DNA from: Nocardia ninae NBRC 108245
GTDB taxonomy: Bacteria; Actinomycetota; Actinomycetes; Mycobacteriales; Mycobacteriaceae
Assembly: GCF_007990755.1 (NCBI RefSeq)
Contig: NZ_BJXA01000059.1
Location: 1-56,721, forward strand
Direction of reading: 5' to 3'
DNA length: 56,721 nucleotides
The notes under the pieces were generated by a model. That model ran no database searches. It was not told the DNA's origin and saw nothing but the letters and a program-made list of their open reading frames with translations. Positions 1 to 56,721 of the stretch are shown piece by piece (within the stretch, counting starts at the first letter, position 1; every line of letters begins with the position of its first letter). The position numbers and the translations under genes are program-made.

Positions 1-1
1 C

Positions 2-412
2 CCCGGCGGCGCGACCGGCGGGGTCACCACCCAGCCGACCGTGCCGACCCGCGAGGTGCCGACGGTGACCCAGCCGGACCCGACCGTGCCGACCCGCGAC
101 GTGCCGACGGCGGTCCCGACGCACAACGCACCCGTGCCGACCCACGACCTGCCGCCGACCTTCCACGCGCCGACGCCGTCGCAGGCGCCGGTACCGACCT
201 ACAAGCCGCCGATCGTCGATCCCAAGCCGCACGCCATCGCGGACAACACGCACATGGTCGGCGCGAACACGACGCCGATCCAGGACTACCCGACCTACAC
301 CGATCACTCGATCCTCGCGAGCGGCGGCCTGTCCGGCGGTCTGCTGCCGGAATCTACGATGGCCGAGACCCACCACATGGGCCCTGGCGGCTTGGACTCA
401 GCGTTGATATAG
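2..412 (+). CDS. C-terminal end of a Pro/Thr-rich protein (5' end outside window)
   Basis: The frame is open from the first bases of the window and ends with TAG at 410-412, so only the C-terminal 136 or so residues are present. The visible part is low complexity with repeated VPT, TVPTRDVPT and PTHD units up to about nucleotide 220, then a less repetitive tail (GGLSGGLLPES, ending GGLDSALI). No domain can be named. It lies 74 bp upstream of the IniA-like gene on the same strand. In mycobacteria iniA follows iniB, and Hsp70-like proteins with Pro/Thr tails also occur in this window, so it may be either kind. The tail suggests an extracytoplasmic or wall-associated linker, which is inference. 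Confidence 0.6.
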   Translation, partial: PGGATGGVTTQPTVPTREVPTVTQPDPTVPTRDVPTAVPTHNAPVPTHDLPPTFHAPTPSQAPVPTYKPPIVDPKPHAIADNTHMVGANTTPIQDYPTYTDHSILASGGLSGGLLPESTMAETHHMGPGGLDSALI

Positions 413-486
413 CGCGAGACCTTGGTGATCAAGGGGTGAAGGGGGCGTCCATGTCGATCGAGAGCACAACTATGTAAGGAGGCAGG

Positions 487-2286
487 TTGTCTGCCGCAGC
501 CGGGCTGAAGGCCGCGACGGTGAAACATCCGGACGCGATGGCGCCGCTGATCCGGATTCTGGACGAACTGCGGGAGATGACCAGATTCGCGGGCCGCGAC
601 GATCTGGGCAGCCGGTTGAGCATGGTCCGGGCGAGAGTGAGCGACCCCCGGGTCCGCCTCGTCGTCGTCGGCGAGCCGAAGAACGGCATGAGCACGCTGG
701 TCAACAGCCTGGTCGGCGCGTCGGTCAGCGCGACCAACAGCGACCTGAGCGTGCCCGTCATCGTCGAGTACGGACCGGAACCGACTGCGACACTGGTGCG
801 TTCGGTCGACGGCCGCACCGAACGGCAGTCGGTCGACCCGCTCGATCCCGGCCCCGCCATCTCCGGCTTCGGCGTGATCCGGGCCGAGTTCACCCAGCCG
901 AGTCCGCTGCTGGCCGACGGCGTCGTGGTGATGGACGCACCCGGCGCGCGTGGCGCCGACAACACCACCTGGTCGATGATCGCCGCCGCCGACGCCGTGC
1001 TCTACGTCGGTGACGCCGCCACCGAACTCACCGTGGACCAGATCGCCTACCTGCAACGCATCCAGCAGATCTGCCCGACCGTCATCTGCGTGCTCAACAA
1101 GATCGACCAGTTCTCCCACTGGTCACACACCCAGCAACGCAATCGGGAACTGCTCGACGCGGCCGGGCTCGGCTTCGCGGTGGCGCCCGTCTCGGCGGAG
1201 CTGCACCGGCAGGCCGGGCTGTCCGGCAACTACCAGCGCGACATCGAATCCGGTGTGCCGCAACTGATCGACCACCTGCGTGATTATGTGGTCGCTCGCG
1301 CGGACAGTGTCGCGCTCGATGCCGCGGTGCAGGATATTCGGCTGGTCAGTGACCATCTCGCGTTGACGTTGCGCAATGAAGTCGAGTCGCTGCGGGATCC
1401 GCGGATGCGGGCCGAGATCACCGACAAGCTGGTCCGAGCCAGGGACGAGGCCGAGCAGCTGCGCCAGCGGACAGCGAACTGGCAGGTGACCCTGGTCGAC
1501 GGCAGCACCGAGTTGATGGCCGACATCGAACACGACCTGCGCCACCGCCTGCGTAGCCTCGTGCGTGACGCCGAGGCCGAAATCATGCAAACAGATCCGG
1601 CGCGGCGCTGGAAGGAGTTCGGCACCGATCTCGACGCCAGGATCTGCGAGGCGGTAGAAGAGAACTTCGTGATGGCGCACTACCGCTCGGTCGAACTGTC
1701 CGAGCAGGTGGCCTCGAAGTTCCTCGCCGACAACCGAGCCGCACCGCTGCCCAACATGCGGTTGGAGAACCCCGGCGAGGTGCTCGAACCGGTGCAGCCA
1801 CTCGAGCCGCTGGAGAGCGCGAAAGCGCGTGTGGGCCAACAGATCCTGTCGGCGCTGCGCGGCTCCTACGGCGGCATCCTGATGGTGGGCCTCGTCACCA
1901 GCATCCTCAAGATGTCGCTGGTGAACTGGTACTCGATCGGCGCGGGCGTGCTGCTCGGCATCAACGCCCTCTGGGACGAGCGCAAAAACCTCAAACAGCG
2001 CCGCCGCGCCGAAGCAAAGCTCGCAGTGGCTCGCTTGATGGACGACGTCATCTTCCAGGTGAGCAAGGAATCACGAAATCGGTTGCGCGCCATGCAGCGC
2101 GTACTGCGTGACCACTTCACCGATATCGCCGCAGAAGTCGCCAAGCAGGCCGACGAGGCACTGCGCCTGGCCGAGGCCGCCTACCAGAAATACGGCGACC
2201 ACAGCGGCGACCGCATCGCCGACGTCGACGGCCAACTCGGCAAACTGCGCGGCCTGCGCGAACAGGCCGACAGCTTGACCGTCTGA
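487..2286 (+). CDS. iniA: IniA-like dynamin-family GTPase with altered Walker A motif
   Basis: A 599-residue protein resembling mycobacterial IniA (about 640 aa), a bacterial dynamin-like protein linked to membrane stress and isoniazid induction. The start is TTG, with AAGGAGG at 476-482. The G1 motif reads GEPKNGMS (residues 62-69): the invariant Lys is Met68 (codon ATG, 688-690). The other nucleotide-binding motifs look intact: DAPG (150-153) and NKID (204-207). Residues about 310-450 are helical and charged, then a hydrophobic paddle-like segment (GSYGGILMVGL onward, about 457-495) as in IniA, then a helical C-terminus. No iniC-type gene follows; an AT-rich bacteriocin cassette on the other strand begins 26 bp later. 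Family assignment is firm; catalytic competence is doubtful. Confidence 0.85.
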   Translation: MSAAAGLKAATVKHPDAMAPLIRILDELREMTRFAGRDDLGSRLSMVRARVSDPRVRLVVVGEPKNGMSTLVNSLVGASVSATNSDLSVPVIVEYGPEPTATLVRSVDGRTERQSVDPLDPGPAISGFGVIRAEFTQPSPLLADGVVVMDAPGARGADNTTWSMIAAADAVLYVGDAATELTVDQIAYLQRIQQICPTVICVLNKIDQFSHWSHTQQRNRELLDAAGLGFAVAPVSAELHRQAGLSGNYQRDIESGVPQLIDHLRDYVVARADSVALDAAVQDIRLVSDHLALTLRNEVESLRDPRMRAEITDKLVRARDEAEQLRQRTANWQVTLVDGSTELMADIEHDLRHRLRSLVRDAEAEIMQTDPARRWKEFGTDLDARICEAVEENFVMAHYRSVELSEQVASKFLADNRAAPLPNMRLENPGEVLEPVQPLEPLESAKARVGQQILSALRGSYGGILMVGLVTSILKMSLVNWYSIGAGVLLGINALWDERKNLKQRRRAEAKLAVARLMDDVIFQVSKESRNRLRAMQRVLRDHFTDIAAEVAKQADEALRLAEAAYQKYGDHSGDRIADVDGQLGKLRGLREQADSLTV

Positions 2287-2312
2287 TCGAAGTCATTGCG
2301 TTGGATGTGAGC

Positions 2313-2963
2313 TCACAGTGCGACGTGTACGTCACACTGTGCGGCCACCGATGGATCGTGCGTGACTATCAAGACTGTGGTGCCGCAATCTCGTAGTCTT
2401 CCGAGGTGCCGCATGATTGCGTCGCGATTTTCGCTGTCCAGCGCACCGGTGGGCTCATCGGCCAGTATGACGCTGGGGCGCCTGATCAGTAGTCGGGCAA
2501 CGGCTACGCGCTGTTGTTCTCCGCCGCTCAGCTCGAAAACCCTTGCGTCGAGCTTATCCCGCAATCCCACCTGTTCGAGCGCTTCCAGTTTCCACTCGCG
2601 CTTGTTGCCAGTGCTGCGCTTGGTGTATGTGCAGGCAATGGAGAGGTTCTCATCGACGGTGTCGTCGTCGATCAGTGCGTAGTTCTGGAATAGATACCCA
2701 ACCTCATGGCGGAAGTATGTCACGCGGTCTCGTCGACCAACTTTTGCCAAGTCCCTGCCATTGACGACGATCTTCCCTCCGTCGTAATCATCAAGTAGGC
2801 CGATGCAGTTGAGAAGCGTCGTCTTGCCGCTGCCACTGGCACCCGTAATGGCGAGCATGCTGCCTTGATCAATTGTGAACGACAGGTTGTCGAAAAGTAG
2901 TCGTTCGCCAAAAGTCTTTCGCAGTTTGCTGACCTCAATGGCCTTCGCTACCGACAGTGTCAC
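2313..2963 (-). CDS. ABC transporter ATP-binding protein of a lactococcin-972-type cassette
   Basis: A 216-residue ABC ATPase of the MacB/LolD-like size class used with lactococcin-972-type systems. It shows Walker A GASGSGKT, Q-loop LFQNYALI, signature LSGGEQQR, Walker B VILADEPTGALD and the switch His in VTHD. I chose GTG at 2963 because GGAAGG lies 6 nt upstream; the frame is open further up, and an ATG at 3002 overlapping the membrane-protein stop is possible. It follows the membrane protein with 35 bp between them, so the two are probably one transcript. Base composition is lower in GC than the flanks. It would energise export of the peptide or resistance to it through the adjacent membrane protein. 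Confidence 0.85.
   Translation of the reverse strand: MTLSVAKAIEVSKLRKTFGERLLFDNLSFTIDQGSMLAITGASGSGKTTLLNCIGLLDDYDGGKIVVNGRDLAKVGRRDRVTYFRHEVGYLFQNYALIDDDTVDENLSIACTYTKRSTGNKREWKLEALEQVGLRDKLDARVFELSGGEQQRVAVARLLIRRPSVILADEPTGALDSENRDAIMRHLGRLRDCGTTVLIVTHDPSVAAQCDVHVAL
2314..2341 (-). terminator. Inverted repeat at the 3' end of the bacteriocin cassette
   Basis: CACAGTG (2314-2320) and CACTGTG (2335-2341) form a 7-bp stem with a smaller internal ACGT/ACGT pairing. It overlaps the last codons of the ABC ATPase and lies between two converging genes. There is no T-run, so terminator function is only likely. Confidence 0.3.
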
Positions 2964-2998
2964 ATCGTTCCTTCCCTGGACGTGCTCGAGTGTCATTC

Positions 2999-5029
2999 TC
3001 ATTCCCGCTTGATCCAGGTGGCGTGCGATCGTGTTTCGTAGACTGAGATAAAACCCAGTGTGATCAGGATATCCACTGCGACCGTGCCGATCGCCACCGA
3101 GCCCAAAATTCCGCGTGAGAGCGAAGAGGTAGTCAGAGCAAGACCTGCCAGCGTTATCGCAGAGCCGAGCGCCAACCCGATCGCCAGGCTGCTGTGTCGA
3201 CGCCAGAATGAATACCCATGAAGTTCTTTGAGATAGAGCCTTTTGCGGTTTCGCGAGCAATACAGTGCCGCAAGATAGCTTGCTATTACAACACTTGCAA
3301 TACAGGTGACGAGTAGCCCATATAATTGGTTATAGCTTGCTCTTTCTGCATCGGCGATATCCTGCATGGAGAGATCTCTGATCGAATAGTAGTACTGCAG
3401 ATACGCGCTGATTCCAACCGAGGTAAGGTTATCGCTGAGTTGCGCATGGTCCAGGAAAAGAGCCTCGGCCGAGCTGGATTTAGCAGAGTAGAAATCGTCG
3501 GACAACAACCTAGCTTTCGCATCGGTCACTAAAATGACCGGGTCGCGTACGAAGCTCTTCGTCAGTGAATCGGTGACTCGATAAGAGAATACATCCTGGC
3601 CAGCAGCAACGTTTTTCACGACGACCTTTACTTCTGCTGGGTCGATCGGCGTGCCTTGAATGCGCTGCTGAAACACGACAAATCCGACGTATTGTTCCAC
3701 TATCTTCGTTTGTTGATGTCGTTTACTCTCCGGTATGAGGAGGGTCATGCCGAGATCGGTAACAACCACGTCCTCAGTGCAAGACCCGAATGTGTCCAAA
3801 ATGCAATTCTCGCGGAGGAAGTTGTTATCAACTATGAGATCGGGGAACTGCTCTCCATTTTGTACTTCCGCTGCGGGTCGGACGTCATGGCTGGCCACCA
3901 GGAGGGCTTTTTCCTGGCGCTCGAAGCTTTCAAATACGCCTCTGATACTTGCGTCCAGATCTCGTTTTTCTTGGCCACCGATCCTTCCAGTCGCCACCGA
4001 ATGACTTAGAGCTAAATAATCGGGCATAGCTTTGAATTTCTCGGAAACCTGATCCATCGCTCCAAGAAGCAATAGTGATCGGATGCCACCGACTATCAGG
4101 GTGAGCGCTGTCGCCATGATTGCAAATTTAGCGAGGTATGCGAAATGCAATAACCCCCGATCGGGTTTTGTGCCCTTCAAGTGTTGACTCATCTGGTGCG
4201 TCAACGCGAATCCAATCGCAACAAATTCGACGATCACCAGAAGCAAAAACACGAGCCCGAATGCCATAAGCAGAGTTGTCATAAGCGCCGTGAATCGGGC
4301 GAACTCATTATATTGCCAGAGATAGATGCTAGTCACGGCGACGATGGCCACGACGAGCAACGCGCTCGTTTTGGCAAGCGTGCCGAGTCTCTCGGCTATT
4401 ATCCGCCAAGATGGGTAACCGTGCAGGGACTTTACCGCGTAGGTTTTGGCAGAGGCCAGCGCCGAGTACGCGACGACAAGGGCGCAGCCCAGGGTTACCA
4501 CGAACAGTATGGTCAATAAATTGGACTGCGATAGAACATCCCAGAGTGCGGTTGTATAATTTTGATTCCAAATTGAAACCTGAAACCCGTGCTTCTGTAG
4601 CTCGGTAATCGATCTTCCAACATCCGAAGGGGTTCCATCAACAAGATATCGGCCGCGAACATCCTCTGTGGTTATTCGACTAGACGGTTGGAAAGAGGTG
4701 ATGAGATCCGGATCAAAGTTGACATACTTGCCCCCGGGCGCGATGGCCTCCTTGCGGCTGGGGCTACCTATAAACTCGAAGAAGACGCGATCCGTGCTGG
4801 TATTCCGAGAGAAACTGAGTTTGTATATATTAGTATTGCATTCTATGGCAACAGCTGAGAAACTATTATATAGTAGGTCTTTCGAGAGGGACTTGTCGAA
4901 GTTATCTATAACTATTTCTGTTGTGCCACGCAGGGGCTGCGCTTCGTCTTTGAGCTCGAAGTAAACAACAGAAATTATTGCTGTCAGCAAAAAGCTGGCG
5001 GCTATGACAACTCGCGAAACGAGTTGCAC
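2999..5029 (-). CDS. Bacteriocin-associated multi-pass membrane protein (lactococcin-972 group, putative immunity/export partner)
   Basis: A 676-residue membrane protein with a GTG start (5027-5029). It has an N-terminal membrane anchor (residues 4-24), a large extracytoplasmic region, a bundle of about four hydrophobic segments (roughly 165-320), a second extracytoplasmic region (about 320-565) and further segments near the C-terminus. This FtsX/MacB-like plan fits the bacteriocin-associated integral membrane family found beside lactococcin-972 genes. The order toxin, membrane protein, ATPase is the classic one. GC is clearly lower than in neighbours, with AT-rich codons such as TTA, ATA and AAT, pointing to horizontal acquisition. 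Whether it gives immunity, exports the toxin or both cannot be read from sequence. Confidence 0.82.
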   Translation of the reverse strand: MQLVSRVVIAASFLLTAIISVVYFELKDEAQPLRGTTEIVIDNFDKSLSKDLLYNSFSAVAIECNTNIYKLSFSRNTSTDRVFFEFIGSPSRKEAIAPGGKYVNFDPDLITSFQPSSRITTEDVRGRYLVDGTPSDVGRSITELQKHGFQVSIWNQNYTTALWDVLSQSNLLTILFVVTLGCALVVAYSALASAKTYAVKSLHGYPSWRIIAERLGTLAKTSALLVVAIVAVTSIYLWQYNEFARFTALMTTLLMAFGLVFLLLVIVEFVAIGFALTHQMSQHLKGTKPDRGLLHFAYLAKFAIMATALTLIVGGIRSLLLLGAMDQVSEKFKAMPDYLALSHSVATGRIGGQEKRDLDASIRGVFESFERQEKALLVASHDVRPAAEVQNGEQFPDLIVDNNFLRENCILDTFGSCTEDVVVTDLGMTLLIPESKRHQQTKIVEQYVGFVVFQQRIQGTPIDPAEVKVVVKNVAAGQDVFSYRVTDSLTKSFVRDPVILVTDAKARLLSDDFYSAKSSSAEALFLDHAQLSDNLTSVGISAYLQYYYSIRDLSMQDIADAERASYNQLYGLLVTCIASVVIASYLAALYCSRNRKRLYLKELHGYSFWRRHSSLAIGLALGSAITLAGLALTTSSLSRGILGSVAIGTVAVDILITLGFISVYETRSHATWIKRE

Positions 5030-5052
5030 GATACCTCATCTCTTCGAGTGGC

Positions 5053-5097
5053 TTCTCGCCTGTCCCGATGGTGTTACCAGTGCGGAACAGGCGAGAA
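5053..5097 (-). other. Intercistronic stem-loop between toxin and membrane-protein genes
   Basis: TTCTCGCCTGT (5053-5063) and ACAGGCGAGAA (5087-5097) are a perfect 11-bp inverted repeat with a 23-nt loop, in the gap between the bacteriocin stop (5206) and the next start (5029). It lacks a T-run, so an mRNA processing/stability element or a leaky attenuator giving more toxin transcript than partner transcript is more likely than full termination. Function is inferred. Confidence 0.6.
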
Positions 5098-5205
5098 ACC
5101 GGCGGTGCGTTTACGCCCCGTTGACGATCTGGAACGACTCTGTCGGAATCATGAGTGAATGGCGCGGCGAATCAATTTTGCCAGGATATCAACCGCGCCC
5201 GCTCA

Positions 5206-5538
5206 TCAGATATTCGCTTTGCCGCTACTGCCACCTTGAACATCATAGAATGCCTCATTGCCAGTCAGGCATCTATTCTGTCGGGCCTCTGCACGAGTGC
5301 CGGCGGGCCGCCAGCCGGATGAGCTTGTTCCATTGCAATTACGCACAGCAGAAGAATGAGTGCGATCGTTGTGATCGTACATTGAATAGTTGTCGGTTCC
5401 CCCGGAGACGGTTGAGCTTCCGTACTGCCACAGCCCGCCTTCGGGATGTTCGACCCCGGCATTTCCTACGCCCATCCCCAGGCCGAGTCCAACGATGCCG
5501 ATGAATCCGGCGACAACAGTTTTCTTCGCAGAGATCAC
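5206..5538 (-). CDS. Lactococcin-972-family bacteriocin precursor
   Basis: A 110-residue secreted peptide. The GTG at 5536-5538 is preferred because GGAGGA lies 6 nt upstream. Residues 1-28 are a Sec signal (MISAKKTVV then a Gly-rich hydrophobic core). The mature part has the lactococcin-972 pattern: GGLWQYGSS near its start, a Tyr/His/Ser block (YSMYDHNDRTHSSAV), a basic Arg-rich stretch and a terminal NEAFYDV. Lactococcin 972 binds lipid II and blocks septum formation. Unlike the type peptide, this one has two Cys (RNC and RCL), which could form a disulfide. It is transcribed first in the cassette from a near-consensus promoter. Family assignment rests on motif pattern plus the two neighbours. 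Confidence 0.85.
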   Translation of the reverse strand: MISAKKTVVAGFIGIVGLGLGMGVGNAGVEHPEGGLWQYGSSTVSGGTDNYSMYDHNDRTHSSAVRNCNGTSSSGWRPAGTRAEARQNRCLTGNEAFYDVQGGSSGKANI

Positions 5539-5588
5539 TTGTGTTCCTCCCCATTGAAATTGATGCACTTAGTTGGCATCAGAACTGA

Positions 5589-5617
5589 ATGCTAACAAGC
5601 AGTTTAGGCAAGGTCAA
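5589..5617 (-). promoter_or_regulatory. Promoter of the bacteriocin cassette
   Basis: On the minus strand TTGACC (5612-5617) and TAGCAT (5589-5594) are separated by exactly 17 bp, a good SigA-type promoter, about 50 bp upstream of the GTG start. It would give a 5' leader of roughly 43 nt. Confidence 0.6.
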
Positions 5618-6058
5618 CTGCTGAATAGTTTTCTGCACAAACGATTTTGGCGTATGTCCACGTCAAAACTCCCCGAAAGCATCGCGCTGTCGGGCGTTTG
5701 CAGGCAGGGTCCGACCCTTCATGCCGCACCGCCGTCTTTGCTGGTGAGATGCCTATGCCTGCATTTCGATGCGAGAGTCGTTCAGCAGACACCCTCTTCT
5801 GGCCTGAATCACCCACCCCAATCCCGAGTTGTGTTCCGTCACTTAGGTTTGACGCACTGATGCCGCGATCGGTTCCATCGAACTTCGAAAACTTTGAAGT
5901 GGCTTGCTCCGCTGCTCATGTAGGGCGGCCTGGCTCGGTGCGCTGTGAAGACGACCGGACAGGAAGCGATGAACGGAGCGCCGACCTCGGGCGGGAGCCT
6001 GTGCGAACACTGGCCTTCGCAGATAGATTGACGGCTTGGATGGTGCTCGAAACCCCTG
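5618..6058. other. Intergenic region without a supportable gene
   Basis: About 440 bp between the bacteriocin promoter and the GH15 gene. Base composition rises from AT-rich near 5600 to typical high GC near 5900, so the right boundary of the transferred island probably lies here. Short open frames exist on both strands, but none has a start signal or recognisable product. No integrase remnant or direct repeat was seen. Confidence 0.5.
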
Positions 6059-8047
6059 TCACCCAGGGTTGTTCGCGGGGGAGTGGGCGGGTTGAAAACC
6101 GCCTGCGGTTCGGTTGTCCTCGGCTCTGATCACGTGGGTGACCGCGTTGATCAGGGCTAGGTGGGTGAAGGCCTGGGGGAAGTTGCCGAGGTGGCGACCG
6201 GTACGCGGGTCGATTTCCTCGGCGTAGAGGCGGAGTGGACTGGCGAAGCCGAGGAGTCGTTCGCACAGGTGCCGGGCGCGTTGCACCTCGCCGATCTCCA
6301 CCAGTGCGGAGACCAGCCAGAACGAGCAGATGGTGAAAGCTCCTTCGGCGCCGGACAATCCGTCGTCGGTGGTTTCGGTGCGGTAGCGCAGCACCAGGCC
6401 GTTCTCGGTGAGCCGGTCGGCGATGGACAGCACGGTGGCCCGGATGCGGTGGTCCTCCGGCGGCAGGAAGCGGGTCAGTACCGCCAGAAGCAGTGAGGCG
6501 TCCAGGGTGTCGCCGCCGTAGGTCTGGGTGAAGACGCCGTTGGCGTTCACTCCGTGCTCGAGAATGTCGGCCTTGATCTCGTCGGCGATGGTGTACCACT
6601 CGGTGGCGTGCTCGTATTGGCCGTGCAGTTCAGCGAGTTTCGCACCGCGGTCCAGCGCGACCCAGCACATCACCTTGGACGAGGTGAAGTGCTGCGGCTC
6701 GCCACGCACCTCCCAGATGCCGCGGTCGGGCTCGCGCCAGTGTGCGATGGCGGCGCGGACCTGACGTTCCAGCAACGGCCACAACGTTTCCGGGACTTGC
6801 TGGCGTGATTTCACGTGCAGGTACACGGCATCGAGCATGGTGCCCCAGATGTCGTGCTGGTCCTGGTTGTACGCGGCATTGCCGATGCGCACCGGCCGCG
6901 AGCGGTCGTAGCCGCTGAGGTGGTCGAGGGTCTCCTCGGTGATCTGGCGTTCGCCGCCGATGCCGTAAAGCACTTGCAGCGGAACGGCATCCCCGTTGTC
7001 GCCGGTGGTGGCGTCGCGCAGGAAGGCGAAGAAGTCGTCGGCCTCGCGGTCGAGTCCGAGGGTGTAGAGGCCCCACAGCGCGAAGCTGGAATCGCGCACC
7101 CAGGTGTAGCGGTAGTCCCAATTGCGTGCACCGCCAGGGGTTTCCGGGAGGGAGGTGGTAGCGGCCGCGAGTAGTGCACCGGTCGGCGCGTAGGTGAGCC
7201 CTTTGAGCGTCAACGCGCTGCGCTGTAAGTAGTCGCGCCACGGGTGATCCGGGAAGTTGCCGAGCGTGATCCACTGCCGCCAACTCTCGGTGGTCTGCCA
7301 CATCCTCTGCGCCGCGTCTTCATAGGTCTTGGGCGCGGGCAGTTCCGACCAGGTCAACGCGACGAACTTCTCGTCGCCCTCCGCCATTCTGGTGCGAGCG
7401 CGGGCCTCCCGGCCCTCGAGGCCGAGCCGCAGATCGGTGGTCAACACCAGGCTCGGGCCCGCGCTCGGGTCGTCGGTGCGGACCGCGGTCGCCTCCTCGT
7501 ACACCTTGCCGGTGTACTCCCAGCGACCCGCCGCACGGTGGTAGTCGAACGACGGTTCACAGCTCATTTCCAGCTCGACGGTGCCGTTGACGCACTTCAC
7601 CGTGCGCAGCAGCATGTGCTCGGCATCCCAGTCCATCGGGGTGCGGCGGTGCGTCTTGGAGCGCTGGTCGTTGTTGTGCCACGGGCCGAGTACCAGCGCG
7701 TCGCGCACGATCAACCAGCCGGTCTCGGTCTGCCAGGTGGTCTCCAGGATCATGCCGCCGGGCAGGTAGCGACGCGCGGCGGGCACGTTGACGCCGTACG
7801 GACCGATCCGGAAGTGCCCCGCGCTACGGTCCAGCATCGCGCCGAAGACGCTCGGGGAGTCCGGGCGCGGCACACACATCCATTCGACCGCCCCGTTGCT
7901 GGCAATCAGACAGCTGGTCTCGCAGTCGGACAGAAACGCGTAGTCGTCGATCGGCGGGTAGGCGCCATGCCGCTTGGACTCGGACAGGTAACTCAGCACC
8001 GGCAGGTCGTACGGTTCGTCGACGGTGAGATCATCAGAGGACGGCAT
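6059..8047 (-). CDS. Glycoside hydrolase family 15 protein (trehalase/glucoamylase-like)
   Basis: A 662-residue cytoplasmic protein of the actinobacterial GH15 trehalase group (the mycobacterial enzyme is a GH15 trehalase). The N-terminal beta-sandwich region begins around PPIDDYAFLSDCETSCLIASNGAVEW. The (alpha/alpha)6 catalytic domain starts near residue 300 with ETPGGARNWDYRYTWVRDSSF, the typical GH15 active-site entry. Later come the GIGG and LSGYDRSRPVRIGNAA blocks, and LYAEEIDPRTGRHLGNFPQAFTHLALINA, which carries the likely base region. There is no signal peptide. A role in trehalose breakdown is expected from the family, but substrate cannot be fixed from sequence. The gene is alone, diverging from the small membrane-protein pair. 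Confidence 0.88.
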   Translation of the reverse strand: MPSSDDLTVDEPYDLPVLSYLSESKRHGAYPPIDDYAFLSDCETSCLIASNGAVEWMCVPRPDSPSVFGAMLDRSAGHFRIGPYGVNVPAARRYLPGGMILETTWQTETGWLIVRDALVLGPWHNNDQRSKTHRRTPMDWDAEHMLLRTVKCVNGTVELEMSCEPSFDYHRAAGRWEYTGKVYEEATAVRTDDPSAGPSLVLTTDLRLGLEGREARARTRMAEGDEKFVALTWSELPAPKTYEDAAQRMWQTTESWRQWITLGNFPDHPWRDYLQRSALTLKGLTYAPTGALLAAATTSLPETPGGARNWDYRYTWVRDSSFALWGLYTLGLDREADDFFAFLRDATTGDNGDAVPLQVLYGIGGERQITEETLDHLSGYDRSRPVRIGNAAYNQDQHDIWGTMLDAVYLHVKSRQQVPETLWPLLERQVRAAIAHWREPDRGIWEVRGEPQHFTSSKVMCWVALDRGAKLAELHGQYEHATEWYTIADEIKADILEHGVNANGVFTQTYGGDTLDASLLLAVLTRFLPPEDHRIRATVLSIADRLTENGLVLRYRTETTDDGLSGAEGAFTICSFWLVSALVEIGEVQRARHLCERLLGFASPLRLYAEEIDPRTGRHLGNFPQAFTHLALINAVTHVIRAEDNRTAGGFQPAHSPANNPG

Positions 8048-8171
8048 ACCTCATCTTCGGGCCGGCCGAGCCGCACGTCCACTCGCTTCGCCGCCGTGCC
8101 GTATCAGCGGGCCGCCGTGACCGAATACTGACCTTGCCGAGCTCTCAGGTGGACCCACTAGGCTGGACGGC

Positions 8172-8435
8172 GTGCAACAGATCGCAGGGTGGTGGGACAG
8201 CTTCGAGCTGTGGGTAGCGGGACTCCCGTTCATCCCGCAGTTCCTCGTCGTGCTCGTCGGCATGGTCCCGGTCAGCTTCGCTATCGCCTACCTGCTGGAC
8301 CGCACCCTGCGCGCCCTCCTGCGCATCCTGGACCGCAAGCACGGCATCGAGCAGGCGTTGCCCGCCGTCCCCGACACCGTGCCCGCCGACCTAGCCGTCG
8401 ACGCCCGCCCGACCGTGCAGAGCGGTGCCCACTGA
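8172..8435 (+). CDS. Small membrane protein (87 aa)
   Basis: GTG start at 8172. One strong membrane segment (about residues 17-45: PFIPQFLVVLVGMVPVSFAI and on) is followed by a basic stretch (DRTLRALLRILDRKH) and an acidic/Ala-Pro tail. No domain recognised. Its stop overlaps the start of a 25-residue membrane ORF (TGATG), so both are probably translated together. Conserved, uncharacterised small membrane proteins of this type occur in related actinobacteria, but I cannot name one. Confidence 0.65.
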   Translation: MQQIAGWWDSFELWVAGLPFIPQFLVVLVGMVPVSFAIAYLLDRTLRALLRILDRKHGIEQALPAVPDTVPADLAVDARPTVQSGAH

Positions 8436-8512
8436 TGCCACGTTCGCGCGTCCAGCTCGCTTTGATCGCCCTGCTCGTCCTCGTCGTGGTTGCCTGGCTC
8501 GTCACGCGCTGA
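8435..8512 (+). CDS. 25-residue single-span membrane microprotein
   Basis: ATG at 8435 overlaps the previous stop (TGATG at 8433-8437), and the ORF ends with TGA at 8510-8512. The peptide starts MPRSRVQLA, has a continuous hydrophobic stretch (LIALLVLVVVAWLV) and ends TR. The layout (basic N-terminus, one helix, translational coupling to a membrane gene) is that of a real membrane microprotein that may associate with the 87-aa partner. It is too short for standard gene callers. Confidence 0.55.
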   Translation: MPRSRVQLALIALLVLVVVAWLVTR

Positions 8513-8662
8513 CCCCCCGCGACCAGCTCATCCGTTCAACGGTGCGGCCCGACAGTCCGGGTCGGCCGCGCACGTGCTGACTTCCCGCACACGGACTCGC
8601 CGTCCTGACACGCGTGCGTTTGTCAAAATGTGTGCGGCGGGCTTCCACGGCGGTGGCCAGCG

Positions 8663-9724
8663 CTAGTTCTCCCGCTCGCCCATCCGCCAGTCGTTGAACC
8701 GCTTGCCGATCTTGGACACCGTCTCGCCGACCTCCTGGCCCACCGTCCCGACCGCGGCACCGACATCGCGGCCGAGGTTGCGCACAGTGCGGATCAGCGG
8801 GTCCTCGGACTGGTCGAAATTGGTGCGGTAGGTGCGGGCGGCGCCCTTGATCTCCTCGGTGAGGCTGGTGTTCTTGTCCTGATCGCGCCGGGGATAGTCG
8901 CCGGCGAGCATGCGGTCGTATTCACCGCTCTGGATCCACCGGCGCAACTCGGCGGCGCGCAGCACGGAGAACGGGTGGCTCTGCAACTCCAGGTTGAGCA
9001 GTTTCAGCACGCCGTCGCGCAGATCGCCGGACCGCTCGTAATCGTCGGCCTGCGCGAGGAATGCACCGTGGTTCATCTCCTTGATCCAGGTGCCGCCGGC
9101 CGTCTTCATGTGTACCCGCACCGAGGCGTCGACATCCTGTCCGCACAGCAGCCCGGCCCGGTCGCCGGACAGCTCGGACTTGCGGCTCCATTCCATCAGC
9201 GCGGCCACGATCGCGCGTAAAGCCCAGCCGCCCACCGGCATCCAGCCGATGCTCGCGGAGATGCGCAGCAAATGCATGAGCATGGTGCGGTACACCGCGT
9301 GCCCGGACAGGGCGTGACCCAGCTCGTGGCCGACGATGAAACGCAACTCCTCGGTATCCATCAGGTCGATGAGACCGGTGGTCAGCACGATGAACGGCTG
9401 GTCCATGCCGATGGTGAAGGCATTCACCTGCGGGCTCTGCAGCACGAACATCTCCGGCGTGGTGCGGGCATCGAGCACGGCGACGCAGTCCTCGCGCAAT
9501 TGATGCAGCGAACGGAACTGTCGTTCGTCGACCCGAACCGCCGTCGCCAGGTACAGCAGGCGGTGCTGGCGTTCTTGCAGCAAACCGGACAATGTACGCA
9601 GCACAGTGTCGAAACCGGACAGCGTGCGCAGCGCGACCAAGGCGGTCCGGTCGGCCGGGTGCTCCCACGCGCGAGTGCTGATGCCGGGAAACCTCGTGCG
9701 TATGCGATCCGGGCTGGTAGTCAT
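8663..9724 (-). CDS. M48-family zinc metalloprotease
   Basis: A 353-residue protein with the zinc motif HELGH at residues 133-137, preceded by a typical M48 core (NAFTIGMDQPFIVLTTGLIDLMD, about 101-123) and followed by a hydrophobic segment (about 150-180) and the third-ligand region around EWSRKSELSGDRAGLL. The C-terminal 55 residues (RTVRNLGRDVGAAVGTVGQEVGETV) are amphipathic and of unknown role. No N-terminal signal, so the catalytic domain is probably cytoplasmic or membrane-associated. Members are HtpX-like membrane quality-control proteases. It diverges from the sulfate transport operon and shares a 360-bp upstream region with it. Confidence 0.85.
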   Translation of the reverse strand: MTTSPDRIRTRFPGISTRAWEHPADRTALVALRTLSGFDTVLRTLSGLLQERQHRLLYLATAVRVDERQFRSLHQLREDCVAVLDARTTPEMFVLQSPQVNAFTIGMDQPFIVLTTGLIDLMDTEELRFIVGHELGHALSGHAVYRTMLMHLLRISASIGWMPVGGWALRAIVAALMEWSRKSELSGDRAGLLCGQDVDASVRVHMKTAGGTWIKEMNHGAFLAQADDYERSGDLRDGVLKLLNLELQSHPFSVLRAAELRRWIQSGEYDRMLAGDYPRRDQDKNTSLTEEIKGAARTYRTNFDQSEDPLIRTVRNLGRDVGAAVGTVGQEVGETVSKIGKRFNDWRMGEREN

Positions 9725-9756
9725 GGGATGAAACCCCCCTCTTCCTGGAGCTCTGT

Positions 9757-9766
9757 GATTCGAATC
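9757..9766. promoter_or_regulatory. 10-bp palindrome upstream of the subI leader promoter
   Basis: GATTCGAATC is a perfect palindrome located about where the -35 element of the 9784-9789 promoter would be. It is a candidate operator; the regulator is unknown. It is not part of a tRNA. Confidence 0.35.
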
Positions 9767-9783
9767 GAGGCCGTGGCCTCTGC

Positions 9784-9789
9784 TACAGT
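9784..9789 (+). promoter_or_regulatory. -10 element for a leaderless transcript
   Basis: TACAGT lies 6 nt before the GTG at 9796, the spacing expected when transcription starts on or next to the start codon. No convincing -35 hexamer is visible. Confidence 0.5.
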
Positions 9790-9795
9790 CTGCCC

Positions 9796-9885
9796 GTGTC
9801 TTCGAATGCCGTCCCGCAGGTCCGCCATGAACTGGCGTTGATCGCGGTCGGCAACCTCGCGGTCGCCGACATTCTCTGTCGCTGA
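9796..9885 (+). CDS. Leaderless upstream ORF of the sulfate-transport operon (29 codons, Cys near stop)
   Basis: GTG TCT TCG opens a 29-codon frame ending ADILCR and TGA, with the only Cys codon two codons before the stop. It directly follows a -10 box and has no room for a Shine-Dalgarno, so it is probably leaderless. In mycobacteria, leaderless short ORFs with Cys codons act as cysteine-responsive attenuators of sulfur operons. The position (204 bp before subI, just before stem-loops with a T-run) fits that role. Function here is inference. Confidence 0.55.
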   Translation: MSSNAVPQVRHELALIAVGNLAVADILCR

Positions 9886-9898
9886 TCGGCGACCGGGC

Positions 9899-9950
9899 AC
9901 GTCTGCACGTCCCTCCCTCGTAGACTGGCGTGCAACTTTTTCGCAGACGT
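9899..9950 (+). promoter_or_regulatory. Attenuator-like overlapping stem-loops in the subI leader
   Basis: ACGTCTGC (9899-9906) pairs perfectly with GCAGACGT (9943-9950). TGCACG (9904-9909) pairs with CGTGCA (9929-9934), which is followed by AC and five Ts (9937-9941). The two left arms share three bases, so the structures compete. The inner one resembles an intrinsic terminator and the outer one would mask it. This is 14 nt after the stop of the upstream ORF. Confidence 0.5.
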
Positions 9951-10088
9951 CCCCGAACCCCGGCGGCCTACCCGGCCGACAGTCGCGCCACAGCCGCATC
10001 GAAGCGGCGGCAGGTCTACCGATCCATCGCAGTCTTCGCTGCCGCTCGAGATTCCCGAGCAGGCGGTCCGTAGGAAAGGTCCACCCCG

Positions 10089-11135
10089 ATGTCTCGCAAA
10101 TTCTGGCTCACTCCGCGCCGACGTAGCGCCGTCGCCGCAGTCACCGCATTCGCGGCGGTCGCCCTCACCGCGTGCGGCGGCGGAGCCAGCGACACGGTCG
10201 GCGGTGGCGGCGCGGACGGCAGCGGCGGCACGCTGAATCTCTACGCCTACGCGGTCCCCAAGCCCGGCTTCGACAAGGTCGCCGCCGAGTTCAACAAGAC
10301 CGAAAAGGGCAAGAACGTCATCGTCAACGGCTCCTACGGCGCGTCGGGCGACCAATCCCGCAAGGTCAAGGACGGCGCCGAGGCCGACCTGGTGAACTTC
10401 TCGGTCGAGCCCGACATCACCCGACTGGTCGACGCCGGTTTGGTCGACACGAACTGGAATGCCGACGCCACCAAGGGAATTCCGTTCGGCTCGGTCGTCG
10501 CGATCGTGGTCCGCAAGGGCAACCCGAAGGGCATCAAGGACTGGGACGACCTGCTGAAGCCGGGCATCGAGGTGGTCACCCCGAACCCGTTCAGCTCCGG
10601 CTCGGCCAAGTGGAACCTGCTCGCCCCCTACGCGGCCAAGTCCGAGGGCGGCAAGAACCCCCAGGCGGGTCTGGACTACCTGAGCCAGCTGGTGTCCAAG
10701 GATCACGTGAAGGTGCAGCCGAAGTCGGGTCGCGAGGCCACCGAGACCTTCCTGCAGGGCACCGGCGACGTGCTGCTCAGCTACGAGAACGAGGCACTGT
10801 TCTCCGAGCGCAACGGCGACCAGATCGAGCACTTCGTGCCGCCGGTCACCTTCAAGATCGAGAACCCGGTCGCGGTGCTGAAGTCGAGCAAGAACCAGGA
10901 GAAGGCGCTCGCCTTCCGCGACTTCCTCTACACCGCCGAGGGTCAGAAGGCTTGGGCGCAAGCGGGTTTCCGCCCGGTCGACCCGAAGGTGGCGGCCGAT
11001 TTCAGCACCGATTTCCCGACCCCGCAGCAGTTGTGGACCATCGCCGACCTGGGCGGCTGGAAGGCCGTGGACAAGGAGCTGTTCACGCCGAACACCGGCT
11101 CCGTCGCGGTGATCTACGACAAGGCGACCAAGTAA
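10089..11135 (+). CDS. subI: Sulfate ABC transporter substrate-binding lipoprotein
   Basis: A 348-residue lipoprotein: signal peptide with Arg-rich start, then lipobox LTAC with Cys29, then a Gly/Ser linker. The mature part is a type-2 periplasmic sulfate-binding fold (NLYAYAVPKPGFDKVAAEF, VNGSYGASGDQSRKV, DLVNFSVEPDITRLV, NPFSSGSAKWNLLAPYA, VLLSYENEA), matching SubI/Sbp/CysP proteins. AGGAAAGG precedes the ATG. It is the first structural gene of subI-cysT-cysW-cysA, with 31 bp to cysT. It captures sulfate (or thiosulfate) outside the membrane. Control is probably by the leader ORF and stem-loops upstream. Confidence 0.93.
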   Translation: MSRKFWLTPRRRSAVAAVTAFAAVALTACGGGASDTVGGGGADGSGGTLNLYAYAVPKPGFDKVAAEFNKTEKGKNVIVNGSYGASGDQSRKVKDGAEADLVNFSVEPDITRLVDAGLVDTNWNADATKGIPFGSVVAIVVRKGNPKGIKDWDDLLKPGIEVVTPNPFSSGSAKWNLLAPYAAKSEGGKNPQAGLDYLSQLVSKDHVKVQPKSGREATETFLQGTGDVLLSYENEALFSERNGDQIEHFVPPVTFKIENPVAVLKSSKNQEKALAFRDFLYTAEGQKAWAQAGFRPVDPKVAADFSTDFPTPQQLWTIADLGGWKAVDKELFTPNTGSVAVIYDKATK

Positions 11136-11166
11136 CCGGCTCCGGCACACGGGATACTGGACGACT

Positions 11167-12051
11167 GTGACTGACACCAGCACCGCCGGGATCGGCACGA
11201 AGCCCGCTCCCGGCGGTACCCCGAACACCGGCCGGTGGAATTGGTCCTGGCTGCGCGTGACCGGCTCGGTGGGCCCGCTCGGCATCGCCACCGCGGTGCT
11301 CTGGCTCAGCATCATCGTGCTGCTGCCACTGGCCGCACTGACCGTCACCTCCTTCGAGGACGGCTGGTCCGGCTTCTGGGACGCGGTCACCGCGCCCGCC
11401 GCGCTGGACTCGCTGCGCATCACCGTGCTCGTCTCGGTGGTGGTCGCGGTGATCAACGTGGTGATGGGCACGCTCATCGCCTGGGTGCTCGTCCGCGACG
11501 ACTTCCCGGGCAAGGGCATCGTCAACGGGCTGATCGATCTGCCGTTCGCCTTGCCGACGATCGTGGCCAGCATCGTGCTGCTGTCCCTGTACGGTCCGCA
11601 GAGCCCGATCGATATCCACCTCAACGCAACTCAGCCCGGGCTGGTCGTGGCGCTGGCGTTCGTCACGTTGCCGTTCGTGGTTCGCTCGGTGCAGCCGGTG
11701 CTCATCGAGGCCGACCGCGAGGTGGAGCAGGCCGCGCTCTCGCTCGGCGCGGACAACTGGACCACCTTCCGCCGCATCGTATTACCCACCTTGGCTCCCG
11801 CGGTCATCTCCGGCGGCGGGCTCGCCTTCGCCCGTGCCATCGGCGAATACGGCTCGGTGGTGCTGATCGGCGGGGCGATCCCGCGCGAGACAGAAATGGC
11901 CTCGCAGTACATCCAGAAGCAGATCGAGATCGATCGCCCGATCAACGCGGCCGCGGTTTCGGTTGCGCTGCTGGCGATTTCGTTCGTGTCGCTGCTCGTG
12001 CTGCGCTTGCTCGCCGAGCGCAGTGTGCGGAAAGAGCAGGAGACGCGATGA
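11167..12051 (+). CDS. cysT: Sulfate ABC transporter permease CysT
   Basis: A 294-residue inner-membrane permease with a GTG start and about six membrane segments. The EAA-loop signature is visible (EQAALSLGADNWTTFRRIVLPTLAPAV, about residues 190-215), which contacts the CysA ATPase. A 30-residue Gly/Pro-rich N-terminus precedes the first helix. It overlaps cysW by ATGA (12048-12051), implying coupled translation. It forms the channel with CysW. Confidence 0.93.
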   Translation: MTDTSTAGIGTKPAPGGTPNTGRWNWSWLRVTGSVGPLGIATAVLWLSIIVLLPLAALTVTSFEDGWSGFWDAVTAPAALDSLRITVLVSVVVAVINVVMGTLIAWVLVRDDFPGKGIVNGLIDLPFALPTIVASIVLLSLYGPQSPIDIHLNATQPGLVVALAFVTLPFVVRSVQPVLIEADREVEQAALSLGADNWTTFRRIVLPTLAPAVISGGGLAFARAIGEYGSVVLIGGAIPRETEMASQYIQKQIEIDRPINAAAVSVALLAISFVSLLVLRLLAERSVRKEQETR

Positions 12052-12854
12052 ATCTGTCTTGGCCCACCCGGATTTCGCTGCGCGTCGTCGCGCTGGGCTA
12101 CCTGTTCGTGCTGCTGGTGCTGCCGCTTATCATCATTCTGCTGCGCACTTTCGAAAAGGGCATCGGCGCGTTCATCGACTCGATCACGACGCCGGCGGCC
12201 ATCTCGGCGTTCCAGCTGTCGATGATCATCGTGGCGATCGTGGTCCCGTTGAACGTCATTTTCGGCATCTTCACCGCGCTCGCACTGGTGCGCGGAAAGT
12301 TCCCGGGGCGCACTCTGGTTCAGGGCATCGTCGACCTGCCGTTCGCGGTCTCGCCGGTGGTCGTTGGTGTCGCGTTGATCCTGCTGTGGGGTGCCAACGG
12401 CTGGTTCGGCGGGCTCGAGAGCGTCGGCTTCAAGGTGATCTTCGGCCTGCCCGGCATGGTGATCGCCACCATCTTCGTCACGTTGCCGTTCGTGGTGCGT
12501 GAGGTCGAGCCGGTGCTGCACGAGATCGGTGACGAACAGGAACAAGCGGCCACTACCCTCGGCGCCACCCGGTGGCAGACGTTCTGGCGAATCACGCTGC
12601 CCGCCATCCGCTGGGGCCTCACCTACGGCGTGGTGCTCACCGTGGCCCGCGCCCTCGGTGAATTCGGCGCGGTGATCATGGTGTCGTCCGCGCAGCCCGG
12701 CAAGTCGCAGACGCTGACGCTGCTGGTGCACGGCCGATACATCAACGACCACAACACCTTCGGCGCCTACTCCGCCGCGACCCTGCTGATGGGCCTTGCC
12801 CTCGTGACACTCCTGTTGATGACCCTCCTCGAACGCAAGCGGGGCACTAAATGA
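12048..12854 (+). CDS. cysW: Sulfate ABC transporter permease CysW
   Basis: A 268-residue permease starting at the ATG that overlaps the cysT stop; the frame is open further upstream inside cysT, but that part is a shadow. It has six hydrophobic segments and an EAA loop ([26 protein letters not shown], about residues 165-190). It ends with ATGA overlapping cysA. It pairs with CysT in the importer. Confidence 0.93.
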
Positions 12855-13846
12855 TCACCGTGACCAATGCGAAGAAGAACTACGGTTCGTTCGCCGCGCT
12901 CGACGACGTCACCATCGATATCCCCTCCGGCGAGCTGACCGCCCTGCTCGGGCCCTCCGGTTCCGGCAAATCGACGCTGCTGCGCTCGATCGCCGGACTG
13001 GAATCGCTCGACTCCGGCATCGTGCTGATCGCGGGCAACAACGTGACCAGGGTGCCGCCGCAGAAACGCGACATCGGTTTCGTCTTCCAGCATTACGCCG
13101 CGTTCAAGCACATGACCGTCCGCGACAATGTGGCGTTCGGTCTGAAGATCCGCAAGCGGCCCAAGGCCGAAATCGCCAAGCGGGTAGACGAATTGCTCGG
13201 CATCGTCGGCCTCGACGGCTTCCAGCACCGGTACCCGGCGCAGCTGTCCGGCGGTCAGCGTCAGCGGATGGCGCTTGCGCGCGCGCTCGCTGTCGACCCG
13301 CAGGTGCTGCTGCTCGACGAGCCGTTCGGCGCGCTGGACGCCAAAGTTCGTGCTGATCTGCGTACTTGGCTGCGCAGGCTGCACGAGGAGGTCCACGTGA
13401 CCACCGTGCTGGTCACCCACGATCAGGAGGAGGCCCTGGACGTGGCCGATCGGATCGCGGTGATGAACAAGGGGCGCATCGAGCAGATCGGCACGCCGGA
13501 GGATGTATACGACCGGCCTGCCAATGAATTCGTGATGTCCTTCCTCGGTGCGGTCGCGCGGCTCAACGGACATCTGGTGCGGCCGCACGATATTCGGGTC
13601 GGGCGGGAGCCGAGTATGTCGCTGGCCGAGCACGAGGGGACTGCCGAATCCGCAGGTGTTACCAGGGCGACCGTTGAACGGGTCGTGCATCTGGGCTTCG
13701 AGGTCCGGGTCGAACTGCGCAATGCGGCGACCGGTGATCTGTTCGCAGCGCAGGTGACGCGTGGTGACGCAGAGGCGTTGCGGTTGGCCGACGGCGAGAC
13801 GGTTTACGCACGGGCGACGCGGATTCCGGAGTTGCCTGCGCACTGA
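12851..13846 (+). CDS. cysA: Sulfate ABC transporter ATPase CysA
   Basis: A 331-residue ATPase: Walker A GPSGSGKS (34-41), Q-loop FVFQHYAAF, signature LSGGQ (132-136), Walker [12 protein letters not shown] (about 153-163), switch [14 protein letters not shown]. Residues from about 235 form a TOBE-like C-terminal regulatory domain. Start overlaps the cysW stop (ATGA). Last gene of the transport operon; it supplies energy for sulfate import. Confidence 0.94.
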
Positions 13847-14413
13847 TCGGTGGGCAGTCCGATTCGGGCTGTGCTTGCGCGGTAGAGCATCCGGCTGCTG
13901 GAGCGTTGCTGATCTTGTGCTGACGCAAGAAGATCCCGTCATTGGTGCCGTCGGAAGTGGATCGTGTCAAGCCCTGCAAACGGGCGAGGCGCCTTATCTG
14001 GACGGGTGCTTGAGAGGGCTGAGGTGAGAGTCTCGCGTTTCTCGCACCCGCGGGTCGGGACAGTATCCGCCTCCGGCGGTCTTCTGTCCGGACTTCGGGA
14101 GATTGTTAGGGGCTATCACAGCATGTGAGAACGTGTATTCGCGCCAGGTGCCCGACGTTCACACGGTTGTTGTGGGTCTCCGCAAACACGGACGGGACAC
14201 CCGCGAATATCGGCGTGTCGCAGTGCGATCCGGCCGTCGCCGCATTCGCCGCCGTCCAGGGCAGGTGACCAGGATGGATGCTTGTGCTATGCAACCTGTT
14301 CCAAAACAGGCGGGCTGCGGACAACAGGGTGTCCGGTGGTTGGCAGGCGGGTCGCGGAGTGGTTGCGTGGACGGAGTTCGAAGCAAATCGGATCGGCGAT
14401 CAGGTGGATTGCG
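13847..14413. other. 567-bp intergenic region, no supportable gene
   Basis: The open frames here lack ribosome-binding sites and recognisable products. The only sites worth noting are AGGTGG (14402-14407), the likely ribosome-binding site of the next gene, and a Cys-rich frame extending it upstream from 14282, which I reject. No T-run terminator was seen after cysA. Confidence 0.5.
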
Positions 14414-15583
14414 ATGGCGGTTGGTCTGGGTTTGAGCATCGGCACGGTGAACACGGTCTCCGCGCTCGCGGAGGAAGGTTCAGCGAAGGCGCCGCCGGGC
14501 CGCCGATGGGCCCAGCGCTCCCAATCCATCACCCGCCGAACAACTCTCACGTTCGATAGCACGGGCCTGGCCCGCGTCGGCATGATTCCGCGGCACGGGC
14601 GCGCGATCATCGAGTTCGCCGATCTCACCCAGCGTTCGATCATGTCGGCGCGGGTGGGTCACCGCGCGTTGTCGCCGGCGGACCTGGTCGCGGTGGTGGC
14701 CGAGAGTCTCATCTCCGAAACCCTGCTGGAGCATCCGCATTGTGACGGGCACGGCAGCGATGTCGGTATCGCGCTGACCTACCCGGCGCGCTACGCCGAG
14801 TCGCACGTCGACGATCTGCGGGCCTCGCTCGACGCCATCGGTCTCGGTCATGTCGCGCTGGTCGCCGAACCCATCGCGGCGGCGACCTGGCTGGAAGCCG
14901 ATCGTGGCCCGCTCATGCCGGGGCTTGCCCTGATCTACGACCTAGGCGGCGCGAGTCTCGACGTCACGTTGGTTCGGGTCGGCGCAGGCTGTCCGATCAA
15001 TCCCATAGTCGGCGAGCCGATGCGTTCCGCCGAGTTCGGCGGCCGGGCCTTCGGCGCGCTCGTCGCCTCGCGGGCCGGGCACGGATTGCCCTCGGCCTCG
15101 ATCTCCGGTTCGGTCACCGGCACGACCGCGGACGAGTTACGCACCAAGCATGTGCGCTCGTCGTTGGAACTGGTCTACCGATGTCTGCGCGTCGCGGACG
15201 TCACCATGGCCGACGTCGACTGCGTCTTAGTAGTCGGCGGCGCGGCTCGGCCGGTCGAGGTGGCCCAGGTGCTGGCGGGCGAGCTGGCGCGGCCGGTGAT
15301 CACCGCGCCCGATCCGGAGCGCACGATCGCCGACGGGGCGGCGATCATCGGCCGCCGGGCCGCCGTCGCCGCCGAGGAGGCCGCGGGTAAGCACCACGGC
15401 AAGCGGCGCGGTGGCGGCGCGCACAGGGCGGCTACCCGGGCCTTGGTGCTGTCGCAGCGGACCAAGCAGCGGCTGACCAAGGTCGCGACGGCCGCGGGGT
15501 TGTCCGTCGCGGGTGTCGGCCTGGCGCTCGCGTTGCCCGCCGACGGGGTGATCGTGGGGTTGGCGCAGCTCGGGCTGCGGTAA
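14414..15583 (+). CDS. Hsp70-like ATPase-domain protein with C-terminal membrane segment
   Basis: A 389-residue protein with actin/Hsp70-type nucleotide motifs: phosphate 1 GLSIGTVNTVSA (N-terminus), phosphate 2 LIYDLGGASLDVTLV (about residue 175), adenosine motif CVLVVGGAARPVEV (about 275). It lacks the Hsp70 substrate-binding domain. A basic linker (KHHGKRRGGGAHRAA) leads to one hydrophobic segment near the C-terminus (AAGLSVAGVGLALALP). ATG at 14414 is chosen because AGGTGG lies 6 nt upstream and the protein then starts like its paralogue at 20916. Such actinobacterial Hsp70-like membrane proteins have no assigned substrate. Monocistronic by its surroundings. Confidence 0.75.
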   Translation: MAVGLGLSIGTVNTVSALAEEGSAKAPPGRRWAQRSQSITRRTTLTFDSTGLARVGMIPRHGRAIIEFADLTQRSIMSARVGHRALSPADLVAVVAESLISETLLEHPHCDGHGSDVGIALTYPARYAESHVDDLRASLDAIGLGHVALVAEPIAAATWLEADRGPLMPGLALIYDLGGASLDVTLVRVGAGCPINPIVGEPMRSAEFGGRAFGALVASRAGHGLPSASISGSVTGTTADELRTKHVRSSLELVYRCLRVADVTMADVDCVLVVGGAARPVEVAQVLAGELARPVITAPDPERTIADGAAIIGRRAAVAAEEAAGKHHGKRRGGGAHRAATRALVLSQRTKQRLTKVATAAGLSVAGVGLALALPADGVIVGLAQLGLR

Positions 15584-15590
15584 ACGGGGC

Positions 15591-15631
15591 GATCCGGTGG
15601 CGGCGGTGACGAGGGCGGCCGCCACCGGATC
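15591..15631 (+). terminator. Strong stem-loop after the Hsp70-like gene
   Basis: A perfect 14-bp inverted repeat (GATCCGGTGGCGGC at 15591-15604, GCCGCCACCGGATC at 15618-15631) with a 13-nt loop begins 7 bp after the stop. No T-run follows, as is common for actinobacterial hairpin terminators. Confidence 0.55.
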
Positions 15632-15644
15632 CTCTGAACGTTGC

Positions 15645-15692
15645 GGCCGCGACGGCCTGCTTCCCCTATGTAGGGGACTGGCGGTCGCGGCC
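15645..15692 (+). terminator. Second stem-loop after the Hsp70-like gene
   Basis: GGCCGCGAC (15645-15653) pairs with GTCGCGGCC (15684-15692) and encloses CCCCTA/TAGGGG (15663-15668 and 15671-15676). Ends near TCTT. Probably a tandem terminator with the preceding hairpin. Confidence 0.45.
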
Positions 15693-15751
15693 TCTTGGCG
15701 TTTCTCCGTCGCCGGTTCCCATGATCGTTCGTCCAGATGTGTCTTCGTGGG

Positions 15752-15780
15752 TTGACGTGACCTTCTGTAGGTGTAACTAT
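15752..15780 (+). promoter_or_regulatory. Promoter of the AurF-like gene
   Basis: TTGACG (15752-15757) and AACTAT (15775-15780, or TAACTA one base earlier) with 16-17 bp between them resemble a SigA promoter, giving a short 5' leader to the ATG at 15823. Confidence 0.5.
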
Positions 15781-15822
15781 GGGAAACAGGTAAACGTTCT
15801 ACTAGGAGAGGCAGCGACGACG

Positions 15823-16827
15823 ATGTCTACAGCCGTGACGCCCCCGATCGATTCCGATCTGGAGAAGGCGCAGGAGTACGCCTCGAAGCTTCTGTTGCTC
15901 TCCGAGGGTTCGGTCAACAAGCATTTCGATCCCTTCGAGGACATCGACTGGGACAACCCCGACTTCGCCCCCGAAGCGGGACCGGAGCGGTGGATCCTGC
16001 CGGTCTCGGCCGACCCCCTCGGTCGCCACCCGTGGTACCTCGCGCAGTCCGAAGAGCGCAAGATCGCGATCGGCAAGTACCGCCAGGCCAACGTCGCCAA
16101 GGTCGGTCTGCAATTCGAGACGATCCTGATCAGCGGCATGGTGACGCACAACTTCGGCCTGCCCAACGGTTCCCCGGAATTCCGGTACTGCTCCCACGAG
16201 ATGATCGAGGAGCACAACCACACCCTGATGTTCCAGGAGATGGTGAACCGGATCGGTGAGGACGTACCGGGCATGGGCCCGCTCGTCCGGAAGTTCAAGT
16301 ACCTCGGCGCGCCCGTGGCCGCGCTGTTCCCGAATCTGTTCTTCATGGCGGTGCTGGCCGGCGAGGAGCCGATCGACCACATCCAGAAGGCGATTCTGCG
16401 CTCCGGCGAGGACGTGCACCCGATCATGCGCGGTGTGATGGCCATTCACGTCGCCGAGGAGGCGCGGCACATCTCGTTCGCCCACGAGTTCCTGAAAATC
16501 CATGTGCCGGAGGCGAAGCCGGGCAGCAAGTTCGTGCTGTCGATCGCCATGCCGATCGTCATGTACATCCTCGGCCGCTCGATCTTCACCCCGCCGCGGT
16601 CGTTCTGGCGCGAGTTCGACATCCCGGACTACGTCCGCAAGGAGCTGTTCTACGGCTCGAAGGAGTCCAAGCAGGAGTTCAGCGACTTCTTCGGTGACGT
16701 GCGCACGCTGGCCAAGGACATCGGCCTGATGAACCCGATCTCCAAGGCGGTCTGGAAGCTGCTCAAGATCGACGGCCACACCACTCGCTACCGTTCGGAG
16801 CCGTTGCGCGCGGTCAAGGCCGGCTGA
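15823..16827 (+). CDS. AurF-type diiron N-oxygenase family protein
   Basis: A 334-residue all-helical diiron protein. Putative ligands follow the AurF/CmlI pattern: E99, E130-x2-H133, E181 or E182, then H209-x3-E213-x2-H216. AurF enzymes oxidise arylamines to nitro compounds; substrates of the widespread actinobacterial homologues are mostly unknown. The ATG at 15823 is the best start; AGGAG (15804-15808) is 14 nt upstream, rather far. The gene is followed after 1 bp by an FprB-type ferredoxin reductase, which could supply electrons, so the pair probably forms a redox unit. No biosynthetic cluster surrounds it, so a housekeeping or lipid-related role is as likely as antibiotic synthesis. Confidence 0.85.
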   Translation: MSTAVTPPIDSDLEKAQEYASKLLLLSEGSVNKHFDPFEDIDWDNPDFAPEAGPERWILPVSADPLGRHPWYLAQSEERKIAIGKYRQANVAKVGLQFETILISGMVTHNFGLPNGSPEFRYCSHEMIEEHNHTLMFQEMVNRIGEDVPGMGPLVRKFKYLGAPVAALFPNLFFMAVLAGEEPIDHIQKAILRSGEDVHPIMRGVMAIHVAEEARHISFAHEFLKIHVPEAKPGSKFVLSIAMPIVMYILGRSIFTPPRSFWREFDIPDYVRKELFYGSKESKQEFSDFFGDVRTLAKDIGLMNPISKAVWKLLKIDGHTTRYRSEPLRAVKAG

Positions 16828-16828
16828 C

Positions 16829-18412
16829 GTGCCCTACATCGTCACCCAATCCTGTTGCAGCGACGCGTCTTGCGTGTACGCCTGCCCGGTCAACTGCATC
16901 CATCCCACGCCGGATGAGCCGGACTTCCTGACCGCGGACATGCTGTACGTGGACCCGCAGGCCTGCGTCGACTGCGGCGCCTGCGCCACCGCGTGCCCGG
17001 TCGACGCGATCGTGTCGTCGAAGAAGCTGACCGATGAGCAGAAGCCGTTCATCGAGATCAACGCGAACTTCTACCGGCAGAGCCGGCCGCGGCCGCTGCT
17101 CGCGAAGCCGGTGCCCGCGGCCGCGATCCACACCGAGCGCCAACCCCTGCGGGTGGCGATCGTCGGGTCGGGTCCGTCGGCGATGTACGCGGCCGACGAG
17201 CTGCTGACCCAGCCCGACGTGTCGGTGACCGTGTTCGACCGGCTGCCGGTGCCGTACGGGCTGGCCCGGCACGGTGTCGCGCCGGACCACGAGAAGACCC
17301 GCAAGGTCAGCGACCTGTTCGACATCATCTCGGCCCAGCCCGGATTCGGTTCGTACCTGAATGTCGAAGTGGGCGCGCATGTTTCGCACGAGGAGCTGCT
17401 CGATCACTTCCACGCGGTGATCTACGCCGTCGGTGCTTCGGCCGACCGCAAGCTCGACATCCCCGGCGAAGGGCTGGCAGGCAATATCTCCGCCACCGAC
17501 TTCGTCGCCTGGTACAACGGGCACCCCGATCACGTCGACCGCATCTTCGACCTGACCCAGCAGCGCGCCGTGATCGTCGGCAACGGCAACGTCGCCCTCG
17601 ATGTCGCGCGCATCCTCACCAGCGATCCGGAATCGTTGGCGGGCACCGACATCGCGCCGTACGCGCTGCGGGCGTTGCGGGAGAGCAAGATCGAAGAGGT
17701 GGTCATCCTCGGCCGCCGCGGTCCGCTCGAATCCGCCTTCACCGTGCCGGAATTCGTCGGTCTGCTCGGCGCCGACGTGGACATCGCCATCGAGGGTGAC
17801 CTGCCCGAGCTGACCGAGGGTCTGCCCTACCAGGTCGAGCAGAAGCTGCGGTTGCTGCACAGCGTGCGCAACCGGCCGTTCGGCGAACGCAAGCGAATCG
17901 TCTTCCGCTACCTCGCCTCGCCCACCGAGATCCTCGGTACCGACCGGGTCGCGGGCATCGAAGTGAGCCGCAACGAGCTCGTCACCGACGCCGCCGGTCG
18001 CACCCGTGCGGTCGCGACCGGCGCCACCGAACGCCTCGACGCGGGTCTGGTGCTCACCTCGGTCGGCTACCGCGGCGTGCCGCTGCCCGGCCTACCGTTC
18101 GACGCCGCATCGAGCGTGATCCCGAACCTGGACGGCCGGGTCCTCGAAAGCCTCGGCGGCGCAGTGCTTCCCGGCGCCTATGTCACCGGCTGGATCAAGC
18201 GCGGCCCGACCGGCTTCATCGGCACCAACAAGTCCTGCGCCCAGCAGACGGTCCAGCAGCTCGCCGACGATTTCAACGCCGGGCGCCTGGCCGAACCCGC
18301 AGGCACCGCAACGGAATTCGATCGCCTGGTCCGGCAACGCCAACCTGCGGTCCGCACCGCAGGCGCCACCAAGCGCCGCACCCCGGTCCGCCGTCTCTTG
18401 ACCCGCTCCTGA
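16829..18412 (+). CDS. fprB: Ferredoxin/ferredoxin-NADP reductase (FprB type)
   Basis: A 527-residue fusion. Residues 1-80 are a ferredoxin domain with two Cys groups (C9/C10, C15, C19, C23; then C46-x2-C49-x2-C52-x3-C56). From about residue 107 comes a glutathione-reductase-like FAD/NADP reductase: FAD motif VAIVGSGPSAMYAA, PVPYGLARHGVAPDHEKTR, NADP motif VIVGNGNVALDVARIL, and GWIKRGPTGFIGTNK near the C-terminus, as in adrenodoxin reductase/FprA/FprB. GTG start 1 bp after the AurF-like stop, so translation is coupled. It moves electrons between NADPH and iron-sulfur proteins. Confidence 0.92.
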   Translation: MPYIVTQSCCSDASCVYACPVNCIHPTPDEPDFLTADMLYVDPQACVDCGACATACPVDAIVSSKKLTDEQKPFIEINANFYRQSRPRPLLAKPVPAAAIHTERQPLRVAIVGSGPSAMYAADELLTQPDVSVTVFDRLPVPYGLARHGVAPDHEKTRKVSDLFDIISAQPGFGSYLNVEVGAHVSHEELLDHFHAVIYAVGASADRKLDIPGEGLAGNISATDFVAWYNGHPDHVDRIFDLTQQRAVIVGNGNVALDVARILTSDPESLAGTDIAPYALRALRESKIEEVVILGRRGPLESAFTVPEFVGLLGADVDIAIEGDLPELTEGLPYQVEQKLRLLHSVRNRPFGERKRIVFRYLASPTEILGTDRVAGIEVSRNELVTDAAGRTRAVATGATERLDAGLVLTSVGYRGVPLPGLPFDAASSVIPNLDGRVLESLGGAVLPGAYVTGWIKRGPTGFIGTNKSCAQQTVQQLADDFNAGRLAEPAGTATEFDRLVRQRQPAVRTAGATKRRTPVRRLLTRS

Positions 18413-18418
18413 CAGTCC

Positions 18419-18444
18419 CTCGCGGGGCCTGGTGGTCCCGCGAG
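18419..18444 (+). terminator. Stem-loop after fprB
   Basis: CTCGCGGG (18419-18426) and CCCGCGAG (18437-18444) are a perfect 8-bp repeat 6 bp after the fprB stop. Confidence 0.45.
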
Positions 18445-18447
18445 CCT

Positions 18448-18479
18448 CACCATCGACGTCAACGCCGCCGTCGATGGTG
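18448..18479 (+). terminator. Second stem-loop after fprB
   Basis: CACCATCGACG (18448-18458) and CGTCGATGGTG (18469-18479) are a perfect 11-bp repeat with a 10-nt loop, in tandem with the preceding hairpin. No T-run. Confidence 0.5.
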
Positions 18480-19169
18480 CCCTGCCGTACCGGTCGCGCG
18501 ATGAGGGCGTGACCGTGATCGGTGCGGGGTTAAGAGTCGATCGGCGCGCCGGGGATGAGCGCGCGTCGGATGTTTGTGCGCCGCGTGCGGCTGCCGGCCG
18601 ACTAGGCCTCAGAGGTGAAATCATCTGCGGCGTAAGGGCGCTCGTACATGCTGCGCCGAATATGACCGCCCGCTGCCCGCGCCGTGCTGTGCCGCGTGGG
18701 CCGAGCGGCTGGCCTTGCGTCACACTTGCAACCGGTCGACTCGGCCACGCGGCGTGAATTGGTTTGCGGCCCAAAGGTGCTAGCCCTTCCAGGGCCGGTG
18801 CCAGCATCCATCATCCACTGCCTCGACCGTGTGGGCGCCCAGTAATGCGTGCGCCTCGGGCACCCCGGGCAAACATGCTGGCTTACCAACGGGTGGCGAA
18901 GCTGATTCTGCTGCTGGCTGTCGCCCTTGCTGCGCCGACGCGGCCGACTATTGCTTCCCGCCGGTCCGGGCTGTGCGATGTGGCCCCGACACGCGCGTTC
19001 TTGCTCGCGGCGTACGCAATTGCCCACTGTTTGTGCGCGGCGACCCCAGTTTCGGGGCCTTGTGGTGGTGCGGATGGGGCCGAACGATGGAGGGGTAGTA
19101 GGCGGCCGGGGGTCTGTGTCGGCTGCGTGTTGGAAAGTCACTCGGTGCAACATGAGGAGTCGGTACTTG
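18480..19169. other. 690-bp region without a supportable gene
   Basis: Several frames stay open on both strands, but they are short, lack start signals and carry no recognisable motif. GAGGAG at 19155-19160 is the ribosome-binding site of the secreted-protein gene that follows. Confidence 0.45.
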
Positions 19170-19547
19170 ATGGGAAGTCTGCGGAACTCTGTTCCGATCG
19201 CTGTCGCGGTCGCCGCCGGGTTGGTCCTGAGCGCGCCCCAGGCTTCGGCTGAGATCGGGGCTCGCGTGGTGATCGCGGGTGGCGGTCTCACGAACGGGTT
19301 CGGTACCGGCTGTGCCTACCAGGTGGTCGCTACCGGCAATTCGAGTGCGGGCATGGATTTCTATGACAACGGAGTCTGGTTCGCTTCCACGGAGGGGAGC
19401 CCGAACCCGAAGACGCACTCGGCCAACTGGACACCGCAGACCGTGGGTCCGCACACCATCCTGGTCACCCAGGACGGGGACTCCAAGACCATCGGCCTGC
19501 AGGTCGGCACCGGGATCAACGGTGGGAGTTCCTGCCTGGTGATCTAG
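19170..19547 (+). CDS. Small secreted protein, Ig-like fold likely
   Basis: A 125-residue exported protein. ATG at 19170 is favoured by GAGGAG 9 nt upstream; another ATG at 19152 is in frame but overlaps that site. The signal peptide (MGSLRNSVPIAVAVAAGLVL) ends in QASA. The mature part of about 98 residues is beta-rich with one Cys near the start and one near the end (GTGCAYQV and SSCLVI), and has the pattern FYDNGVWFAST, HSANWTPQTVGPHTILVTQDG of Ig-like secreted actinobacterial proteins. Function unknown. Single gene followed by a strong terminator. Confidence 0.75.
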   Translation: MGSLRNSVPIAVAVAAGLVLSAPQASAEIGARVVIAGGGLTNGFGTGCAYQVVATGNSSAGMDFYDNGVWFASTEGSPNPKTHSANWTPQTVGPHTILVTQDGDSKTIGLQVGTGINGGSSCLVI

Positions 19548-19576
19548 CGGGACCACGTCGGGTCGGTCCCGCTTCC

Positions 19577-19618
19577 GCTCGGGCGGGTCGCGCGCGGCGA
19601 CCCGTCCGAGCCCTTTTT
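19577..19618. terminator. Canonical intrinsic terminator between converging genes
   Basis: A 15-bp stem with one G-T pair (19577-19591 with 19597-19611), 5-nt loop, then CC and TTTTT (19614-19618) ends the secreted-protein transcript. A smaller perfect 9-bp hairpin (AGCGGGACC/GGTCCCGCT) sits just upstream. Confidence 0.8.
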
Positions 19619-19624
19619 ACGCAC

Positions 19625-20395
19625 CTACTGAGCGGTGAATCCGCCATCGATCGCGAGCGCGGCGCCGGTGATGAAGCTGGCTTCGTCACTGAGCAGGTAC
19701 GCGCAGAACGCCGCGATCTCCTCGGGCCGACTGATCCGGCCCAGCGGGTGCAGCCCGGCGATCATCGCCTCGCCCTCGGGTGTCGCACCCATCGAATTAC
19801 GGAATGCCGGGGTGTCGACCGCGCCGGACGCGATCGCGTTCACCCGGACACCCTGCGCGGCGGCCTCGAGTGCGACGGCTTTGGTCAGTCCGACGACGCC
19901 GTGCTTGGCCGCCACGTACGGCGCGACCGACCCCATGCCGACCACGCCGAGGTTCGACGCGTTGTTCAGGATCGCGCCGCCGCCGGAGGCGACCAGGGCG
20001 GGCACCTGGTGGCGGAGTCCGTAGAAGACGCTCGTCAGGTTGAGTTCCAGATCGGCCCGCCAGCCCGCCTCATCGATCTCGCCGATGGGTCCGAAGGCGT
20101 TGACTGCGCCCGCGTTGTTGAACGCGGCGTCGAGTCGCCCGTACTCGGTGATGGCCGCCTGGGTGAGCCGCGCCACGTCGTCCTCCACGGTGACGTCGGT
20201 CGGCACGAACACTGCCCGCCCGCCGGCCGCGCGGACCTCCGCGGCCAGCTGCTCGCCCGCGTCCTTGCCGCGAGCGCCGAGCACCACGGCGGCGCCTTCA
20301 CTGGCCACCCGCAGGGCCACCGCCTTGCCGACGCCCGAGCTGGCGCCGGTGATCAGCACGACCTTCTCTGCGAACCGTGTAGCCATGGTCTCCAT
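19625..20395 (-). CDS. Short-chain dehydrogenase/reductase
   Basis: A 256-residue classical SDR: nucleotide motif TGASSGVGKAV near the N-terminus, NNAGA (about residue 93), a Ser in the catalytic position, active-site YVAAK (about 160-165), ending in the typical FITGAALAIDGGFTAQ. Start chosen at the ATG of METMATRF, with AAGGAG 7 nt upstream; the ATG three codons later is also possible. Substrate not predictable. An upstream palindrome (20563-20576) resembles a TetR operator. Confidence 0.9.
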   Translation of the reverse strand: METMATRFAEKVVLITGASSGVGKAVALRVASEGAAVVLGARGKDAGEQLAAEVRAAGGRAVFVPTDVTVEDDVARLTQAAITEYGRLDAAFNNAGAVNAFGPIGEIDEAGWRADLELNLTSVFYGLRHQVPALVASGGGAILNNASNLGVVGMGSVAPYVAAKHGVVGLTKAVALEAAAQGVRVNAIASGAVDTPAFRNSMGATPEGEAMIAGLHPLGRISRPEEIAAFCAYLLSDEASFITGAALAIDGGFTAQ

Positions 20396-20562
20396 TTCCC
20401 TTCTCCTTCTTGCGATCTCACCGCGCTGGTGGGGTCGTGGAAGCAAGTCAAGCCGGAGCCGAGTGGTGACGCTGGCGGGAAACAGACGTTGAGTTGATAC
20501 GTCATACTTCGTGTGGACGGCGTGCTGATGCGCGAAATACGTTAACCGGCAATGCTTTAGTT

Positions 20563-20576
20563 ACCGACCGGTCAGT
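20563..20576. promoter_or_regulatory. TetR-type operator candidate upstream of the SDR gene
   Basis: ACCGACCGGTCAGT has a perfect GACCGGTC core (20566-20573) and matching outer AC/GT, typical of TetR-family sites. It lies 170 bp upstream of the SDR start. The regulator is not obvious in this region. Confidence 0.45.
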
Positions 20577-20915
20577 GTCATAATGTGACTTGTCATTCTT
20601 TGCTCGAGGTCGGCGGGAGATCGGATATCGGCGCATTGTCCGAATCGCTGTGAGGTAACGGGATTGCACCGCCCGGTATCTAATTGTCCCTTGTCGAGAG
20701 GGCTGGACGGTCTGATGCGTGAACATACTCGCAGGTGACGCGGATCATTGTCGTCGGGAGCTAAACGTTTCACGCCATTCTCGGCCCGTTCATGTCAATT
20801 CCACATCCTTCCAGCGAACCCAACAGCTAATCTGTGCTGGCTGTTTGGAAGACGACCGCGGCCACATGGTTCTCTGTGTGATGGACGTGGTCTCGGTACG
20901 TTGACGGGATAGCAA
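20577..20915. other. Intergenic region without a supportable gene
   Basis: About 340 bp of moderate GC between the operator and the second Hsp70-like gene. A 61-codon frame at 20719-20904 has no start signal or motif and is not called. Confidence 0.4.
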
Positions 20916-22853
20916 ATGACCACAGGTCTGGGTTTCAGCATCGGCGCAGTGAACTCTGTGACGGCTTCGGTGACCGGTGTACGAACCCGGCCCGTCGTGC
21001 GCAGTCGACGCACCGCGGTGACCTTCGACAGCGCCGGTGGGTTGCGCATCGGCGGCATCCCGCAGTTCAGCATGGCGGTAACGGATTTCGCCGACCTGAG
21101 CCGCGATCCGGAACCGATGATCGTCGGCGGGCGCATCTGGTCGCCGGCCAACCTGGTGGCGGCGGTGGTGAACGGACTGCGCGCGGCCGAGCCCACTGCG
21201 GCCGAGTCGGGTGCCGTAGCCACCTATCCCGCAATGTATTCCGACAAGCAAGTGTCCTTGCTGCGGCAGGCCCTCGATCTGTCGGGTGCGAGTGACGTTG
21301 CGCTGGTGCCGGAACCGGTCGCCGCCGCCGAATGGCTGGAGCGGGAACACGGTCCGCTCGAGCCCGGTTTCGTGCTCGTCTACGACCTCGGCGGGACCAG
21401 CCTCGACGTCACCGTCGTGCGGGTCGGCCCTGACTGGGACAACCATCCGATGGTCGGAAAGCCGGTGCGCTGCTACGACTTCGGTGGTCGGCCGCTGGGC
21501 GCGATGATCGCGCGATACGCCCACGACACCGGTCCCGGTGCGACCACGCCCATGTCGCTGCTGTCGATGGTCGACATCGACGGCCTGCGCACCGCGCACG
21601 TGCACGACACCCTCGAGGTGGTGCGGGCTGCCGTCCGATCCGCCGACCTCACCCTCTCCGACATCAGCCGCATCCTGGTGATCGGCGGGGCATCTCGGCC
21701 CGCTGAGGTCGCCCGCACGCTTGCCGAACTCGGCCGCCCCCTGGTCGTTTCGGCCGACCCGGGTCACACCGTTGCCGCAGGCGCCGCCCTGATGGCCGCG
21801 CGCACCATGGCGCTTGCCGCGTCCGGTGGTAAGGAGCATGCGCCGCGCGTTGCCGTATTCTCGAGCGCTGCTGTCGTTTCCGCGGTTGCCATGTCGGCGG
21901 TGACCGTATTCGGCAGTCCCGCAGGCCCCGCCGCGTCACCGGTGCTCGAGCACTACCCTGGCCTCGACTCGCCGTCGACCGACACCTTGCTCTACGACGC
22001 CAGCGCGGACAAATCGGCCGGTCAGCATGAGGCATGGGTAGCCACACCAGCGGGATGGAAGACATCGCGAGCCATCGCGGCCGGTCTCGGTGCGCCGAGC
22101 CCCTCCGCTTACGGGCTGTTCATCACCCCGGTGGCGCGCACCAGCACACTCGGTCCGAGCATCGCGGAGTCCCGGAGCGACTCGCACGACGAACTCGCAA
22201 GCCACAGCGGCGCAACGCGACCCGGCGGTACCTACTCCGACCCGGCCCACTTCATCAACCCGCTGCCATTTGGTAAGCCTGTGCTGTTGCCGGGTCAGCC
22301 TTCGGTTCCGGGCGTCCCTGCCCATCCGGTGTCGCCCATCGCGGGAGCACCTGTAGCACCGCCCGCGTCGGGCTCGATACCCGCTGCGCCGCAAACCAAT
22401 CCGGCACCATCGGTACCGGAACCGGTCGCCACTCCGGCCACTGGCGGCGCGGTGAACAGTCCGACATCCGGCGCTGGTACCGCCACCGGCACAACATCTT
22501 CCGAAACCACGAGCGGCACCACCTCGGGAAGTACCTCGTCCGGCGGAACCACCTCCGGTGGAACATCCGGCGAGTCCAGCACCGGCGGTACGTCTTCCGG
22601 GGGTACCTCGGGTGGCACCACGTCCGGGACCGGTGGATCGTCCGGAACCACGTCCGGCGGTACTTCGACGGGTGGCAGCACTTCCGACGGAACCACGTCG
22701 GGCGGAAGCACATCCGGCGGCACGTCGTCAGCCGGAACCTCCAGCGGCACATCGACCAGCGGCAGTACGTCGGATACTTCTTCGGGCAGCACCTCCGGCG
22801 GATCGACTTCCGGCGGTTCTACTTCCGGCGGCGACTCCGCGAGCAGCCACTAG
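20916..22853 (+). CDS. Hsp70-like ATPase-domain protein with membrane segment and Ser/Thr/Gly-rich tail
   Basis: A 645-residue protein, paralogous to the one at 14414. Residues 1-300: Hsp70/actin-like ATPase motifs GFSIGAVNSVTA, VLVYDLGGTSLDVTVV (about 155) and ILVIGGASRPAEV (about 250). Around 308-332: one hydrophobic segment (FSSAAVVSAVAMSAVTVFG). Residues about 335-450: extracytoplasmic linker, then Pro-rich (PSVPGVPAHPVSP), and from about 520 a tail of TSGG/SGGTT repeats to the end. The likely topology is cytoplasmic ATPase, one span, exported low-complexity stalk. No substrate-binding domain. Function unknown; a sensor or chaperone-like link between cytoplasm and wall is conjecture. Confidence 0.75.
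   Translation: MTTGLGFSIGAVNSVTASVTGVRTRPVVRSRRTAVTFDSAGGLRIGGIPQFSMAVTDFADLSRDPEPMIVGGRIWSPANLVAAVVNGLRAAEPTAAESGAVATYPAMYSDKQVSLLRQALDLSGASDVALVPEPVAAAEWLEREHGPLEPGFVLVYDLGGTSLDVTVVRVGPDWDNHPMVGKPVRCYDFGGRPLGAMIARYAHDTGPGATTPMSLLSMVDIDGLRTAHVHDTLEVVRAAVRSADLTLSDISRILVIGGASRPAEVARTLAELGRPLVVSADPGHTVAAGAALMAARTMALAASGGKEHAPRVAVFSSAAVVSAVAMSAVTVFGSPAGPAASPVLEHYPGLDSPSTDTLLYDASADKSAGQHEAWVATPAGWKTSRAIAAGLGAPSPSAYGLFITPVARTSTLGPSIAESRSDSHDELASHSGATRPGGTYSDPAHFINPLPFGKPVLLPGQPSVPGVPAHPVSPIAGAPVAPPASGSIPAAPQTNPAPSVPEPVATPATGGAVNSPTSGAGTATGTTSSETTSGTTSGSTSSGGTTSGGTSGESSTGGTSSGGTSGGTTSGTGGSSGTTSGGTSTGGSTSDGTTSGGSTSGGTSSAGTSSGTSTSGSTSDTSSGSTSGGSTSGGSTSGGDSASSH
22480..22850 (+). repeat. Degenerate TSGG-type coding repeat
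   Basis: About 120 codons of Thr, Ser and Gly in irregular 4-6 residue units (GGTTSGG, GGTSSGG, STSGG), with varied codons, so the repeat is maintained at protein level rather than as an exact DNA tandem. It forms the tail of the Hsp70-like protein. Confidence 0.75.
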
Positions 22854-23013
22854 CTACCAGCGGTCCGCAGCCGACTCGATAGTCTGGTCGGATGCGGGGG
22901 CTGACCCCCAGCCGAGTCATCTTCCTCAACGGGGCTGGACGTTGCTGATAGCCGTCGGTCTCTGTGCGTTTGATCGAGGGACGAGCGCAGCTACTGCGGG
23001 GCACAATGGGCTG

Positions 23014-23808
23014 GTGGCAAGCGCGGGACCCCAGCTGATCGCGCTGGATGTGGACGGCACGCTGCTCGACACCGGCAGCCCGGTGAGCGAGCGCGTCGCC
23101 GCCGCTGTGCGCGCGGCCGTCGCGGCGGGCGCGCACGTCGTCGTGACCACCGGGCGAACCGTCCTGGCGACCCGTTCGGTGCTGGCCGAGCTCGGCCTCG
23201 TCGAAGGGCACGCGCTGTGCTCCAACGGTGCGGTGCACGTCGACGTCGCCAAAGGTCAGCCGCTCACCGTGCAGGATTTCGACCCGGCGCCCGCGGTCGT
23301 CGCGTTGCGCGCCCTGATCCCGGAGATGATCTTCGCGGTGGAGAAGGTCGGCGTCGGCTACTGGGCCACCGGCGTCAGCCCTGGACAGTTCTCGCTCGGC
23401 GAGTACCTGCTCGTCGACCACTCTGCGCTGAGCAGCGAGCGCACGCCGCGGCTCAACGGTTGGTGGCCGCAGGGTTCACTGGCGGAGATGCTGCGCCTAC
23501 TGGCGGAACTTCAGGTTCCCGGAGCGAGCTGGGTGCACGGCGAATTCGGCCCCTGGCTCACTGTCTCGCGCCAAGGCGTGTCCAAAGGCTGGGCCCTCGA
23601 ACGTCTCCGCCTGGCTTTGCAGGTGCCGCGCACCGCCACCCTGGCGATCGGCGACGGCTACAACGATCGCGAAATGCTACGCTGGGCAGCGCATTCCGTC
23701 GCTATGGCGAATGCCCCCGCGGAGGTCCGGGATCTGGCGGATGAGGTCACCGGGGACGTGCTGGAAGACGGCGTCGCCACGGTACTCGAGCGGTGGTTCC
23801 GTCCCTGA
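23014..23808 (+). CDS. HAD-family phosphatase (Cof-like)
   Basis: A 264-residue HAD hydrolase. Motif I is DVDGTLLDTG (near residue 11), motif II VVTTGRT, a Lys in SKGWALERL and motif IV GDGYNDREML (about residue 213), followed by VAMANAPAEVRDLAD as in Cof-type sugar-phosphate phosphatases. GTG at 23014 gives a family-typical N-terminus; the longer upstream frame overlaps the Hsp70-like tail and is rejected. Substrate unknown. A GC-rich 9-bp hairpin follows. Confidence 0.85.
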   Translation: MASAGPQLIALDVDGTLLDTGSPVSERVAAAVRAAVAAGAHVVVTTGRTVLATRSVLAELGLVEGHALCSNGAVHVDVAKGQPLTVQDFDPAPAVVALRALIPEMIFAVEKVGVGYWATGVSPGQFSLGEYLLVDHSALSSERTPRLNGWWPQGSLAEMLRLLAELQVPGASWVHGEFGPWLTVSRQGVSKGWALERLRLALQVPRTATLAIGDGYNDREMLRWAAHSVAMANAPAEVRDLADEVTGDVLEDGVATVLERWFRP

Positions 23809-23848
23809 TCAGGACAATCAGGCGTCAGGGCGGCCGGCAGCATCTGCA

Positions 23849-23878
23849 GCCGGCACCAGCGCGCCGGCCGGTGCCGGC
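23849..23878. terminator. GC-rich stem-loop between converging genes
   Basis: GCCGGCACC (23849-23857) and GGTGCCGGC (23870-23878) form a perfect 9-bp stem 40 bp after the HAD gene, just before the end of the opposing small gene. Confidence 0.45.
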
Positions 23879-23883
23879 ATCGG

Positions 23884-24147
23884 CTACGGTCGCAACCGCC
23901 GCCACAAACCGGTGACCCGGGTGGTCCATCCCGCCTGGCTGCGAGGCGCCGGAGAGTCGTTGTCCGACAACCCTTCCAGCGGTGGCATGATCGCGGTCTG
24001 CTCCAATTTGCTGACGGCCGGGATCATTTGGGTTCGGCCGAGCGTGTCCGCCGACGGTTGGCCCGCCTCGTTCCGGGTTCGATCTCGCGACGAAGATGCC
24101 TCCACAGCATCGTTCGCATCGTCTGCCGCTCCAGCGGGTATGGCCAT
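23884..24147 (-). CDS. Hypothetical protein (87 aa)
   Basis: ATG at 24147 with AAGGA 5 nt upstream. The protein starts MAIPAGAADDAND, is acidic and Ser/Ala-rich in its first third, then holds a more ordered centre (RTQMIPAVSKLEQTAIMPPLEGL) and a basic Trp-containing C-terminus (GWTTRVTGLWRRLRP). No domain recognised. The good ribosome-binding site and stop next to a hairpin support a real gene, but composition alone does not prove it. Confidence 0.4.
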   Translation of the reverse strand: MAIPAGAADDANDAVEASSSRDRTRNEAGQPSADTLGRTQMIPAVSKLEQTAIMPPLEGLSDNDSPAPRSQAGWTTRVTGLWRRLRP

Positions 24148-24382
24148 AGGTGTCCTTCCAAGCCTGAAGCCGTTCGCATTGGCACGGCCCGATGTGGCCC
24201 AGATCATATGACGGCGCAGGTCGCATCGTTCGATCCGCCCCGCCTGCGGTCGATATTCAGTCCGCTCTGCGGGTTGCTGCCCATCCGTCCGGACCGAGTG
24301 ATCGCCCGAGCTTCATCTGAACTGCGCGGGACATTGCATCTCCGATCACCCGTGGCGACGATCTCGTCGCGGGGCCTCTGAC

Positions 24383-24420
24383 GACCGAGTGCCCCGCAGC
24401 GGACTGCGGGGCACTCGGTC
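24383..24420 (-). terminator. 17-bp perfect stem-loop after the VOC gene
   Basis: GACCGAGTGCCCCGCAG (24383-24399) pairs perfectly with CTGCGGGGCACTCGGTC (24404-24420) around a 4-nt loop, 35 bp beyond the VOC stop on the minus strand. There is no T-run; stem stability alone makes it a likely terminator. Confidence 0.7.
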
Positions 24421-24455
24421 GGATTGCTCGGCGGCGACGACGCCGCGGCGGGTGG

Positions 24456-24863
24456 CTATGCCGGTCCGGTCTTGGCCAGCACCTCGAGGTAGTGCGGGTT
24501 CGACATCAGGCCGAGGACGTTGCCGAAGGGGTCGACGACCGAGGCCGTCACGAAGCCGGTGTTACCGCGCGGGGTGATCGGGTCGTACTCCTTGGCGCCG
24601 AGTTCGAGCAGCCGGTCGAAGGTGGCCTGGAGGTCGTCGACGTGCCAGTTGACGATCGCGCCGCCGGGGGCGTTGTGGGCGCCCGCCGGAGCGTATGCGC
24701 GGTTGACGATGCCGAATTCGTGCAGGTAGTCGCCGATGCGGAACTCGTAGTAGCCGCCGGGAACGTGGAAGTACGGCTCGACGCCGAGGAACTCGCTGTA
24801 CCAGTCCTTCGCGGCCTCCAGATCGTCGGCGTAGAACGTGCTCGTCGCCATTCCTCGCAGCAT
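24456..24863 (-). CDS. VOC (glyoxalase/bleomycin-resistance fold) protein
   Basis: A 135-residue protein with the vicinal-oxygen-chelate pattern: TSTFYADDLEAAKDWYSEFLG at the N-terminus, VNWHVDDLQATFDRLLELGA in the middle, SVVDPFGNVLGLMSNPHY near the end. ATG at 24863 follows GAAGGAGA at good spacing; a second ATG five codons in is possible. It diverges from the WYL regulator gene across a palindrome, so it may be that regulator's target. Substrate unknown. Confidence 0.85.
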   Translation of the reverse strand: MLRGMATSTFYADDLEAAKDWYSEFLGVEPYFHVPGGYYEFRIGDYLHEFGIVNRAYAPAGAHNAPGGAIVNWHVDDLQATFDRLLELGAKEYDPITPRGNTGFVTASVVDPFGNVLGLMSNPHYLEVLAKTGPA

Positions 24864-24916
24864 GTCAATCTCCTTCTTCGGTTTGTTCTTTGCTGTTGAA
24901 AACCATCATCCGCCTT

Positions 24917-24941
24917 AAAGTGCTCACTGAATGAGCACTTT
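24917..24941. promoter_or_regulatory. Operator between VOC and WYL-regulator genes
   Basis: AAAGTGCTC (24917-24925) and GAGCACTTT (24933-24941) are perfect 9-bp arms with a 7-bp spacer. It covers the ATG at 24931, which argues that the regulator starts at 24961 instead, and is well placed to control both divergent genes. Confidence 0.7.
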
Positions 24942-24960
24942 TTCGGGCAGAATTGTGCGC

Positions 24961-25905
24961 ATGCGAGCGGACAGATTGGTGGCGATCCTGCTGATGATGC
25001 AGACGCGCGGACGGGTGACCGCGGCCGAGGTCGCCGAGGAACTGGAAACCTCGGTCGCCACCGCGCGCCGCGACCTGGAGGCCTTGTCGATGGCGGGCGT
25101 TCCGGTCTACCCACAGCCGGGTCGCGGCGGCGGCTGGTCACTGGTGGGCGGCGCGCGCACCGACCTCACCGGTCTGACGGCGGGCGAGGCGCGAGCGTTG
25201 TTTCTGCTGGCGGGGCCGTCGGCGAACGCGGTGCCGGAGGTGAAATCGGCGCTGCGCAAACTGGTTCGCGCCTTACCGCAGCCGTTCCGCACCGACGCTG
25301 CTGCGGCCGCCGATGCCGTGGTGATCGATCCGGCCCGCTGGGGTCAGACCGACCGCGAGCTGCCGCCGGTGGTCGCGCTGCTCCAGCGAGCGGTGGTGCA
25401 GCGCAACAAGGTTCGCCTGCGCTACGCCAGTAAGAAGGGCGAGCACACCGAGCGGCTCGTCGACCCGTGGGGCCTGATCGACAAGGACGCCATCTGGTAC
25501 CTCATCGCGGGCACCGACAACGGCCAGCGCACCTTCCGCATCGACCGCATCACCGAGGCCGTCGTGACCGACGAAACCGCCCACCGCCCAGCCGATTTCG
25601 ACCTCTCTGCGACCTGGAACGAGGTGGTGGACGAGCTCGAGCAGCGCCGCGCCGCCACCGCCGCTACTGTCCTCATCGCCGAACGACTACTGCCGATTTT
25701 GCGCAATCAGCAGGGCAGGCACTGCGTGGTCGACGGCCCGATCGATGACGGCCGCATCCGAGTCCAGGTCACCGCCCCCACCGCCTGGATGCTCGCCCAG
25801 CAACTGGCCGGTTGGGGAGCCTCCATCGAAGTCCTCGATCCGCCGGAAGTTCGCACCGAACTTGCCCGGATCGGCACCGAACTCCTCGAGCGCTACCAGC
25901 CCTGA
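24961..25905 (+). CDS. WYL-domain transcriptional regulator (YafY/DeoR-type HTH)
   Basis: A 314-residue regulator: N-terminal winged HTH (RADRLVAILLMMQTRGRVTAAEVAEELETSVATARRDLEAL, 2-45), a linker, a WYL domain (about 140-215, with WYLIAGTDNGQRTFRIDRI) and a C-terminal WCX-like region. ATG at 24961 is chosen over 24931 because the latter sits inside the palindrome. It is divergent from the VOC gene and likely autoregulates. The ligand is unknown. Confidence 0.87.
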   Translation: MRADRLVAILLMMQTRGRVTAAEVAEELETSVATARRDLEALSMAGVPVYPQPGRGGGWSLVGGARTDLTGLTAGEARALFLLAGPSANAVPEVKSALRKLVRALPQPFRTDAAAAADAVVIDPARWGQTDRELPPVVALLQRAVVQRNKVRLRYASKKGEHTERLVDPWGLIDKDAIWYLIAGTDNGQRTFRIDRITEAVVTDETAHRPADFDLSATWNEVVDELEQRRAATAATVLIAERLLPILRNQQGRHCVVDGPIDDGRIRVQVTAPTAWMLAQQLAGWGASIEVLDPPEVRTELARIGTELLERYQP

Positions 25906-26117
25906 ACATGGAAAACTTCCACCCGTTCCCGCTCCTACGGCTGTGGCGGTCGTCGAGTGGCACACCATGGATGATCAGCCCCGGACTTGGGTGGTTCGAC
26001 GGGGTGCGGTACCCGAGTGCGCGGATGATTTCAGCGGCGAGGACGGCGTTCCTGTTCGTGGTGACGTGGATGAGGTTCCTCTAAGAGGCATAAATGCATA
26101 CGATCGCTCGTTCATCA

Positions 26118-26133
26118 AAGTACGACCGTACGT
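26118..26133. promoter_or_regulatory. Operator candidate upstream of the TetR gene
   Basis: AAGTACG-AC-CGTACGT is palindromic except for one position, 35 bp before the TetR start. It fits an autoregulatory TetR site. Confidence 0.5.
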
Positions 26134-26167
26134 TCTTGTATGCGACTTTTCGTGGAAGAATAGAGCC

Positions 26168-26791
26168 ATGCCCGAGCCCACTATCCCTGCCGACCAGCAG
26201 CAAGGCACTGATCAGCGCTTGGCGAAGGGCGCGCGATCCCGGGCTTCGATCGCCAGACACGCCGCCGACGTGGCCTCCGTAGAGGGACTGACGGGCGTGA
26301 GCATCGGCAAGCTCGCCGCCGACCTGGGCCTCAGCAAAAGCGGCATCGCCACCTTGTTCGGCAGCAAGGAGAGTCTGCAGTTGGCCGCGGTCAAGACGGC
26401 CCGCGAGGTCTTCATCGAGCAGGTGATCACGCCGAGCCTGGCCGAATCCAGCGGCATGCCCCGGCTGCGCGCGCTCGTGAACCACTGGTTCGGCCAGGTC
26501 GCCGAACCCGCCTTCCCCGGCGGCTGCTTCCGCGTCGCCACCCTCGCCGAGTTCGACAGCCGCCCCGGCCCGGTCCGTGACGCCATCGCGGCGGACCACC
26601 GCGACTTCCTCGCATTCCTGTCCAAGGAGATCCGCCTCGCCCAGGAGCAAGGGCACCTCGGCGAGCGCAACGCCGACATCATCGCCTTCGAACTGGACGC
26701 CGTCATATCGGCCGCCCACACCGCTCGTCAGATGGACAACGAGTGGGGAGTCGCGACGGCCAGGGCCATCGTCGACAATCTGCTGAGCTGA
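26168..26791 (+). CDS. TetR-family transcriptional regulator
   Basis: A 207-residue regulator. HTH at about residues 20-65 (ARSRASIARHAADVASVEGLTGVSIGKLAADLGLSKSGIATLFGSKESL), then an all-helical C-terminal ligand domain with a PAFPGGCFRVATLAEFDSRPG segment typical of the TetR_C subgroup. ATG at 26168 with GGAAGAA upstream. No adjacent target on the same strand; the operator-like site at 26118-26133 suggests autoregulation. Confidence 0.87.
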   Translation: MPEPTIPADQQQGTDQRLAKGARSRASIARHAADVASVEGLTGVSIGKLAADLGLSKSGIATLFGSKESLQLAAVKTAREVFIEQVITPSLAESSGMPRLRALVNHWFGQVAEPAFPGGCFRVATLAEFDSRPGPVRDAIAADHRDFLAFLSKEIRLAQEQGHLGERNADIIAFELDAVISAAHTARQMDNEWGVATARAIVDNLLS

Positions 26792-26797
26792 GCGCTG

Positions 26798-27940
26798 TCA
26801 GGCCGACATGGTGAGAGTCGTGGCGATCGCCGCGTCGTAGCGGTCCCAGACGATGTCGCTCAGCGCTGCGTGCGGGCCGATGACGTTGGCGTGCAGCACA
26901 TCAGGTGCGGCAGCGACGAGTCGATCGGTGAGTAGCCCGGGGGCCAGGAACCACGGGGCGACGAGAATATCCTCGGCGCCACGCGTGCGCAGGCGGGAAA
27001 TCGCTTGGGGCAGTGTTGGTTCGGTGGTCGCGAAGCAGATCTCGGTGAGGTGCCCGGTGAGTGCGGCAAGGCGGCGGGCCACCTCGGCCGTGCGGGCATT
27101 GGCAGCGGAGGAGGAGGAACCCACGGCGGCAACGGCGATCCCCGAGCGGCGATTCGACCGAGCGCCCAGGGTCACGGAATTGGACGCCTCCGTCACGCGA
27201 TCCCGCAGGGCCGCGATCAGCCGGGCGTCAGGCCCGAGGACCCGGGCCTGGGTCAGTTGCAGCTGAGGATGCCGAGCGTGCGAGGCCGCGAGTAGCCCCG
27301 GCAAATCCACCCGCGCATGAAAGGCGCTACCCAGCAACAGCGGCGTGACCACCGCATGGGTATGCCCCTCGGCCGCAACAGCATCCACGACCTGCTCCAC
27401 CGACGGTGCATTGAGATCGAGAAACGCCAACCGCACATCGAATCCCGGCCGCGCGGCCGCCAGCTCGGCAACAACCGCCGACATCGTCGCGGCCGACCGC
27501 GGATCCCGGCTCCCATGTGCCACCGCGATCAGCGCGGGGCGGCCGAGTACAGACGCCGCCTCGCTCCCCGGTGAGGTGGTCGTGAAATTCGGCAACCCCA
27601 GCGAATGCGGAATCCCAGTCGACTGGAGACCAGGCGCGATACCGATGCCGCGCGTGGTCGAAGCGGCTCCGAGTGGCGCTGTCTGCGGCGCGCGGGCGGC
27701 TACCTTCAGCGCCGTCGCGGCGCTGGCGAGTGGCGAGAGTGCAGCCTCGGCCAGGGTGCCGGCACGGGAGGTCGTTGCCCCCCCGATCGGACGAGCCTCC
27801 ACCGCGCTACCCACCACTGCGGGCGCGGCAACTGACCTTGTCGTCGCGATGCCGGACAGGTCGCTCGTCGCAGACGCGGGCGCGGACGCCCCGGCTGCGG
27901 CGACCGGCCGCACAGTTTCGATGCCGGACGGATCCGTCAT
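26798..27940 (-). CDS. Sirohydrochlorin chelatase (CbiX/SirB-type) with long N-terminal extension
   Basis: A 380-residue protein. From about residue 135 it is a two-lobed CbiX/SirB-type chelatase: LIAVAHGSRDPRSAATMSAVV with the metal-site His, HTHAVVTPLLLGSAFHARVDLPG with the second His, and a degenerate second lobe. It would insert iron into sirohydrochlorin to make siroheme for the sulfite reductase of the same operon. The first 130 residues are an Ala/Thr/Ser-rich extension with an internal repeat (PSGIETVRPVAAAG and LSGIATTRSVAAP), absent from normal chelatases of about 240 aa. ATG at 27940 is 1 bp after the cysN stop, which supports the long form. Confidence 0.82.
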   Translation of the reverse strand: MTDPSGIETVRPVAAAGASAPASATSDLSGIATTRSVAAPAVVGSAVEARPIGGATTSRAGTLAEAALSPLASAATALKVAARAPQTAPLGAASTTRGIGIAPGLQSTGIPHSLGLPNFTTTSPGSEAASVLGRPALIAVAHGSRDPRSAATMSAVVAELAAARPGFDVRLAFLDLNAPSVEQVVDAVAAEGHTHAVVTPLLLGSAFHARVDLPGLLAASHARHPQLQLTQARVLGPDARLIAALRDRVTEASNSVTLGARSNRRSGIAVAAVGSSSSAANARTAEVARRLAALTGHLTEICFATTEPTLPQAISRLRTRGAEDILVAPWFLAPGLLTDRLVAAAPDVLHANVIGPHAALSDIVWDRYDAAIATTLTMSA

Positions 27941-27941
27941 C

Positions 27942-29237
27942 TCAGACTCCGGTACCGACCTCGACCGCCGACAGCACGTCGCCGACGAGGCCGGCGGCGA
28001 GGGTGTTGCCGCCGGACGGGTCGATCAGCAGGAAGCTGCCGGTGTGCCGGTTCACTCGGTAGTCGTCGACGGCGAGCGGTTCGGCGACGCGCAGGGCGAC
28101 GCGGCCGATGTCGTTGAGAGCCAAGGATTCCGGGTTCGGGTCGGCGATCATGCGCTGCTCGTCGAAGCGTTCCAGCAGGGCGCCGACGATGGCCTGGGTG
28201 GTGCGGGTGCCGTGCTTGAGCAGCAGGCGGGCGCCGGGGCGCAGCGGCTTGTCGCCGAGCCAGCAGACGGTGGCGTCGAAGGTGTCGATCGGTTCGGGGG
28301 CGTCGGCGACCGAGGCGATGGTGTCGCCGCGGGAGATGTCGACGTCGTCGGCCAGGATCAGCGTGACACTGCGGCCGGTCTGCGCTACCGCGAGTTCACC
28401 GTCGGGGGTGTCGATCCGTTCGACGGTGGTGCGAATCCCGGACGGCAGCACGACCACCTCGTCGCCCGGTGCGACCGCACCGGCGGCGATCTGACCGGCG
28501 TAGCCGCGGTAATCGGGGTACTCGGCGGTGCGCGGCCGGATCACATACTGCACCGGAAAGCGAAGTCCCAGTGTGTGATTGCCGGTGCTGTCGGCATCGA
28601 CCGGCACCGATTCGAGGTGCTCGATCAGCGAGGGCCCGGTGTAGTACGGGGTGCTGTTCGAGCGCGTGGCGATATTGTCGCCGTGCAGTGCGGAGACCGG
28701 GATCTCCAGCACGTCGTCGTCGGACCAGCCGAGAGTGCGGGTGAGCTGGTTGAATTCGGCCGAGATCTCGGCGAACACGGTCGCCGCGTCATCGACCAGG
28801 TCGATCTTGTTCACCGCGAGCACCAGCTTCGGCACGCCGAGCAGCGCGAGCACCGCAGCGTGCCTGCGGGTCTGCTCGATGACGCCCTTGCGCGCGTCGA
28901 CGAGCAGGATCACCAGCTGCGCCGTCGACGCACCGGACACCGTATTCCGCGTGTACTGCACGTGCCCGGGAGTGTCCGCGAGCACGAAAGAGCGCTGCGG
29001 CGTAGCGAAGTAACGGTAGGCGACATCGATGGTGATGCCCTGCTCCCGCTCCGCGCGCAGCCCGTCCACGAGCAACGAAAGGTCCGGTGTGGCAAGACCT
29101 TTGTCGACCGAGGCGCGGGTCACGGCGTCGATCTGATCGGCGAGCACGGATTTCGTGTCGTACAGCAGACGCCCGACCAGAGTGGACTTACCGTCGTCGA
29201 CAGAACCGGCGGTAGCCAGCCTCAATAGGTCGGACAT
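27942..29237 (-). CDS. cysN: Sulfate adenylyltransferase large subunit (GTPase) CysN
   Basis: A 431-residue EF-Tu-like GTPase: G1 GSVDDGKST at residues 11-19, G3 DTPGHVQYT, G4 NKID, then the beta-barrel domains. With CysD it forms ATP sulfurylase, making APS from sulfate and ATP with GTP hydrolysis. It lacks the C-terminal APS-kinase (CysC) domain found in mycobacterial CysNC, consistent with a downstream CysH of the APS-reductase type. ATG at 29237 lies 1 bp after a 29-codon ORF and 90 bp after cysD. Confidence 0.93.
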   Translation of the reverse strand: MSDLLRLATAGSVDDGKSTLVGRLLYDTKSVLADQIDAVTRASVDKGLATPDLSLLVDGLRAEREQGITIDVAYRYFATPQRSFVLADTPGHVQYTRNTVSGASTAQLVILLVDARKGVIEQTRRHAAVLALLGVPKLVLAVNKIDLVDDAATVFAEISAEFNQLTRTLGWSDDDVLEIPVSALHGDNIATRSNSTPYYTGPSLIEHLESVPVDADSTGNHTLGLRFPVQYVIRPRTAEYPDYRGYAGQIAAGAVAPGDEVVVLPSGIRTTVERIDTPDGELAVAQTGRSVTLILADDVDISRGDTIASVADAPEPIDTFDATVCWLGDKPLRPGARLLLKHGTRTTQAIVGALLERFDEQRMIADPNPESLALNDIGRVALRVAEPLAVDDYRVNRHTGSFLLIDPSGGNTLAAGLVGDVLSAVEVGTGV

Positions 29238-29238
29238 G

Positions 29239-29328
29239 TCAGAAACTACCCTCTCGCTTACGTTCTTTCCGCGCGGCGGCCGCCGGGGCGTTGCCCATAC
29301 CGCGCACCAGGTTCAGCGGCGTCGGCAT
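29239..29328 (-). CDS. 29-residue ORF between cysD and cysN, resembling the CysD C-terminus
   Basis: ATG overlaps the cysD stop (TGATG at 29326-29330), and the TGA stop (29239-29241) is 1 bp before the cysN start, so the ORF exactly fills the gap. The peptide begins MPTPLNLVRGMGN, continues APAAAAR and ends KERKREGSF. CysD ends with DRKREGYF, so the last eight residues look like a copy of the CysD tail. It is probably translated by coupling. Either a small subunit/assembly peptide or a relic of tail duplication. Confidence 0.55.
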   Translation of the reverse strand: MPTPLNLVRGMGNAPAAAARKERKREGSF

Positions 29329-30332
29329 CAGAAATAGCCTTCGCGCTTACGGTCTTCCATCGCGGCTTCCGACACTCGGTCGTCGCCGCGAGTAGCGCCA
29401 CGTTCGGTCAACCGCGACGCGGCCACCTCGGCGAGGATCGCCGCGTTGTCGGCCGCATCGGAAAGCACCGCGCCGGTGGAAGATCCATCGCCTACGGTGC
29501 GGTATCGCACCGAAAGCGTTTCCAGCACTTCGTCTTCCCGCGGCCCGCCCCATACGCCGGGCGTCATCCACATACCGTCGCGCTGGTATACCGGACGCTG
29601 ATGCGCGTAGTAGATGCTCGCCAGATCGATGTCCTCGCGAGCGATGTAGCGCCAGATGTCCAGCTCGGTCCAGTTGCTCAACGGGAACACCCGCACATGC
29701 TCGCCCGGCGCGTGCCGCCCGTTGTAGAGGTTCCACAGCTCGGGCCGCTGCCGCTTCGGGTCCCACTGCCCGAAGGCGTTGCGCAGCGAGAAGATTCGCT
29801 CCTTGGCCCGGGACCGCTCCTCGTCGCGGCGCCCGCCGCCGAACACCGCGTCGAAGCGGTGCTCGGTGATCGCGTCCAGCAGCGGGACGGTCTGCAACGG
29901 ATTGCGAATGCCGTCCGGGCGTTCGGTGAGCCTGCCGTCGGCGAGGTAGTCCTCGACCTTGGCGACATGCAACCGCAGCCCGTACCGCTCGACGATCTTG
30001 TCCCGGAACTCCAGCACCTCGGGCAGATTGTGCCCGGTGTCGACGTGCAGCAGCGCGAACGGTAGCGGCGCGGGCCAGAAAGCCTTGAGCGCCAGGTGTA
30101 GCAGCACGGTGGAGTCCTTGCCGCCGGAGAACAGGATCACCGGCCGCTCGAATTCACCTGCCACCTCACGGAAGATGTGGATCGACTCCGACTCCAGCGC
30201 GGCCAGGGTATCGAAATCGCTGATGCCGAAGGCACGCTCGGTGGATTGGTCGCTCACACGTTCGCTCACGTTAATGGTCTCCGTCATGCTGTATCCAATC
30301 TGCCTGTCCGAGGGCCCTACGTGGTTACGCAC
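29328..30332 (-). CDS. cysD: Sulfate adenylyltransferase small subunit CysD
   Basis: A PP-loop ATP pyrophosphatase of the PAPS-reductase fold: SGGKDS motif, VDTGHNLPEVLEFRD, GGRRDEERSRAKERIFS, and the C-terminal EDRKREGYF typical of CysD. Length is 334 aa from GTG at 30332, which has GGAGGA 6 nt upstream; an in-frame ATG at 30287 (319 aa, protein MTETINVSERV) has a weaker site but matches common CysD starts. It catalyses sulfate adenylylation with CysN. 25 bp downstream of cysH in the operon. Confidence 0.9.
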   Translation of the reverse strand: MRNHVGPSDRQIGYSMTETINVSERVSDQSTERAFGISDFDTLAALESESIHIFREVAGEFERPVILFSGGKDSTVLLHLALKAFWPAPLPFALLHVDTGHNLPEVLEFRDKIVERYGLRLHVAKVEDYLADGRLTERPDGIRNPLQTVPLLDAITEHRFDAVFGGGRRDEERSRAKERIFSLRNAFGQWDPKRQRPELWNLYNGRHAPGEHVRVFPLSNWTELDIWRYIAREDIDLASIYYAHQRPVYQRDGMWMTPGVWGGPREDEVLETLSVRYRTVGDGSSTGAVLSDAADNAAILAEVAASRLTERGATRGDDRVSEAAMEDRKREGYF

Positions 30333-30357
30333 GCTGCCTCCTCCAGGCCTGACTCGG

Positions 30358-31104
30358 TCAGGCGGTGTGCAACCCGCATTCGGTCTTGGCGAGGCCGGCC
30401 CAACGCCCGCTTCGTGGATCGGATCCCGGCTCCGGCTTCCGTGTGCACGGAGCGCAGCCGATGGACGGATACCCCTCCTCCACAAGGGGATTGACGAGGA
30501 TGCCGTGCTGTTCGATGTAGTCCTGCATCTCGTCGTCGGACCAGGCGGCGATCGGATTGATCTTCACCAGTCCGAACGCCTCGTCGAACGAGATGAGCGG
30601 CGCGTTGGCGCGGGTGGGCGACTCGACCCGGCGGATACCGGTGACCCACGCGTTGTACCCGCTCAACGACTTCTTGAGCGGAACGACCTTGCGCAGCCTG
30701 CAGCACTCGCCGGGATCGCGCCCGAACAGATCCTTGCCGAGCAGCTGATCCTGTTCGGCGACAGTCTGTTCCGGCCGGACATTGACCACGTTCACCCCGT
30801 ACACCGCTTCCACGGCGTCCCGGGTGCCGATGGTCTCGGCGAAGTGGTAGCCGGTGTCCAGGAACAGGACATCCACTCCGGGACGGACCTGCGCGGCCAG
30901 ATGCACCAGCACGCCGTCCTGCATGTTCGAGGCGACGATGTAGCCACCGGGTGCTTGCGGGTCCGCCGCGGCAGTACCGAAGTTGTCCTCGGTCCACTGG
31001 AGCAGGTCGAGCGCCGAAGCGTTCGAGCCGAGATCGGCGGCGCCCTTTTCCGCGATGGCCCGGAGCTCTTCCTCGGTCAGCTTCGCCACCAGTTCGGTTG
31101 TCAC
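30358..31104 (-). CDS. cysH: Adenylyl-sulfate reductase (APS reductase) CysH
   Basis: A 248-residue reductase with the PP-loop-like fold. The paired Cys motifs CCRLRK and CAPCTRK mark the [4Fe-4S] APS-reductase class rather than PAPS reductases, in agreement with the absence of an APS kinase. The C-terminal ECGLH holds the catalytic Cys. GTG at 31104 has GGGAGA 6 nt upstream; an in-frame ATG at 31143 is less likely because it would place the two palindromes at 31124-31144 inside the gene. It converts APS to sulfite using thioredoxin. Confidence 0.93.
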   Translation of the reverse strand: MTTELVAKLTEEELRAIAEKGAADLGSNASALDLLQWTEDNFGTAAADPQAPGGYIVASNMQDGVLVHLAAQVRPGVDVLFLDTGYHFAETIGTRDAVEAVYGVNVVNVRPEQTVAEQDQLLGKDLFGRDPGECCRLRKVVPLKKSLSGYNAWVTGIRRVESPTRANAPLISFDEAFGLVKINPIAAWSDDEMQDYIEQHGILVNPLVEEGYPSIGCAPCTRKPEPGSDPRSGRWAGLAKTECGLHTA

Positions 31105-31123
31105 AGTTGATCTCCCGTCACCT

Positions 31124-31144
31124 GAGCACGTGCTCTTGCGCAAG
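31124..31144. promoter_or_regulatory. Abutting palindromes between sir and cysH
   Basis: GAGCACGTGCTC (31124-31135) and CTTGCGCAAG (31135-31144) are two perfect palindromes sharing one base, in the 46-bp gap between sir and cysH and just upstream of the cysH ribosome-binding site. They may act as an RNA hairpin adjusting the sir:cysH ratio or as protein sites. Confidence 0.35.
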
Positions 31145-31150
31145 CGAGGC

Positions 31151-32962
31151 TCATTTCAAATCCGCCTCGTCGGCACGAACGACCCACTGCGCGAATCGTT
31201 CGCCATCCTCGCGGTGCTTGATGAAGTTGCGCACCACCCGCTCGATGTAGTCACCGAGCTCGTCGCTGGTCACCTTGTGCTGACGCAGCTTGCGCCCGAA
31301 GGCGCTGTCGAAGCCGAGGCTGCCACCCAGGTGAACCTGGAAGCCCTCCACCTGATTCCCGGTGCCGTCGTCGACCAGCTGACCCTTGAACCCGATGTCG
31401 GCGATCTGTGAACGCGCGCACGAGTTGGGGCAGCCGTTGATGTTGATGGTGACCGGAACGTCCAGCTGCGCATTGAGATCCGCGAGCCGCTCCTCGAGTT
31501 CGGGCACCAGCGCCTGGGACCGCTTGCGGGTTTCGGCGAACGACAGCTTGCAGAACTCGATTCCCGAGCAGGCCATCAGGTTTCGCCGCCACAGCGACGG
31601 ACGCGCCTGCAGCCCAAGGGGTGCCAGCTCATCGATCAGCGCGTCGACCTTGTCGTCGGCGACGTCGAGCACGATCAGCTTCTGGTACGGGGTGAACCGG
31701 ATCCGGTCCGACCCGATCCGCTCGACCGCGTCGGCGACCTTGGTCAGGATCGTGCCCGAGACCCGGCCCGCGATGGGGGAGAACCCGACCGCGTTGAGCC
31801 CGTTCTTCAGCTTTTGCACGCCGACGTGGTCGATCGGCTTGGTCGGCTGCTCCGGCGCCGGGCCGTCGATCAGCTTGCGCTTGAGGTACTTCTCTTCGAG
31901 CACCTCGCGGAACTTCTCGATGCCCCAGTCCTTGACCAGGAACTTCAGCCGCGCCTTGGTACGCAGGCGGCGGTAGCCGTAGTCGCGGTAGAGCGAGACC
32001 ACGGCCTCCCACACATCGGGCACCTCGTCGAGCGGCACCCACGCGCCGACCCGTTGCGCGAGCATCGGATTCGTGGACAGGCCGCCGCCGACCCACAGGT
32101 CCAGGCCGGGCCCGTGCTCGGGATGGTTCACCCCGACGAACGCGACGTCGTTGATCTCGTGCACCACGTCCTGCTGGCCCGAGATCGCGGTCTTGAACTT
32201 GCGCGGCAGGTTGGAGTACTCCTTCTTGCCGATGTAGCGGCGCACGATTTCATCGATGGCCGGCGTCGGGTCGATGATCTCGGTGAGCGATTCTCCGGCC
32301 AGCGGCGAGCCGAGCACCACGCGCGGGCAGTCGCCACACGCCTCGGTGGTCTTGAGCCCGACCGCCTCGATCCGCTGCCAGATCTCGGGGACGTTCTCCA
32401 CCTCGATCCAGTGGTACTGCACGTTCTCGCGGTCGGACAGGTCGGCGGTGTCGCGGCCGAACTCGGTGGAGATCTGGCCGAGCGTGCGCAGCTGCTCGAC
32501 GTTCAACGCGCCCGCGTCGCAGCGGATGCGCATCATGAAGTACTTGGCCTCGAGCAGGTCGATGTTCTCGTCGCCGGTCCAGCTGCCGTCGTAGCCCTGC
32601 TCGCGCTGGGTGTAGAGACCCCACCAGCGGAAGCGGCCGCGCAGGTCGCCCTTGTCGATGCTGTCGAAGCCCTGCTTGGCGTAGATGTTCTCGATCCGGG
32701 CGCGGACGTTGAGCGGGTTGTCGTCCTTCTTGGACTGCTCGTTCGGGTTCAGCGGTTCCCGGTAGCCGAGCGCCCACTGGCCCTCCGCCTTGCGGCGCAC
32801 CGGCTTACCCGTGCGGGCGCGCGGGCCTGCCGAAGCTTCCGGCCGCGGGCGGTCGGGGCGCACGCGGCGCTCGGTGGCGGGGCGTTCAGGGCGTGGGTGG
32901 TGACCTGGCCGGGATTCAGGGCCGGACTGATCGATCGGACCGGCGTCGGTGCTCGACGTCAT
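31151..32962 (-). CDS. sir: Ferredoxin-dependent assimilatory sulfite reductase (Sir/NirA)
   Basis: A 603-residue siroheme/[4Fe-4S] reductase. It shows the two repeated ferrodoxin-like halves, the siroheme-binding Arg-rich stretches (TEACGDCPRVVLGSPLAG), and the cluster Cys pairs MACSGIEFCKLSF (about 464-470) and GCPNSCARS (about 509-513). This matches mycobacterial NirA (about 560 aa), a sulfite reductase despite its name. The first 55 residues are a Pro/Arg/Ser-rich extension of unknown role. ATG at 32962 has AGGAG upstream. It reduces sulfite to sulfide with ferredoxin as donor. First structural gene of the operon; the leader ORF at 33097-33189 probably controls it. Confidence 0.93.
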   Translation of the reverse strand: MTSSTDAGPIDQSGPESRPGHHPRPERPATERRVRPDRPRPEASAGPRARTGKPVRRKAEGQWALGYREPLNPNEQSKKDDNPLNVRARIENIYAKQGFDSIDKGDLRGRFRWWGLYTQREQGYDGSWTGDENIDLLEAKYFMMRIRCDAGALNVEQLRTLGQISTEFGRDTADLSDRENVQYHWIEVENVPEIWQRIEAVGLKTTEACGDCPRVVLGSPLAGESLTEIIDPTPAIDEIVRRYIGKKEYSNLPRKFKTAISGQQDVVHEINDVAFVGVNHPEHGPGLDLWVGGGLSTNPMLAQRVGAWVPLDEVPDVWEAVVSLYRDYGYRRLRTKARLKFLVKDWGIEKFREVLEEKYLKRKLIDGPAPEQPTKPIDHVGVQKLKNGLNAVGFSPIAGRVSGTILTKVADAVERIGSDRIRFTPYQKLIVLDVADDKVDALIDELAPLGLQARPSLWRRNLMACSGIEFCKLSFAETRKRSQALVPELEERLADLNAQLDVPVTININGCPNSCARSQIADIGFKGQLVDDGTGNQVEGFQVHLGGSLGFDSAFGRKLRQHKVTSDELGDYIERVVRNFIKHREDGERFAQWVVRADEADLK

Positions 32963-33013
32963 GAGGGTCGCTCCTGCGGGGTGGGTTTACATCCGTGCTG
33001 GAGGCGCGAGGGG

Positions 33014-33036
33014 CTGACTCGCACCTGCGGTGTCAG
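33014..33036 (-). promoter_or_regulatory. Stem-loop in the sir 5' leader
   Basis: CTGAC (33014-33018) pairs with GTCAG (33032-33036), and the enclosed CACC pairs with GGTG, between the leader ORF stop and the sir start. A possible switch element, weaker than the one upstream of subI. Confidence 0.35.
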
Positions 33037-33096
33037 CGGACCGATGAAGTCGAATATCGGGATCGCCGGGAGGACCCGGGGATGGGCGTCGCTGAG

Positions 33097-33189
33097 CTAC
33101 CGAGGGGAATCGGGCAGACAGCTGGCGCTACAGACGCGCTTGTAGTCGACGTGGCGACGTGCCACAAGTCGTACTCCCGATGCGCGCAT
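33097..33189 (-). CDS. Leaderless cysteine-containing leader peptide of the sulfate reduction operon
   Basis: A 30-codon ORF, ATG at 33187-33189 and TAG at 33097-33099. The peptide is MRASGVRLVARRHVDYKRV followed by CSASCLPDSPR. The RRHVD core followed by Cys codons is the hallmark of the putative leader peptides found upstream of sulfur assimilation genes in actinobacteria. The -10 box CACAAT (33197-33202) is 7 nt upstream, so the mRNA probably starts at or next to the ATG. Ribosome stalling at the Cys codons when cysteine is scarce would raise expression of sir-cysH-cysD-cysN-chelatase. Family knowledge plus position; mechanism here inferred. Confidence 0.75.
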   Translation of the reverse strand: MRASGVRLVARRHVDYKRVCSASCLPDSPR

Positions 33190-33196
33190 GCAGCCT

Positions 33197-33202
33197 ATTG
33201 TG
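33197..33202 (-). promoter_or_regulatory. -10 element of the sulfate reduction operon
   Basis: CACAAT on the minus strand, 7 nt before the leader ATG, as expected for a leaderless transcript. TCGGAA (33220-33225), 17 bp upstream, is a weak -35. Confidence 0.5.
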
Positions 33203-33476
33203 CCACCTCAACGGGCGGCTTCCGACCGTAGATCGATATTTTCCGCAAAAGTGCGGAGAATCCCCTGGACCGTTCGGTGGATTTGTGACGGCGGTCATAG
33301 ATCATCCGTCCCTGGCGGCCGGTGATGCGTTCGGCTCGCCGAAAGTGAACTGCGCCACTCTGGCTGAGTCCACCTCGGTTGGCGCCCGCCTCGCGTCACG
33401 TCGACTTTCGTCTCGCTAATCGCGCGACTTGCCGGACACTGTCCCGCCGGCCGCCTCACTTTGCCCACCAGCCCAG

Positions 33477-33507
33477 TTGACCTGAAGCTCACTTCAGGTA
33501 TCAGACT
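33477..33507 (+). promoter_or_regulatory. MerR-type operator inside a long-spacer promoter
   Basis: ACCTGAAG-CTCA-CTTCAGGT (33480-33499) is a perfect 8-bp-arm repeat. It lies between TTGACC (33477-33482) and CAGACT (33502-33507), whose 19-bp spacing is the hallmark of MerR/SoxR-activated promoters. The next gene starts 8 bp after the -10. No merR gene is in this window. Confidence 0.6.
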
Positions 33508-33514
33508 CTGCGGC

Positions 33515-33916
33515 ATGAGTACCACACCTGTCGACACCGAACTCGACGCGATTCGCACGGTAGTTGCGACCATCCAGCACTCCCAGCAGAACGAACTGGT
33601 CGACGAGTTCGTCGGACTGTTCCGCGAGGACGCCATCTGGACCACCGGCGGCGGCAAGCGACTGTTCGGCCGCGCGGCGATCGCCGAGTTCACCGCCGAG
33701 GTCCTGCCCGGCGCCATGCGCGACGGCACCGCCACCTACGAGATCGAGCACGTCCTGTTCATCCGGCCCGACGTCGCCGCCGTCAAGGTCCACCAGCGCT
33801 ACCTGACCAACGACGGCCAGGTCACCGGCGAAGGTTCCCCGATGTACGTCATGTCCAAAGAGAACGGCCACTGGCTACTAACCGCCAACCAGAACACCGT
33901 CATAGCCGAATCCTGA
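33515..33916 (+). CDS. SnoaL-like/SgcJ-EcaC family protein
   Basis: A 133-residue protein of the NTF2-like fold: IRTVVATIQHSQQNELVDEFVGLFREDAIWTTGGGKRLFGRAAIAEFT is the typical SgcJ/EcaC start, followed by the beta-rich second half ending in GHWLLTANQNTVI. ATG at 33515. Probably binds or modifies a small molecule; exact role unknown. Its promoter carries a MerR-type operator, so it may respond to a redox-active compound, drug or metal. A strong hairpin follows. Confidence 0.85.
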   Translation: MSTTPVDTELDAIRTVVATIQHSQQNELVDEFVGLFREDAIWTTGGGKRLFGRAAIAEFTAEVLPGAMRDGTATYEIEHVLFIRPDVAAVKVHQRYLTNDGQVTGEGSPMYVMSKENGHWLLTANQNTVIAES

Positions 33917-33926
33917 GATCGGTGAG

Positions 33927-33975
33927 GGGGAACTGATGCCGGCATCGCCCGAGTAGCGAACAGCATCAGTTCCCC
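33927..33975 (+). terminator. 13-bp stem-loop after the SnoaL-like gene
   Basis: GGGGAACTGATGC (33927-33939) and GCATCAGTTCCCC (33963-33975) are perfect arms with a 23-nt loop, beginning 10 bp after the stop. Confidence 0.6.
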
Positions 33976-34054
33976 ATGAGCATTCGTCCAAGTCCAATTG
34001 GGTAGCGGGGGAGGCGTCGAGTGTCGGTTGTGGGGCGACCTGCACACTGGAGGG

Positions 34055-35266
34055 GTGAGTTCACCTGCGGCTATCCCTGTCGGCACCGAGACGTCCGGCC
34101 CGGTGCTCGGCGACTTCGGGGGCGGGCCGTTCGGGATATACGTGCATGTGCCGTTCTGCGCGACACGCTGCGGATACTGCGATTTCAACACCTACACCGC
34201 GGGCGAACTCGGGACCTCCGCGTCGCCGCAGTCCTGGCTGGCGGCGCTGCGCGGTGAGTTGGCCACGGCGGCAGAGCAGTTCGCGGCACTGCCGACGGCC
34301 ACGCCCGAGGTGGCGACGATCTTCGTCGGCGGTGGCACCCCGTCCCTGCTGGGTGGCGAGGGACTGGCCGCGGTCCTCGATGCCGTGCGCGACAACTTCA
34401 CCCTCGCCGTGTCCGTCGAGGTGACCACCGAGTCCAACCCCGAATCCACCTCGCCGGAGTTCTTCGACAGGATCCGCGCCGCCGGCTTCACCCGGATCTC
34501 GCTCGGCATGCAGTCCGCCGCCGCGCACGTGCTGAAAGTTCTGGACCGCACCCACACCCCGGGCCGGGCCGTCGCCGCCGCGCGAGAAGCCCGCGCCGCC
34601 GGTTTCGACCACGTCAACCTCGACCTCATCTACGGCACCCCCGGCGAACGCGACAGCGACCTGGACCAGAGCCTCGACGCGGTTCTCGACGCAGGCGTCG
34701 ACCACGTCTCCGCCTACTCGCTGATCGTCGAAGACGGCACCGCGCTGGCCCGCCGCGTGCGCCGCGGCGAACTCCCCGCACCCGACGACGACGTACTCGC
34801 CGCCCGCTACGAACGCATCGACGCTCGCCTCACCGCCGCGGGATTGAGCTGGTACGAGGTGTCCAATTGGGCCGCAAGCGAAGCCGCGGCCTGCCGACAC
34901 AACCTCGGCTACTGGGACGGCGGTGACTGGCTCGGTGCCGGTCCCGGCGCGCACAGCCACGTCGGCGGCGTGCGCTGGTGGAACATCAAACACCCCGCCC
35001 GGTACGCCGACCGCGTCGCCGGCGGCGGCCTGCCCGCCGCGGGGTGGGAAACCCTCACTCCCGACGAGCGCTACACCGAACGCGTCATGCTCGCCGTCCG
35101 CCTCCGCACCGGGTTGCCCCTCGCCGAACTGGACACCGCTGGTGCCGCGGCTGCCGACCGCGTCATCGCGGACGGTCTCGCCACTCGCGCGGGAGACCAT
35201 CTCGTCCTCACCGATGGAGGCAGGTTGTTGGCCGACGGAGTGGTCCGTCAGCTACTTGTCCCGTAG
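34055..35266 (+). CDS. hemW: Heme chaperone HemW (radical SAM, HemN-like)
   Basis: A 403-residue radical SAM protein with the cluster motif CATRCGYC (C35-x3-C39-x2-C42), GGGTPSLL, ESNPEST, RISLGMQS and YSLIVEDGTALARR, all typical of HemW. True coproporphyrinogen dehydrogenase HemN has an extra N-terminal Cys that is absent here, so HemW is the better name. GTG at 34055 directly follows GGAGGG. In M. tuberculosis a homologue sits near nirA/cysH as well. HemW binds heme and delivers it to heme proteins. Confidence 0.9.
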   Translation: MSSPAAIPVGTETSGPVLGDFGGGPFGIYVHVPFCATRCGYCDFNTYTAGELGTSASPQSWLAALRGELATAAEQFAALPTATPEVATIFVGGGTPSLLGGEGLAAVLDAVRDNFTLAVSVEVTTESNPESTSPEFFDRIRAAGFTRISLGMQSAAAHVLKVLDRTHTPGRAVAAAREARAAGFDHVNLDLIYGTPGERDSDLDQSLDAVLDAGVDHVSAYSLIVEDGTALARRVRRGELPAPDDDVLAARYERIDARLTAAGLSWYEVSNWAASEAAACRHNLGYWDGGDWLGAGPGAHSHVGGVRWWNIKHPARYADRVAGGGLPAAGWETLTPDERYTERVMLAVRLRTGLPLAELDTAGAAAADRVIADGLATRAGDHLVLTDGGRLLADGVVRQLLVP

Positions 35267-35278
35267 TCAGGGTCCAGC

Positions 35279-35300
35279 GGTGTCGAGAGGGGTCGACACC
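35279..35300 (+). terminator. Stem-loop after hemW
   Basis: GGTGTCGA (35279-35286) pairs with TCGACACC (35293-35300) around 6 nt, starting 12 bp after the stop. No T-run. Confidence 0.5.
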
Positions 35301-35675
35301 AAGATTTCGCACTCGGCTAGCTTGTCCGGCGTTGCCAGCTGGAAGTGCCGCGCGACTCGTCCCGGCAGTTATGTGACGTAACACTCATCGTGCCTCGATC
35401 TGGATCGAGTGTGCGGCCGCAGGCCCCATCCGCGCCGACAAATCCACCTTCGGCGGCGTTCCGTAGCCTCGGCGGCCCTGCCCGCTCCGGGGCGCTCGCA
35501 AGCGTCCGACCACCTCGGAAGGCGGCGGAATTTGTTCCCCTTCGACGCGCCCCGCCACCTGTCGAATTGTCCGTATCGTGCCGCCCGACAGACCCCGGTC
35601 AGCGAACTGCCGGGTCGGTTCGGCTGTCGCGGAGCGAGCGCGCCTTGTAGGCTTCGATCAACCCCAAGGAGATTC
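35301..35675. other. Intergenic region, no supportable gene
   Basis: About 375 bp. It holds a small CTCGAT/ATCGAG hairpin near 35400 and AAGGAG (35666-35671), the ribosome-binding site of the next gene. No other feature seen. Confidence 0.4.
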
Positions 35676-35885
35676 ATGTCCCCGGCACGACACATCACTC
35701 TCATCCACGAACCGGGCGAATTCGCCGAGGCGCGGGCAAATGAAAAGGCCGAAACTGCGCGACAGAGCGCGGTAGCCGCACGCACCGTTGCCAGCTATTC
35801 ACAGAACGCCGATGATTGCCAATCCCTATTGGCGATGCTCGGCCTGGACGCACTCGCCGGCAAACAAGCCAGGGTCTGCGACTAA
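35676..35885 (+). CDS. Small conserved actinobacterial protein (69 aa)
   Basis: ATG at 35676 with AAGGAG 4 nt upstream; ends TAA. The protein is charged at the start (SPARHITLIHEPGEFAEARANEKAETARQ) and ends with TVASYSQNADDCQSLLAMLGLDAL. That last block (VASYA-x2-A-x-DC-x2-LL-x-MLGL) recurs in short uncharacterised actinobacterial proteins, which supports reality. No function known. The frame extends upstream, but that part lacks a start signal. Confidence 0.7.
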   Translation: MSPARHITLIHEPGEFAEARANEKAETARQSAVAARTVASYSQNADDCQSLLAMLGLDALAGKQARVCD

Positions 35886-36567
35886 CCAAACCTCCCGCCG
35901 GCGAAAGCCATTCGCGGGGTGTCACCCGTACGCGGCGCGGAAGCGCTGGACGACACGCGACGGGTCATCGAAAAACACAGCGCCGCGCGATCATTGCGAT
36001 CGTGCGGTGTCTGGCGTCTGTGTGCGCGGTAGGTCGGACGGACTCCGCTGCTGTGCTGGCGTGTCACCGTGCAGGTGATCGCTTGCAGCTGTGTCGCCGT
36101 GCAAGCGGAACCGACCTGTGCGGCGGGCATCAGGGCAACGCTCGCCCAGCCGTAGGCATCGCTCCGGTTAGCTGAACCGCAGTCGGCACGGGGGCGGACT
36201 CCGCCTGGTTTGCGGCCGCCCTGATATGCCGTGCTGCCCGAAAGATCGATCGGACGTCCAGATGGTTCGGGCCGGCACTGACTGCGGCGCCTGCCGTAGC
36301 TCCGGTTCTGACCACCCCGCCCCGGACCGGCCCTGGGCTCAGGTCGGCTGTGGACCGGCGGCTCGGCGCGGGCCCTCCCTCCTACTCCTGCTCTGGCCTC
36401 GGGCTCGGCTTCGGCGTCGGGTTGCGGCCGCGGCCCCGATATTCGGCGGCGCAAGTCTGCCGCCACGCTCGAAGTGCGAAACCCCGGCTCAGCGGGGCGT
36501 TCGGCGCGGCACTGCTGAGTAAGCGGCGGGAGGGGCGCATAATTGGGGTGATCACGAAGGGGCTGGC
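35886..36567. other. 680-bp region without a supportable gene
   Basis: A 194-codon minus-strand frame (35882-36466) is open but has shadow-like composition (Arg/Pro/Gly) and no start signal, so it is not called. A plus-strand direct repeat GTGTC[AG]CCGTGCA occurs near 36061 and 36091. Another minus frame ending PKPSPRPEQE near 36385 could be the relic of a secreted protein. Confidence 0.4.
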
Positions 36568-37314
36568 GTGGGAACTGATGATGTAAGTGGTTGGGGGCGG
36601 AGTGAATTCGAGATGACCTGTTCGCATACGGACAATTCGGGATCTGTCGACCTGCTGTACGCGGTCCGGCACGGGCAGAGCACTGCGAATGTTGCTCTTG
36701 CCGCCGGCGAACTCATCGAATCCGACGACATGACCATCGAACTGACCGAGTTGGGGGAGCGGCAGGCCGTGGCGGTCGGCCGATGGCTGGTTTCCCTGGA
36801 CCCTGATCAGCTGCCTGACCTGGTGCTTTGCTCGCCGTACCTGCGGGCAGTGCAAACCTGGCAACTCGCCGAACAGGAATTGCGCGCGGCGAACCGGACA
36901 CTCCCGTGCCATCGCATCGATCAGCGGTTGTACGACCGATCCCGTGGCCAGTTGAAACACCTACCGCGGGCCGCTGTGCGCGAGCGCTTCCCTGACGAAC
37001 CCGGGAAAGAAGCTCGCGACCCACTCGGCTACCGCCCGCCCGGCGGCGAGTCGTTCAAGGATGTCGCCGAGCGCCTCCGCGGCGTAGTGTCCGATCTCCG
37101 ATCCGAGCACCGGCATCGCCGCGTGCTGATCGTGGCGCACGACGCCGTCGTACTCTTTCTCCGTCAAATTCTCGAGAACCTCACCGACACAGCAGTTTTG
37201 GCGCTCGCCGAAGAGGGGCTCGCGGGCAACGGCTCGATCACCGGCTGGCAGCGCACCGCCGACGGCTATCAGCTGCTGACCTACGACGAGCGCACCCATC
37301 TACCTGAAACCTGA
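36568..37314 (+). CDS. Histidine phosphatase family protein
   Basis: A 248-residue phosphoglycerate-mutase-like protein with the RHG motif (R34-H35-G36, in YAVRHGQST), SPYLRAVQTWQLAE for the second Arg, and VAHDAVVLFL for the second catalytic His. GTG at 36568 has GAAGGGG 5 nt upstream; ATG at 36613 is possible. Substrate (phosphosugar or other phosphoester) not predictable. Converges with the XRE/TPR regulator. Confidence 0.88.
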   Translation: MGTDDVSGWGRSEFEMTCSHTDNSGSVDLLYAVRHGQSTANVALAAGELIESDDMTIELTELGERQAVAVGRWLVSLDPDQLPDLVLCSPYLRAVQTWQLAEQELRAANRTLPCHRIDQRLYDRSRGQLKHLPRAAVRERFPDEPGKEARDPLGYRPPGGESFKDVAERLRGVVSDLRSEHRHRRVLIVAHDAVVLFLRQILENLTDTAVLALAEEGLAGNGSITGWQRTADGYQLLTYDERTHLPET

Positions 37315-37351
37315 CCCCACCAATTGCCTGCGCGCGCAACATGTCCCACCA

Positions 37352-38629
37352 TCACCGCTCGATGATGTTGTCCCGCACCGCCGGTGGTAGTCCGACCACG
37401 AGCTGCGAGACATTCCTGCGCACCTGACCCACCCGCAGTTCCGGCGGCAGCGACTGCCACACCTGACGGATCTGCTCGCGCGCATGGTCGAGTTCCCCTT
37501 GGCGCGTCCATAACGAGGCCATGTCGAGGTCGAGCAGCGCACGACCGACCTGGTCCTTCTCCGCCATCGGTAACTCGAGCATGCGGTCGCGGATCGCCTC
37601 GGCCGCCCGCCAATCCCCGATCGAACTCAGCGCATGCGATTGATGCCACCGCAGGATGTATTCGGAGGTGCCGAGGTTGTCGTCGGTCGTCGCGGTCTCC
37701 GGCAGGGCGTCGAACATCCGCTCCGCCGCGTTCACCGCCTCCAGCGCGTCCCGGCGCCGCCCGATTCTCGCCTGAATCCCCGCCTCGGCCAGCAACCCGA
37801 ACACACCCGCCGCGGTCGGCGTCCGTCCGCTGGCCGCCTGCGCCGAACGCGCTGCGGCCAATCCTTGATCGAGGGCGTGCCGATAGCACTCGTGGGTGTG
37901 CGCCATGTGCCCGGCCAGCCAGGCCTCGAGCGAAGGGTCGCCGGCATGGCGGGCGGCCCGGCGCGCTTTGGCGAACCACATGAATGTGTCGTGCAGATCG
38001 GCGACGTCGTTCAGTCGAAAAGCGATGAGGCCCGCCAGAATTGCCTCGATGCGGTGCAGCCGCCGGTGCAGATCGGCGGAGTGATCGGTCAGCTTCACAT
38101 GCTGGACCTGAGCCAGGTCGCGCATCCGCGCGGGAATGTATTCCGAAGGGGGAAGGACATATACGAGATAGCCGCTGAGTTCGAGGCTTTCCTCCAGTGC
38201 GCGAACGGTATCCCGCGCGGTGGAGCCGACATGTGAAGCCGGAGCGACGACCAAGCGGCCGGGTAAAGCGGGAGAAGGGGTTTCGTCGTCGGTGTAGTCG
38301 TGTCCGAAACCGAGCCGGTCCGGTCGCGTGCGGTACAACCGGCACAGGGCGTCGAGGAACTGATAGGTCGGCATGTCGAGGCCGGTCTCCCAGCGGGACA
38401 CGCTCTGATGGGACAACCCCCGGCACGACGATCCGTCGGCGCTGACAATCTGCTGTAGTCGCTGCGCGACATCGACGAGTGTGAACCCATGCGCGATGCG
38501 ATGAGCGCGCAACAAGGAAACCCCGCAATGCGATCGCACCGCGTGTACCTGCTCCCACGTCGACCCACCCGCGGCCTCGTATTCGCGTACGACTCGTCTT
38601 CCGCACGCAATGCTGTGCTGCCCACCCAC
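37352..38629 (-). CDS. XRE-family regulator with TPR-like C-terminus
   Basis: A 425-residue protein. HTH at about 30-95 (SLLRAHRIAHGFTLVDVAQRLQQ, LSHQSVSRWETGLDMPTYQFLDALCRLY), then a middle region and a long helical TPR-like half (AWLAGHMAHTHECYRHALDQGLAAARSAQ, AALLDLDMASLWTRQGELDHAREQIRQVW). GTG at 38629 follows GGAG at 5 nt. The layout is that of actinobacterial single-component regulators where the TPR part senses a peptide or small molecule. Target unknown. Confidence 0.8.
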   Translation of the reverse strand: MGGQHSIACGRRVVREYEAAGGSTWEQVHAVRSHCGVSLLRAHRIAHGFTLVDVAQRLQQIVSADGSSCRGLSHQSVSRWETGLDMPTYQFLDALCRLYRTRPDRLGFGHDYTDDETPSPALPGRLVVAPASHVGSTARDTVRALEESLELSGYLVYVLPPSEYIPARMRDLAQVQHVKLTDHSADLHRRLHRIEAILAGLIAFRLNDVADLHDTFMWFAKARRAARHAGDPSLEAWLAGHMAHTHECYRHALDQGLAAARSAQAASGRTPTAAGVFGLLAEAGIQARIGRRRDALEAVNAAERMFDALPETATTDDNLGTSEYILRWHQSHALSSIGDWRAAEAIRDRMLELPMAEKDQVGRALLDLDMASLWTRQGELDHAREQIRQVWQSLPPELRVGQVRRNVSQLVVGLPPAVRDNIIER

Positions 38630-38811
38630 AACATCTCCAGATCATTGGTGTTTCTGATAGTCGGGACACGCGTAGGTATCTGCGACGTCCGCGCTTTCGA
38701 CGGTATCCCTGCCCTACGACTTCGTCCATAAAAGTCGTGGTTCTGCGCGTAAGGCGTGCAAGAGCGGGGCAATCCCTGGCCGCAGGCCCCGGTCAGCGGC
38801 ACGCTGGGGGT

Positions 38812-39105
38812 ATGAAAAAAATCGTCATCGTCGGCAGGGTCCTGGCAAACCCGGAGTGTGCCGCCGACGAGGATGACCACGTGTCATTCGCCCACAAAAT
38901 GGTGCACGTAATGACGCCTATCGCGACTGTGGTGACCGCTCTGGCCACCTTCGTGACCGCGGCCTCGGAAATGAACACCCTGGCCGTGACGGCCCTGGCG
39001 GGAGCCTGGGTGGTGGCAGGTTGGCTGGCTCGCGGCCGCCGCTGTCACTGTCGTGATGATCGAAAGCACGCCCGGCTGCATAATGCGGCAGGGGGTACCG
39101 CCTAG
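38812..39105 (+). CDS. Small membrane protein (97 aa)
   Basis: ATG at 38812 (MKKIVIVGRVLANPECA). Two hydrophobic stretches (about 32-50 and 56-72) around SEMNT, then a basic Cys/His-rich tail (RGRRCHCRDDRKHARLH). No domain recognised. The start has no clear Shine-Dalgarno, so reality is moderately supported by the ordered hydrophobic pattern. Confidence 0.5.
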   Translation: MKKIVIVGRVLANPECAADEDDHVSFAHKMVHVMTPIATVVTALATFVTAASEMNTLAVTALAGAWVVAGWLARGRRCHCRDDRKHARLHNAAGGTA

Positions 39106-39244
39106 TCGAATCCCGCCTGACCGAGGCACACACCGGATACGCGACGCCGTAGCGGGAGTCGTTCAGCCCGTACCGTTGTAGCTGCGGCAAGTCGCGAAAA
39201 AATACCCGGGAGTACGGAACCTGGGTGTCGCTCAAATCGGTAAT

Positions 39245-40396
39245 GTGAGCGATATCAACGGGTCCGAGATCGTACAAAGCAGACATTTCACTGACCTGCG
39301 CGGTATCGGAGCGCTGGTTCTGCTAACCGCGTCATTTGCCATGCTCACCGTGGTGTCGCGCTATCTCGGTGGCGGCTTCACCGCGCCCGAACAGGTCTAT
39401 CTCCGTACGGGTCTGGCGTTCTTCATCGCGATAATCGCATTCAGCCGATGTATCCGCTGGCGCACCGTGCTGCGGATCAGCGCGCGGGAATGGTGCGTGG
39501 TGATCGGACGTACCGTGCTGCTGTACGTAGTCGGCACCACCCTGTTCGCGAAGGCCGCCGGGATGACGGCGGTGAGCGACATTTCGTTCATCGCCGCCTT
39601 GCCGCTGGTCGCGGCCCTCGGGATGCTGCTGCGCAGCGTGCGCGTGTCTGCCGTGCGGATCGTGTTCGTCGGTGGATCCGCCGTGGGTGTCGCGATCCTG
39701 TCGGGATTCGGCGGCAACGCGTCGAGCTCGCTGAACTATGGCAACCTGCTCGCGCTGGTCGCCATGGTGGCGATCTCGCTGAGTTACCTCGGCCGGGATC
39801 TGCACGACGGGACGCTGAACAATCACGAACTCACCGCGCTGACCCTCGGTGTCGGTGCCGTGGGGGTCGCGCTGACCTCGCTGCTGCAAAGAGATGGCCT
39901 GCCGCATGTCCAGGCGAACGCGTCAGCGGTAATGCTTTGGGCCGCAATCGGTATCGGCGGAGTGCTCAGCGTACTGAACGTCTTCCTCATCAACTATTCG
40001 TTCGAACGAGTGGACCCCGTGCTCAGCGGCAACATGCTGACCGTCGAGTGCGTGTGGGGGCTGCTGTTCGGGCTGATCTTCTTCGGTCAGGTGCCCACGT
40101 GGAGCGGGATCATCGGCGGGGGGCTGATCGTGTTGTGCGCGCTGGCGCTGAACATGCTCGATGGGCGCGGCACCGAGACCGTCACCGAGCCCGATGGCGA
40201 CGATCCGGTGACCGCGCAGCAACCGGAGCTCGCGCTGGCCGCGGCCGAGCAGGCGCCGCCGGTGCTCCGGATGTATCTGCCGGAGGGACGCGATCAGCCG
40301 CGCACGGAGCGTGCGGAAGAGCTGGCCGCGAGCCACTCCTGGATCGGGACGTGGGACCCGGCGAGTGGTCAAGGGCAGCGGTCTGTGGCCAGTTGA
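39245..40396 (+). CDS. EamA/DMT-family transporter
   Basis: A 383-residue transporter with GTG start. About ten membrane helices in two five-helix repeats, with the EamA pattern (APEQVYLRTGLAFFIAIIAFSRC in the first, PVLSGNMLTVECVWGLLFGLIFFGQVPTWSGIIGGGLIVLCALALN in the second), then an 80-residue hydrophilic, acidic C-terminal tail with SHSWIGTWDPASGQ. The tail is longer than usual for the family. Substrate unknown. Confidence 0.85.
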   Translation: MSDINGSEIVQSRHFTDLRGIGALVLLTASFAMLTVVSRYLGGGFTAPEQVYLRTGLAFFIAIIAFSRCIRWRTVLRISAREWCVVIGRTVLLYVVGTTLFAKAAGMTAVSDISFIAALPLVAALGMLLRSVRVSAVRIVFVGGSAVGVAILSGFGGNASSSLNYGNLLALVAMVAISLSYLGRDLHDGTLNNHELTALTLGVGAVGVALTSLLQRDGLPHVQANASAVMLWAAIGIGGVLSVLNVFLINYSFERVDPVLSGNMLTVECVWGLLFGLIFFGQVPTWSGIIGGGLIVLCALALNMLDGRGTETVTEPDGDDPVTAQQPELALAAAEQAPPVLRMYLPEGRDQPRTERAEELAASHSWIGTWDPASGQGQRSVAS

Positions 40397-40686
40397 GGAG
40401 GATCCGCGCACAGCGTCGCTCCGGGCTGTCTGGGCACGATTATCGGGAGTTTGTTGCGTCGCAGGCCGCAGGCTTTTCGAGGGCGTCGACACAATTCGCT
40501 TTCACTGGCGACGGAGTTATTTAGCGTCAGCAATATTTCTCTTCGGAAATAGGTTAATCCGTGACTGTTAATTGTGCGCTCATAATTTGCGGCACCTGTG
40601 AACGCATTATTCCGAACGCCGTAATGCGATTTGAAGCGACAGGCATCAATGTGCAGGCGCTCGCAATTGTTACGTCAAGTAGTTGG

Positions 40687-41454
40687 TTACCAGGTGGCTT
40701 CTTCTAGGCGATTCAAGGCCTGGGTTATCCAGGTGGTGAAGTGACTGGTCAGGTCGGTGGGGGTGGTGGGGCGGATGGTGATGTGCGGGCCGCGGATTTC
40801 GGTGTAGCGGCCGTCGTCGGTGATGTCGTGCCACTGCAGGACGTTCCGGGGTTGAGCGAGGGCGTGCAGCGGGGCGGCGATGAGGACGGCGGTGCCGCCA
40901 CCGTCGGCGGGGCGGCCGACGAGGCGTTGGTATTGCTCACGAGGGGTTTGGCGGGCGACGTCTTCGAAGTAGCCGTCGCGGCGCGGTGCGATGTCGTCTG
41001 GGTGGAAGGTGGCCGGCGCGGCGGTGCCTGGCGGGCAGGCGGGGAGGGACTGGACGGTGCGTGCGGCAAGGCTTTCCGGGCGGAACATGCGGACGCGGAT
41101 CGGGCCGTGCTCGGTGGCGGTGCCCGCCTGCATCAGGGTGACGGCGTGATAGGCGTTGCGGGCACCGATGATTCGGTATTCGCGTAGGTCATCTCGGCCG
41201 GTGCTTTTCTTGTGTTTGCTTGTGCCGCCGAGGATTTCGATCCGTATGCCGGACGTGCCCAAGGTGTGCAGCGCTAGCTGGATCTCCTCCAGCTCATCGG
41301 CGGTATAGCGGTCGCGGACTGCGCGGCGATGTGCCGCGAACTCGTCGCGCAATGCGAATCGGCTCGTGTAGCGCAACGGACCGGGGAACCGATCATGGGC
41401 ATCGGAATACCAGAGTGCAGCGAAATCATCTGGTTCCCAAGTCCATTCAGTCAT
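40687..41454 (-). CDS. ESX secretion-associated protein EspG-like
   Basis: A 255-residue protein with the EspG pattern: TWEPDDFAALWY at the N-terminus, central beta-sheet strands, and a tail with TDLTSHFTTWITQALNRLEEATW. EspG proteins are cytosolic chaperones of PE/PPE substrates of type VII secretion. Here it lies 165 bp downstream of a PPE-like gene on the same strand, as expected. No ESX core genes (EccC, EccD) are in the window, so this is an orphan substrate-chaperone island. Confidence 0.85.
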   Translation of the reverse strand: MTEWTWEPDDFAALWYSDAHDRFPGPLRYTSRFALRDEFAAHRRAVRDRYTADELEEIQLALHTLGTSGIRIEILGGTSKHKKSTGRDDLREYRIIGARNAYHAVTLMQAGTATEHGPIRVRMFRPESLAARTVQSLPACPPGTAAPATFHPDDIAPRRDGYFEDVARQTPREQYQRLVGRPADGGGTAVLIAAPLHALAQPRNVLQWHDITDDGRYTEIRGPHITIRPTTPTDLTSHFTTWITQALNRLEEATW

Positions 41455-41619
41455 CTCGGTCCGATCTTCTCCGTGTTCTTTCTGTTCGTGAGTGCCCTCG
41501 ACGGCCGCGCTCGCACCACCGAACTGCGCCCGGCGAGCACCGCCACCGCGAACGGAACATGGCGGCGGCGAAACGCGAGGTTCCGCCGTGCGGTCCCGTT
41601 CGGTGCGGTGTCGTGCGGT

Positions 41620-42822
41620 CTAAGTGGTGTTGTCGCCGCCGATTACGCCGCCGGGGATCGTCCTCGGGAGCTCACCGAGCAGTTCGTCGGTGTTTTCCTG
41701 GGTGATCAGGTAGTCGGGGATCTTGTGTTCGGAGTCGTCCTCGGACTGACCACCGCGCGCGCCCATGCCCGGGGCGCCCATGCCGGGGGCCCCGCTCGCG
41801 CCACGAGTAGCCGCCGAGGCTGCTGCCGCCGGGGTGGACGTGGTGCTCGGAACGGCGGGACTGCCGGAGATACTGCGGCCGGGTTGCGGGGTCTTCGAAC
41901 TAGGCGAACCCGGACTACTGGGGCTGCCCGATCTGCTGGGGCTGCCGGGACTGCTCGGGGAGTACGGCGTCCCGGTGCCCGTCGGCGCGGTCTTCGCCGG
42001 ATCGGTGGAGGTGGGGTTGCTCGGTGTCGGGGTGGTCGTCGGGTTGGTGCCGGCCGGTGTGGTCTGAGTGCCTGCCGGGTTCGTCGAGGCCGGTGTGGTC
42101 TGCTCGGGCTTCCGGTTGTCAGCCAACTTCGGGTCCTGCGTCGACGGTTCGTCCGGCTTGCCATCGCCGTCTTTGCCGCCGGGAACAGTGGAGTTGTTCG
42201 AAGCCGGGTCGGTGGTAGTCGACGTGGGTTGGTTCGGCTGGCCGCCGGTGTCGGTGTTGTATCCGCCTGGCGGAGGTGTGATGTCGACAGCCTTGGTGGG
42301 ACTCGTCGGGGTGGGCAGGACGGGGATCTTGCCGTCGATCTGGCTGAACGGCTGCACGTAGTGCTCGTTCATCGCGACGCGCGCCTTCTGCGTCTCCTCG
42401 GTCTGGTCGCGCTGCAAGTCCCACCGGCGCGGCGGCCACGCCCAGGACGTCCAGGTGACCTCGACGGGATCGGGAATCGCCTTCTTGGTGTTGACGATCG
42501 CGGTCGCCGCGTCGCGCACCCGGGTGTGCAGTTCGGCCAGCGCGGGCGTCAGCGTGTGGGCGTCGGTCGTGTAGGCCTGGATCGAGTTCTTCGAAGCCTC
42601 GGCGGCAGGCCCGGACCACGCTTGGGAGATCGAGTTCTGGATCGAGCGAGCGAAGGTCGCCACGCCCTGCTCCCAGAGTTGGTGCATCTGCCAGTACTTT
42701 TCGGCCTGACCGATCGCGTTGGTGGTATCGAGCGGGTCGAATGCACTTTTGATTTCCGGGTGATCCCAGCTGTCGGTGTGCTCGCCGCCGCCCGGAATCC
42801 GTGGGGATTCGTATCCGGTCAT
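41620..42822 (-). CDS. PPE-like ESX substrate with Pro/Thr/Ser-rich stalk
   Basis: A 400-residue protein. Residues 1-150 are helical with a WSG turn (QAWSGPAAEAS, WXG-type), as in PPE/WXG100-related ESX substrates. Residues 150-350 are low complexity (PTS, GTNP, SPSSPG units), and the end (YLITQENTDELLGELPRTIPGGVIG) is ordered. Its start overlaps the stop of the upstream partner (ATGA at 42819-42822). Probably co-secreted with that partner and handled by EspG. No signal peptide. Confidence 0.8.
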   Translation of the reverse strand: MTGYESPRIPGGGEHTDSWDHPEIKSAFDPLDTTNAIGQAEKYWQMHQLWEQGVATFARSIQNSISQAWSGPAAEASKNSIQAYTTDAHTLTPALAELHTRVRDAATAIVNTKKAIPDPVEVTWTSWAWPPRRWDLQRDQTEETQKARVAMNEHYVQPFSQIDGKIPVLPTPTSPTKAVDITPPPGGYNTDTGGQPNQPTSTTTDPASNNSTVPGGKDGDGKPDEPSTQDPKLADNRKPEQTTPASTNPAGTQTTPAGTNPTTTPTPSNPTSTDPAKTAPTGTGTPYSPSSPGSPSRSGSPSSPGSPSSKTPQPGRSISGSPAVPSTTSTPAAAASAATRGASGAPGMGAPGMGARGGQSEDDSEHKIPDYLITQENTDELLGELPRTIPGGVIGGDNTT

Positions 42823-43298
42823 CGGGCGGTTCCATCCGGGAGGAGGTACGGGCCGGCGGGGAGTTGCGCGGGTGGGCGCTCGGGGAGTGTCGCGTTCAAA
42901 TGCGTGAACTCGCTGGCAAAGTTGCTGTCCGCCTGCATCATTCGCTCTCGGGCGGCTCGATGGACTTCCTGGAGGTCTTCGACGATCTTGTAGTGCTGAT
43001 TCATGATCGAGTAGACATCGTTGCCCTCGCCCGCGAGCTTGGCCTTCTGTTTGAACCGCTCGACGACAGTCCGTCCTGACACCATTTCGTCGTTTTCCTC
43101 GCCGAGTCCCCAGCTCGGCTGTCGCGACACTTGCTCTGCGAGTCCTTGGATCTGCCGGATTACGCCTTTGAAGTATTCGCAGTCGCGGTCTATATAGACG
43201 AAGTCCTCAGGCTTCATTTCGACTGTCGCTTGCCCGTCCCGCACCGCACTGATCATGTTCGCCATGGGGCGGGGCATTGGCGTCGTGTCGTCACCCAT
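42819..43298 (-). CDS. Probable ESX partner protein (159 aa)
   Basis: A helical protein (PEDFVYIDRDCEYFKGVIRQIQGLAEQVSRQPSWGLGEEND, then VVERFKQKAKLAGEGNDVYSIMNQHYKIVEDLQEVHRAARERM). The central SWGLGEEN and long amphipathic helices are WXG100/PE-like, and it is translationally coupled to the PPE-like gene. Best guess is the secretion partner of that protein. ATG at 43298, with GGAGGGA upstream. No database family recalled with certainty. Confidence 0.65.
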   Translation of the reverse strand: MGDDTTPMPRPMANMISAVRDGQATVEMKPEDFVYIDRDCEYFKGVIRQIQGLAEQVSRQPSWGLGEENDEMVSGRTVVERFKQKAKLAGEGNDVYSIMNQHYKIVEDLQEVHRAARERMMQADSNFASEFTHLNATLPERPPAQLPAGPYLLPDGTAR

Positions 43299-43340
43299 TT
43301 CGGTCCATCCCTCCCTGTGAATCCATTCGCTTACAGTGGG

Positions 43341-43922
43341 TTACGTCGAAGCAGGCATCGCCGGTGCAACCTTCTCAGCCAGACCCCGAGCCAAGTCGCA
43401 AGTGTTGAGCTGCCCTGTGGCCTTGTTCGATGCCGGGTTGGTGAGATTGAACTCGAGGCTGCCACCCTTCATCTCCACATTGACGGTGCATGCCGCCTCT
43501 GGGTGATCATCGACCTGACGGGTCGAGATCGCGTGACGAGTACCGATCGTGAACTCACGGCTGTCTGGGAACTTCTTCTCGCGGACCAGGTCGACGGTGA
43601 TGTTCGTTGTTTGGATGCTTGCTGCGTATCCGTCCGGCTGGACCCACATGCAGCCTCGCCACTTGACGCCACCGTTTGCATTGGAGTCATTCGGGATCTT
43701 CTGGCGCAGTTTCTCTGAATCGAGCACGGCCTGCGGGACGTCGTTGCATGGATTGAAGCCCGACGGAACATCCGCAGCGAGACCTGCCTTGGAAGTGGCT
43801 GGGCTATTCGTGCTTCCCGTGGGCTTCCCGTTCCCATCGTCCGAAGGCCCACACCCCGCCAACACAAACACGGCACCAAGAACGAGACCGGACACCTTCC
43901 ACGACAGAGACCTGCTCGTCAT
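43341..43922 (-). CDS. DUF3558-type lipoprotein
   Basis: A 193-residue lipoprotein: basic start, hydrophobic core, lipobox LAGC (Cys at about 24), Ser/Thr linker, then FNPCNDVPQAVLDSEKLRQKI and CMWVQPDGYAASIQTTNI, with Cys positions as in DUF3558 proteins, common in Nocardia and mycobacteria and often next to ESX genes. Anchored on the outer face of the membrane. Function unknown. Confidence 0.82.
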   Translation of the reverse strand: MTSRSLSWKVSGLVLGAVFVLAGCGPSDDGNGKPTGSTNSPATSKAGLAADVPSGFNPCNDVPQAVLDSEKLRQKIPNDSNANGGVKWRGCMWVQPDGYAASIQTTNITVDLVREKKFPDSREFTIGTRHAISTRQVDDHPEAACTVNVEMKGGSLEFNLTNPASNKATGQLNTCDLARGLAEKVAPAMPAST

Positions 43923-44150
43923 CGGATCCTTCGCCCGCCGGTGCTCGAATCGATCGCGCGGGACCGGACCGGCTTCTCCGCCCCCCGCTTCAGCTCACGC
44001 TGACGCTACCGATGCGTCTACCTGCGTGCAAGCGAGTCGCGTCGCAGGTCGGCGGCCGTTGGTGGCGGGTCGGTCAAAGCTGTCCGAGGTCGGGCCCGGG
44101 ACTTCACACAGAACGAAGTCCCGGCCCCGGCTCACATCCTCAGCACAGCC

Positions 44151-44357
44151 TTACCGCAGCTCGAACCCCCCACTGGCAACACCGGCGATGAAGACCTCCC
44201 ACTCACTGGAGCTGAAAACAAGCGCAGCCCCGTTCGGGTTCTTCGAGTCACGAACGCCGACCCCGTCGCCGCCGAGAAAGGCGACCTCTACGCAGTCCTG
44301 ACTGGGGCTGCTGTAGCTGCTCTTGAACCAGGAGGCTGTCGATAGATCTGTTCTCAC
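44151..44357 (-). CDS. DUF397-domain protein
   Basis: A 68-residue protein with the DUF397 core (WFKSSYSSPSQDCVEVAFL, GVRDSKNPNGAALVFSSSEWEVFIAG). GTG at 44357 overlaps the regulator stop (GTGA) and has AAGGAG upstream, so it is coupled to the XRE gene. DUF397 proteins pair with XRE regulators in actinobacteria and probably modulate them, like small antagonists of the WhiJ/AbaA type. Confidence 0.88.
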   Translation of the reverse strand: MRTDLSTASWFKSSYSSPSQDCVEVAFLGGDGVGVRDSKNPNGAALVFSSSEWEVFIAGVASGGFELR

Positions 44358-45235
44358 CTTGCGTACTCCTTCGCGATCTTGTGGATGAGCGTGCGACTGC
44401 GGGACTCGTCCAATGCAGAACGTCGCAAGTCGATACATGCCTGCTGATACTGCTGCACCTCGTCGGTCTTCTCGAGGTACAGCGCTCCGGTGTGGCCCTG
44501 CAGGTAGACAACAGGCGGCTCAGTCAGATGTGCCGTTGGGTGCCTTGGGAATTCGAGCAGCGCGAACGGCCCTACCGCCAGGCCTCCGTACGCCTCCGCA
44601 CTGAGCGGAACCACCCGCACGCAGACGTTCGGTAGCTCGCCGACTCGGGCGAGATGGTGGAGCTGATCAATCATCACCTCCGAACCACCGATGGCCCGGC
44701 GCAGGATGCATTCGTCCACGATGGCGTCGACGGTCAACGGACTGTCGGCTTCGGTCAACCGAACCTTCCGCCGAGTGATCAGTTCGATCCGCTGTTCGAC
44801 TTCCTCGATGGGCATTGTGGGTGAGTCCACCCCGATCATCGCCCGCCGATATTCATCGGTCTGCAACAACCCCGGCAGCAGCACCGTCTGATACGAAACA
44901 ACCCTCTTCGCAGCCTCTTCCAACCCGATGAACAAATCGAAATGCTTCGGCACGGCATCCCCGTACGCATGCCACCATCCGGTGCGATGCGATTCTTCCG
45001 CCAGTCCGAGCAGCATCGTCGTCACGTCCTCGGGCGCACCGTACACCTCGCACAACCGCCGGATGAACAACGGATTCAACCGCACGGGTTGCCCGGTCTC
45101 CATCCGCCACAGTGTTTGTTTGCCAACGCCTATCGCCAGTCGCGCGATTTCCGCGCTGACGCCTGAATTCTCCCGGAGTTCACGCAGCTGACGTGCCAGC
45201 ATGCGCCGGGGGAGGGTGGATCCGGTGGGGGTCAC
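44354..45235 (-). CDS. XRE-family regulator with DUF5753-type C-terminus
   Basis: A 293-residue regulator. HTH at about 10-65 (LARQLRELRENSGVSAEIARLAIGVGKQTLWRMETGQP), then the DUF5753 region (VVSYQTVLLPGLLQTDEYRRAMI, VDECILRRAIGGSEVMIDQLHHL, NVCVRVVPLSAEAYGGLAVGPFALLEFP). GTG at 45235 with AAGGGA 6 nt upstream. Forms a unit with the overlapping DUF397 gene. The upstream region has clustered GGAAC palindromes, likely its own operators, shared with the divergent gene at 45491. Confidence 0.88.
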   Translation of the reverse strand: MTPTGSTLPRRMLARQLRELRENSGVSAEIARLAIGVGKQTLWRMETGQPVRLNPLFIRRLCEVYGAPEDVTTMLLGLAEESHRTGWWHAYGDAVPKHFDLFIGLEEAAKRVVSYQTVLLPGLLQTDEYRRAMIGVDSPTMPIEEVEQRIELITRRKVRLTEADSPLTVDAIVDECILRRAIGGSEVMIDQLHHLARVGELPNVCVRVVPLSAEAYGGLAVGPFALLEFPRHPTAHLTEPPVVYLQGHTGALYLEKTDEVQQYQQACIDLRRSALDESRSRTLIHKIAKEYAR

Positions 45236-45278
45236 GGCAATTCCCTTTCGTAGCCTCACTATTGGCCAGGTATGCAAC

Positions 45279-45349
45279 TGGAACCGCATGGACGGGAATC
45301 CTTGGAACCTTGCGAATTTTCCCCTGGTTCCACTACTGGGAACGTTCCC
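45279..45349. promoter_or_regulatory. Cluster of GGAAC operator half-sites
   Basis: TGGAACC at 45279-45285 and 45303-45309, the inverted GGTTCCA at 45326-45332, and the perfect palindrome GGGAACGTTCCC at 45338-45349. Five GGAAC half-sites in 71 bp between divergent genes strongly suggest a multi-site operator for the XRE regulator. Confidence 0.6.
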
Positions 45350-45490
45350 GCCGATCATTTCCGGTGCTCTACTGAACGCGCGCCCCGGTCCGTGTCATCG
45401 AAGACTTGAAACCCTATCGGCGAGAGCGGGTTCAGGTCCACTCGGAACCGGGGGCACCAACCGATCGATCGAGGTGAGTCGAGGTTCGAT

Positions 45491-45949
45491 ATGCATGACC
45501 CAACGTTCAGAGACACCCCTTTTTCGCGCTGTGCCTATTACCGCCGCACCTGCGGGCTACCGGCCGGCATCCAACCGGAAGCAGGCCGAATCATCGTCAA
45601 GGTCGGCCTGGTCGGCGCGATCACCATGCCCGCCCGGCTCGGCCAGCGCGTCCGGGACGACATGCTGTTCCGTGGCTGCCCGGTCGGCCCGATAATGGCC
45701 CATATCCGTTCCCGCCGTTGGACTTTCCTGTGTCGGCCGGATGTGCCCGATGACCCCCGTCTCTTCACCGAACTATTCCGTCTCGACGTCGCCGTCGTGC
45801 CGTTCGGCGGTGAGATCGCCCTTCCGTCCCCAGCGGATTCGCACACCCCGTCCCGCGCCTGGGTCGTCCTGCCACGGGACACTTTCCGCCCCTCTTGCGC
45901 GGTCATCATCGACTACCTGCGCGCCTGCACCAAGAGGCCTGCCCGTTGA
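45491..45949 (+). CDS. Conserved hypothetical protein (152 aa), target-type gene of the XRE/DUF397 pair
   Basis: A basic, Cys-containing protein (DTPFSRCAYYRRTCGLP at the start, ITMPARLGQRVRDDML and HIRSRRWTFLCRPDVPD in the middle, VALPSPADSHTPSRAWVVLP later). Similar short proteins of about 150 aa recur in Nocardia and Streptomyces under unreliable names. ATG at 45491 with a GAGGT-like element upstream. Function unknown. Confidence 0.65.
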   Translation: MHDPTFRDTPFSRCAYYRRTCGLPAGIQPEAGRIIVKVGLVGAITMPARLGQRVRDDMLFRGCPVGPIMAHIRSRRWTFLCRPDVPDDPRLFTELFRLDVAVVPFGGEIALPSPADSHTPSRAWVVLPRDTFRPSCAVIIDYLRACTKRPAR

Positions 45950-46115
45950 CCCCACAGCCCACGAAAATCCAAGCGCCCCAGACACACTGCGTGCGAACAC
46001 CGCAGACATTGTTGGATCCTCACACCCCTTCTGTGAGCCGCGCACCCATTACGCGGTGTGTGCAGCTCCTACAAAGGGTGTGCAATACAGCCCACGCACC
46101 GGGGGAGGTAATCGC

Positions 46116-46541
46116 GTGAATGGTTCGTTGCCGACGAGAAGCCAAGTGCTGCGCGCGTGCCGCGGCGAGGACACTGACGACCATCCGTTGTTACGCGCGG
46201 TTCGGGAGTTGACCGCACTGCACGAACACCGGCTGTCCACTCCGCACGAATCCGTCTGCCATATAGACGAATATCGTGCTCGGGAGGTCCGTGACATCGA
46301 TCGCTGGGTCACCGTGCACCTCCCCGTCGCACACGGCGGTGCCTATGTGCACACCGAAACCCTCGGCGCGATCCTCGATCGCCTCGCTCGGCTCACCGCG
46401 AACGCCTATGCATCCCTGGCCGGCGAATCGGACTGGGAGCTCTGGTTCGCCTGGGAACGCCTCGCCGAACTAGCGGTCGGCTACGAGGACCTGATCACCG
46501 AACTGAACGCAGGCCGCCGCCGTCTGCCGAGTGGGTGCTGA
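46116..46541 (+). CDS. DUF4254-family protein
   Basis: A 141-residue protein with the DUF4254 pattern: LPTRSQVLRACRGE start, HPLLRAVRELTALHEHR, REVRDIDRWVTVHLPVAHGGAYVHTETLGAILDRLARLTANAYASL. GTG at 46116 with GGGGGAGGT 6 nt upstream. The family has no known function and occurs widely in Nocardia. The long upstream frame is rejected for lack of a start signal. Confidence 0.85.
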   Translation: MNGSLPTRSQVLRACRGEDTDDHPLLRAVRELTALHEHRLSTPHESVCHIDEYRAREVRDIDRWVTVHLPVAHGGAYVHTETLGAILDRLARLTANAYASLAGESDWELWFAWERLAELAVGYEDLITELNAGRRRLPSGC

Positions 46542-46678
46542 TCATGAGTTTTGTTCGTGTGACGTGGTTTCCGACACTGATTAGGTCACGATTCACCGGG
46601 TATTCGAGAACCGATAAGGGAGCCGCCGCTATTGGGTTAACCTGCCGTGGATCGTTCGATAAGCCGAGGGAGTTGCCG

Positions 46679-47851
46679 TTGATCTCAGGCGGCAGACGGG
46701 GCTGGGCGGCCATGGCAGCACTGGCCACGGTCGTCCTCATGATGTGCGCGTGCGGCACCATCTCCACCGAGGCGAAGGTGCGCCCGAGCGCCGAATCCAC
46801 CGCCCCGAAAGCGGCGAAAGCGCAGGCGGGCACGCCGGGTTCGCAAGAGCTGGCCGCTATCGCGCCCGGCACGGCCGACCTCATGGCGCGGATCCGCGCC
46901 ACCGACCCGTGCGCACTGCTGAATCGCGAATTCGCCGAGCGCTTAGGTCTTTTCCAACGTTACGACCGCAGTCCCGGATTGGAACGCGGCGGCGGTTGGA
47001 CCGGTTGCGGATTGATACTCAATGCCCCCGATGATGCTTACTATTCGTTCAATCTGGAACTGGACAAGCTCTACACCTCGTCCCAGCGGGCTGCGGACCG
47101 GACCGAGCAGGTCAACGGCCGCACCGTGTACCGCAGCACGAGCAGCGACGACAGGCCCGAGGCGTACGGCTGCGACTACCGAATCCCGGCCGGGGACACC
47201 GGATTCGCGCACCACTTGAGCGTCGCCAAGATGACCGGCCCGGCGAAAACACCGGTCCCGTGGTCCCAGCCCTGCCGATTCGTCAGGGAATACCTCACCG
47301 CGACAATCGACGGCCTCACCGCCTTGCCACCCCATGTCATCGAGGAACCTGCCGGACGCTCACTGCGACAGCGCAACCCATGCGGCGCCACCTCGCAGAT
47401 CGCTGCCCAGTTCACCGGCTGGCAGCTGACCTCCGTCGGCTGGACCAAGGCCTACAAATGCGCCATCACCCTCGTCCAGACCGGCGGCGCGCACCGTGCC
47501 ACGGTCGAGGTCTCCTTCGACCAGAGCAACGAGCAGATGGTCAAGACCGGCGAGGTCAACCGCCTGCCCTCCGGCCTAGACGGCGGACAGGCCATCCAAT
47601 ATGCGCGCCACACGAACGTCGAGGGTCTGACCGGCACCGAACTCCGCACGGTCCAATCCACCGACCCCACTCGGGAAAACTCCACCTGCGCAATCACCCT
47701 GAACTACCGCCGCGCCGACCCACCGACCGCAAGCAACGCCCACCTCTTGCGCGTCTCGGTCAACCTCGCCCCGGCCACTCCACCCTTCCCGTTCGACGCC
47801 TGTACCCAAGTCGTCCAGGTCGCGCCCACGGTCCTGCGCGCGATCCCCTGA
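46679..47851 (+). CDS. Probable DUF3558-related lipoprotein (390 aa)
   Basis: TTG at 46679 with GAGGGAG 6 nt upstream gives a short basic start, a hydrophobic core ([14 protein letters not shown]) with lipobox-like Cys, then a Thr/Ala linker. Two similar halves follow, each with DPCALLN or NPCGATS, a WTGCGL/YKCAITL Cys and a SFNLELD/TVEVSFD strand, suggesting a tandem DUF3558 duplication. Probably a surface lipoprotein. The longer upstream frame from 46535 has no ribosome-binding site. Confidence 0.7.
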
Positions 47852-47928
47852 CCCGAACGCACGTCGGCTTCACCTGCATCGACCGCAGTCCAGCCCCTCC
47901 ACCCGTGGCGCGCAAGCGGCGATTCGGG

Positions 47929-47934
47929 TATAGG
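47929..47934 (+). promoter_or_regulatory. -10 element of the hrcA operon
   Basis: TATAGG about 115 bp upstream of hrcA. Transcription would start near 47941, immediately before a perfect palindrome. Confidence 0.4.
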
Positions 47935-47942
47935 CAATTAGA

Positions 47943-47954
47943 CTGGTTAACCAG
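47943..47954. promoter_or_regulatory. 12-bp palindrome at the hrcA promoter
   Basis: CTGGTTAACCAG is perfect and would sit at about +2 to +13 of the transcript, a good repressor position. It is not CIRCE (TTAGCACTC-N9-GAGTGCTAA), which I could not find upstream of hrcA. Confidence 0.45.
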
Positions 47955-48048
47955 ACGGACCGGGATTCGCAGGAAGTTGTGCGATGTGGCGGGTTCGCCG
48001 ACGGCCTACGGCGGCGTACCCGAGGACGGAAGCGAGGAGGTGGGGCCG

Positions 48049-49080
48049 ATGTCGAGCACCGAGGACAGGCGGTTCGAGGTCCTGCGCGCGATCGTCGCGG
48101 ATTATGTCGCGACCAAGGAGCCGATCGGGTCGAAGAGCCTGGTGGAACGGCACAATCTGGGTGTCTCCAGTGCAACAGTGCGCAACGACATGGCGGTGTT
48201 GGAGGCCGAGGGCTACATCACGCAGCCGCACACCAGTTCCGGGCGCATCCCCACCGACAAGGGCTACCGGCAGTTCGTGGATCGGATCGCCGAGGTGAAG
48301 CCGCTGTCGGGGGCGGAGCGGCGGGCGATCATGGAGTTCCTGGAGTCGGGGGTAGATCTCGACGACGTGCTCCGTCGCGGTGTGCGACTGCTGGCCCAGC
48401 TGACCAGGCAGGTTGCGGTCGTCCAGTATCCGTCGGTGTCCGCGTCGACGGTGCGGCACATCGAGGTGGTCGCGTTGAATCCCGCGCGCCTGCTGCTCGT
48501 GGTGATCACCGACACCGGCCGCGTCGACCAGCGACTCGTCGAGCTCGGCGCGCTGATCAACGACGACGATTTAGCCGCACTGCGCGGCATGCTCGGCGGC
48601 GCGATGGACGGCAAGCGGCTGGCCGCGGCGTCGGCGGCGGTGGCCGAACTGCCCGAGCAGGCGCCGCCGCGGTTGCGCGATGTGCTGATCCGGGTGTCGA
48701 CGGTGCTGGTGGAGACGCTGGTGGAGCATCCGGAGGAACGACTGGTGCTCGGCGGCACCGCCAACCTGACCCGCAACGCTGCCGACTTCGGGTTCCCCGG
48801 CTCGCTGCGTGACGTGCTGGAGGCGCTGGAGGAGCAGGTCATCGTGCTCAAGCTGCTGGCCGCCGCGCAACAGCCAGGCACCGTGACGGTGCGCATCGGC
48901 GAGGAGACCCAGGTCGAGCAGATGCGCGGAACCTCGGTGGTATCGACCGGTTACGGCACGTCGGGGGCGATCCTCGGCGGCATGGGTGTGCTCGGCCCCA
49001 CTCGGATGGACTATCCGGGCACCATCGCCTCGGTGGCGGCGGTTGCCCGCTACATCGGTGAGGTCCTCGCCGAACGCTGA
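48049..49080 (+). CDS. hrcA: Heat-inducible transcription repressor HrcA
   Basis: A 343-residue repressor: N-terminal winged HTH ([61 protein letters not shown], about 9-68), GAF-like middle domain, and the C-terminal [25 protein letters not shown] typical of HrcA. ATG at 48049 with GAGGAGG 8 nt upstream; the long upstream frame is a shadow of the lipoprotein gene. It is followed by dnaJ2, as in mycobacteria. Represses CIRCE-controlled chaperonin genes elsewhere in the genome. Confidence 0.94.
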
Positions 49081-49221
49081 CGGCTCCGATGCCGCTGATA
49101 CGCTCGTAGTTCCGGCCGGATAAAGTTGAGTGCATCCGACTAATGCTGTCGATCAGCATGCGGTTGGAGCGGTGAAGCACCGTCGGCACTGTCGAGAACG
49201 ACCAAGGACTAGAGAACTCAA

Positions 49222-50373
49222 GTGGCACGGGACTACTACGGACTGCTCGGCGTCGCGAAGAACGCGACCGACCAGGAGATCAAGCGCGCCTATCGCAAGC
49301 TGGCGCGGGAGCTCCATCCCGACATCAACCCCGATGAGACGGCGCAGGCCAGGTTCAAGGAAGTGTCTGCCGCCTACGAGGTGCTGTCGGATCCGGAGAA
49401 GCGACGCATCGTCGACCTCGGCGGCGACCCGCTGGAGTCCGGTGGCGGCGGTGGCGGGTTCTCGGGCGCCGGTTTCGGCGGACTCGGGGATGTGTTCGAG
49501 GCGTTCTTCGGTGGCATGAATGCCTCGGGTGGCGCGCGCAAGCCGCGTGGCCGGGTGCAGCCCGGCGCGGACTCGCTGCTGCGGACCCGGCTCAGCCTGG
49601 CCGAATGCGCCGTCGGCGTGACCAAGCATCTCACCGTGGACACCGCGATCCTCTGCGACGTGTGCACCGGCGCGGGCACCAACGGCAAATCCAAGCCGGT
49701 GCGCTGTGAAACCTGTGGCGGCGCAGGCGAAGTGCAATCCGTGCAGCGCTCCTTCCTCGGCCAGGTGCTGACCTCGCGTCCCTGCCCGACCTGCCGCGGC
49801 GCCGGCGAGACCATTCCCGATCCGTGCCACAAGTGTGGTGGCGACGGCCGGGTGCGCGCCCGTCGCGAGATCGCCGCGCCGATTCCGGCCGGTGTCGCGA
49901 ACGGCATGCGGGTGCGGCTCGCCGCGCAGGGCGAAGTCGGCCCGGGCGGCGGCCACGCCGGTGACCTGTACGTCGAGATCGTCGAGCAGCCGCACGACGT
50001 CTTCGTCCGCGACGGCGACGACCTGCACTGCACCATCCGCGTGCCGATGGTCGACGCCGCGCTGGGCACCACCGTGGTGATCGACACCATCCTGGACGGT
50101 CCCACCGAGCTGACCATCGCGCCGGGCACCCAGCCGGGCGAGGTCTCGGTGCTGCGCGGCCACGGCATGCCGCGGCTGCGGTCCGGCGCGCGCGGCGACC
50201 TGCTCGCGCACCTGGACATCGTGATCCCCGCCAAGCTGGACAGCAAGCAGACCGACCTGCTGCGCAAGTACAAGGGCATGCGCCCGAGCGAGCGCGCCGA
50301 GGTCATGTCCACCCAGTCCGAGCACAACAGCGGCCTGTTCGCCAGGCTGCGGGCCTCGTTCAGCGGACGCTAA
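49222..50373 (+). CDS. dnaJ2: Chaperone protein DnaJ (DnaJ2)
   Basis: A 383-residue type I J protein: J domain with HPD at 32-34, Gly-rich stretch (about 75-105), four CxxCxGxG zinc repeats ([32 protein letters not shown]), then two C-terminal substrate domains. GTG at 49222. It stimulates DnaK and binds unfolded protein. Downstream rsmE starts immediately after its stop. Confidence 0.94.
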
Positions 50374-51114
50374 TTGGCCGCGACGGTCTTCTACCTCGAC
50401 GAGGTGCCCGAACCGGGCGCCGTCGCCGTGCTCGACGGCCCGGAGGGCAGGCACGCCGCCACGGTGCGCCGCATCCGGGTCGGGGAGCCGATCACCCTGT
50501 CGGACGGGCGCGGCGTGCTCGCCGAATCGGAAGTCGTTGCGGCGCAGCGTGATCGGCTGGAGTTGCGGATCTTGAACCGCACTGTGGCGCAAGCTGTCTC
50601 GCCACGCGTGACCGTCGTTCAAGCGCTGCCGAAATCGGACCGCTCGGAGCTGGCCGTTGAGCTGATGACGGAGGCGGGCGCCGACAGCATCGTCCCGTGG
50701 CAGGCTGCTCGCTGCATCGCGAACTGGGAAGGCAAGGCGGGCAAGGCCGTTGACAAGTGGCGTGCCGCCGCACGCTCGGCCGCCCGCCAATCCCGCCGCG
50801 CCTATATCCCCGAGGTCGCCGATCTGCATCGCACTCGCGATCTCCTCGAGTTGATCCGTAAAGCCAAGGCGGGCGGCGCAATCGTGGCGGCGCTGCACGA
50901 ATCCGGCGCGGGCCGTTTCACCGAGCTCTCTTTCGCGGACGTGCCCGAAGTAGTGCTGATCGTCGGACCCGAAGGCGGCCTCGACAACTCCGAGCTGTCC
51001 GCGCTGTCCGAGGCCGGTGCCGACATCGTCCTGCTCGGCCCCACCGTGCTTCGCACCTCCACCGCGGCAGCCGTCGCCTTGGGTGCGCTCGGCGCCCTGA
51101 CGCCTCGCTGGTAG
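50374..51114 (+). CDS. rsmE: 16S rRNA m3U1498 methyltransferase RsmE
   Basis: A 246-residue SPOUT-class methyltransferase. N-terminal PUA-like part (GPEGRHAATVRRIRVGEPITLSDGRG), then the knot domain with VEVMTEAGADSIVPW-type sequence, IVGPEGGLDNSE and LGPTVLRTSTAAAVALG. TTG start at 50374 directly follows the dnaJ2 TAA, so translation is coupled. Methylates U1498 of 16S rRNA. Confidence 0.92.
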   Translation: MAATVFYLDEVPEPGAVAVLDGPEGRHAATVRRIRVGEPITLSDGRGVLAESEVVAAQRDRLELRILNRTVAQAVSPRVTVVQALPKSDRSELAVELMTEAGADSIVPWQAARCIANWEGKAGKAVDKWRAAARSAARQSRRAYIPEVADLHRTRDLLELIRKAKAGGAIVAALHESGAGRFTELSFADVPEVVLIVGPEGGLDNSELSALSEAGADIVLLGPTVLRTSTAAAVALGALGALTPRW

Positions 51115-51123
51115 CGAACGACC

Positions 51124-52341
51124 TCAGGCCTCTACGCGGAGATTCTGAGCCCGAAACGCCAACGTGGACACCAGGATCAATGCCACCGTCAGCAGACCGG
51201 CGACGCAGACGACGAGTCCTGCCCACCCGTGGTGGGTATAGGCGATACCTACGGCACCGCCGACAACACCGCTGCCCACATAGAACGAGAACAGATACAA
51301 CGACGAGGCAGCGCCCCGATTTCCGGACGCCAGCACGCCGACCCAAGCACTCGCCACCGTATGCGCGCCGAAAAAGCCTGCCGTGCACAGGGCCATGCCC
51401 AGGATGAGAGTCACCAGGTTGTCGGGCACGGTCAAGACCAATCCCACACCCATGAGCAGCACCGTGCCGGCGAGCACCCGATGACGGCCGGCCCGATCAG
51501 CGAGCCGCCCGGCAACCGTCGCGACCGCAGTGCCCGCGAAATAGAGCAGAAACACCAAACCCGCTACCGCATCAGGCAATTCGAACGGCGGCTGCGTCAG
51601 CCGGTAGCCGAGGAAGTTGTAGAGCGAGACGAAACCACCGACCAGCACCAGCGCGAGCCCGAACAGCGCGAGCAGCCCGCGATGGCGTAGCTGAAGGGCG
51701 AGATCGCCCAGCATGGTACGGATTCCGGCGGGCCGCGCGACGAAACCACGCGACGGCGGCAGACTGCGGACGAACCACACCGTGCACACCGCGGCGGCCA
51801 CCGAGATGACCGCCTCGGCCCAGCGCCAGGAGCCGAGACCGAGGACGAACCCCGGAATAACCCGCCCGACCAGCCCGCCCATGCTGGTGCCCGCGATATA
51901 GACACCCATCGCGGCCCCGAGCCCCGACGTGCCGATCTCCTCCGCGAGATAGGCCATCGCCACGGCGGGCACCCCGGCCAAGGTGAGCCCTTGCAGCGCT
52001 CGCCCGGTCAACAGCACCTCCAGCGACGGGCTGAACGGCAGCAACAGGCCGATCACCGCCGACCCGACCGCGGAAACCATCATCACGCGGGTGCGGCCGA
52101 TCCGCGAGGACAGCGCGCTCACCGGAATGATCGCCAGCGCGAGAAACCCGGTGGTGAGCGAAACCGCAAGCGCCGCATGGGCCGGGGTCGCATCGAAGGC
52201 GGCGGACAGGCTGGGCAGCAAGGCCTGTGTGCTGTACATCGTCGCGAAGGTGGCCAAGCCCGCCGCGAACAGCGCGGTGGTGATCCGGCGCTCGTGTGCC
52301 GTGCGGCCTGCGGCGGCGGGCCCGGTCTTCGTCGAGGTCAT
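51124..52341 (-). CDS. MFS transporter
   Basis: A 405-residue permease with 12 membrane helices and MFS loop motifs (SSRIGRTRVMMVSAVG after TM2, RLADRAGRHRVLAGT in the second half). The pattern resembles YnfM/arabinose-efflux-type exporters. ATG at 52341 is chosen (MTSTKTGPAAAG); the frame is open upstream to 52458, inside the divergent regulator's operator. Probably exports a small compound and is controlled by the divergent LysR gene. Confidence 0.88.
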   Translation of the reverse strand: MTSTKTGPAAAGRTAHERRITTALFAAGLATFATMYSTQALLPSLSAAFDATPAHAALAVSLTTGFLALAIIPVSALSSRIGRTRVMMVSAVGSAVIGLLLPFSPSLEVLLTGRALQGLTLAGVPAVAMAYLAEEIGTSGLGAAMGVYIAGTSMGGLVGRVIPGFVLGLGSWRWAEAVISVAAAVCTVWFVRSLPPSRGFVARPAGIRTMLGDLALQLRHRGLLALFGLALVLVGGFVSLYNFLGYRLTQPPFELPDAVAGLVFLLYFAGTAVATVAGRLADRAGRHRVLAGTVLLMGVGLVLTVPDNLVTLILGMALCTAGFFGAHTVASAWVGVLASGNRGAASSLYLFSFYVGSGVVGGAVGIAYTHHGWAGLVVCVAGLLTVALILVSTLAFRAQNLRVEA

Positions 52342-52451
52342 GGCTTTCAGGATCGCGAGCGAACCCTTCCGAAGGGAAATGAATAATAATGGTCGAGTTG
52401 ATGCGCTGAGCGCATATAGGGAGAGCAGCCCATGCCGCTCTCGGCTGTGCT

Positions 52452-52465
52452 GTGACACGTGTCAC
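52452..52465. promoter_or_regulatory. 14-bp perfect palindrome between MFS and LysR genes
   Basis: GTGACACGTGTCAC lies in the divergent intergenic region and overlaps an in-frame upstream GTG of the LysR gene, supporting the later start at 52482. Likely binding site of the LysR protein. Confidence 0.65.
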
Positions 52466-52481
52466 CGGAAGGGCGGGCCCC

Positions 52482-53417
52482 GTGCTGAGCGAAGACCTCG
52501 AATGGTTCATCACGCTCGCCGAGCTGGAACGCGTCGGCGCGGCCGCCGAACGCCTGCACCTCGCCCAGCCGACCCTGTCCCGCATGCTCGGCAGGCTGGA
52601 GCGCAGGCTCGGCGTAGAGCTGTTCGACCGCCGCGGCAAACGCATCATCCTCAACGAATTCGGCCGCATCTATTACGAACAGGCGCGCCGCGCGCAATCC
52701 GAACTCGACACCGCCGCCAAGTCCATCGCCGATCTGAACAGTCCCGCCAACGGTGTTGTGCGCCTGTCTTTCCTGCATTCCTTCGGCGGCTGGCTCGTCC
52801 CGCAACTGGTCGGCGAATTCCGCCGCGGCTCGGCCAGAATCACCTTCGCATTGCGCCAAGGACCCGCCGAAATGGTGGCCACCGATGTGCTCGACGGAAC
52901 CTCCGATCTCGGTATCGTCTCGCCGCGCCCGAGCGTGGCGGGCATCGGCTGGCGCGGCCTGCTGCGGCAGCGGCTCGCGCTGGCCGTGCCCGCCGATCAC
53001 CGGCTGGTCGGCCGCAGGCAGGTCCGCCTGGTCGAGGTCGCCGACGAGGACTTCATCGCCATGCATCCGGGCTTCGGCATGCGCCGCATCGTCGACGAAC
53101 TGTGTGCCGCCGCCGATCTTCGCCCGCGCATCGCCTTCGAGGCCAGTGATCCTGTCACCGTCGCGGGCCTGGTCGCCGCAGGTCTCGGCGTCGGGGTGCT
53201 GCCGGAGGAAGATCTCGGGCCCGCGAGCTCGGCCCGGGTGGCCGGTGCGAAGGCGGACGGGCGGCTGGCCGGGCCGGTGCTGATTCCGCTGGCGGACGCC
53301 GGTGCCACCCGGGACGTCGGGTTGGTGTGGTCGGCCTCGACGTCCGCGCCGGGGGCGGCGCGACGTTTTCGTGATTTCGCCGAGGGTTGGGCCGAGCGCC
53401 GCGGGGGAATCCCGTGA
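52482..53417 (+). CDS. LysR-family transcriptional regulator
   Basis: A 311-residue LysR protein: HTH at 2-60 (LSEDLEWFITLAELERVGAAAERLHLAQPTLSRMLGRLERRLGVELFDRRGKRIILN), then the effector domain in two lobes. GTG at 52482 has GGAAGGG 8 nt upstream and gives the usual family start; the GTG at 52452 lies in the palindrome. Divergent from the MFS gene, its probable target. Confidence 0.9.
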   Translation: MLSEDLEWFITLAELERVGAAAERLHLAQPTLSRMLGRLERRLGVELFDRRGKRIILNEFGRIYYEQARRAQSELDTAAKSIADLNSPANGVVRLSFLHSFGGWLVPQLVGEFRRGSARITFALRQGPAEMVATDVLDGTSDLGIVSPRPSVAGIGWRGLLRQRLALAVPADHRLVGRRQVRLVEVADEDFIAMHPGFGMRRIVDELCAAADLRPRIAFEASDPVTVAGLVAAGLGVGVLPEEDLGPASSARVAGAKADGRLAGPVLIPLADAGATRDVGLVWSASTSAPGAARRFRDFAEGWAERRGGIP

Positions 53418-53528
53418 AGACCCGGTCCCCCCGTTAGCGGCTTATTCACTGGGCGGTGTCGGTGGGGCGCGTTAAACTTTCATCAACACAGCAGCACGTC
53501 GAGACCGGAAAGCAGGCTGTAGCCACTT

Positions 53529-54638
53529 TTGAGAACACAAGGCGAGATCGGCGACCCGACGACATCCACAACAGGTATCGGCGCCGACGAAACCAGCTCG
53601 GGTCCCGCAGCACGCACCGTGCGTTCCAGTATCGAACTCGCTCCCGAATCCGTGTTCCCGTTCCTCGGTTCGGCCGACCAGAACCTGCGTGAACTCGAAC
53701 AGCTGCTCGACGCGGACATCCACGTCCGCGGCAATTCCGTCACCCTCACCGGCAAGGCGGCCGACGTCGCCCTCGCCGAGCGGGTGATCGAACAGCTCGT
53801 CGCGCTCACCGGCCGGAATCGAGTGGTGACCCCGGAAGCGGTGCGGCACACCGTGTCGATGCTCACCGAGGGCTCCTCCGAGTCCCCGGCCGAGGTGCTC
53901 AGCCTGGACATCCTGTCCCGGCGCGGCAAGACCGTGCGGCCCAAGACGCTGAACCAGAAGCGCTACGTCGACGCGATCGACGCCAACACCATCGTGTTCG
54001 GCATCGGCCCCGCCGGCACCGGCAAGACGTATCTGGCGATGGCCAAGGCCGTGCAGGCGTTGCAGACCAAGCAGGTCACCCGGATCATCCTCACCCGTCC
54101 CGCGGTGGAGGCGGGGGAGCGGCTCGGCTTCCTGCCCGGCACGCTCAACGAGAAGATCGACCCGTACCTGCGCCCGCTCTACGACGCGCTGCACGACATG
54201 ATGGATCCCGAGGCCATTCCGAAGTTGATGGCAGCCGGCGTCATCGAGGTCGCGCCGCTGGCGTACATGCGTGGCCGCACGCTGAACGACTCGTTCATCG
54301 TGCTCGACGAGGCGCAGAACACCACGGCCGAGCAGATGAAGATGTTCCTCACCCGCCTCGGGTTCGGTTCGAAGATCGTGGTGACCGGCGACGTCAGCCA
54401 GGTCGACCTGCCGACGGGTGCGCGGTCCGGCTTGCGCGCGGCCAGCGAGATCCTCACCGACATCGACGACATCCACTTCTCCTACCTGACCAGCAGTGAT
54501 GTCGTGCGGCACCGGCTGGTCGCGGACATCGTCGACGCCTACGACCGGGCCGAGTCGGAGACCAGGCCGCAGGTCGGCCCGCACTATCCGGGCAACCGGG
54601 CCCAGCGGCGCGCCGCCAACCGCGGCGACCGGCGCTGA
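53529..54638 (+). CDS. phoH: PhoH-family ATPase
   Basis: A 369-residue protein: N-terminal KH-like region ([32 protein letters not shown]), then the PhoH ATPase with Walker [27 protein letters not shown], Walker [10 protein letters not shown] and [14 protein letters not shown] at 53529 is tentative, since no good ribosome-binding site is visible; the conserved part begins at about residue 28. Close match to mycobacterial PhoH1. PhoH proteins are RNA-associated ATPases; in this order the gene always sits with ybeY. Confidence 0.9.
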
Positions 54639-54653
54639 GCCGCGTGCCGGACA

Positions 54654-54696
54654 CCGTCCGGCTGACATCCCGCGACGCCGGGTGTCAGCCGGACGG
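54654..54696 (+). other. Stem-loop between phoH and ybeY
   Basis: CCGTCCGGCTGACA (54654-54667) and TGTCAGCCGGACGG (54683-54696) form a perfect 14-bp stem with a 15-nt loop in the 85-bp gap. No T-run. Likely an RNA processing or attenuation element within an otherwise continuous operon. Confidence 0.55.
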
Positions 54697-54723
54697 CAGC
54701 ATGCCGTGACATAGGCTGACCGG

Positions 54724-55278
54724 GTGAGTATCGAGATCGCCAACGAGTCGGGTATCGACGTACCCGAAGAAGATCTGGTCAGTGTCGCGCGCTTCGTGAT
54801 CACCCGGATGGATGTGCACCCCGCCGCGGAACTGTCGATGGTGCTCGTCGATCTCGACACCATGGCAGACCTGCACATGCGCTGGATGGACCTACCCGGC
54901 CCGACCGACGTGATGTCCTTCCCGATGGACGAACTCGAGCCGGGCGGGCGCCCCGACAGCCCCGAACCCGGCCCGTCCATGCTCGGCGACATCGTGCTGT
55001 GCCCCGAGTTCGCCGCCGGGCAGGCCCGCAAGGCCGGTCACTCGCTGGACCACGAACTCGCGCTGCTCACCGTGCACGGCGTGCTCCACCTGCTCGGCTA
55101 CGACCATGCCGAGCCGGAGGAGGAGAAGGAAATGTTCGCGCTGCAGGCCCGACTGCTCGAAGAGTGGTACGAGAGCCTGCGCGAAGCACAGCGGCGGGCC
55201 GAACTAGCCGCCCGCGACGCCAGGCTGCTGGGGAAGGCGGGCTTCACCACACCTGGTGACGCATTAGGACCCGCGTGA
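54724..55278 (+). CDS. ybeY: Endoribonuclease YbeY
   Basis: A 184-residue metalloprotein with the zinc motif [11 protein letters not shown] (H-x3-H-x5-H) near residue 120, [10 protein letters not shown], and [14 protein letters not shown] at 54724. The C-terminal 40 residues are an extra acidic/Ala tail. YbeY matures 16S rRNA and controls ribosome quality. Overlaps the CorC-like start by GTGA. Confidence 0.93.
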
Positions 55279-56633
55279 GTTCGCTGACCCTGATAACTTT
55301 TGCCGTCCTGCTCGTCCCGGTCGGCGGCGTATTCGCGGGCGTCGATTCGGCGTTGAACACCATCTCGCCGGCTCGGGTCGACGATATGGTGCGCGCCGAT
55401 CGGCCCGGCGCCGTACGGCTCAGCAAGATCGTCGCCGACCGCGCCCGCTACGTGAACCTCATGGTGCTGCTGCGCATTCTGTGCGAAATCGGCGCCACCG
55501 TCCTGCTCGCCGCGGCGTTGATCGCGGTCTGGGACGACAATTGGGCGCTGCTGGTCACCGCCGCGGTGATGGTGCTGGTGTCCTATGTGGTGATCGGGGT
55601 CGGCCCCCGTACCCTCGGCCGCCAGCACGCCTACTCGATCGCCTTGGCCGCCGCGCTGCCGTTGCAGTTCATCGGCGCGCTGCTCGGCCCGCTCAGCCGG
55701 GTGCTCATCCTGCTCGGTAACGCGATCACGCCGGGTAAGGGCTTCCGCAACGGCCCCTTCGCCTCCGAGATCGAGCTGCGCGAAGTGGTCGAGATGGCCA
55801 GCGAGCGCGGCGTGGTGGCCGACGACGAACGCCGAATGATCCAGTCCGTCTTCGAACTCGGCGACACCGCCGCCCGCGCGGTGATGGTGCCGCGCACCGA
55901 GATGGTCTGGATCGAAGCGGATAAGACTGCGGCACAGGCGATGTCGCTCGCGGTGCGATCCGGGCACTCGCGTATCCCGGTGATCGGCGAGAACGTCGAC
56001 GACATCCTCGGCGTGGTGTACCTGAAAGACCTTGTGCCCTATGCGGAACGGAGTCGCAAGGTGCTGGTGCGCGAAGTGATGCGCCCGGCCGTGTTCATGC
56101 CCGACTCCAAACCGCTGGACAGCCTGCTCGACGAGATGCAGCGCAGGCGCAACCACATGGCGCTGCTGGTCGACGAGTACGGCGGCATCGCCGGGCTGGT
56201 GACCATCGAAGACGTGCTCGAGGAGATCGTCGGCGAGATCGCCGACGAATACGACACCGACGAGACGCCGCCCATCGAAGACCTCGGCGACGGCCGCTAT
56301 CGCGTTTCGGCGCGGCTGCCGATCGAAGACCTCGGCGATCTGTACGGACTCGACATCGAGGAAGAAGACGTCGACACGGTCGGCGGGTTGATGGCGCACG
56401 AACTCGGCCGGGTGCCGCTGCCCGGGTCGAAGGTCGTGGTGCACGGGTTGATGTTGCGTGGCGAGGGCGGCGCGGACACCCGAGGGCGGGTGCGGGTGCA
56501 CACCGTGGTGGTGCGCAAGGTGACGGACAAGGCACAGAACGCCGACGGCGAACAGCCGAACGGCACACACAAGGGCAATGGATCGGATCGGGAAGTCCCG
56601 GCCGGTCGACACGAGGACGGAGACACCGAATGA
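55275..56633 (+). CDS. CorC/HlyC-family protein with CNNM, CBS and transporter-associated domains
   Basis: A 452-residue membrane protein: CNNM membrane domain with four helices (residues 1-165), two CBS domains (about 190-320, with [13 protein letters not shown] and [24 protein letters not shown]), then a CorC_HlyC domain (about 335-420) and a hydrophilic tail. Family members act in Mg/Co efflux or transport. GTG start overlaps the ybeY stop; its stop overlaps the next gene (ATGA). Confidence 0.9.
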
Positions 56634-56721
56634 CCGAATTGGATCCCGAGGACAACAAGTTACTGGTGCTGGCGCGCGGCGCGATGGGCCGCACCGGCGG
56701 CACCAGCGGCGCGGCCATCCG
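56630..56721 (+). CDS. 5' end of a cytidine-deaminase-like gene (truncated by window end)
   Basis: ATG at 56630 overlaps the CorC-like stop (ATGA). The first 30 residues ([21 protein letters not shown] then [10 protein letters not shown]) match the start of the small cytidine-deaminase-like protein that lies between the CorC-like gene and era in this order. Most of the gene is outside the window. Confidence 0.6.

Follow-up and report, generated by a model that had tools for sequence, protein, structure and literature searches.

A leader ORF of the Ms4533A family with a single conserved Cys codon upstream of the sulfate-import operon of Nocardia

Known cysteine leaders and the subI locus of Nocardia ninae

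In the cysteine attenuators of mycobacteria, the ribosome-binding site of the downstream gene is masked by an RNA structure, which a stalled ribosome opens. Polycysteine leaderless short ORFs of mycobacteria are said to have been described by Canestrari and co-workers in 2020, in volume 114 of Mol Microbiol, from page 93. In the accessible portions of the literature, the general scheme of cysteine attenuation is laid out in PMC13236596, and attenuation by cysteine through ribosome speed is described for M. smegmatis leaders in PMC9031893 and PMC13236596. The available text of Shell et al. (2015; PMC4633059) reports conserved cysteine-rich leaderless uORFs of mycobacteria, for which attenuation was proposed, and in that of PMC9094748 six regulatory, Cys-rich sORFs of M. 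tuberculosis are taken to be conserved from M. smegmatis. Candidate cys leader peptides in Mycobacterium, P. acnes and B. longum are presented in the accessible part of PMC1262725, where Rho was proposed because no terminators were found. A search of a limited literature collection for the names Ms4533A, Ms4527A, Ms5788A and NF042937 found no papers.

The window analysed here, a stretch of 56,721 nucleotides, is a contig of the 9.7-Mb genome of N. ninae NBRC 108245. On its plus strand, an ORF of 29 codons (VSSNAVPQVRHELALIAVGNLAVADILCR, followed by a stop) extends over positions 9796-9885, from a GTG start codon at 9796 to a TGA stop codon at 9883-9885. A -10-like box of the TANNNT type, TACAGT, is found at 9784-9789 and is separated from the GTG by a spacer of 6 bases. 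The ORF contains a single Cys codon, TGT at 9877-9879 (codon 28), which is the presumed stall site, and the peptide ends in ADILCR. The first-pass annotation of this DNA had already described the GTG, the 29 codons, the box 6 nt before them, the ADILCR end and the lone Cys codon shortly before the stop, and all of them can be read directly in the sequence. In a profile search the leader, whose residues 1-29 align on profile positions 1-30, matched NF042937, the "Ms4533A family Cys-rich leader peptide", with 54.4 bits (E 1e-14, cut-off 31). Judged by this match, the leader is a member of a family that has already been named. No Pfam family was found for the leader, and an Rfam search of the whole window gave no family at gathering scores.

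The gap between the leader and subI is 203 nt long. The genes that follow on the plus strand are subI, for a sulfate-binding lipoprotein (10089-11135; TIGR00971, 171.9 bits, cut-off 155.5), cysT, for a sulfate permease (11167-12051; TIGR02139, 262.2 bits, cut-off 246.1), a cysW-like permease gene named by its position and by reading of its translation (12048-12854, inside the open frame 11235-12854), and cysA, for the sulfate ABC ATPase (12851-13846; TIGR00968, 408.7 bits, cut-off 342.75). A divergent gene for an M48 metallopeptidase lies upstream of the leader (8663-9724, minus strand). A Shine-Dalgarno-like sequence, AGGAAAGG, can be read ahead of subI at 10072-10079, and a pattern search found a GAAAGG, GGAAGG or GAAGGG core ahead of the start codon in 131/131 loci of the genus. 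When leaders were collected by a pattern scan, a SubI-like gene was next on the same strand in 118 of 123 cases, among the matches listed, and for the 5 remaining leaders only 131-344 nt of downstream sequence were covered. Together with the NF042937 score above cut-off, this gene order bears out the proposal that the ORF is the cysteine-type leader of an operon for sulfate import.

A second Cys leader (MRASGVRLVARRHVDYKRVCSASCLPDSPR) is present in the window at 33097-33189 on the minus strand, and matches NF042936, the Ms4527A family, with 46.9 bits (cut-off 45). The genes behind it are a sulfite/nitrite reductase-like gene, which scores below the cut-offs of its models, and cysH, cysD and cysN. 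Two gene groups for sulfate assimilation in the window, that of subI and that of the reductase with cysH, cysD and cysN, thus carry such leaders. The TANNNT box of the second leader ends just 2 nt before its ATG, and its true start may differ. Elsewhere, a short ORF (MNFFATVVHLVARLHVDLGRLAAQLCC; L368, G000:C1:343469-343525, minus strand) matches NF042934 with 24.1 bits, under the cut-off of 27, and lies about 40 nt before a frame that reads by eye like a dicarboxylate/cation symporter; it is possibly a third cysteine leader. A further NF042934 match (L367, G000:C17:12744-12800, plus strand) scores 25.9 bits, just under the same cut-off.

Conservation of the start, the Cys codon and the peptide

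SubI is present in 147 of the 148 genomes of the genus, and the leader profile matches 131 of the 148. Leaders were placed in the corresponding 131 loci by position as well as by sequence, with scores of at least 84 as compared to at most 32 for the other 17. One of these 17 genomes lacks SubI too. In 15 SubI-bearing genomes no leader was found in the upstream sequence read, which in one case covers only 78 nt. Inspection of these 15 regions by eye showed that 13 leave no room for a leader, as a small same-strand gene ends within about 100 nt upstream of subI; L167 has a longer gap before subI, yet no similar leader was found in it. By eye, leader loss accompanies a different gene order in L167, L169-L172 and L174-L182. 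At the level of the family, a scan of 301 genomes gave a profile match in 165 (151 above cut-off), distributed over 20 of 31 genera, and no match was obtained in 14 control genomes.

For the comparison between genera, 88 loci from 14 other genera yielded 91 leaders in 86 loci at a score threshold of 50, so that 222 leaders from 15 genera were compared in total. These outside leaders were located by the peptide profile, which favours conserved ones. Profile matches in genera g11, g12, g17 and g19 were left out of this set, and the 222 do not include L233 and L242, a diverged pair from genus g29 with scores below 50. A third set was obtained from species genomes by the pattern scan, which allowed either TGT or TGC at the Cys codon and gave at least 123 leaders in at least 119 loci; its composition is shaped by the pattern itself and by relatedness. 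Of the 25 loci of this set with a SubI nearest to that of the window, the 17 with listed names all belong to Nocardia. Two leaders about 1.5-1.8 kb apart were seen in the Rhodococcus/Prescottella-type loci L185, L227, L257, L266, L297 and L316, and in the last four of these a SubI-like gene lies behind each of the two.

The start is arranged in the same way throughout. The start codon of the 131 leaders of the genus is GTG in 130 and ATG in 1, and all of them have a TANNNT box ending 6 nt (111 leaders) or 7 nt (20 leaders) upstream. The same architecture was observed in 91/91 leaders of the other genera, and in the pattern-found set a TANNNT box stands 6-7 nt before ATG or GTG in 122 of 123, among the matches listed. 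The box and its spacing to the GTG point to a leaderless start, as the first-pass annotation had suggested, and the leader is apparently translated from the 5' end of its mRNA.

Codon 28 is TGT in 131/131 leaders of the genus and in 222/222 over the 15 genera. The pattern scan gave the same result, with TGT in 123/123 among the matches listed. The conservation of the frame and of the Cys codon in relatives, which had been named earlier as the check on this reading, was therefore found. There is one tail Cys in each of the 131 leaders of the genus, separated from the stop by one codon in 117, two in 12 and three in 2. An extra, non-contiguous Cys at codon 20 is present in 57 of them (TGC in 44, TGT in 13). 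Leaders of other genera have 1-4 Cys codons at their end, and in 9 of the 14 genera some or all leaders have a single one. The background is different: among the 122 loci of the genus (out of 131) where the lipobox Cys of SubI was found, 112 encode it by TGC and 10 by TGT. Beyond codon 28, the pattern-found leaders use TGT for Cys in 68 cases and TGC in 9, among the matches listed, so that TGT is generally preferred in the tail, and at codon 28 it is exceptionless within the leaders examined.

Conservation is not restricted to the Cys codon. The 91 leaders from other genera share a motif close to RHxLALIAVGxLxVADIxC, and 12 positions (10, 11, 13-19 and 23-25) are kept in 213-222 of the 222 leaders, L15 and D25 being invariant. 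Within the genus, the pN/pS ratio over all 8515 pairs, kinship ignored, is 0.031 at the 12 positions, as compared to 0.72 at positions 20, 22 and 27 and 0.32 at codons 2-9. Between genera (4000 random pairs, kinship again ignored) the corresponding values are 0.052, 0.95 and 0.75, respectively. Since 12 residues are nearly invariant while their codons vary, the aligned sequences indicate that the peptide itself is under selection. RNA structure also contributes to the constraint, as the wobble positions of CGC10, GCG14 and TTG15 are nearly fixed.

This pattern raises the possibility of an arrest peptide, in which the nascent RHELALIAVGxLxVADIxC would itself be needed for the stall or for sensing, as in TnaC, with the Cys codon being insufficient by itself. 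The 12 positions are kept while synonymous change is free, the whole 27-residue chain would be in the exit tunnel at the stall, and the tail Cys is single throughout the genus and in part of the others. Residues at a fixed distance from the stall site are indeed under peptide constraint, with the exception of L233 and L242. By eye, these two leaders have a TANNNT box 7 nt before an ATG and end in ADLHCC with TGT TGT kept, but have lost the ALIAVG part. Moreover, the non-genus leaders were found by peptide profile, which biases them to conserved ones, the fixed wobble positions speak for a contribution of RNA structure, and a pure peptide effect would leave the choice of TGT over either Cys codon unexplained. 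We regard an arrest peptide in this strict sense as possible, if rather unlikely.

RNA structures behind the leader and the proposed readout

Two small hairpins were found within the ORF. In the consensus fold of the genus, CGCCA-TGAAC-TGGCG pairs within codons 10-14 (9823-9837); its five pairs (CGCCA-TGAAY-TGGCG) are kept in 130-131 of the 131 leaders and hardly vary, so that they do not prove a structure. The same applies to a four-pair hairpin GAYR...TGTC around the Cys codon, which is paired in 53/53 aligned leaders and never changes on both sides. The third base of TGT is held in an A-U pair, which may partly explain why the codon is constant. A stem around the Cys and stop codons (9861-9893, -12.7 kcal/mol) and a pairing between ORF codons 6-11 and the 5' arm of the stem described below were rejected, as 438/2000 and 489/2000 shuffles, respectively, were as good.

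Behind the ORF, 9894-9906 pair with 9943-9955 to form a long stem, here called P (9894-9955). With its inner stem, P folds at -24.3 kcal/mol, and 0/200 shuffles were as good. Covariation was analysed in an alignment of 53 of the 131 leaders, with less than 86% mutual identity. P has 12 pairs in this alignment, ten of them with changes on both sides, and 82.9% of the cells are paired. The covariation score of P plus the small hairpin is 0.306, as compared to 0.190 (sd 0.011) in shuffled alignments, none of which (0/500) was as high, and to at most 0.104 when the arms were slid. When only pairs with changes in both arms are counted, these 53 leaders do not exceed the shuffles (10 vs. a mean of 8.0; 47/500 as high). 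When the arms were exchanged among all 131 leaders, cognate arms gave -18.48 kcal/mol vs. -14.25 (sd 0.26) for exchanged ones, and 0/2000 shuffles were as good.

A second hairpin, T, pairs 9904-9911 with 9927-9934 (9904-9934) and folds at -12.0 kcal/mol, with 4/200 shuffles as good. A run of five T, read directly at 9937-9941, lies between T and the 3' arm of P, and at least 4 T within 8 nt follow the GGCGYGC motif in 95 of the 131 leaders. The GGCGCGC motif can also pair with a GCGCC segment downstream, but the effect is small (-13.29 vs. -12.93; 0/2000 shuffles as good). The stem-loops after the ORF, one of them with the five-T run, are thus present as first described. Their description as mutually exclusive holds in that both use 9904-9906, but not in full, as the fold of P keeps five of the eight outer pairs of T.

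The structures of other genera were also folded. In 31 Rhodococcus/Prescottella leaders, whose alignment is poor, the consensus fold gave no shared stem (-1.8 kcal/mol). In 16 Mycobacterium leaders (L247 plus 15), an uncontrolled consensus fold pairs the Cys codons and the stop with bases a few tens of nucleotides downstream. The layout of this Mycobacterium stem differs from that of P in the genus.

On this basis we propose a model that we consider, as a whole, fairly probable: an Ms4533A-type cysteine leader of the subI operon that is read out through a state linked to P. As the box and its spacing suggest, transcription would start at or beside the GTG, and the leader would be translated from a leaderless mRNA. 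That the leader senses cysteine is suggested by analogy with its family; when Cys-tRNA is short, the ribosome would wait with the TGT of codon 28, which is two codons ahead of the stop, in the A site. What is conserved is compatible with a stall close to the stop codon. If the footprint of the ribosome is assumed to extend from 14 nt upstream to 15 nt downstream of the first P-site base, P would begin just ahead of the leading edge of the waiting ribosome and could form, and a ribosome on the stop codon would clash with the base of P; the first counted base of P is found at a median of 19 nt (14-21) after the first base of Cys28. P, or the state that it marks, would then allow expression across the 203-nt gap to subI, so that low cysteine would raise sulfate import. 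The ribosome is probably held in part by the conserved peptide inside its exit tunnel. Candidates for the output step are the control of Rho termination and the control of subI translation.

In the folding model, the mean probability of P is 0.59 with the ribosome at Cys28, 0.37 with the ribosome at the stop codon, an effect that follows partly from the assumed footprint, and 0.47 with no ribosome. When differences above 0.1 between Cys28 and stop are considered, the probability of P is higher at Cys28 in 68 and lower in 4 of the 131 leaders. The modelled direction of change is the one expected if P marks starvation. The mean exposure of the Shine-Dalgarno sequence is predicted to change little, being 0.423 with the ribosome at Cys28, 0.392 at the stop and 0.418 on free RNA; differences above 0.05 between Cys28 and stop were found in 36/131 leaders with greater exposure at Cys28 and in 11/131 with less. 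No robust switch that sequesters the Shine-Dalgarno sequence of subI was found in the folding models, and no coevolution with the T-tract was found over the 131 leaders; the pairing of CUUUUUC with GGAAAGG was rejected, as 890/2000 shuffles were as good. These results speak against the model, as do the single tail Cys codon of all 131 leaders beside the contiguous ones of the published leaders, the missing shared stem in Rhodococcus/Prescottella and the 15 SubI-bearing genomes in which no leader was found.

One of the two candidate outputs may also be formulated as an explanation of its own, namely Rho-dependent attenuation, in which Rho would load onto the C-rich gap behind the leader and the position of the leader ribosome would determine how far this site is exposed. 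The 75 nt after the leader stop contain 30 C and 19 G, and the accessible part of PMC1262725 proposes Rho for mycobacterial cys leaders. The prediction is called rather weak in that same text, and we hold this explanation to be rather doubtful.

In the P-linked model, stem P is not an antiterminator. The first-pass annotation had described the stems as mutually exclusive parts of a candidate attenuator, and in the classical form of attenuation T with its five-T run would be an intrinsic terminator and P the antiterminator formed by a stall at Cys28. The stability of T and the T-rich stretch behind it agree with this, and the arms of T show weak coevolution, their pairing with the cognate arm being slightly stronger than with the corresponding arms of relatives (-9.40 vs. 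-9.08; 3/2000 shuffles as low). However, the own partner is better than the median partner in only 61/131 leaders, part of T persists in the fold of P, and terminator scans, in which loops were limited to 3-8 nt so that T would be missed, found none. The T-run is enclosed by P, whose 3' arm (9943-9955) is downstream of the run and would still be unmade when termination is decided; therefore, P cannot be the antiterminator of T. We consider classical attenuation improbable. The earlier interpretation is thus supported for the cysteine-type leader and the sulfate-import operon, and a terminator/antiterminator switch is not supported.

A passive leader, with subI mRNA arising mostly from an internal promoter with the -10 box TAGACT at 9921-9926, appears quite improbable: a TANNNT box occupies this place in 94/131 leaders of the genus (89 TAGACT plus five others) and TAGACT also occurs, by eye, upstream of subI in the leader-free genomes L167 and L170, but the box is missing in 37/131, its inner GAC is kept in 123-125 of 131, as would rather be expected of an RNA feature, no -35 match was found for the box, and a passive leader would not stay under such selection. 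The TAGACT sits in the loop of P.

Comparison with described systems

The leader shares with the other members of NF042937 the match over the whole profile length, the presence of subI downstream and a GTG at the expected start of the mRNA. The founding leader Ms4533A of M. smegmatis presumably also precedes subI, as we take from its gene number. The name of the family calls its members Cys-rich, and the leader of the window differs in that it has one Cys codon in its tail instead of a run. The second leader of the window, which belongs to the NF042936 (Ms4527A) family, precedes sulfate-reduction genes and has a different peptide (RRHVDYKRVCSASC).

The same difference separates the window leader from the polycysteine leaderless ORFs of mycobacteria. 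A short, apparently leaderless ORF, a Cys codon next to the stop and a sulfur operon behind it are common to both. In the polycysteine ORFs the Cys codons are contiguous, whereas neither the window leader nor any of the 131/131 leaders of the genus has such a run, and the computations showed no sequestration of the subI ribosome-binding site. The uORFs in the available text of Shell et al. (PMC4633059) are likewise leaderless small ORFs before genes of cysteine metabolism, with clusters of Cys codons, unlike the window leader; subI is absent from that portion of the text. As far as the accessible part of PMC1262725 goes, its leaders are also short ORFs with Cys codons near the stop and no clear terminators, but the operons behind them are cys or cbs operons and their Cys codons come in runs, which is not the case for the window leader.

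TnaC of E. coli, as presented in the available part of PMC10941005, has in common with the window leader that it is short and that conserved residues are found along the peptide. Its signal is free Trp and its targets are the transport and catabolism of Trp, whereas the arrest at the window leader is hypothetical. A more general reading would make the Ms4533A family a nascent-chain cysteine sensor, consisting, in the greater part of its range, of RHxLALIAVGxLxVADIxC and a single TGT at a fixed distance, whose readout RNA would have been replaced between genera. In such a reading the readout RNA would be the covarying stem P in Nocardia and the stem of the Cys codons in Mycobacterium, where the peptide looks looser and the Cys codons are more numerous. 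This reading is tentative and seems to us doubtful; we lowered our confidence in it somewhat because in L233 and L242 a large part of the motif is lost although the TGT is retained.

A family called cysteine-rich thus contains a genus that keeps one TGT and a peptide that would fill the exit tunnel. A single invariant TGT combined with strong selection on the peptide was less expected, and for this reason the nascent chain is worth testing. Should the peptide be needed for the stall, the Ms4533A family would represent a widespread amino-acid-responsive arrest peptide in Actinobacteria.
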